From NCBI GenBank assembly GCA_012519815.1, contig JAAYPM010000042.1, positions 1 through 33,402 of the forward strand: 33,402 nt of DNA, given 5' to 3'. The notes below the pieces were generated by a model. The model had not been told where the DNA came from, did not search any database, and saw nothing but the letters and a program-made list of their open reading frames with translations. A program made the position numbers and the translations under genes. Numbering within the stretch: the first letter of the stretch is position 1; each line of letters begins with the position of its first letter. This document shows positions 1-33,402 of the stretch, one piece after another. The stretch is from Bacteroidales bacterium (lineage in GTDB: Bacteria > Bacteroidota > Bacteroidia > Bacteroidales > UBA1715).

Positions 1-2
1 AC

Positions 3-1847
<1,845 letters not shown>

Positions 1848-1898
1848 AAAAAATAAAGATTTTGTTGTTACAAGATGAGTAACTATCAGAAAATAATA

Positions 1899-1906
1899 TA
1901 ATTTTG
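1899..1906 (+). promoter_or_regulatory. possible Bacteroidota -7 box before proB
   Basis: TAATTTTG fits the TAnnTTTG consensus of the Bacteroidota housekeeping sigma factor. It ends only five bases before the proB ATG, so a transcript starting at the usual distance would be leaderless or nearly so. I see no good TTTG -33 element 19-21 bases upstream, which keeps confidence low; in AT-rich sequence such octamers also arise by chance. Confidence 0.3.
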
Positions 1907-1911
1907 CACAC

Positions 1912-2706
1912 ATGGATTACAGAAAAAATTTGCGTGCAAAAAAACGCATTGTAATAAAAATTGGGACATCATCGCTTACATACCCTAATGGGCGACTAAA
2001 TTTTAGTCGTATAGAACATGTATGTAATGTAATTGCTGTTCTCAAAAAAAACGGAAAGCAAATAGTTTTAGTTTCGTCCGGTTCAATTGCGGTAGGAGTT
2101 GGTAAATTAGGATATAAAAAACGACCAAGCACCATTCCAGGTAAACAAGCTGCGGCAGCACTTGGACAAGCAATTTTAGCAAAAATATATCGTAAGTTTT
2201 TTGATAAACATAACATTCATATAGGACAAATTTTACTAACTTATGATGTTATTAAAGATGCAGAAAAACATCAAAATGCCGAAAACACATTTGCTAAACT
2301 ATTAGAAATTGGGGCTGTACCAATTGTAAACGAAAATGACACCGTTGCTACCGACGAAATTGAAATTGGCGATAATGACAGATTGTCTGCAATGGTGGCA
2401 GGATTATGTAAAGCCGATTTACTTATTATGCTTTCAGATATTGATGGCTTTTTTACTGCCGACCCTCGAAAAGACCCCGATGCAAAGCGCATATCGGTTG
2501 TTACAAAAATAGATGAACAAATAACCGCATCAGCAGGTACAGCAGGCACAAACTTTGGGACAGGCGGAATGTCAACAAAAATTATTGCTGCTCAAATGTG
2601 TCATGAACATGGTATAGATACTATTATTGCAAATGCAGATAAGCCCGAAATATTATTCTCTATTCTTGAAGGCGAAGACGTAGGCACATTATTTGTCGCT
2701 CCTTAG
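1912..2706 (+). CDS. proB: Glutamate 5-kinase, short form without PUA domain
   Basis: Phosphorylates L-glutamate to gamma-glutamyl phosphate with ATP, the first step of proline synthesis, in the cytoplasm. The 264-residue product is a single amino-acid-kinase domain: N-terminal KIGTSSLT (Lys16) for phosphate binding, VSSGSIAVG near 54-62, the glutamate-site segment VNENDTVATDEIEIGDNDR at about 139-157, and GTGGMSTK at 216-223 for nucleotide and substrate contacts. The E. coli enzyme is about 367 residues because it carries a C-terminal PUA domain; this one ends right after the kinase fold, a form found in several bacterial groups. proA is not adjacent. Start chosen at the only ATG that leaves the conserved N-terminal strand complete. 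Confidence 0.95.
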   Translation: MDYRKNLRAKKRIVIKIGTSSLTYPNGRLNFSRIEHVCNVIAVLKKNGKQIVLVSSGSIAVGVGKLGYKKRPSTIPGKQAAAALGQAILAKIYRKFFDKHNIHIGQILLTYDVIKDAEKHQNAENTFAKLLEIGAVPIVNENDTVATDEIEIGDNDRLSAMVAGLCKADLLIMLSDIDGFFTADPRKDPDAKRISVVTKIDEQITASAGTAGTNFGTGGMSTKIIAAQMCHEHGIDTIIANADKPEILFSILEGEDVGTLFVAP

Positions 2707-2790
2707 ATTTATTACAACATTTTTTTATTTTTGCGTTGTTTGAAAAGAAAAAACCTACGATTATTTTTTCGCCTCTTTAAAATAAAAAAG

Positions 2791-2798
2791 TATATTTG
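2791..2798 (+). promoter_or_regulatory. probable Bacteroidota -7 box
   Basis: TATATTTG matches TAnnTTTG exactly and lies 16 bases before the first ATG of the downstream acidic-protein gene, inside a 108-base gap after proB. No convincing TTTG -33 element is present. If used, it would transcribe the three overlapping genes to 5508. Confidence 0.4.
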
Positions 2799-2814
2799 TA
2801 CTCTTAAATAATGT

Positions 2815-3594
2815 ATGATGCAAGAACAAGAAGAAATATTTGAACATATTCAAAAACTTTTCGATACCAATCCAGAAAGCTTTAATATTATTGAAGAAGA
2901 GATTGATATTGGATTACAAATGAATTATTTAAAACGTTCAAAAAAATTACAAAAACACACCTTAAAACTCGAAGAAGTTCTTGCAAAAGTACCATTATTA
3001 CAAGACACCAGCGTGCGTTTTGAAGAAAAACGCGATTTATTAATTCATTTAGCAAATTTTGATGAAGTAGAAGCATTTCGTGCAATCGAATCCTTTTGGG
3101 AAACCGCAGAAGAAGAAATAAAACCATGGGCATCAATGGCATACAGAGAAAGCAAAATGTTGCTCGAAAGTTCTCTTTTAAACGAAAAGCAAATTTTAAT
3201 TTCAACAGGTTTAGGTGGTAAAGGATATAAACTTCGTTTTTTTATAGCACTTGTTCATGCTGAAAAAGAAAATTTTAATGATACTCAAAAAAAACTTATT
3301 ACAAACGAAGTTGAATACGCAGTGCAAAGTTCACAAGGAGAAATGGAATCTGTTGACTTTGAAAATGATTTAGCAAAAATAACAGCCCTTATTCCTATTA
3401 ATGCATCAGTAAAAAAAACCATAAAAAACGCAATTACCGAATGTAATCAATACGGGAATTTTTTATCGGAACATTTTTTAATTACCAACATTAAAAAATT
3501 AGAATCTTTTGAAATATATACCATTATAAATCAACGAACTATAAATCAATATTCTGAAGAATTTGACGAATTTGATGAAGAAGACGATGAATAA
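2815..3594 (+). CDS. Conserved hypothetical protein with acidic C-terminal tail
   Basis: I do not recognise a named family. The 259-residue product has no signal peptide or membrane segment and appears mostly alpha-helical, rich in Glu and Lys. It ends in a strongly acidic tail of Glu, Asp and Phe (about residues 247-259). A central stretch, LISTGLGGKGYKLRF near 127-141, contains a small Gly-rich loop that might bind a phosphate or form a turn, but I see no Walker or kinase motif. Two in-frame ATGs (2815 and 2818) begin the protein. Its last codons overlap the start of the radical SAM gene by 8 bases, so the two are probably translated together. Likely cytoplasmic; function unknown. Confidence 0.8.
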   Translation: MMQEQEEIFEHIQKLFDTNPESFNIIEEEIDIGLQMNYLKRSKKLQKHTLKLEEVLAKVPLLQDTSVRFEEKRDLLIHLANFDEVEAFRAIESFWETAEEEIKPWASMAYRESKMLLESSLLNEKQILISTGLGGKGYKLRFFIALVHAEKENFNDTQKKLITNEVEYAVQSSQGEMESVDFENDLAKITALIPINASVKKTIKNAITECNQYGNFLSEHFLITNIKKLESFEIYTIINQRTINQYSEEFDEFDEEDDE

Positions 3595-4552
3595 AACGGT
3601 GTATTCTTGGGGACACACTCGTCCGTTTAATTCCTATGCACATTATATTCAATCAAAATTTGGGACACGCATACAAAAGATTAGTGTACATGGCAATTTT
3701 ACTTGTCCAAACCGAGATGGAACTAAAGGAGTTGGAGGTTGTTCGTTTTGCAATAACGATGCATTTATAACCGCCTATTGTACCCCCGAACGCAGTATAG
3801 CAGAGCAAATAGCAGAAGGCAAATTATTTATTAAACAAAGATACAAACGAGTAAACAGATATTTTGCCTATTTGCAAGCATATTCAAACACCTATGCTCC
3901 TCTTTCACGCATTCAAGCATTAATTAAAGAAATACAAGCATTTCCAGAAATCATTGGCGTCATTATTGGCACTCGTCCCGATTGTATTGACAATGAAAAA
4001 CTTGATTATTTTGCAGAATTATCAAAACAGTATTATGTGGTAATAGAATATGGTGTTGAATCGGTATATAACAAAAGTTTAGATGCCATTAACAGAGGAC
4101 ATGATTTTGCGTGTTCAAAAAACGCAATATACGCAACAGCACAACGAGGTATTCATGTAGGAGCTCATATGATTATTGGATTACCTACCGAATCGGAACA
4201 AGAAATACTTGCATCAGCTCACATCATTTCAGAACTACCAATTACATCACTTAAATTACACCAATTACAAATAGTAAAAAACACAAAATTTGCAGATGAT
4301 TTTTCTAAAAATCCCGAACAATTTTCATTATTTACCGCCGAAACATATATTCCGTTTGTAGCCAATTATCTTACCTATATTTCTCCCCATATTATGATAG
4401 AACGCCTTGCTGGCGACAGTCCTCGCAGAGTAAGAATAGCTCCAAATTGGGAAGGCGTAAAATATGAAACATTTGTGCAAAAACTTGAACAATACATGCT
4501 TACACATTCGTTGTGGCAAGGAAAAAACATACATAAATCAATAGAAATATGA
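3587..4552 (+). CDS. Radical SAM protein, TIGR01212/YhcC family
   Basis: A 321-residue radical S-adenosylmethionine protein. The iron-sulfur ligands are Cys40, Cys52 and Cys55 in FTCPNRDG ... GGCSFC, the CX11CX2C spacing of the YhcC-type family rather than the classical CX3CX2C. Further matches are IGTRPDCID and the TIM-barrel segments EYGVES and HMIIGLPTE. The family is widespread but its substrate is, to my knowledge, not firmly established; it resembles Elp3-like and other radical SAM enzymes. I start at the ATG at 3587, which overlaps the upstream stop by 8 bases and sits close to the conserved YSW...FNSY region; an ATG at 3575 is also in frame. It overlaps the next gene through ATGA at 4549. 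Confidence 0.9.
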   Translation: MNKTVYSWGHTRPFNSYAHYIQSKFGTRIQKISVHGNFTCPNRDGTKGVGGCSFCNNDAFITAYCTPERSIAEQIAEGKLFIKQRYKRVNRYFAYLQAYSNTYAPLSRIQALIKEIQAFPEIIGVIIGTRPDCIDNEKLDYFAELSKQYYVVIEYGVESVYNKSLDAINRGHDFACSKNAIYATAQRGIHVGAHMIIGLPTESEQEILASAHIISELPITSLKLHQLQIVKNTKFADDFSKNPEQFSLFTAETYIPFVANYLTYISPHIMIERLAGDSPRRVRIAPNWEGVKYETFVQKLEQYMLTHSLWQGKNIHKSIEI

Positions 4553-5508
4553 AAAAAACAATACAATGGGGAATAATAGGTCCTGGTAAAATAGCACACA
4601 AATTTGCAGAAGGCATGGCATCTGTTCCAAACACAACATTATATGCAGTTGCATCACGTTCAAAAGAACGAGCAGAAAGTTTTGCACATCAATATAATGT
4701 CCCCAAAGCATATGATTCATATGTAGATTTAGTAAATGACCCCAATGTTGATGTGATTTATGTTGCCACAACAAATAACTTTCATTACGAACACGCAAAA
4801 TTATGTATAGAACACAATAAAGCCTGCGTTTGCGAAAAACCTTTTACACTAACTGTTTCAGAATCAGAACAATTAATATCGCTTGCAAAAAAATCTAACA
4901 CATTTTTAATGGAAGCATTATGGACACGATTTTTACCATCAATAGACACAGCTGAAAAACTTATAAAACAAGGAAAAATAGGCACAATAACACATATTGA
5001 TGTAAATTTTGGTTTTGAAACACAATTTTCTCAAGAATCACGATTATTTAATCCTCAGCTTGGTGGCGGTGCTTTATATGACATTGGGATTTATCCAATA
5101 TTTTTTGCAATGCACTTTTTAGGAACTCCCTCTAAGATTTTAGCAGATGCACAAAAAACACATGATGGCGTTGATATTCATAATCGCATAACATTTGAAT
5201 ATCAAAACAATGTAACAGCACATTTAGAATCATCATTTGTGAAAGATTTACCATGCGAAGCTACAATTTTTGGAACAAAAGGAAAAATACAATTTGCACG
5301 CATGTGGCACTGTCCTACACAAGTTTCGTTGCAACAAGGAAATGTAACACGAGATGTTGAAATTCAATATGTTGGAAACGGATATAACTATGAAATACAA
5401 GAAGTTTGCAATTGCATTTGGCAAAACAAACAAGAAAGCTCAAAATTACCATTACACAACACCTTAGAACGAATAAAAATCATTAATAAAATTCTTTCTT
5501 TTCACTAA
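4549..5508 (+). CDS. Gfo/Idh/MocA-family NAD(P)-dependent oxidoreductase
   Basis: A 319-residue cytoplasmic dehydrogenase. The N-terminal Rossmann fold carries GPGKIA (Gly11, Gly13, Ala16), and the family EKP motif lies at residues 96-98 (CEKPF), where the Lys normally acts in catalysis and cofactor contact. EALWTRFLP (122-130) and GGGALYDIGIYP (172-183) are typical of the subgroup containing dimeric dihydrodiol dehydrogenase and D-xylose dehydrogenase. The substrate is therefore probably a sugar or cyclic diol, but it cannot be fixed from sequence. The start codon overlaps the stop of the radical SAM gene (ATGA), indicating co-translation. Nothing in the neighbourhood names a pathway. Confidence 0.9.
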   Translation: MKKTIQWGIIGPGKIAHKFAEGMASVPNTTLYAVASRSKERAESFAHQYNVPKAYDSYVDLVNDPNVDVIYVATTNNFHYEHAKLCIEHNKACVCEKPFTLTVSESEQLISLAKKSNTFLMEALWTRFLPSIDTAEKLIKQGKIGTITHIDVNFGFETQFSQESRLFNPQLGGGALYDIGIYPIFFAMHFLGTPSKILADAQKTHDGVDIHNRITFEYQNNVTAHLESSFVKDLPCEATIFGTKGKIQFARMWHCPTQVSLQQGNVTRDVEIQYVGNGYNYEIQEVCNCIWQNKQESSKLPLHNTLERIKIINKILSFH

Positions 5509-5517
5509 ATTATTTTT

Positions 5518-5534
5518 CTTTTTGAAACAAAAAG
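5518..5534 (+). terminator. weak hairpin after the oxidoreductase gene
   Basis: CTTTTTG-AAA-CAAAAAG forms a 7-bp stem with a 3-base loop 10 bases after the stop codon. A T-run (5545-5550) follows only 10 bases later and the stem has a single G-C pair at each end, so it may be a weak terminator or chance structure. The rest of 5509-5695 is AT-rich with no gene that I can support. Confidence 0.25.
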
Positions 5535-5658
5535 CACAAACAAGTTTTTTCATCTCACACGTAAAGGCACGCATAAAATACTTTAAAATTGATTTGTAAT
5601 TTATTGTATGTCAATTCAAAAAAATCATAAAAAATAGTGTGTGGATTAATTATATTAT

Positions 5659-5666
5659 TATATTTG
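5659..5666 (+). promoter_or_regulatory. possible -7 box for the cold-shock gene
   Basis: TATATTTG matches TAnnTTTG and lies 30 bases before the ATG, implying a leader of only about 25 bases. That would differ from the long structured leader of E. coli cspA. No clear -33 element is visible. Confidence 0.35.
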
Positions 5667-5695
5667 TTTTTTATTTAATTAATAATTTAAACAAT

Positions 5696-5887
5696 ATGAG
5701 TAACGGAACCGTTAAATTTTTCAACGTAACTAAAGGCTTTGGTTTTATTCAACCAAGTGATGGTAGTAAAGATGTATTTGTACATCAAAATGGACTAATA
5801 GACAAAATCACTGAAGGAGACGAAGTGAGCTATGACGTTGAAGAAAGCCCCAAAGGACTGAACGCAGTAAATGTTAAGTTAATATAA
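5696..5887 (+). CDS. Cold-shock domain protein (CspA family)
   Basis: A 63-residue single-stranded nucleic-acid binding protein, probably an RNA chaperone. The whole product is one cold-shock domain: MSNGTVKFFN at the start, RNP1-type KGFGFI at residues 13-18, RNP2-type VFVHQ at 27-31, and the closing strand GLNAVNVKLI. The frame is open further upstream, but the preceding codons encode an AT-rich hydrophobic string with no family similarity, so I start at 5696. The gene is a single transcription unit: it has its own possible promoter and is closed by a strong hairpin at 5911-5944. Bacteroidota usually carry such small Csp proteins; cold induction cannot be read from the sequence. Confidence 0.95.
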   Translation: MSNGTVKFFNVTKGFGFIQPSDGSKDVFVHQNGLIDKITEGDEVSYDVEESPKGLNAVNVKLI

Positions 5888-5910
5888 TATTTTTTCTTGC
5901 GAAACGTTTT

Positions 5911-5944
5911 AAAAACCTATCATACAACATGATAGGTTTTTTTT
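5911..5944 (+). terminator. Rho-independent terminator of the cold-shock gene
   Basis: A perfect 13-bp stem, AAAAACCTATCAT / ATGATAGGTTTTT, with a 5-base loop (ACAAC) and a trailing T-run, 24 bases after the csp stop. Confidence 0.9.
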
Positions 5945-6118
5945 ATTACTATAAGTTTGGTCTTACTAATAACAGCTAATGTTTATAACAGAAAAGTATA
6001 TGTTTTTATTAGGTGATAAAAAAACACATATTTTTTTAGTATCGAATAAAAAAAAGTATTTTTACTGAAAAATTTAGAAACACATAAAATTTTGATGTTA
6101 TAAAATAAAGAAATAATA

Positions 6119-8251
6119 ATGATAGAATCTTTCACAAATTTAATACAAGAATTCGAACTACCATTAAGCAACCCAATACCAATATTCTCATTGGTTTTGT
6201 TTATTATTTTATTAACACCAATTTTACTCAGAAAATTAAATATACCCGGAATCATAGGCTTAATTATAGCAGGTGTTATAATTGGTCCGTATGGAACAAA
6301 CATACTTGAAAAAAACTCTGCCGTTGACCTCTTTTCAACTATTGGACTACTTTACATTATGTTTATTGCAGGTTTAGAACTTGACTTAAACGAATTTAAA
6401 TCCAACAAAAATAAAAGTCTATTATTTGGATTTTTCACCTTTATCATTCCATTAGGTATAGGTTTCCCTGTATGCTATTATCTTTTTGGATATAATTTTG
6501 ATGCGAGTTTTTTAACAGCCAGCATGTTTGCCACACACACACTTGTTTCGTATCCAATTATAAGTAAATTTGGAATTACTAAAAATCAGGCTGTTGCTGT
6601 TACGGTGGGTGGTACAATTTTAACCGATACTGCAGTACTTATTATTTTAGCCGTAATCATGGGTAAAAGCCAAGGAAATTTAACCTCAGATTTTTGGATA
6701 CAATTAGGTGTTTCTTTAGCTATTTTTTCAGTAATTATGTTGGTTATTGTTCCACGAATTGCCAAATGGTTTTTTCGCAAATTAGAAAGTGAAAAACATT
6801 CTCATTATATTTTTGTGCTTTCTATAGTCTTTTTTGCAGCATTTTTAGCTGAAATAGCAGGATTTGAACCTATTATTGGAGCATTCGTTGCTGGATTAGC
6901 ATTAAACAAACTCATTCCTGCATCATCAGCTCTTATGAATAGAATTGAATTTATTGGGAATTCTTTATTTATTCCATTTTTTCTTATAAGTGTAGGAATG
7001 TTAGTTGATGTAAGGGTTATTTTTAGTGGTCCTACAGCCCTTATTATTGCAGGCACATTTTCAATTGTAGCTCTTTCAAGCAAATGGATAGCAGCATGGT
7101 TTACACAACTAATATTCAGATATTCTAAAGCACAACGACAACTTATTTTTGGTTTAAGTGGCTCCAGTGCAGCTGCAACGCTTGCTGTAATTTTAGTAGG
7201 TTTTAAAGCTGAAATATTAGACGAAAATATTTTAAACGGAACCATTATTCTGATTTTAGTAACCTGTGTTGTTGCATCATTTGCTACAGAAAAAGCAGCT
7301 AAAATGATTGTAATTGAGACAGAGAACGATGAAAATGGGGATATGCTAAAACCTACTGTTCATAACGAACACATACTATTACCTATTGCGAATGTATTAA
7401 ACATTGAAAAATTACTTGAGTTTTCGATATTTATAAAAGATAAAAAATCAGCAAACCCAGTTTCTATTCTTTCAGTTGTTTCAAACAACGAAGAAGCTGA
7501 ACTCAACATTTTAAAAGCAAGAAATAAATTAGAAGAGTTTGTAAAACAAGGTTCTGCATCAGAAACAAACGTAAATGTTATTACAACCATCGACCACAAT
7601 CCGGCAAGCGGTATAGCACGAATTTCGAGAGAAATTATGGCTGATATTATTATACTTGGTTGGCCCCAGCGTTCTGGTTTTATAGAAAAAATAGTTGGCG
7701 AAAAAGTAGAAAACATTTTAAATAACACCGATAAAACAACCTTTGTTTGTCATATAGAAAAACCTTTAGTTTTACATAAAAGAATTGTTATTGTGGCGCC
7801 ACCATTAACCGAACACGAAAACGGTTTTGAATTGTGGGTGCATAAAATCTCAAAATTAGCACTTGAATTAAGCATTCCAATTTTATTATATTGTAATGAA
7901 GCATCTGAAAAAGCGATTCGAAAAGTATTTAAAAAGGCAAAATTAAAACCATCAATAGAGGTGCCTCCGTTTACCGACTGGGAAGATTTTCTTATACTTT
8001 CAAGACATATTCATGTTGATGATTTGTTTGTCTTAGTTTCTGCTCGAAAAGGAGCAACTTCGTATATAAGCTCGTTAGAAAGCCTCCCTACAAAATTAGA
8101 AAAATATTTTGCCACTAATAGTAGATTTATTATTTATCCTCAACAATACAATGCCAACAGCGACCAATATGCGGTTTATACTGAGCCACTCAACAAAGGA
8201 ATTGAAGCTGTGCAGAAAATTAGTAAAGGTATAGGGTCTTTTTTCAAATAA
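6119..8251 (+). CDS. CPA2-family cation/proton antiporter with universal-stress-like C-terminal region
   Basis: A 710-residue inner-membrane protein. Residues about 20-395 form roughly a dozen hydrophobic segments of the Na+/H+ exchanger fold, with IPGIIGLIIAGVIIGPYG at 42-59, the LGLEL-type segment IAGLELDL, GFEPIIGAFVAGLALNK and GLSGSSAAATLAV. From about residue 400 the protein is soluble: two stretches resemble universal stress protein (UspA-like) domains, the first including DIIILGWPQRSG and the second following HKRIVIVAPP. It lacks the TrkA-N (RCK) domain of classical Kef proteins, so regulation by a nucleotide- or stress-sensing USP-like tail is inferred. Likely role is pH or Na+/K+ homeostasis. 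No co-transcribed partner is obvious; the next gene lies 165 bases downstream. Confidence 0.9.
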   Translation: MIESFTNLIQEFELPLSNPIPIFSLVLFIILLTPILLRKLNIPGIIGLIIAGVIIGPYGTNILEKNSAVDLFSTIGLLYIMFIAGLELDLNEFKSNKNKSLLFGFFTFIIPLGIGFPVCYYLFGYNFDASFLTASMFATHTLVSYPIISKFGITKNQAVAVTVGGTILTDTAVLIILAVIMGKSQGNLTSDFWIQLGVSLAIFSVIMLVIVPRIAKWFFRKLESEKHSHYIFVLSIVFFAAFLAEIAGFEPIIGAFVAGLALNKLIPASSALMNRIEFIGNSLFIPFFLISVGMLVDVRVIFSGPTALIIAGTFSIVALSSKWIAAWFTQLIFRYSKAQRQLIFGLSGSSAAATLAVILVGFKAEILDENILNGTIILILVTCVVASFATEKAAKMIVIETENDENGDMLKPTVHNEHILLPIANVLNIEKLLEFSIFIKDKKSANPVSILSVVSNNEEAELNILKARNKLEEFVKQGSASETNVNVITTIDHNPASGIARISREIMADIIILGWPQRSGFIEKIVGEKVENILNNTDKTTFVCHIEKPLVLHKRIVIVAPPLTEHENGFELWVHKISKLALELSIPILLYCNEASEKAIRKVFKKAKLKPSIEVPPFTDWEDFLILSRHIHVDDLFVLVSARKGATSYISSLESLPTKLEKYFATNSRFIIYPQQYNANSDQYAVYTEPLNKGIEAVQKISKGIGSFFK

Positions 8252-8416
8252 AATTCCTCATCTTTCAACAATAATGTTTGATTTAGAATAAAAACACACT
8301 GAATGTACTTCATAGCAGATTTAATTGCAAACGCATCGTTTATAACTTTTGCGTAAAATAAAACAGAAAAACATGAACGTAATAACAAAATCATACAAAT
8401 TAAAACAACGTAATGT

Positions 8417-8803
8417 ATGAAAACCTCATGTAGAATAAAATTGATTACGCTTATGCTGACACTAACAGCATGTAACATTGTATTTTCGCAGCAATCAGAC
8501 TCGTTGATAAATAAAAAACCAGCTGATTATACAATAAATAATACATCTATAGAAACAGTATTAGTTGATTCAATTACCGTTTTTGTATATTTTTTAATAA
8601 ATAAAAATGGCAATATAAAAAATCTGACGGTAAAGGAAGTTGACTGTAAAAACTGTGATAAAGCAACAAGAAAAAAGTTTGAAAAAGCAGCGAAACAAAC
8701 AGTTTTATCTATGCCAAAATTTGAGCCTCAAAAAGATTCGCATGGGAATCCACAAGAATTTTATTATTTACTACCAATAAGTTTTCAAATGCAAGATGAA
8801 TAG
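8417..8803 (+). CDS. Small exported TonB_C-like protein, possible lipoprotein
   Basis: A 128-residue exported protein. A hydrophobic N-terminus is followed by LTAC (Cys19), which fits a lipobox, but also by VFSQ, a common Bacteroidota signal-peptidase I end, so lipid attachment is uncertain. From about residue 50, the pattern VFVYFLINKNGNIKNLTV ... MPKFEPQKDSHGNP ... LPISFQM resembles the TonB C-terminal fold (beta strand, NxxG turn, helix with conserved P-x-F/W-x-P, final strand). It lacks the N-terminal transmembrane anchor plus Pro-rich linker of a true TonB. The next gene encodes a second TonB_C protein 111 bases downstream, so the pair probably arose by duplication or works together. Function unknown. 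Confidence 0.7.
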   Translation: MKTSCRIKLITLMLTLTACNIVFSQQSDSLINKKPADYTINNTSIETVLVDSITVFVYFLINKNGNIKNLTVKEVDCKNCDKATRKKFEKAAKQTVLSMPKFEPQKDSHGNPQEFYYLLPISFQMQDE

Positions 8804-8914
8804 GACAAGGTATATGTAAAACGAACACATGTTGATGTTTATACACACTTGGTTTATATATTAAGAGCACATATTTTCACAAAAAAAGTTACTAAAATAA
8901 AACATCATTTTTAT

Positions 8915-9565
8915 ATGAAAAATCTCATTGCACTTATTTTTTTGTTAATAACAAACAGCTTGTTTTCTCAAGTACTTGATACAATTTGGTATGATGCAAA
9001 ATGGCAAAAATGTACTAAAACAGATGCTATTTATTATAGAATTGCAACTTACAATACAGAATCTAATAATTATTCTGTTGTAGATTATTATAAATCTGGT
9101 AAAATACAAATGACAGGCACATTCACATCTATTGAACCTGAAGTAAAAGATGGAATGTTTGTATGGTATCTTGAAGATGGAAATAGTAGCCAAAAAATAG
9201 AATATAAAAATAATGTTATTATAAAAAGAGTGAAAAATGGTGTTGAAATACCACAAGGTACAAAGAAACACCCAGAATTTCCAGGAGGCATGACAGCGCT
9301 TGCACAATACATACAGAACAACACCATATATCCTACTAAAGCCGCAAAGCAAAAAATTCAAGGAAAAGTTGTTGTAAAGTTTAGAGTTAATGCAAATGGA
9401 AAGGTAGATAATGTTCAAGTTATCAACAGTGTACATCCACTTTTAAAAAAAGAAGCAATGAGAATTGTTAAATCCTTTCCAAAGTTTATTCCTGGTGAGT
9501 TAAATGGTACAACAATACCATTTTATTATACTGTTCCTATTGATTTTCAAATACCCAAAAACTAA
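8915..9565 (+). CDS. Exported protein with MORN-like region and TonB C-terminal domain
   Basis: A 216-residue product beginning with a signal peptide (MKNLIALIFLL ... LFSQ). I chose 8915 because the 22 in-frame codons upstream only extend the protein ahead of a normal signal peptide. Residues about 45-105 contain YYKSGKIQMTGTF and related segments like the MORN/YwqK-type repeats. Residues about 115-216 are a clear Bacteroidetes TonB_C domain: FPGGMTALAQYIQNN, YPTKAAKQKIQGKVVVKF, NGKVDNVQV, EAMRIVKSFPKFIPG, and the final strand YTVPIDFQI. With no inner-membrane anchor other than the signal peptide it is unlikely to be a canonical energy transducer and may instead be periplasmic or outer-membrane associated. 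Same orientation as its smaller neighbour. Confidence 0.85.
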   Translation: MKNLIALIFLLITNSLFSQVLDTIWYDAKWQKCTKTDAIYYRIATYNTESNNYSVVDYYKSGKIQMTGTFTSIEPEVKDGMFVWYLEDGNSSQKIEYKNNVIIKRVKNGVEIPQGTKKHPEFPGGMTALAQYIQNNTIYPTKAAKQKIQGKVVVKFRVNANGKVDNVQVINSVHPLLKKEAMRIVKSFPKFIPGELNGTTIPFYYTVPIDFQIPKN

Positions 9566-9816
9566 GCTTTTAACACATCAATACACGCAAATCATACTGT
9601 GTACGTTTTTCGGTAAACTACTGAAAAACAGAAAAAAATTATGTATATTTTATTACTCGTTCAAAAGTAGAATCATCCACTTTACAACATTCACCCATTT
9701 CCAAAATTTATATCGGGGCGCATTTCGAATATTTTCAACTATTCTATTTCCATAATATATGTGGTCGCCCACATAGGGACGCCCCTACATATACTATTCT
9801 TCTTTCTCAAGTAAAT
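9566..9816. other. convergent intergenic region
   Basis: About 250 bases separate the convergent TonB_C-protein and transketolase genes. I see no gene here. The left half is AT-rich; from 9715 on it becomes locally GC-rich and carries the palindromic repeat listed separately. Confidence 0.6.
9756..9793. repeat. GC-rich palindromic (REP-like) intergenic repeat
   Basis: The outer arms TATATGT (9756-9762) and ACATATA (9787-9793) are perfect inverted copies; between them GTGGTCGCCC and GGGACGCCCC pair imperfectly. A second match, GGGGCG at 9715-9720, is complementary to CGCCCC at 9780-9785, so a larger hairpin is possible. The GC content stands out sharply from the surroundings. It resembles dispersed GTAGGGGCG-type intergenic repeats I recall from various bacterial genomes. 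It lies downstream of both convergent genes and could help stop transcription. Confidence 0.6.
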
Positions 9817-11886
9817 TTATTTTTTACCACACGGGTTATTTTTGTATTCTTTTAAATACTCCAATGCTTGTTTTACAACATTTTGTGGGGTATATCCAAA
9901 TTTTTCGTCAAGCACTTCAAACGGTGCAGAATAGCCAAAATGATTCATGCCCCACACCTTACCATGTGGTCCCACAAGATTCCTCATATTTAATGACAAT
10001 CCAGCAGTAAAACCTAAAATTGGTTTATCAAACGGAAGTACACTTTGTTGATATTCAGCATCTTGGTCAAAAAACAAACCTTCAGATGGTGCCGAAACAA
10101 CTTGTACAGACAATCCATGTTCTTTTTCAAGCAATAACGCTCCTTCATAAATGGTACTTACTTCAGAACCATTTGCAACAAGCACAATATCAGGTGTTTT
10201 TAAAACTGTATTTACAATATACGCCCCTTTGTACGCTTGCAGAGCATCGTTATATCGTGTTGAACCTTCTTTTGCAGGTAAATCTTTAATAATCTGTCGA
10301 GAAAGAATCAAGCCCACAGGACGATCTTTTGTTTCCATTGCAATTTTCCAGCACACCGATGTTTCTTGTGCATCAGCGGGGCGAAGTGCAACAAAACTTC
10401 GTTTTCCACTATGATTATACACATGTTCCATTAAACGAATTTGAGCCTCTTGCTCTACAGGTTGATGCGTTGGCCCATCTTCGCCAACACGAAACGCATC
10501 GTGCGACCAAATATATTTAACAGGTAATTCCATAAGAGCAGACAAACGCAATGCGGGTTTCATGTATTCAGAAAACACAAAAAAAGTTCCACACGCAGCC
10601 TGCACCCCACCATGCAGCACCATACCGTTCATAATAGATGCCATAGTAAGTTCAGCAACACCAGCTTCTAAAAATTGCCCACAAAAATTGTTTTTTGAAA
10701 TACGAGTTGTTTGCTTTAAAAATCCGTCAGTATTATCACTATTTGACAAATCAGCCGACGACACTATCATATTTTCAACAGTATTTGCAAGCACAGCCAA
10801 CACATTTTTTGACGCAACACGAGAGGCAATATTTTCTTGTTGTGCAATATCTTCAAAATCTATATGAGGAATAGTTCCCGAGAAAAACGCTTTGCATTTT
10901 TCAGCTAATTCAGGGTTTTCTTTTTCCCATTGTTTTTGAATTTGTTTTTGAGCCTGTGCTTGTTTTGCTTTTGTATTTTTCACATCATTCCAAAACGCTT
11001 TCACATCATCAAAAATCATAAAAGGATTTTCAGGATTTCCGCCTAAATTTTCAATAGATTTTTCAAACGATGCACCCGCTTTACTAATCGGCTGCCCATG
11101 TGTTGATGTTTTTCCCTCGAATGAAGCCCCATTTTCATCAACAAGCCCTTTTCCCATAATAGTCTTTCCAATTATCAAAAAAGGTTTTTCAGTTTCCTCG
11201 TTTGCCATACGTAAGGCACGGCGTATTTCATCTTGATTATTACCATCAATTGTTATTGTTTTCCATCCCCACGCCTCATATTTTTGAGCAGTATTTTCAC
11301 TTGTTACATCTTTTGTTTCCGTTGATAATTGAATATCATTCGAATCATAAAACATAATCAAGTTATTAAGACCTAAATGCCCTGCAATACGTCCAGCACC
11401 TTGCGATATTTCCTCTTGTACACCGCCATCAGAAATAAACGTATATATTTTGTGGTGCATCCACGAGCCAAATCGTTCACATAAAAACTTTTCGGCAATT
11501 GCAGCCCCAACCGCCATTGTATGTCCCTGCCCCAATGGACCCGAAGTGTTTTCTATACCTATAGACGCATCTACCTCAGGATGTCCTGCAGTTACGCTTC
11601 CCCATTGACGAAACGACTGAATTTCGTCAAGAGAAATACTTCCCGACATGCACAACACCGCATATAACATTGGCGACATATGTCCAGGATCTAAAAAAAA
11701 TCTATCTCTATTAATCCATTCTAAATCATTTGGGTCGTATTGTAAAAATTCAGAATATAAAACATTTATAAAATCCATACCTCCCATTGCACCGCCTGGG
11801 TGTCCCGATTTAGCCTTTTCAACCATTGCCATTGCCAATATTCTCATATTATCAGCAGAGCGATCTACAGTATTTTTATGTGTCAT
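9817..11886 (-). CDS. tkt: Transketolase
   Basis: Transfers two-carbon units between sugar phosphates in the non-oxidative pentose phosphate pathway; cytoplasmic, thiamine diphosphate and Mg2+ dependent. The 689-residue length is normal. Visible motifs are SGHPGGAMG at 27-35, the active-site histidine in PGHMSP (His69), GHPE (His102), GPLGQGH at 116-122, the ThDP region SDGGVQEEIS ... DSNDI (Asp153, Asn183), the catalytic Glu in GVAELTM, and EDGPTHQPVEQEAQ. The first ThDP residue is Ser152 rather than the usual Gly of GDG; I recall the same SDGG form in Bacteroides enzymes, so activity is likely retained. Transcribed towards the TonB_C genes; folP lies upstream on the same strand with a 202-base gap. 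Confidence 0.96.
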   Translation of the reverse strand: MTHKNTVDRSADNMRILAMAMVEKAKSGHPGGAMGGMDFINVLYSEFLQYDPNDLEWINRDRFFLDPGHMSPMLYAVLCMSGSISLDEIQSFRQWGSVTAGHPEVDASIGIENTSGPLGQGHTMAVGAAIAEKFLCERFGSWMHHKIYTFISDGGVQEEISQGAGRIAGHLGLNNLIMFYDSNDIQLSTETKDVTSENTAQKYEAWGWKTITIDGNNQDEIRRALRMANEETEKPFLIIGKTIMGKGLVDENGASFEGKTSTHGQPISKAGASFEKSIENLGGNPENPFMIFDDVKAFWNDVKNTKAKQAQAQKQIQKQWEKENPELAEKCKAFFSGTIPHIDFEDIAQQENIASRVASKNVLAVLANTVENMIVSSADLSNSDNTDGFLKQTTRISKNNFCGQFLEAGVAELTMASIMNGMVLHGGVQAACGTFFVFSEYMKPALRLSALMELPVKYIWSHDAFRVGEDGPTHQPVEQEAQIRLMEHVYNHSGKRSFVALRPADAQETSVCWKIAMETKDRPVGLILSRQIIKDLPAKEGSTRYNDALQAYKGAYIVNTVLKTPDIVLVANGSEVSTIYEGALLLEKEHGLSVQVVSAPSEGLFFDQDAEYQQSVLPFDKPILGFTAGLSLNMRNLVGPHGKVWGMNHFGYSAPFEVLDEKFGYTPQNVVKQALEYLKEYKNNPCGKK

Positions 11887-11954
11887 ATAACGTAGGAAAA
11901 AATAATATCTATGTATTTAAAACTGTGCACAAAATACAGGTTTTTATATTAATT

Positions 11955-11974
11955 ATGCAAAGTTTCATTTGCAT
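11955..11974. promoter_or_regulatory. inverted repeat upstream of transketolase
   Basis: ATGCAAA-GTTTCA-TTTGCAT is a perfect 7-bp inverted repeat with a 6-base spacer, centred about 80 bases before the transketolase start. No T-run follows on the minus strand, so it is not an obvious folP terminator; an operator or chance structure are alternatives. Confidence 0.3.
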
Positions 11975-12088
11975 TTTTATTCACAAGTTATAGGCAGTTT
12001 TTTGAGGTGTTTTTTCGCAGATTATCGCCACATATACAAGAACTTAAAAGAAACGGTATCAATAAAACCCTTATGTATTATTTTGTTT

Positions 12089-12919
12089 TTACGCATTTTT
12101 TATTTTTTGCATAAGCACAACACATTCTTTTGCTTCTTTTACATCATGTACTCGTAAAATATTGGCATTATGCAAAAGTGCAACAGCGTGCAAAACACTG
12201 CTTCCGTTACGTGAATGTTCGGGTGTTGTTTGTAAAGTTTTGTATATCATAGATTTTCTTGAAACACCAACCAAAATGGGTTTGTTCAAACTCGCAAATG
12301 TTTCAAGATTTGCAAGTAAGGTGAAATTTTGATTTCCTGTTTTTCCAAATCCAAATCCGGGATCTATTATAATTTGCGATATACCATGTGCCGACGCCTG
12401 TTCAATTGCCCGTTCAAAATACTGATAAATATCAGTAATAAGATGAGAATAATGCGTTTGTTGTGCCATAGTTTGAGGCGTTCCTTGCATGTGCATACAT
12501 ATATACGGAAGATTTAATCGCCCCACAGTTGGCTGCATCATACTATCCATATGTCCTCCCGAAATATCATTTACCAAAAACTCACCAATAGTATCAAATA
12601 AAGTTTCAACCACCGCAGCTCGAAACGTATCAATGGAAAGAATTGCAGACGGAAAATTTTGACGTATTTTAGGAACAACAGGAATAATACGTTCTAATTC
12701 TTCTGATACAGAAAGGTGCTGTGCTCCCGAGCGGGAAGAATATGCACCAACATCTATAATATCAGCTCCATCATGAAGCATTTTTTCGGTGTGTGTTAGC
12801 ATAGCATCAAGCGTTGCATGCACCCCTCCATCATAAAAAGAATCAGGAGTTATATTAAGAATTCCCATAATTTTGGGAACATCAAAATTTAAAATGCTAT
12901 TTTGTGTGTGAATTTTCAT
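12089..12919 (-). CDS. folP: Dihydropteroate synthase
   Basis: Condenses p-aminobenzoate with dihydropterin pyrophosphate in folate synthesis; cytoplasmic TIM barrel and the sulfonamide target. The 276-residue product shows every family motif: MGILNITPDSFYDGG at 18-32, DVGAYSSRSGA at 56-66, LSIDTF, VNDISGG, CMHMQGTP, IIDPGFGFGKTGNQN, GVSRKSM, and the final RVHDVKEA. Residue 64 is Ser where most enzymes have Pro (STRPGA in E. coli, Pro64); substitution P64S is a known sulfonamide-resistance change in E. coli, so reduced drug sensitivity is possible but only inferred. It is divergent from the DUF1599 gene, an arrangement I recall from Bacteroides. Confidence 0.96.
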   Translation of the reverse strand: MKIHTQNSILNFDVPKIMGILNITPDSFYDGGVHATLDAMLTHTEKMLHDGADIIDVGAYSSRSGAQHLSVSEELERIIPVVPKIRQNFPSAILSIDTFRAAVVETLFDTIGEFLVNDISGGHMDSMMQPTVGRLNLPYICMHMQGTPQTMAQQTHYSHLITDIYQYFERAIEQASAHGISQIIIDPGFGFGKTGNQNFTLLANLETFASLNKPILVGVSRKSMIYKTLQTTPEHSRNGSSVLHAVALLHNANILRVHDVKEAKECVVLMQKIKNA

Positions 12920-13031
12920 ATATTAAAGATATTGGTAAAAAACTTATAAAACAGCACACCTATTTATATTGTGATAATTACTTTTAATTTTTTTATCAGA
13001 CAAGAGTGTTTCAAAATAGTATAATATTTTA

Positions 13032-13039
13032 TAATTTTG
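13032..13039 (+). promoter_or_regulatory. probable -7 box of the DUF1599-tpiA operon
   Basis: TAATTTTG matches TAnnTTTG and lies 23 bases before the ATG at 13063. GTGTTT about 20 bases upstream (13006-13011) could be a weak -33 element. Its position inside the longer open frame supports starting the gene at 13063 rather than at the upstream GTG. Confidence 0.45.
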
Positions 13040-13062
13040 TCAAAATTAAAAAAAACACAAAA

Positions 13063-13608
13063 ATGAGCAAAACTCAAGCACAATTTTATGCAGTGAAAGA
13101 TATTTGTTTGCAAATATTCGAAAGCAAACTTGATGATTACGGCACCGCATGGCGAATTATGCGTCCCGAATCAATTACCGATCAAATGTATATAAAAGCA
13201 CAACGAATTAGAAGTATTGAAGGAAAAACTGAAACAAAAATTGACGAAGGAATTGTGCCTGAATTTATTGGGCTTGTAAATTATGGTATTATCGGGCTTA
13301 TTCAGCTTGAATTAGATGCTGACGAATCTCTTGAACTTGATAAAAAAACCACCTTAGATTTATATTCAAGCTATTATGAAAATGCAACTAAATTAATGCT
13401 CGATAAAAATCATGATTATGGCGAAGCATGGCGTTTAATGCGTGTGAGTTCATATACTGATTTGATTCTTATGAAAATACACAGAACAAAGCAAATCGAA
13501 GATAATTTAGGCATCACAAAAATATCTGAAGGAATTGATGCAAACTATTATGATATAATAAATTATTCAATTTTTGCACTTATAAAATTAATAATTGAAA
13601 CGACATAA
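13063..13608 (+). CDS. DUF1599 protein (tandem repeat)
   Basis: A 181-residue soluble protein made of two copies of the DUF1599 unit. DYGTAWRIMR at 25-34 and DYGEAWRLMR at 118-127 are followed at equal distance by TDQMYIKAQRIRSIE and TDLILMKIHRTKQIE, then by (N)YGIIGLIQLEL and NYSIFALIKLII. The two halves cover about 10-85 and 102-180. No enzyme activity is assigned to the family as far as I know. An upstream in-frame GTG at 13006 would add 19 residues, but those overlap the probable promoter, and MSKTQAQFYAVKDIC is the natural start. It probably forms an operon with the DoxX-like gene 11 bases downstream and tpiA. Confidence 0.88.
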   Translation: MSKTQAQFYAVKDICLQIFESKLDDYGTAWRIMRPESITDQMYIKAQRIRSIEGKTETKIDEGIVPEFIGLVNYGIIGLIQLELDADESLELDKKTTLDLYSSYYENATKLMLDKNHDYGEAWRLMRVSSYTDLILMKIHRTKQIEDNLGITKISEGIDANYYDIINYSIFALIKLIIETT

Positions 13609-13619
13609 ATTATGGTATT

Positions 13620-14975
13620 ATGGAACTAAAAAAACGAATTTTTCACATTCTTGGGTTAATTGCAGTATTTATTTCACTCATACTATTTAAAAATTTTGGC
13701 ACCATAGAAGACGCAACATGGTCAAAATTATGGCTTTTGCTTGTGCTTATTGCATGTGCTTCTTTAGGATTTGCATTTTTATTTGTAAAAAAATCGTATC
13801 CCCTGCATATCGCTCGTATTTTTTCGGGTATTTTATTTATTTTTTCGGGCTTTGTAAAAGCGGTAGATCCACTTGGTTCAAAATATAAATTTATAGATTA
13901 TTTTCATGCATGGGGATTAGATTTTCTTGACCCTACAGCCCTTACATTTGGTTTAATTCTTAGCACAATTGAAGTTGTGGTAGGGCTTATGTTATTGTGG
14001 AATTTATTTCCTCGCATTTCGAGTTTGCTTGCACTAATATTCATGATAGGATTTACACCTATCACTTTATATCTTGCTGTTCAGGAAAATATTACTGGTG
14101 CCGAACTTGTACATGATTGTGGGTGTTTTGGCGATGCATTGGTGTTAACTAATTGGCAAACATTTGTAAAAAATATATTCATTCTTATACCTGTTGTTAT
14201 TACATTTATATACCGAAAACGTTTTACTGAGGTTACCACTCGTGCAAAAGCTATAAAAATAGTTGCAGTATTTACATTCGCAACTATAGGATTATCGGCG
14301 TATGCTTTACGTTATTTACCACCAATTGATTTTAGACCATATAAAATAGGAAATAAACTGGTACATGCTGATTGTACCGAAGGATTTACATCAACATACG
14401 ATAAAGTTTTATATGCCGAATTTATTCACATGGAAACCAGAGAACGTAAAGAATTTGATATTTCAAATGATTATCCCGACTATACAATTTGGGAATATAA
14501 TGCCGAAAAAACACCGCGAGAGGTTAAAGTGCCAAATGCTGCAGCTGCTGCAATAAAAGATTCAATTTTTGCAAACACACCAATAGTTGAAATGAACGCA
14601 ATGTTTTTTAGTAAAAACTCACAAGATTATACATGCTCTATTATTTCTGATACAAATTATGTGTTTTTATTTGTAGCGTATGATATTAATCTAACCGCCA
14701 CTCATGCAATGAATACCATTAATGAATTGTATGATTTTGCCAAAGAAAATTCATACGCATTTTACGGAGCAACAGCAAGTCTTGATGAAGATGTTGCTGC
14801 ATTTTGCGAAAAAACACATGCAGAATTTCCATTTGTAGGAGCCGATGATATAGCATTAAAAACAATTGTGCGGGCAAATCCTGGATTGGTATTGCTTAAA
14901 AATGGTGTGGTATGTAATAAATGGCATCACAACACTGTGCCTACGGTTGAAGAATTTAAACAAATATATAAGTAA
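13620..14975 (+). CDS. BT_3928-family DoxX/MauE-like membrane protein with thioredoxin-like C-terminus
   Basis: A 451-residue membrane protein. Four to six hydrophobic segments occupy residues about 8-195, with KAVDPLGSKYKFIDYF and the Cys-rich motif VHDCGCFGDAL near 163-173, the latter typical of DoxX/MauE-type proteins. Another hydrophobic segment lies near 218-233. From about 320 to the end the sequence resembles a thioredoxin-like fold (VFLFVAYDI ... YAFYGATAS ... PGLVLLKNGVV) but without a CXXC pair, so disulfide chemistry there is unlikely. The family name comes from Bacteroides, where I recall the same position just before tpiA. Its function is unknown; a link to envelope redox or electron transport is only inferred from DoxX/MauE relatives. 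Confidence 0.88.
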   Translation: MELKKRIFHILGLIAVFISLILFKNFGTIEDATWSKLWLLLVLIACASLGFAFLFVKKSYPLHIARIFSGILFIFSGFVKAVDPLGSKYKFIDYFHAWGLDFLDPTALTFGLILSTIEVVVGLMLLWNLFPRISSLLALIFMIGFTPITLYLAVQENITGAELVHDCGCFGDALVLTNWQTFVKNIFILIPVVITFIYRKRFTEVTTRAKAIKIVAVFTFATIGLSAYALRYLPPIDFRPYKIGNKLVHADCTEGFTSTYDKVLYAEFIHMETRERKEFDISNDYPDYTIWEYNAEKTPREVKVPNAAAAAIKDSIFANTPIVEMNAMFFSKNSQDYTCSIISDTNYVFLFVAYDINLTATHAMNTINELYDFAKENSYAFYGATASLDEDVAAFCEKTHAEFPFVGADDIALKTIVRANPGLVLLKNGVVCNKWHHNTVPTVEEFKQIYK

Positions 14976-14998
14976 TATAAATTATTAAATTTACAAAA

Positions 14999-15748
14999 AT
15001 GAGAAAAAAAGTAGTTGCAGGAAACTGGAAATGTAACACAACATTACAAGAAGGTGTAGCACTTGCAAAAGAAGTAAACGATTTAGTTTCTACATCTGAC
15101 GTGGTGGTGATTCTTGGGACACCATTTATTCATATTACCGAAGTTGTAAAAACTATTTCTAACAGTGCAATTTCTGTTGCATCGCAAAATTGTGCAGCTG
15201 AACCAAAAGGAGCATTTACTGGCGAAGTATCTGCAGAAATGGTAGCATCAACAGGTGCTAAATATGTGATTTTAGGACACAGCGAACGACGAGAATATTA
15301 TGCTGAAACAAGCGAAATTCTTAATAAAAAAATAGCTTTAGCGCTCGAAAACAACCTCACTCCTATTTACTGCTGCGGCGAACCACTTGAAGTTCGTGAA
15401 GCGGGAGAACAAAATCAGTTTGTAATTAATCAATTACAAGAAACTATTTTTAATCTTTCTGTTGAAGATTTTAAAAAATTGATTATTGCATACGAACCAA
15501 TTTGGGCTATAGGAACTGGTAAAACAGCTACAACACAACAAGCACAAGAAATACATAAAGTTATTCGTGATGCTATTGCTGCTAAATTTGGGCAAGCAGT
15601 TGCTGATGGTGTTTCTATTTTGTACGGAGGCAGTTGCAATGCTCAAAATGCAAAAGAATTGTTTGCAAATCCCGATGTTGACGGTGGTTTAATTGGCGGT
15701 GCTTCGTTAAAAGCTGCTGATTTTAATGCAATTGTATCGGCATTTTAA
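14999..15748 (+). CDS. tpiA: Triosephosphate isomerase
   Basis: Interconverts dihydroxyacetone phosphate and glyceraldehyde 3-phosphate in glycolysis and gluconeogenesis. The 249-residue length is typical. Active-site residues are visible: Asn9 and Lys11 in VAGNWKCN, His94 in LGHSERR, and the catalytic base Glu166 in [12 protein letters not shown], which leads into the flexible loop. The phosphate-binding segments ILYGGSCN and GGLIGGASL close the barrel. The gene follows the DoxX-like gene by 23 bases and is followed by a hairpin with a T-run, so it probably ends the DUF1599-DoxX-tpiA transcript. Confidence 0.98.
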
Positions 15749-15766
15749 AAACATTGAATGCTACAT

Positions 15767-15798
15767 AAAAAGCAGAATCGTATGGTTCTGCTTTTTTT
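15767..15798 (+). terminator. terminator-like hairpin between tpiA and prmA
   Basis: AAAAAGCAGAATC / GGTTCTGCTTTTT forms a stem (one G-T pair) with a 4-base loop GTAT, ending in seven T. It starts 18 bases after the tpiA stop and ends 18 bases before the prmA ATG. Confidence 0.85.
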
Positions 15799-15816
15799 CG
15801 CATTACACTATATTCA

Positions 15817-16656
15817 ATGGGAAATTATTTAGAAATCACATTCGATTTATCTGGGAAACAGGCATTTGCCAACGATATTATTGTTGCATATTTGGCCGAA
15901 ATTGGATTTGAATCATTTTCAGAAAACAACAGAAAACTCTCGTGTTATATTCAAGAAGAAAATTTTATTGAATCTACTTTTTTTACCGCTATATCAAGTA
16001 TATTCAACGCAATTGGTTCTTGCGAATATACACATGTAAAAATAAAAAATGAAAACTGGAACCAGCAATGGGAATCTCAGTTTAAACCAGTATTTGTAAA
16101 TACCTCATGCGTAGTTCGTGCACCGTTTCACGAGCATATTTCGGGCTTTCAACACGAAATAATTATTGCTCCAAAAATGTCATTCGGCACGGGGCATCAT
16201 GAAACTACCTTTTTGATGTTAGAATATATAGCATCGTTGCCTCTACAAGACAAAACTGTTGCCGATTGCGGATGCGGAACAGGAGTATTAGCAATAATGG
16301 CGGCAAAATTAGGAGCAAAATCAGTATATGCATTTGATTATGACAACAGATGCTACGAAAATACTATTGAAAATTGCGAACTCAACGCTATACGCAATAT
16401 TATTACAGAATGTGGCGACTTGAATATGTTAGAAAACAAAACATTTGATTATGTGTTTGCAAACATCAATAGAAATATACTCACACAAAATATGAACAAA
16501 TTTTCAGACTCCTTAAACCCTGACGGTCTGATTATTATGAGTGGGTTTTATGAAAAAGATATTCCAATTGTCAAAAAACATGCTTTGTTACATAAATTAA
16601 AATTTGTATCTTTCAAGACGAAAAAAAATTGGACAATTACTGTATTTTCAAAATAA
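15817..16656 (+). CDS. prmA: Ribosomal protein L11 methyltransferase
   Basis: Methylates ribosomal protein L11 using S-adenosylmethionine; cytoplasmic. The 279-residue product has the expected two-part layout: an N-terminal substrate-recognition domain (about 1-80) joined by a linker containing WNQQWESQFKP to a Rossmann-type methyltransferase domain. Family hallmarks are MSFGTGHHET at 121-130, the SAM motif DCGCGTGVLAI at 150-160, the acidic residue ending motif II (Asp174 in AFDYD), and FANINRNIL near 214-222. The start at 15817 begins the conserved first strand (YLEITF). The gene sits just behind a terminator-like hairpin, so its promoter is unclear. It is 9 bases upstream of the 1540-residue protein and probably co-transcribed with it. 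Confidence 0.95.
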   Translation: MGNYLEITFDLSGKQAFANDIIVAYLAEIGFESFSENNRKLSCYIQEENFIESTFFTAISSIFNAIGSCEYTHVKIKNENWNQQWESQFKPVFVNTSCVVRAPFHEHISGFQHEIIIAPKMSFGTGHHETTFLMLEYIASLPLQDKTVADCGCGTGVLAIMAAKLGAKSVYAFDYDNRCYENTIENCELNAIRNIITECGDLNMLENKTFDYVFANINRNILTQNMNKFSDSLNPDGLIIMSGFYEKDIPIVKKHALLHKLKFVSFKTKKNWTITVFSK

Positions 16657-16665
16657 TTAAAGAGT

Positions 16666-19600
16666 ATGAAATTTTTACAAAAATGTATTATCGTTTTTTG
16701 TGTTATTGCATTACACACCACAGCTTTTTCACAAGTTCGTCAATTTTCAGAAAATAATGAGGAGTTTTTTAATCAGTTAGATGATTTTTTCTCAAATTCT
16801 TCTCGTGCAAAAGAGTTAAAAAAATTCCACAAAGACTTAAAAAAGTATTGGAATTCGGGTGCTATTCCAAGCGAAGAACAAAAAAACATTGTTGAAACCT
16901 GTAACATACTGTTAAGCAAACACGGACGAGCATATCCACATTTTTATAATTATTTTACCGCCATTCAATTATTCTTTGTAAAAGACCATGCCATGTCGAG
17001 TTATCATGAATGGGACAAGGCTCTTAGGTATTTAATAACAAGCAAAGGAATGGTTACCACCGACAAATTTTTAATGAGTTCTATTCGTTTGTTAGACAAC
17101 AACGAGTTAGAAGCCTCGTCAACCGCCACATGGCGTGTTGCTCGTTTGCGGTCGTTTGCATATTCATTTAATGAACAAACCAAAGAAGTTCGCATTACCT
17201 TTCCACCAACAGATTTAATTTGTCAATCAGCAAAAAATGAATTTATTTTATATCAAGCTGCTGGATATTATTTACCATTCGAAAACCAATGGGTAGGTAT
17301 TCGTGGGAAAGTAAGCTGGGAACGTTCTGGAGCAAATAGTGAATTAGTTTTTGCCGATTTAGGGAATTATGTAATTGACATGCGGAGAAACACATATGAT
17401 GCTGACTCTGTTTGGTTTACCAACAAAACCTATTTTCAAGAACCCTTATTAGGTAAACTTTCTGAACGAACCGTGCCTGTACGAGACCCTGAAAGCGTAT
17501 CGTATCCTCGTTTTCAATCATATCAACAATTTTTTGAAATTCCCGACATGTATCCTGGCATTAATTACAAAGGTGGTTTAACCATGCATGGTGCACGAGT
17601 AATTGGTTCGGGAACAGCAGAAAATCCTGCAACACTGCATTTTGTGCGGGGCGACTCTACTCTTGTTTTTTGTAAATCCGAAAGTTTTATTTTTAATAAA
17701 GACCACGTTGTTGGTAGAAATACAGAAATAAGCATTTATGTTCAAAAAGACTCTATTTATCATCCCGGCTTATTATTTCGCTATGATGTAGCAACCAAAC
17801 AAGTGTCGCTTATACGAAACGAAGACACAGAAAATCTATCGCGAGCACCTTATTCAAATTCATATCATATGATTTCTATGGATTTTCCACAATTAACATG
17901 GAGAATTGATGAACTAAACATGCGTATGGGTGGATTGGAAGGAACCACTGTGAATAAAGCAAGTTTTGAATCTGCTAATTATTTTCGTGCGTCTCGATAT
18001 AGTGAAATTGGTATGTACGACCGAACACACCCTTTAATTGCCCTCACACGTTTATCGGAACAAAAGAAATCAGAAACATTTACCTTACATGATCTTTCAA
18101 ATTTTTTACGTGCCGAACCTATTGCGGTCGAACATCTGTGTCTTGACTTGTTGTATCGTGGCTTAATTACCTATGATATTGATAAAAAAATTATTGGTTT
18201 AACACCTCGTATTCAGGAATATATAGATGCTCGTATGGGAAGAATTGATTATGACGTAATTCAATTTAACTCAGAGCATGACGTGCGGGGATTACACAAT
18301 GCTCTGCTTGATTTGTCTTCGTATAACCTTGAAATGACAGGAGTCTCTAAAATTCAAGTGAGTGACTCGCAAAACGTGATATTTTATCCTCGTGGTAGTC
18401 AAATCACCATGTCAAAAAACAGAGACTTTACCTTTGATGGTATTATTCAATCAGGTTTATTTACGTTTTATGGACGAGGATTTGACTTTAACTATGATGC
18501 ATTTAGAATTGGCTTAAAAAACGTGGATTCATTAAAAATTAAAGTGCAAAGTTTAACACAAAACGAATTTGGATTACGTCCTCTTGTGGAAGTTAAAAAT
18601 GCTATTGAATACATTACAGGTGAAATTCTTATTGACGACCCAAATAATAAATCATCTATTAAAGATTATCCGCAATATCCAATTTTTGACAGTAAACAAC
18701 ACTCGTATGTGTTTTACGATTATCCCGCAATATATGGCGGCGTGTATGATAGAAAAAAGTTTTTCTTTAAAGTTGATCCCTATGTAATTGATAGTATTAA
18801 TAATTTCTCAACCGAAGGATTATTCTTTGATGGAGAATTTCAATCGGCACAAATTTTTGAAACAATGCGCGAAAAAATTGTGGTGCAACCTGATTACTCA
18901 TTTGGATTTACACGCGTTACGGGTACAAAAGGATATCCTGTGTATAAAGGAAAAGGACAATTTACCGATACAATAAATTTGAGTTTTAAAGGACTTCGCG
19001 GAATAGGTAAAATTGAATATTTAAATACACATGCCAAGTCATCGCGTGGTTTTACGTTTTTCCCCGACTCTACAAAAGGACGAGCTGATACATATCACAT
19101 AGCACGTCAATCAAAATCAAAAGGAGCTGAATATCCTGAAGTAAATGGCGAACAAGTTGATATTCTTTGGGAACCATATCTTGATAGATGGGTTTCGGTT
19201 GAAACAGGTAAGGCATTTAAAATGTATGGCGACACAACTCACTTAACGGGAGGATTAATTTTTACACCAAAAAATTTAACTGGTTGGGGACGATATACGT
19301 TTAGCGAAGCAATTATTACTGCAAACGACTTTACGTTTAAAGAAAAAGAAGTGCTTGCCGATCATTCAAACTTTGATTTAGCATCGGGTGCAAACTTATC
19401 CGACATGGCGTTTCAAACAGAAAACGTACAAACGTATGTGAATTATGAAACTAAAAAAGCAAACTTTAAAGCAAACGATAACGTTACTGTTGTTCAATTT
19501 CCTCAAAATAAATATATCTGTTATTTAAATCAATTTACGTGGGATATGGTAACTAAGCAAATTGAACTTGGTAATCCAAAAGCGTTAACCGAAGATGTAG

Positions 19601-21288
19601 AAGCTGAACTTCATTTTTATTCTCGTTTAATGAGTCAAGATACCATCAACTTTAAATCGCAATATGCTAAATATGATTTAAATAAACATATTATTGATAC
19701 ACACAAGGTTCCTTATATTGATGTAGCTGATTCGCGAATTATACCTCATCAAGACAGTATAATTCAAATTAGAAAAGATGCAAATATGAGAACGATTCGA
19801 AATGCAACATTTATAGCAAATCGTACAAATCAATATCACACAATATATAATGCAACATTTAATGTGCAAGGAAAACTTGATTATAGTGGAACAGGATATT
19901 ATGATTATATTGACGAAACAAAACAAAAACAAACAGTACTGTTTTCTCATATTGGTGTAGATAGCGTTTTCCGTACGTTTGCAACTGGTAGAATTGCCGA
20001 AACTGATGAATTTACGCTCTCGCCTGTATATAAATATTATGGCGATGTGCGAATGAATGCATGGCGAAAAGATTTAACATTTACTGGAAATGTGCTTGTT
20101 GCTAATGAATGTGAAGTTATTTCTCCAAACTGGTTCAAATTTTCAAGTGAAATAGATCCTAATGAAATTTACATTCCTATTTCAAACTATCCTGTATCGC
20201 GTAATAATGACACAATAGGAGCTTCTATTTATATTAATAATAGACCAACGCATTTTTATACTTCGTTTTTAACTCCACTTAAATCAGAATATGATGCAAA
20301 AGTTGTAAATGCTTCAGGATATTTATTTTATGATAAATCTTCGAGACGATACAAAATTGGAGCGAAGGAGAAAATCCAAAACGAAGCATTGCAAGGAAAT
20401 TTACTTACATATCATCGTGAATACTGCAACACCTATGGTGAAGGGAAGCTAAATTTAGCTGCAGATTTAGGACAAATAAAAGTTGAAGCATACGGAAACG
20501 TTACCCATGCAATTGTTTCAAATCGGGTTACTATAGAAACATTCTTAACGGTTGATTTTATGTTTGACCAAAGAATATTGAATACTGTTGCCGATACGCT
20601 TATAAATCAACCCAAATTTAAAGCTGCCGATTTAACAACACTTACGTTTAAAAAAGGTATTACCGAATTACTTGGCGACGAAGCATCACAAGAAATTCAG
20701 TCTGAAATACAATTATATGGAACTATTAGAAGAAAACCTGCTGAATTACAACGCTCAATAGTATTTTCGCATGTTGATTTTGTGTGGGATACCGTTGCGT
20801 TTGCATATCGTTCGGTTGGACAATTAGGAGTGCATAGTATTTTAGGAAAAGACGTGAACAAAATGGTTGACGGATATGTAGAAATTGTAAAACTATACGC
20901 TGGTGATATGCTTACAATTTTCTTTGAACTTGAAGACAAATGGTATTTCTTCCACTACAATAGAGAAACCATGGAATTTGTATCAGCAGAAGCACCTATA
21001 AATTTGGCAATGGAGAACATAAAAGAAGCACAACGCGTTATGAACGTTCCTCGTAGAGAAGCACAATACAAATATCAACTATCATCAGAGGCAGTAATGC
21101 GAAACTTTGTAGGAAAATTTAAAGCTGGTGAAGGATATACAAATATAGCGCCTCCTACCATTCCTGTACCGGGAGCACAACCACAAGGAGCTCCACAGAT
21201 TGGCACAGAACAACAAGGAGAACAGGAAGCTGCTCCTAAAACCGATGGAGATGAATATGATTCTTATGAAGATCCTGATGATTATTAA
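16666..21288 (+). CDS. Very large exported protein of unknown function
   Basis: A 1540-residue protein with a clear signal peptide (MKFLQKCIIVFCVI ... AFSQ, cleavage near residue 23). I recognise no named domain. Most of it reads as beta-rich repeats of short strands with aromatic and Asp residues, for example FTFDGIIQSGLFTFYGRGFD and VDSLKIKVQ; similar FxxxG patterns recur through to about residue 1250. A different, helical stretch at about 475-540 (FLRAEPIAVEHLCLDLLYRG) could be a small winged-helix-like insertion. No C-terminal beta-barrel signature or T9SS sorting domain is evident. The end (about 1490-1540) is Pro/Gln rich, then strongly acidic with DEYDSYEDPDDY. Periplasmic or surface location is inferred. 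Probably co-transcribed with prmA; a hairpin terminator follows. Confidence 0.85.
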   Translation: MKFLQKCIIVFCVIALHTTAFSQVRQFSENNEEFFNQLDDFFSNSSRAKELKKFHKDLKKYWNSGAIPSEEQKNIVETCNILLSKHGRAYPHFYNYFTAIQLFFVKDHAMSSYHEWDKALRYLITSKGMVTTDKFLMSSIRLLDNNELEASSTATWRVARLRSFAYSFNEQTKEVRITFPPTDLICQSAKNEFILYQAAGYYLPFENQWVGIRGKVSWERSGANSELVFADLGNYVIDMRRNTYDADSVWFTNKTYFQEPLLGKLSERTVPVRDPESVSYPRFQSYQQFFEIPDMYPGINYKGGLTMHGARVIGSGTAENPATLHFVRGDSTLVFCKSESFIFNKDHVVGRNTEISIYVQKDSIYHPGLLFRYDVATKQVSLIRNEDTENLSRAPYSNSYHMISMDFPQLTWRIDELNMRMGGLEGTTVNKASFESANYFRASRYSEIGMYDRTHPLIALTRLSEQKKSETFTLHDLSNFLRAEPIAVEHLCLDLLYRGLITYDIDKKIIGLTPRIQEYIDARMGRIDYDVIQFNSEHDVRGLHNALLDLSSYNLEMTGVSKIQVSDSQNVIFYPRGSQITMSKNRDFTFDGIIQSGLFTFYGRGFDFNYDAFRIGLKNVDSLKIKVQSLTQNEFGLRPLVEVKNAIEYITGEILIDDPNNKSSIKDYPQYPIFDSKQHSYVFYDYPAIYGGVYDRKKFFFKVDPYVIDSINNFSTEGLFFDGEFQSAQIFETMREKIVVQPDYSFGFTRVTGTKGYPVYKGKGQFTDTINLSFKGLRGIGKIEYLNTHAKSSRGFTFFPDSTKGRADTYHIARQSKSKGAEYPEVNGEQVDILWEPYLDRWVSVETGKAFKMYGDTTHLTGGLIFTPKNLTGWGRYTFSEAIITANDFTFKEKEVLADHSNFDLASGANLSDMAFQTENVQTYVNYETKKANFKANDNVTVVQFPQNKYICYLNQFTWDMVTKQIELGNPKALTEDVEAELHFYSRLMSQDTINFKSQYAKYDLNKHIIDTHKVPYIDVADSRIIPHQDSIIQIRKDANMRTIRNATFIANRTNQYHTIYNATFNVQGKLDYSGTGYYDYIDETKQKQTVLFSHIGVDSVFRTFATGRIAETDEFTLSPVYKYYGDVRMNAWRKDLTFTGNVLVANECEVISPNWFKFSSEIDPNEIYIPISNYPVSRNNDTIGASIYINNRPTHFYTSFLTPLKSEYDAKVVNASGYLFYDKSSRRYKIGAKEKIQNEALQGNLLTYHREYCNTYGEGKLNLAADLGQIKVEAYGNVTHAIVSNRVTIETFLTVDFMFDQRILNTVADTLINQPKFKAADLTTLTFKKGITELLGDEASQEIQSEIQLYGTIRRKPAELQRSIVFSHVDFVWDTVAFAYRSVGQLGVHSILGKDVNKMVDGYVEIVKLYAGDMLTIFFELEDKWYFFHYNRETMEFVSAEAPINLAMENIKEAQRVMNVPRREAQYKYQLSSEAVMRNFVGKFKAGEGYTNIAPPTIPVPGAQPQGAPQIGTEQQGEQEAAPKTDGDEYDSYEDPDDY

Positions 21289-21301
21289 TACAATACAGTA
21301 T

Positions 21302-21332
21302 AAAAAAAGTCGAATAGTATTCGACTTTTTTT
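21302..21332. terminator. Rho-independent terminator after the large exported protein gene
   Basis: A perfect inverted repeat: AAAAAAAGTCGAATA and TATTCGACTTTTTTT flank a single central G, beginning 13 bases after the stop. The A- and T-runs would allow it to work in either direction, though only the plus-strand gene ends here. Confidence 0.9.
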
Positions 21333-21504
21333 ATTTCTAACACATTTTATATAAGAATAAATCACACATTCCATTCTAATAAAAAACATATATTAAATCT
21401 TAAATATTTATAACTTTATTATAGGTTAAATAGAGAGTTTTTAAGGAATTTTTATTAATTTAGCAGCTTAAAATTAGTATCGTTTTTATTTATAAAGTTT
21501 AATT

Positions 21505-24500
21505 ATGGCAGACAAAAGGAAGTTTATAACATGTGATGGAAATTATGCTGCAGCACATGTTTCGTATGCATTTACCGAAACAGCAGGAATTTATCCAATT
21601 ACCCCTTCTTCTGATATGGCAGAACACACAGACTCGTTCGCAGCTAACGGAAGAAAAAATATTTTTAATGACACAGTAAAAGTTGTAGAGATGCAATCGG
21701 AAGCAGGTGCCGCTGGAACAGTTCACGGTGCATTGCAAGCTGGTGCTCTTACTACTACCTATACTGCATCGCAAGGATTATTATTAATGCTTCCAAACAT
21801 GTACAAAATCTCGGGTGAACTTTTACCCGCAGTATTTCATGTAAGTGCTCGTGCTCTTGCTGCACAAGCGCTTTCTATTTTTGGTGACCATCAAGATGTA
21901 TATGCTGCACGCATGACAGGTTTTACAATGTTATGTTCAAGCAGTGTTCAAGAGGTTATGGATTTAGGTGCAGTTGCACACCTTGCTGCTATAAAAAGCA
22001 GTGTTCCTGTGCTCCATTTTTTTGATGGATTCCGTACTTCTCATGAAATTCAAAAAATTCAAGCGTGGGATTATAGCGAATTAGCAGAAATGGCAGACTA
22101 CGATGCTATTCAAAAATTTAGAGATAAAGCCCTCAGCTCAGAACATCCTGTTACAAGAGGAACAGCACAAAATCCTGACGTATATTTTCAAGCACGAGAA
22201 GCATCAAATTCATTTTATAATGCAGTGCCTCAAATAATTGAGGATTACATGAAGGAAGTTAATAAGCGTACTGGTAGAAACTATCAGCTCTACAATTATT
22301 TTGGAGCTTCCGATGCTGAACATATAATTATAGCAATGGGTTCGGTAAGCGAAACAATTCGTGAAACCATTGATTACATGAATAGTAAAGGCAAAAAAGT
22401 TGGGTTCTTACAAATTCATTTATACCGCCCATTCTCTGTTAAACATTTTTTACATGCTCTTCCAAAAACTGTTAAAAAAATTGCTGTTTTAGATAGAACT
22501 AAAGAGCCAGGAGCAGCAGGTGAACCATTGTTTTTAGATGTTTGCAATGCTTTTTATGGCACACCAAACGCTCCAGTTATTGTTGGTGGTAGATATGGTT
22601 TATCATCAAAAGATACAACACCACGACAAATAAGAGCTGTGTTTACAAATCTTGAACAGCCAGAGCCTAAAAACGGATTTACAATTGGTATTGTTGATGA
22701 TGTTACCTTTACATCACTTGTAATGAGCGATGAAGAAATTAACACTGTACCCGAAGGTACTGTTGAATGTAAATTTTACGGATTGGGGTCTGATGGAACT
22801 GTTGGAGCGAATAAAAACTCTATAAAAATTATTGGTGATAACACAAACCAATATGCACAAGGGTATTTTTCATATGACTCTAAAAAATCGGGAGGCATTA
22901 CAATATCGCATCTGCGATTTGGAAAAAAACCTATTACTTCTACCTATTTAGTAAGTAATCCAGGATTTGTTTCATGTTCAGAACCGTCATATCTTGATAA
23001 ATATGACATGCTTCAGGGAATTAAACAAGGCGGCACATTTTTATTAAATTCGCTTTGGGATGCTACAGAAATTGAAAAACATCTACCCAACAAAATCAAA
23101 AAACAACTTGCACTCAATAATGTAAAATTCTATATTATTAATGCAACAAAAGTTGCCGAAGAAATTGGATTGGGCAACCGCACAAACACTATTCTTCAAT
23201 CGGCATTCTTTAAACTTGCAAATGTAATTCCGTATGAAGATGCTGTGGGATATATGAAAGAAGCAATTAAATCATCATATGGAAATAAAGGAGAACATAT
23301 TGTAAACATGAACAGCAAAGCCGTTGATAGTGGCGTTGACAGTTTGCAAGAAGTTCCTGTTAAAGCAGAATGGAAAAATTTACCAGAATCAAATGACTTT
23401 AAAATATATCAAGGAGTTAATGAAAATACCGATAAGGAATTAGCAGATTTTGTGGTAAATATGGCAGCTGTAATGAATCAACAAGAAGGCGACTCATTAC
23501 CAGTAAGTGCGTTTATGAAATATGTTGACGGTACCATTCCAAATGGTAGTACCGCTTTTGAGAAACGTGGTATTGCTGTAAATATTCCAGAGTGGCACAA
23601 AGATAATTGTATTCAGTGTAATCAATGTGCATATGTTTGTCCTCATGGAGTTATTCGTCCGTTTTTACTTAACGAAGAAGAATTGGCAGCCTCTCCAAAT
23701 GAATTAAGCACATTAAATGCTATAGGTAAAGGATTTGAAGGGCTACAATATCGCATTCAAGTTTCTGTTCTTGACTGTACTGGTTGTGGAAGTTGTGCAA
23801 ATGTATGTCCAGGCAAAAAAGGCGAAAAAGCTTTAGTTATGACACCGCTTCAAGAACTTGTAGAAGAGGAAAAAGTAAACTGGGAATATATTTCGGAGAA
23901 TGTTACATACAAAGACACAATAGCACCAATTTCTACCGTAAAAGGTTCGCAATTTAGACAACCTTTATTTGAATTTTCGGGTGCATGTGCAGGTTGTGGA
24001 GAGACACCATATGTTAAATTAATTACACAATTATATGGTGACAGAATGGTTGTTGCAAATGCTACAGGTTGTTCGTCTATTTACGGTGGATCTTCACCAT
24101 CAACACCATACACAAAAAATAAAGATGGCAAAGGTGTTGCTTGGGCAAACTCTTTATTTGAAGATAATGCGGAGTTCGGATTAGGTATTACAATTGCTAT
24201 GAATAAATTGCGCGACCGCATTGCTATGAAAATGGATGAATCTATGAGCAGCGTGTCTGCAGAGTTACAATCGGCATTTACACAATGGATAGAAGGAAAA
24301 GACGATGCCGAAGCTTCAATTACAGCAACTGAAAATCTTGTACCACTTCTTGAAAAATCAGAAAAACCTATAGCAAAAGATATTCTTGCACTACAACAAT
24401 ATCTCACTAAAAAATCAAATTGGATTATTGGTGGCGATGGTTGGGCATATGATATTGGCTTTGGAGGTTTAGACCACGTACTTGCATCTGGAGAAGATGT

Positions 24501-25077
24501 AAATGTTCTTGTTCTTGACACTGAAGTATATTCAAACACAGGTGGACAAGCATCAAAATCATCTCCAACAGGTTCGGTTGCAAAATTTGCAACAGCAGGT
24601 AAAACAGTTCGAAAAAAGGATTTAGGACGCATGGCTATGACCTATGGTTATGTATATGTAGCACAAGTTGCAATGGGTGCAAATCAAGCACAACTGTTAA
24701 AAACAATTCGTGAAGCAGAATCGTATCCGGGACCATCGTTAATAATTGCATACGCTCCTTGTATTGCACATGGCATTAAAGGAGGTTTAGGAATTTCACA
24801 AACCGAAGAAAAATATGCAGTTGAATGTGGATATTGGCACTTATACAGATTTGACCCTCGCCTTGAAGCGGAAGGTAAAAATCCATTTCAATTAGATTCA
24901 AAAGAGCCAAATTTTGAGGAATACAAAAATTTCTTGAAGAATGAAGTTCGGTACACAACCTTACTTAAAACATTCCCTGAAAATGCAACTCAATTATTTG
25001 AACAATCTCTTGAAGATGCAAAATGGAGATACAAACAGTACACACGCCTTGCATCAATGAACTACGATCAAGAATAG
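21505..25077 (+). CDS. nifJ: Pyruvate:ferredoxin (flavodoxin) oxidoreductase
   Basis: Oxidatively decarboxylates pyruvate to acetyl-CoA and CO2, passing electrons to ferredoxin or flavodoxin; a central anaerobic enzyme. The 1190-residue single chain contains all PFOR domains in order: the pyruvate-binding PITPSSDMAEHTD at about 31-43, EMQSEAGAAGTVHGAL near 61-76, the CoA-binding middle region, a two-cluster ferredoxin domain (Cys702, 705, 708, 712 and Cys758, 761, 764, 768), and the C-terminal ThDP domain with GGDGWAYDIGFGG and DTEVYSNTGGQ. The four ligands of the proximal cluster are present: Cys828 and Cys831 (CAGC), Cys853 (ATGCSS) and Cys1086 (YAPC). It is a single-gene unit ending at a hairpin shared with the convergent regulator gene. 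Confidence 0.98.
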   Translation: MADKRKFITCDGNYAAAHVSYAFTETAGIYPITPSSDMAEHTDSFAANGRKNIFNDTVKVVEMQSEAGAAGTVHGALQAGALTTTYTASQGLLLMLPNMYKISGELLPAVFHVSARALAAQALSIFGDHQDVYAARMTGFTMLCSSSVQEVMDLGAVAHLAAIKSSVPVLHFFDGFRTSHEIQKIQAWDYSELAEMADYDAIQKFRDKALSSEHPVTRGTAQNPDVYFQAREASNSFYNAVPQIIEDYMKEVNKRTGRNYQLYNYFGASDAEHIIIAMGSVSETIRETIDYMNSKGKKVGFLQIHLYRPFSVKHFLHALPKTVKKIAVLDRTKEPGAAGEPLFLDVCNAFYGTPNAPVIVGGRYGLSSKDTTPRQIRAVFTNLEQPEPKNGFTIGIVDDVTFTSLVMSDEEINTVPEGTVECKFYGLGSDGTVGANKNSIKIIGDNTNQYAQGYFSYDSKKSGGITISHLRFGKKPITSTYLVSNPGFVSCSEPSYLDKYDMLQGIKQGGTFLLNSLWDATEIEKHLPNKIKKQLALNNVKFYIINATKVAEEIGLGNRTNTILQSAFFKLANVIPYEDAVGYMKEAIKSSYGNKGEHIVNMNSKAVDSGVDSLQEVPVKAEWKNLPESNDFKIYQGVNENTDKELADFVVNMAAVMNQQEGDSLPVSAFMKYVDGTIPNGSTAFEKRGIAVNIPEWHKDNCIQCNQCAYVCPHGVIRPFLLNEEELAASPNELSTLNAIGKGFEGLQYRIQVSVLDCTGCGSCANVCPGKKGEKALVMTPLQELVEEEKVNWEYISENVTYKDTIAPISTVKGSQFRQPLFEFSGACAGCGETPYVKLITQLYGDRMVVANATGCSSIYGGSSPSTPYTKNKDGKGVAWANSLFEDNAEFGLGITIAMNKLRDRIAMKMDESMSSVSAELQSAFTQWIEGKDDAEASITATENLVPLLEKSEKPIAKDILALQQYLTKKSNWIIGGDGWAYDIGFGGLDHVLASGEDVNVLVLDTEVYSNTGGQASKSSPTGSVAKFATAGKTVRKKDLGRMAMTYGYVYVAQVAMGANQAQLLKTIREAESYPGPSLIIAYAPCIAHGIKGGLGISQTEEKYAVECGYWHLYRFDPRLEAEGKNPFQLDSKEPNFEEYKNFLKNEVRYTTLLKTFPENATQLFEQSLEDAKWRYKQYTRLASMNYDQE

Positions 25078-25096
25078 TGTGAGTTACACATCGTAT

Positions 25097-25130
25097 AAAA
25101 AGGGAATTCAGAATTGAATTCCCTTTTTTT
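25097..25130. terminator. bidirectional terminator between nifJ and the LuxR-type regulator
   Basis: AAAAAGGGAATTC / GAATTCCCTTTTT pair over 13 bp around the loop AGAATT, with T-runs on both strands. It starts 20 bases after the nifJ stop and lies 38 bases beyond the stop of the minus-strand regulator, so it can serve both. Confidence 0.9.
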
Positions 25131-25167
25131 ATAACACAAACCTACAAACCACAATCTAAAATCGTGT

Positions 25168-25815
25168 TTATAACTGAATTATATTATTTTTAATTGAAAA
25201 TTTTATTAAATCAATAGTTGTTTTTAATTGAAGTTTTTGCATAATATGGGTTTTGTGAGTTTCAACCGTTCTAATACTTATACATAACTTATCGGCAATT
25301 TCTTGATTTGTTAAACTGCTACCCCATAATTTAATAATTTCAATTTGTCGCTCACTTAATTTTTGCAAGTTTTCTTCGGGAGTTGCATCATTTATTTTAC
25401 GCACATATTGCTGCAAAACAATATGTTTAATAGATTTATCAAAATAATCAAATCCATTTCGTAAAGAATACACAGCTTCTATTAAATCTCTTGGTTCTGC
25501 ATTATTTGACAATAATCCTTTGGCATTTGATTTTACAATTTTAATAATTGTTTCTTCCGTTCTATCGGCAGGTATAACTAAAATTTTTAATTTTTGATGG
25601 ATTGCGTGTAAACGAACAAACAAATTTAAAGTACGATTTGAAACATCAGAAACGCTGATAATGAGAACATGTAGATTTTTATTGGCAACTTTATCAACAA
25701 GCATTTTTTTATTATCAATTGCAAATAAAATATTAAAATCATTGCAATTGTCGAGTATTAATTCTACTCCACGAAGTAAAAGTTTGTGTTGAATACATAT
25801 ACCTACATTAATCAT
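25168..25815 (-). CDS. LuxR/NarL-type regulator with degenerate receiver domain
   Basis: A 215-residue DNA-binding regulator. The C-terminal helix-turn-helix (about 151-215) is intact: LSERQIEIIKLW, NQEIADKLCIS, RTVETHKTHIMQKL. The N-terminal 120 residues keep the receiver fold pattern, but phosphorylation residues are missing: the acidic pair position reads Ile8-Gln9, the phospho-acceptor position is Ser54 (HVLIISV), the switch Thr/Ser position is Pro82, and the conserved Lys is Asn104 (GLLSN). It is therefore probably controlled without Asp phosphorylation. The start lies four bases after the stop of the 1519-residue sensor/PEP-synthase-like gene, so the two form an operon and likely one signalling unit. 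Target genes are unknown; nifJ and its own operon are candidates by position only. Confidence 0.92.
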   Translation of the reverse strand: MINVGICIQHKLLLRGVELILDNCNDFNILFAIDNKKMLVDKVANKNLHVLIISVSDVSNRTLNLFVRLHAIHQKLKILVIPADRTEETIIKIVKSNAKGLLSNNAEPRDLIEAVYSLRNGFDYFDKSIKHIVLQQYVRKINDATPEENLQKLSERQIEIIKLWGSSLTNQEIADKLCISIRTVETHKTHIMQKLQLKTTIDLIKFSIKNNIIQL

Positions 25816-25819
25816 GTGT

Positions 25820-28800
25820 TTACAGTATAATTATCGAAGTTTTTTTCTTACCGTCCATAAGTACACGCAATGATTTTTTAAAACGCACATGAACACAATG
25901 TTTTGTTTTTTTAATTACTTTTTGCTTTGCAATCACGTCCCATGCAATAAAATCGGTAGCAGAATTATGATGCACCGAAAAATAACCAACATTCATTGAT
26001 GTAACATTATGGAAAAAATGTGAACCTAAAGATGAATCAAGAGGAAAATTATCAAGACTTGTTTCTACAATTACTTTTGCTTTAGAAATTTGAGACCAAG
26101 TAACAGGCACTCCTAAAAATCGGTCGCGAGTGCCCCAACGTCCAGGACCTAATAAAACATACTTTCGATTTTCTTGTATCATTTGCTTATTAATTTCCTC
26201 TATTTCGGCAGCCATTTCAACTGTTTCTAATTTATTAAACGATTCGGGACTAACACACACTAAATCAGTTATATCAGAAACTTCACCATTCCCTAAACTC
26301 TGTTGCGAATACAACAATAAATCCTTTCGTTGAAATTTAGTAAAATCAATAGGTATTGTATTTATTCCTGTAAGCAAAGGTTTTATTTGCAACAAATAAA
26401 ATGTTGGCTTGTTGTATTTATTAGGCTCTAAATCAACAGCATATTCAATTTCAACAGGAGAACCAAATGCCTCTTCAACTGTTTTCAAAATTACTTCAAT
26501 TGTTTTTGCAAGCGGTATATAATTATGTTGCAAAATATTTGCAAAATTTATAATGCGTGGTCCCGATGTCATTAACCCCGGCTCTATTCTATCATTATCA
26601 ACATTATATACAGACGCACAATGTTTCAGTGTACCATGCTTTTCGGCAACATCAATATCAAGAAGTTCCATAGCAGCATATTCTCCGTCAGCAACAAAAT
26701 CAACATCAATATTAGTAGTTTTAAGTGCATAAAACTGCCTTTGCGTTGCCTGCAAAATATCTTTTGTTCCGTACACCGACACATTTGGATATTTTGGCGA
26801 AAAACGATATGATTTCCAGCCATTAACCACATATGTACCAAGTCCAACGGCTGCAACAGCAAATCCCTCTTCGGGTTTCATATTGCCAATCGGGTAATAA
26901 TTATAAGATTGTGCCACACCGCTCACATGAGGATAATAATATTCACCATGATACGAGCCTACTAATTCTTGCAACACAATAGCCATTTTTTCATCTTCAA
27001 CTTTATGATTGATTGCTTCAAAATATATACGAGCATCTTTTGAATACACAGAGGCGTACACCATTTTTATTGCATCAGATATAAATTCTACAATTTTGCG
27101 TTTATATGTTTTTGAATTTGGAATAACATATGTGTCAAAAACACCAGAAAACGGATGCGTTAAAGAATCTTCTGAGGTACTTGAAGACCGCACCGCAATT
27201 GGACGATCTACTTGATTTACAAACACTTTAATTTTCTTTAACAAAGAAGGAGATAATTTTCCTTTTGCAAAAAACTCACGAAGTTTTTCGTATGGTAATT
27301 TTGTATTAAATATTTTATCAGAAAGTTTATTTCGTGTAATAAAATTTTGGAATTCATCGGTACCAATAACAACAGTAACAGGGGTTAATATTGAAATTTG
27401 TTGTGATAATTCAGAGAAATCGGTGTTATACAACAACACATCAATAAATCCCAAACCTCTTCCTTTTCCTCCGAGTGAGCCTGTACAAAATGTTACAATA
27501 TTGCGTTCGTCAATAGTGGCCGATTCTTCAAACGTTATAATTTTTCCTCGTTTTTTAACCTCCCTATATTTACGAAATTCCTCTAAAATCAATGCTCGTT
27601 TTTCTGCAAGATTTTCATATTCTTCAACTCGAATAGAATTTATATTTTGAGCCAATTCTATTTCGCCACGTGCCATTAACCAAATTGAAAATTGATTTTG
27701 GTGTGCATGTAAATAAAAAGAATCATCGGGTACAGTTGCAATTAAATTTTCAAATTCACGCAATGATTTTGCTTCGGCAATTTCAATTTCATCTTTATCG
27801 CGAAATACAAAATTACCAAAGCCCAAATAACTTTGTAAAAACACGGTTAAATCACGTATTAAATAGTCGGAATTTTTGTCAAGAAATTTTACACCAAGTT
27901 TTTCAGCAACAAATTTATTTTGTTCTTCAGACGACTGCAAGATAACAGGCAAATTATAAATTTTTGTTCGAGCATATTGTATAAATTTCACTCCCGCTTC
28001 TTTGTCAAGTTTTCCTGTCCGTTCAAATTCAAAATCAGAAATAACACACAGCAAAAAATCTTTATACATATTAAAAATAGAGATTGCCTCTTCATAATTT
28101 CGAGCCAATAAAATTTTTGGACGAGATCGCATTTTACAAATTTTATTGAGTTCATTTTTAGAAACTTCGGGTAAAATTTGTCGCACTTGGTCAAATACTA
28201 TTGAATATAAGGTTTGCAAATATCTTGAATAATACAATGGAGAATCTTCTATTAATAAAATTACCCGCACTAATCCAATTTTTGTGTCATTTGCCACATT
28301 CACTCTATCTTCTATTGATTTAACCATTGTAAAAAAAATGAGCGAGTCGCCATTCCACACAAAAATTTTATCGACCGAACGAATTGTAGGCACAATATTT
28401 TCGAAATGTTTTAAATCATTTTTTTTGTTTAACAGCAAATAAATTGGTATTTCTGTGTGCTTTGCTCTAATTTCCTCGCTCATTGTTATAGGAGCATGTT
28501 TATCTATTCCTGCCATCACCACTATTAAATCAAACGATGTGGTTTCTAACAATTCAAGGGCTTCATCTAAAGATGAAACGCCAGTAATACGAGGAAGTGA
28601 AAACAAGCTATATTGATAAATTTCTCCCATAAATTTTTCAAAAAACGAGTCTTCACTTTCGAGCATAAAAGCATCGTACAAGGTTGATACAAATAAAATA
28701 TGTTTTACTTTATATTTCATCATATCTAAATACACGTACTTTTCAAGCGATTGCTGATTAAAATACAGTTGTATAGGGCGTTTTGTTTGACTAAGTGATT

Positions 28801-30379
28801 TACGAAACTCCTCATTTTTATCTTGAACGCTATCAGGAATATTTTTTTGACTTAAAACTTCAATTCCCTTACAGCTATTTAAAAAACCGTTAATTAATTT
28901 TGCTGTAGTATGTAGTACATTTTGCTCTTCCTGTAAAAAAGGCCCAACATCTTCGGACGGAAATTTTTTAAGATACACTATTTCAATTGTTCCTTTTTTG
29001 TTATCTATTGTGTAAATAGGCTCAGAAAGCATCCATGGGGTAGTTTTAAAATGAGGCGTTTTATACGTCTCTCCTTCAAATGTAATTTTACAAGCAGCAT
29101 ATTTTGAATATTGACATGCATTAGGCAACAATAAACATATCCGATGCATCACCTCTTGCACATTATTTTCTTCTTCTATGATTTTTGAAACCATAGTAAT
29201 AATATGCATTTCTTTTAATCGTTCCTCATTTGTTTTTTGGAGTGATAAAAAAGCATTTTTCGCAACTCTTCCTGATATAATTGCAGCAAGATTTTGCAAT
29301 AAAACATGTTCTTCTTTTAAAAATGGACTATTATCAATTTTCGGAAAATCTTTTGTATAAAAAACCTCTATACTTCCTCGTGTTTTAGATACAGAATAAA
29401 AAGATTGTTTAATTCTCCATTCTGATTCCTCAAAATGATTACTCAAAAAAACTTGTTTATTATATTTAATTCGTACAACAGCATGGTCAGAATATTGAAA
29501 CGCATCGGGTAAAATTGCACAAATTTCTGATAAAACATCTTGTAATTCCTTTGCTTTTTGAATAATATGAGATGCTGCGTTAATAATTTTAATTTCTTTT
29601 AATCGCTCTGTGTTTTGATATAAAACCTCCTTTAAAATTATTTTGCTTGTAGCACCCGAAATAAGTGCAGCTAAATTGTATATAAAATTTCGCTCTTCTT
29701 GTAAAAACACATCATTATCACCGCTTTGCATGTCTTGCACATAACACACCTCAACATATCCCTTTGAACCATTAGGAATTTCAAATGATTCTTTTATTGC
29801 CCACTGAGTACGTTTAAATTTTTCACTGGTATATATGTTTTCATCATACACTATTTCGGCACCCGCATGTTGAGAATGTTGCATTACTACAGGTAAAAAC
29901 TCACATATACGCTGTAGCATATCATCAATAGTGTTTTCTTTATTTGCAATTTTTACCGCTGTATCTATTCCCGTAATTTCTTTAGAACGCTCAATATGTT
30001 TATGAGTTAATTCGCCTAATTGATACATAGAAAACGCACTTTTAAGTACTGTTTTCCATTGCGGCAGCTGTTTTTTTATTATAGTATATTCTTTTTGTAC
30101 CGAAGACAAGGAATCGTGAGAATTAAAATACAGTTTAATAATAACATCTTTATTATCAACTGTTTCAAAATGACTTCGAATAACAGAAGAACTAAACATA
30201 AACGCATCACTTTTATATTCATTCTGTAAAAATTTTATTGAAGCAGATTTTAATACGGGACTAAAAGCGTCAACAATTACGTTACAAACGCTCACAAGAA
30301 AATCAGAAAACGATTTTTTTTTCTCAAGTAAAGAAATAATTAAAGACGTAACTTCTGTTTGCGTATTTTTTGTATCCAT
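25820..30379 (-). CDS. Multidomain sensor: GAF-like repeats, two receivers and PEP-synthase-like ATP-grasp domain
   Basis: A 1519-residue soluble protein. Residues about 129-257, 258-385 and 386-500 are three tandem copies of a GAF-like unit sharing ICxxLP, GxIEVxY and FLxEE; a degenerate copy may cover about 25-118. A receiver-like domain at about 558-690 lacks the phospho-Asp. A second at about 703-850 looks competent: Glu711/Asp712, Asp782, Ser816, Lys835. Residues about 963-1335 match the pyruvate/phosphate dikinase and PEP-synthase N-terminal ATP-grasp domain: GSLGGKGRGLGF, AVRSSSTSEDS at 1062-1072, PFSGVFDTY, and the closing FYLLQIKP. A C-terminal segment (GPGRWGTRDRFLGVPVTW at 1411-1428) follows. 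The swivelling phosphohistidine domain and PEP barrel are absent, so PEP synthesis is unlikely. It is the first gene of an operon with the LuxR regulator; signal and phosphoryl acceptor are unknown. Confidence 0.88.
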   Translation of the reverse strand: MDTKNTQTEVTSLIISLLEKKKSFSDFLVSVCNVIVDAFSPVLKSASIKFLQNEYKSDAFMFSSSVIRSHFETVDNKDVIIKLYFNSHDSLSSVQKEYTIIKKQLPQWKTVLKSAFSMYQLGELTHKHIERSKEITGIDTAVKIANKENTIDDMLQRICEFLPVVMQHSQHAGAEIVYDENIYTSEKFKRTQWAIKESFEIPNGSKGYVEVCYVQDMQSGDNDVFLQEERNFIYNLAALISGATSKIILKEVLYQNTERLKEIKIINAASHIIQKAKELQDVLSEICAILPDAFQYSDHAVVRIKYNKQVFLSNHFEESEWRIKQSFYSVSKTRGSIEVFYTKDFPKIDNSPFLKEEHVLLQNLAAIISGRVAKNAFLSLQKTNEERLKEMHIITMVSKIIEEENNVQEVMHRICLLLPNACQYSKYAACKITFEGETYKTPHFKTTPWMLSEPIYTIDNKKGTIEIVYLKKFPSEDVGPFLQEEQNVLHTTAKLINGFLNSCKGIEVLSQKNIPDSVQDKNEEFRKSLSQTKRPIQLYFNQQSLEKYVYLDMMKYKVKHILFVSTLYDAFMLESEDSFFEKFMGEIYQYSLFSLPRITGVSSLDEALELLETTSFDLIVVMAGIDKHAPITMSEEIRAKHTEIPIYLLLNKKNDLKHFENIVPTIRSVDKIFVWNGDSLIFFTMVKSIEDRVNVANDTKIGLVRVILLIEDSPLYYSRYLQTLYSIVFDQVRQILPEVSKNELNKICKMRSRPKILLARNYEEAISIFNMYKDFLLCVISDFEFERTGKLDKEAGVKFIQYARTKIYNLPVILQSSEEQNKFVAEKLGVKFLDKNSDYLIRDLTVFLQSYLGFGNFVFRDKDEIEIAEAKSLREFENLIATVPDDSFYLHAHQNQFSIWLMARGEIELAQNINSIRVEEYENLAEKRALILEEFRKYREVKKRGKIITFEESATIDERNIVTFCTGSLGGKGRGLGFIDVLLYNTDFSELSQQISILTPVTVVIGTDEFQNFITRNKLSDKIFNTKLPYEKLREFFAKGKLSPSLLKKIKVFVNQVDRPIAVRSSSTSEDSLTHPFSGVFDTYVIPNSKTYKRKIVEFISDAIKMVYASVYSKDARIYFEAINHKVEDEKMAIVLQELVGSYHGEYYYPHVSGVAQSYNYYPIGNMKPEEGFAVAAVGLGTYVVNGWKSYRFSPKYPNVSVYGTKDILQATQRQFYALKTTNIDVDFVADGEYAAMELLDIDVAEKHGTLKHCASVYNVDNDRIEPGLMTSGPRIINFANILQHNYIPLAKTIEVILKTVEEAFGSPVEIEYAVDLEPNKYNKPTFYLLQIKPLLTGINTIPIDFTKFQRKDLLLYSQQSLGNGEVSDITDLVCVSPESFNKLETVEMAAEIEEINKQMIQENRKYVLLGPGRWGTRDRFLGVPVTWSQISKAKVIVETSLDNFPLDSSLGSHFFHNVTSMNVGYFSVHHNSATDFIAWDVIAKQKVIKKTKHCVHVRFKKSLRVLMDGKKKTSIIIL

Positions 30380-30409
30380 ATTCTCATTTTTACACCTTAT
30401 ACTCTATTT

Positions 30410-30450
30410 CTTTATATATAAAGCACAGCTTATAACTTTATGTATAAAGT
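30410..30450. promoter_or_regulatory. two operator-like palindromes CTTTAT-N2-ATAAAG
   Basis: CTTTATATATAAAG (30410-30423) and ACTTTATGTATAAAGT (30435-30450) share the half-sites CTTTAT/ATAAAG with a 2-base spacer; their centres are 26 bases apart, at about 37 and 63 bases before the start codon of the 1519-residue protein. This is a reasonable position for an operator. AT-rich sequence makes short palindromes common, so the shared spacing is the main argument. Confidence 0.4.
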
Positions 30451-30478
30451 GTGTAAAGTACATTTTTTTTTTCACATG

Positions 30479-30500
30479 ATAAAGTCTTGAAAGACTTTAT
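30479..30500. repeat. inverted repeat with the same half-sites, opposite order
   Basis: ATAAAGTCTT-GA-AAGACTTTAT is a perfect 10-bp stem with a 2-base centre. The outer bases are the half-sites of the palindromes at 30410-30450 in reversed order. No T-run follows on the minus strand, so it does not look like a terminator of the upstream exporter gene. Confidence 0.5.
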
Positions 30501-30637
30501 TTACTATGGTACAAAAATAGAATGATTTTTTTGTTTGTTTTAACAAGAGCATAGATGCTGCATGATTTTATTGAATAAAAATATGATTTTTATTTTCAAA
30601 GATTTTTTATTCCCAAAATCTTGCTGAATATTCAGAA

Positions 30638-31747
30638 TTAAAAATTAACCAAAAGCCCAAATCCACCAACAATAAATCCAATTACAACACTAATAAGTTT
30701 AATCTTTACAAATGCACGTTTATTTTCTGCAAATAACGGCAAACCGCCGTGTCCGTCTTGTACTATAGAATTTGCCAAGAGAATGCTCAAAGGAATTGCA
30801 CCCGATAGATACAACGATATAAAAATTACATGTGGTCCTGATTCTGGGATTAAACCAATTAAAATAGCAACTATAAGAATATGATACATATAATCACTTG
30901 CAAATTCTTGCACATTCAAATGCTGATTTAACACATACACCCCAGCAATTACAATACTTGTCCAAATAAGCACCTTAAAAAAATGTTTTTTAATAATATG
31001 ATTCCATAAATGTTCTTCAAGAAAATGTTCGGGAACAATGCTAAAAATAAAAAACGAAATAGCAGAAATAACAATAAACGTAAACGAAATCCAACTAAAA
31101 TGATGTTCATGCTCTCCTGCACATGTTTCAGCATGTACATCAACATGTGTAACCGTGGTTAAAAAATCATGGCTATGCCCTATTTCCCCAAAAATAGCAT
31201 ACAATATCACCCCAACAGCTCCAAATAACAACAATGCACGATGCGGCGAAGCTTGAACATAGTTTTTTCGTATAGTTTGGAACGGTTTCGAAAAACTTGG
31301 CATTTCGTATTCATGTACTTCAAAATGAATAACAGCATCATTTTGTGTAAGATTCTGATTCCTTTTTTTAGAAATAAGCTCAACAATTACTCCCGTTATA
31401 ATTGCAAGTCCAAACAAAATACCATTCACAAGCAGTGCTTGTTTGGGAGCTACAGAAAACAACAGAAACGCCTCATCGCCCATAGTCGCAATAAACGCCG
31501 CTGTAAGTGCACCAAAACTCACAAGTTTATGGGTATAGAGCGTTACTACCGTGTATGTTCCCAAACACCCCGGAATAACTCCCAATATTGAGCTTACTAA
31601 AATTTGCCGAAAACCTGATTTTTTTATGTGTTTACTAAACGCCCCTGCCGTACGAACATTTACATACTCAATAATGAGCATCATAATAAGCACAAAAAAA
31701 GTGATTGACAAGGTGTTTTTAATAATAAGAGAAACAGCTTCGAACAT
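30638..31747 (-). CDS. Putative 10-TM heavy-metal exporter (ArsP_2-like family)
   Basis: A 369-residue integral membrane protein with about ten hydrophobic segments in two groups (about 5-125 and 170-369). Family-like motifs are GVIPGCLGTY at 56-65, IATMGDEAF at 86-94, GLIPESGPHVIF in the second half, and QDGHGGLPL. These match the putative manganese/heavy-metal transporter family. The loop at 190-217 is rich in His with Glu, Asp and one Cys (HSHDF, HVDVHAETC, GEHEHH), a likely metal-binding site between the halves. The substrate cannot be named from sequence; a divalent or soft metal is the reasonable guess. It follows the aldo/keto reductase gene on the same strand with a 51-base gap, so co-transcription is possible. 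Confidence 0.85.
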   Translation of the reverse strand: MFEAVSLIIKNTLSITFFVLIMMLIIEYVNVRTAGAFSKHIKKSGFRQILVSSILGVIPGCLGTYTVVTLYTHKLVSFGALTAAFIATMGDEAFLLFSVAPKQALLVNGILFGLAIITGVIVELISKKRNQNLTQNDAVIHFEVHEYEMPSFSKPFQTIRKNYVQASPHRALLLFGAVGVILYAIFGEIGHSHDFLTTVTHVDVHAETCAGEHEHHFSWISFTFIVISAISFFIFSIVPEHFLEEHLWNHIIKKHFFKVLIWTSIVIAGVYVLNQHLNVQEFASDYMYHILIVAILIGLIPESGPHVIFISLYLSGAIPLSILLANSIVQDGHGGLPLFAENKRAFVKIKLISVVIGFIVGGFGLLVNF

Positions 31748-31798
31748 ACGTTATTTTTTAAGAATTACCATGACACACAAACATTGCAACTTCAAATG

Positions 31799-32788
31799 TT
31801 ATAAACATATAGCATCAATAGCACGTATTTCATCATCTAAAAAAGGCGTTGCATTACGTGCGTTTAAATTAGTTTGCAACTGTGATGGCGAACTTGCACC
31901 AATAAGAACCGATGTGATTTTTTTATGCCACAACCATGCAATTGCCATTTCGGCAAGTGTTTGATTTCTATTTTGTGCTATGAGTGTAAGTGCTTGAATT
32001 TTTTCACGAACCTCCTCATTTATATCGTCCTCCGACAAAAAACCATGCGGTTTAGCAGCACGAGAATCACGAGGAATATCATGTAAATATTTATCGCTCA
32101 ACAAACCTTGAGCAAGAGGCGAAAATGCAATTGAACCAACACCATGTTGTTCTAAAGTTTGTAATAAGCCATCAGTTTCAGCTTCTCTACAAAACATATT
32201 ATATTTGAATTGATGCAGCACAAGCGGCACACCCAAAGATTGTAAAATAGCAACAGCCTCATTTGTTTGTGCACTATTATAATTCGAAATACCTATATAT
32301 AACGCCTTACCTTGTCGGTAGATTAATTCTAATGCAGCCATAGTTTCCTCTAAAGGTGTGCGAGGATCAAACCTATGATGATAAAAAATGTCCACATATT
32401 CAAGATTCATTCGTTTAAGACTTTGGTTGAGACTTGCAATAAGATATTTTTTTGAACCACCATCGCCATACGGTCCTTCCCACATGCCATATCCTGCTTT
32501 TGTAGAAATAATAAGTTCGTCTCGAAAACCCACAAGTTCTTTTGAAAGCACTGCACCCAATGTTTTTTCGGCAGATCCAGCAACTGGACCATAATTATTT
32601 GCTAAATCGAAATGCGTTATTCCATTATCAAACGCATGTAAAAGTATGCTTTTTGCCGTGTCAAACACATCAACACTTCCGAAATTATGCCATAATCCAA
32701 GTGACAATTTTGGGAGTTCAAGTCCAGTATTTCCGCAATGAGAATATTGCATACGTTGGTATCGGTCATGTGCAGGTATATAATTCAT
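31799..32788 (-). CDS. Aldo/keto reductase, YghZ (L-glyceraldehyde 3-phosphate reductase) family
   Basis: A 329-residue NADPH-dependent TIM-barrel reductase. It is close to E. coli YghZ over its full length, as I remember that sequence: RYQRMQYSHCG, LSLGLWHNFG, THFDLANNYGP, ELIISTKAGY, GGSKKYLIASL, SLKRMNLEYVDIFYHHR, GKALYIGISNY, SPLAQGLLSDKYL and SVLIGASSPSQL. The catalytic tetrad is visible as Asp61, Tyr66, Lys97 and His138. The E. coli enzyme reduces L-glyceraldehyde 3-phosphate and can detoxify methylglyoxal; the same role here is inferred. Closeness to triose metabolism (tpiA, transketolase) is consistent but not proof. A TAnnTTTG box lies about 43 bases upstream. Confidence 0.95.
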   Translation of the reverse strand: MNYIPAHDRYQRMQYSHCGNTGLELPKLSLGLWHNFGSVDVFDTAKSILLHAFDNGITHFDLANNYGPVAGSAEKTLGAVLSKELVGFRDELIISTKAGYGMWEGPYGDGGSKKYLIASLNQSLKRMNLEYVDIFYHHRFDPRTPLEETMAALELIYRQGKALYIGISNYNSAQTNEAVAILQSLGVPLVLHQFKYNMFCREAETDGLLQTLEQHGVGSIAFSPLAQGLLSDKYLHDIPRDSRAAKPHGFLSEDDINEEVREKIQALTLIAQNRNQTLAEMAIAWLWHKKITSVLIGASSPSQLQTNLNARNATPFLDDEIRAIDAICL

Positions 32789-32830
32789 AATTTTTGTGTT
32801 TCTATTTATTTTCAGAATTTATTCAGCTCA

Positions 32831-32838
32831 CAAATATA
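32831..32838 (-). promoter_or_regulatory. possible -7 box for the aldo/keto reductase gene
   Basis: On the minus strand this reads TATATTTG, an exact TAnnTTTG match, 42 bases before the start codon. A TTTG further upstream is spaced about 12 bases away, too close for a normal -33 element, so support is partial. Confidence 0.35.
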
Positions 32839-32948
32839 TTATTTTCTCATCAAAAGAATGTTTTTCGAGCCGAATATTGCTCATTTTTAAGCTGAATGCG
32901 ATTTGAAACAATAGAAACGTAAAAAAACACTATTCACATCATGTAGAT

Positions 32949-33402
32949 TTAATGTTCAATCCCCTTTCTTGCTTGAACTCCTTTTGTGTAATAATGTTTT
33001 ATTTCTTTCATTTCGGTTACTAAATCTGCAATTTCAATTAATTCATCAGGAGCGTTTCTGCCTGTAATAATTACTTCAACATGTTCGGGTTTTCTTTTGA
33101 GTAATTCAATAAGTTCTTCAACACAAAACAGTTTATAATACATAGCAATATTAGCTTCATCTAACACCACCATATCATATGTTCCTGACATAATTATTTC
33201 AGAAACCTCCTTTTAACCTTTACGAGCAGCTTCAACATCTTCGTGTTTTGGTTTTTGATAAATAAATCAATCCAATCCGTATTGTTTTATGGTAATAGCA
33301 GGCAAAAATTGTTGAATTGTTTTCACTTCAGAATACTTTTGCCCTTTTACAAACTGTGCAAAAAACACTTTTTTATTTGCCCCAACAGCCCGTACAGAGA
33401 GA
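32949..33402 (-). pseudogene. cobO: cob(I)alamin adenosyltransferase (CobO-type), two in-frame stops, 5' end outside window
   Basis: The intact enzyme adenosylates reduced corrinoids using ATP, in coenzyme B12 synthesis or salvage. The last 80 codons are clean: VVLDEANIAM, VEVIITGR, ADLVTEMKEIKHYY and GVQARKGIEH are standard CobO motifs. Upstream in the same frame the protein remains recognisable (SVRAVGANKKVFFAQFVKGQ) but is broken by TGA at 33267-33269 (after QYGLD) and TAA at 33213-33215 (after AARKG). No frameshift is needed, and the TAA is one base from a Leu codon. The N-terminal P-loop lies beyond the window. Either the gene is recently inactivated or these are sequence errors near a contig edge. 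The ATG at 33189-33191 is internal and not a credible start. Confidence 0.85.

Follow-up and report, generated by a model that had tools for sequence, protein, structure and literature searches.

A four-GAF, two-receiver protein with a PPDK-type ATP-grasp domain in Bacteroidales: a putative signal-integrating phosphotransferase

The window analysed here is a stretch of 33,402 nucleotides from a Bacteroidales bacterium (contig JAAYPM010000042.1). An intact open reading frame on its reverse strand (25820-30379) encodes a protein of 1519 aa, which has, from the N- to the C-terminus, four GAF-fold domains, a pseudo-receiver, an intact receiver, a DUF5752-like segment, an ATP-grasp domain of the pyruvate phosphate dikinase (PPDK) N-terminal type (PPDK_N), and a C-terminal domain of about 180 aa. 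The order of repeats, receivers and ATP-grasp domain, read from the letters in an earlier note, was borne out by Pfam, structure models and residue conservation. The features are as follows.

25820..30379 (-): whole coding sequence, 1519 aa; full-length relative within the same genus
29996..30379 (-): R1, degenerate fourth GAF-fold copy, aa 1-128; weak similarity to R3/R4, same predicted fold
29609..29995 (-): R2, GAF-fold repeat with long helical linkers, aa 129-257; sequence and model
29225..29608 (-): R3, GAF-fold repeat, aa 258-385; sequence and model
28850..29224 (-): R4, GAF-fold repeat, aa 386-510, the copy found in single-repeat relatives; sequence and model
28310..28708 (-): REC1, pseudo-receiver, aa 558-690; Pfam Response_reg at 597-651, model and residue tally
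27815..28273 (-): REC2, intact receiver, aa 703-855; model and residue conservation
27494..27811 (-): DUF5752-like segment, aa 857-962; Pfam PF19027 E 3.4e-4, below the cut-off
26360..27493 (-): ATP-grasp domain, PPDK_N type, aa 963-1340; PF01326, structure match and conserved residues
25823..26359 (-): C-terminal domain with GPGRWG and GSHFFHN motifs, aa 1341-1519; conservation and fold alignment, no profile match
25168..25815 (-): LuxR/NarL-type regulator in the same orientation, 4 nt downstream; Pfam GerE E 1.9e-14 and a 20-orthologue alignment

An assembly artefact was ruled out, since a genome of the same genus encodes a 65%-identical full-length protein that also has four repeats and is followed by the same LuxR gene. 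Pfam gave no match in the 1519-aa protein to a HisKA/HATPase_c module. The PEP/pyruvate barrel (PF02896) was likewise matched nowhere in it by Pfam, and the sequence stops after the C-terminal domain.

The repeats R2, R3 and R4 share 35-40% pairwise identity over 113-117 aa (shuffle z-scores 34-45). R1 resembles them weakly (z about 5-7, and a BLAST E of about 1e-4 against R3 and R4) but has the same predicted fold, which supports its assignment as a fourth, degenerate copy. Three clear repeats and probably a degenerate fourth had been proposed earlier. The GAF-like nature of the repeats also holds at the level of predicted fold, as distinct from a solved structure: the N-terminal model (pLDDT 90) has GAF and phytochrome-type or related sensor structures throughout its match list (Z 10-13). 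The GAF profile PF01590 matches 3 of 58 repeats (best E 0.0017), and the GAF domain of Aquifex nlh2 matches the repeats with E 0.0022 over 36 residues. At other loci the same module is found at the N-terminus of a histidine kinase, a CRP-like regulator and nucleotidyltransferases, and its position at the head of these proteins supports the description of the protein as a sensor fusion.

The two receivers had been read as degenerate and intact, respectively, and Pfam, the model and catalytic-residue conservation agree. REC1 lacks the acceptor Asp; the position is occupied by Met622, and by Met likewise in 141 of the 151 relatives, and REC1 is an ancient pseudo-receiver. REC2 retains the full catalytic set, E711/D712, the acceptor D782, S816 and K835, each kept in 136-151 of the 151 relatives (D782 in 149), and its model matches receiver structures with Z about 14. 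The segment that follows resembles DUF5752 (PF19027), whose score is below the cut-off here but reaches 23.2 bits in one relative against a cut-off of 23.

Assignment of the ATP-grasp domain to the PPDK/PEP-synthase N-terminal family, on which the earlier note had staked its reading, was upheld by profile search: PF01326 matches aa 968-1335 with E 1.5e-39 and 136.7 bits (cut-off 27). K972, R1064, E1310/E1312 and Q1331 are invariant in all 151 relatives, and T1083 is kept in 149. By sequence, K972, R1064 and T1083 correspond to Lys22, Arg117 and Thr136 of rifampin phosphotransferase (RPH), in which Lys22Ala leaves no measurable activity and mutation of Lys22, Arg117 or Thr136 causes large losses of resistance (PMC4844700). 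In the model of aa 545-1519 (pLDDT 85.7) the top structural match of the ATP-grasp part is RPH (Z 26.6), and PEP synthase is also matched (Z about 26). The NCBIfam model RIF_Ptrans (NF041857) scores 24.3 bits against a cut-off of 999, over the ATP-grasp part only.

The last 180 residues or so, passed over earlier as holding neither a phosphohistidine nor a PEP domain, form a conserved domain in which the histidine of the GxHFF motif, H1454, is invariant (151/151 relatives). The absence of the PEP/pyruvate barrel stands; the absence of a phosphohistidine domain is true at the level of sequence profiles and probably wrong at the level of fold. A Pfam scan found no PEP-utilizers (PF00391) match in the 1519-aa protein or in any of 74 family members, hmmsearch of the domain against the PDB gave no match to a phosphohistidine domain, and hhalign against a mixed PPS/PPDK/EI set gave no link to PF00391. 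Comparison by hhalign with a PPDK set was also without a match, the master sequence of that set lacking the ATP-grasp part, so that it offers no useful positive control. The predicted fold, in turn, aligns with PEP synthase 2ols (model 405-975, chain 4-465, Z 26.0, 368 residues) and PPDK 1dik (model 405-975, chain 2-505, Z 18.6, 351 residues), and in 2ols, 1dik, 1kbl, 1ggo and 1jde the aligned region continues until the His domain ends, all of these being given as end points with an rmsd of about 5 A across two domains. With 5hv6, a structure of the ATP-grasp domain alone, the alignment covers 278 residues and stops at model position 792. The C-terminal domain is predicted to be a divergent swivelling phosphohistidine-like domain. 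With the mixed set, GPGRWG..LGIPV was also weakly aligned to GGRTSH..LGIPA, an alternative register in which GPGRWG would take the place of the GGxTSH loop. The catalytic His of PPDK starts a helix between two strands, and H1454 likewise begins a helix between two strands in the model, while no helix is modelled between the motifs of the alternative register, which is for this reason ranked lower. With an invariant His in a domain that takes the swivelling domain's place in the predicted structure, an autonomous ATP-to-His half-reaction by the ATP-grasp and C-terminal domains is plausible.

The receiver and ATP-grasp core belongs to a family, annotated as "PEP/pyruvate-binding domain-containing protein", that is widespread in Bacteroidota, Desulfobacterota, Acidobacteriota, Cloacimonadota and others; no paper on it was found in the open-access literature searched. 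The 1519-aa protein is 36-74% identical to its members over the core, with all motifs present and in the family order (both receivers, ATP-grasp, GPGRWG, GxHFF). The family comprises subfamilies A and B, and tandem paralogues differ in sensor load. Most members have 0-1 GAF-like repeats against the four found here, and the array, largely confined to one Bacteroidales clade, ranges from 0 to 4 copies. It had been singled out as the unusual part of the protein; it is the variable part, attached to a core conserved across phyla. In other Bacteroidota classes there is a REC-less sister family, in which a GAF-PPDK_N-nucleotidyltransferase protein of about 1065 aa is accompanied by a 580-aa partner consisting of the ATP-grasp and C-terminal domains only.

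Core-family genes lie within two genes of glutamate dehydrogenase (GDH) at 30 of the 86 loci with adequate flanks. These loci are found in Bacteroidales, Desulfobacterales, Gemmatimonadota, Cloacimonadota, an FCB-group bin and others, including an Acidobacteriota (Holophagaceae) bin and a Thermoplasmatota-labelled bin. Other members are flanked by KorAB or redox-complex genes, and the REC-less sister family is linked to a different, archaeal-type GDH. In the source genome GDH is on another contig. The linkage suggests a way of controlling central metabolism that has not yet been studied. Nothing points to pyruvate as a ligand or substrate: pyruvate and PEP are rejected as ligands because the barrel is missing, and gene linkage points to GDH and 2-oxoacid oxidoreductases. 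At the present locus the protein is paired with the LuxR regulator, a conserved partner of multi-GAF members, in place of a tandem B paralogue. The receiver of this regulator lacks the acceptor Asp, here and in most orthologues (alignment, n=20), so an ordinary phosphorelay to it was rejected.

The reading preferred here, held with about even confidence, is that of a cytosolic signal-integrating phosphotransferase with dikinase chemistry. The ATP-grasp domain would use the chemistry of PPDK and PEP synthase to phosphorylate H1454 of the mobile C-terminal domain, and phospho-H1454 would then hand the phosphate on, though not to pyruvate, as the missing barrel indicates. Transfer would be gated by metabolite binding to the GAF array and by phosphorylation of REC2 at D782, and the output would control GDH and ferredoxin-dependent 2-oxoacid metabolism, either by modifying an enzyme directly or by way of the neighbouring, atypical LuxR regulator in this lineage. 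Counting against this reading are the missing profile link to PF00391, the competing register, the place of GDH on a different contig and the LuxR receiver without its acceptor Asp. A more far-reaching proposal, that the PPDK-type ATP-grasp/phosphohistidine pair serves as a GAF-gated phosphate source instead of a histidine kinase, feeds a receiver and/or GDH, and defines a distinct, so far undescribed signalling class of many phyla, is put forward tentatively.

Less likely is a regulated metabolic enzyme, whose ATP-grasp and C-terminal domains would phosphorylate a small metabolite, perhaps 2-oxoacid- or glutamate-derived, under allosteric control by the GAF domains and receivers. PPDK, PEP synthase and RPH all act on small molecules, the neighbours include GDH, KorAB and redox complexes, and the 580-aa sister consists of just the two catalytic parts; against this, Pfam found no third, substrate-binding domain of PEP/pyruvate or rifampin type, the invariant parts are the phosphotransfer sites together with the signalling domains, and tandem paralogues with differing sensor loads look regulatory. 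Somewhat more doubtful still is a nucleotide or energy sensor, in which the ATP-grasp domain would bind ATP or AMP as input or scaffold without phosphate transfer and act through REC2-dependent contacts and LuxR. The non-phosphorylatable receiver of LuxR fits such protein-protein control, but a binding scaffold would not need H1454 and the ATP-handling residues examined to be fully conserved in 151 relatives.

Transfer in cis, from phospho-H1454 to the REC2 acceptor D782 of the same chain or of the tandem paralogue, replacing a histidine kinase, is improbable. Both residues are kept (D782 in 149/151, H1454 in 151/151), REC1-REC2-DUF5752 occupies the acceptor-domain position of the PPDK-type three-domain plan, and the ORFs scanned in the window include no recognised histidine kinase gene. 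The source genome, however, has 18 HATPase_c matches, many of them probable histidine kinases that might act on REC2, and acetyl phosphate can also phosphorylate receivers.

If the signal-integrating phosphotransferase is real, a common protein usually labelled as a PEP-synthase relative would be a dikinase-chemistry regulator of glutamate/2-oxoacid metabolism, which would explain why core-family genes adjoin GDH in distant phyla. H1454, D782 and GDH would then be concrete targets for studying how anaerobic Bacteroidota balance nitrogen and carbon flow, and the series from 0 to 4 GAF domains in one family is a natural experiment in sensor-array expansion.

Among known systems, PPDK and PEP synthase (PF01326-PF00391-PF02896) have the same ATP-handling residues, and the predicted fold overlays them through the phosphohistidine domain; the 1519-aa protein differs in lacking the PEP/pyruvate barrel, in a C-terminal domain unrecognisable by sequence, and in the added GAF array and two receivers. 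RPH is similar in that a PPDK-type catalytic unit has been turned towards a different acceptor, but has a rifampin-binding domain where the present protein has signalling domains. The REC-less GAF-PPDK_N-nucleotidyltransferase proteins share the GAF module, the ATP-grasp and GxHFF C-terminal domains and the GDH operon, and differ in having a nucleotidyltransferase domain and no receivers. Response regulators and hybrid sensors have receivers, GAF sensors and signalling helices in common with the 1519-aa protein, which, unlike them, has no HisKA/HATPase or HPt and has a putative ATP-grasp phosphotransferase as its output.

Minus strand, 25820-30379: coding sequence of 1519 aa (the protein under study)

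The conserved unit of this protein, or core, spans residues 545-1519, which are predicted (pLDDT 85.7) to fold into two receivers (REC1, aa 558-690; REC2, aa 703-855), an ATP-grasp domain (aa 963-1340) and a C-terminal alpha/beta domain (aa 1341-1519). The PEP-synthase/PPDK-type ATP-grasp domain claimed in the earlier note is borne out by a Pfam match to PPDK_N at aa 968-1335 (E 1.5e-39); Response_reg matched weakly at aa 597-651 and DUF5752 below threshold at aa 857-942, and the Pfam scan gave no match over the N-terminal repeats, the second receiver or the final ~180 aa. Among 151 distinct sequences, including the protein under study, the REC1 acceptor site is Met in 141, so this domain is a pseudo-receiver of ancient origin, while in REC2 E711 (151/151), D782, S816 and K835 (149/151 each) are kept, in agreement with the earlier reading of a degenerate receiver followed by an intact one. 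In the ATP-grasp domain all 151 sequences share K972, R1064, E1310, E1312 and Q1331, and 149 have T1083. K972, R1064 and T1083 align with Lys22, Arg117 and Thr136 of rifampin phosphotransferase, mutants of which show sharply lower resistance, with activity not measurable for Lys22Ala (PMC4844700). From the conserved residues and this match to mutated sites, the ATP-grasp engine looks intact.

The C-terminal domain is defined by the motifs GPGRWG and G[ST]HFF[HQ]N, and H1454 is present in 151/151 sequences. A phosphohistidine domain had been thought absent, and all sequence-based tests for such a relationship were indeed negative, but the fold alignment spans this domain of PEP synthase/PPDK. 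In PEP synthase 2ols the match to core-model residues 405-975 covers residues 4-465 (Z 26.0), and in PPDK 1dik residues 2-505 (Z 18.6), with a like extent in 1kbl, 1ggo and 1jde; matches confined to the ATP-grasp part end near model residue 792. The comparison yields alignment end points only, and these fall at the end of the phosphohistidine domain of PEP synthase and PPDK. The modelled elements run strand-helix-strand-helix-strand-loop-helix-strand, and H1454 begins the final helix, the position occupied by the catalytic His in PPDK. We consider it likely that this is a divergent swivelling phosphohistidine domain.

A match is present in 56/60 related genomes, and at least 589 encoding loci were detected in a scan of genomes; among the best 80 are Bacteroidales, Spirochaetes, Acidobacteriota, Cloacimonadota, Gemmatimonadota, Desulfobacterales and other bins. 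Bacteroidota have two subfamilies, A (42-74% identical to the core under study) and B (about 36%), whose genes are often neighbours in the same orientation.

Of the N-terminal repeats R1-R4 (aa 1-128, 129-257, 258-385, 386-510), the three clear ones hold up, R2-R4 being 35-40% identical in pairs across 113-117 residues (shuffle z-scores 34-45). The suspected degenerate copy, R1, lies at the edge of detection by sequence comparison, yet its model matches the NifA GAF domain (Z 11.2). The N-terminal 560 residues are modelled (pLDDT 90) as four domains of like make-up, in each of which two helices and four strands lead into a long signalling helix, and align best (Z 10-13) with GAF domains and with GAF-containing photoreceptors and phosphodiesterases. 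Sequence support for GAF is weak, so the label of R1-R4 as GAF domains rests on predicted fold. Repeats occur in 67/151 tree members, all under a single 71-tip node (support 0.88); the array therefore arose mostly in a single gain, with expansion or loss afterwards. Copy number runs through 0, 1, 2, 3 and 4, with four in the protein under study, a same-genus relative, L064 and L092, the last apparently a separate expansion. The array thus varies as an add-on to a core that is itself widespread. No Pfam model is dedicated to the GAF-like module, which is also found in other settings:

L060:6741-7850, L132:14595-16265, L245:8300-11095: CRP-like regulator and histidine kinases headed by the GAF-like module
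L088:8196-9044, L009:708-1484: stand-alone GAF-like + nucleotidyltransferase proteins adjoining core-family genes

In the multi-GAF lineage a LuxR-type regulator gene lies directly 3' of the core gene (4 nt away in the window), its receiver lacking the acceptor Asp here and in most orthologues.

25168-25815: atypical LuxR-type regulator, conserved partner of multi-GAF proteins
21505-25077: pyruvate:ferredoxin oxidoreductase, convergent neighbour

The window also holds a 1540-aa ORF (16666-21288) without any Pfam or NCBIfam match. Close relatives (L062, L063, L066, L067) have the order core - LuxR - glutamate dehydrogenase (GDH, confirmed by Pfam), and GDH lies at most two genes away at 30/86 loci with enough flanking sequence; shared ancestry means that these loci are not independent cases, but the linkage turns up again in distant phyla. 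We estimate the chance of such adjacency at well below 1% if a genome has one or two copies of GDH. At some loci KorAB or a multi-subunit redox complex adjoins instead, and the single GDH of the genome under study is on another contig. This 95%-complete genome has no recognisable PEP-utilizers domain (PF00391), hence no recognisable PPDK, PEP synthase or PTS enzyme I, and the protein therefore does not assist a local PPDK. The domain was likewise undetected in genus g3 relatives and several same-family genomes.

A second, REC-less core family occurs in other Bacteroidota classes, in the order archaeal-type GDH - 580-aa ATP-grasp protein - 1065-aa GAF/ATP-grasp/nucleotidyltransferase protein. 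At its two ends, the 1065-aa fusion carries the two modules of the L088/L009 stand-alone proteins.

L239:3139-9562, L240:6808-18171, L241-L244: conserved REC-less GDH operon

In L240 the two families and the two GDH types adjoin one another. The strongest hint at function is that two distinct core families are each tied to their own type of GDH.

The anatomy, the conserved residues and the gene linkage are established; catalysis, histidine phosphorylation, acceptor and ligand we infer. The most likely mechanism would be a gated phosphotransfer from ATP to H1454. The GAF array would bind one or more metabolites, REC2 would be phosphorylated by a kinase, by a small donor or in cis, and both inputs would gate the reaction, the product of which would modify an acceptor linked to glutamate/2-oxoacid metabolism or, alternatively, switch the LuxR partner by contact. 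Rival explanations would make the protein a regulated small-molecule enzyme, a non-catalytic nucleotide sensor or a cis phosphorelay.

Nothing was found in the open-access papers searched on the multi-GAF form, on the probable cryptic phosphohistidine domain or on the linkage to GDH across phyla. The components are already known and the core family is already in public genomes; a categorically new reading, in which dikinase chemistry powers a signalling pathway, may also be true and can be tested.
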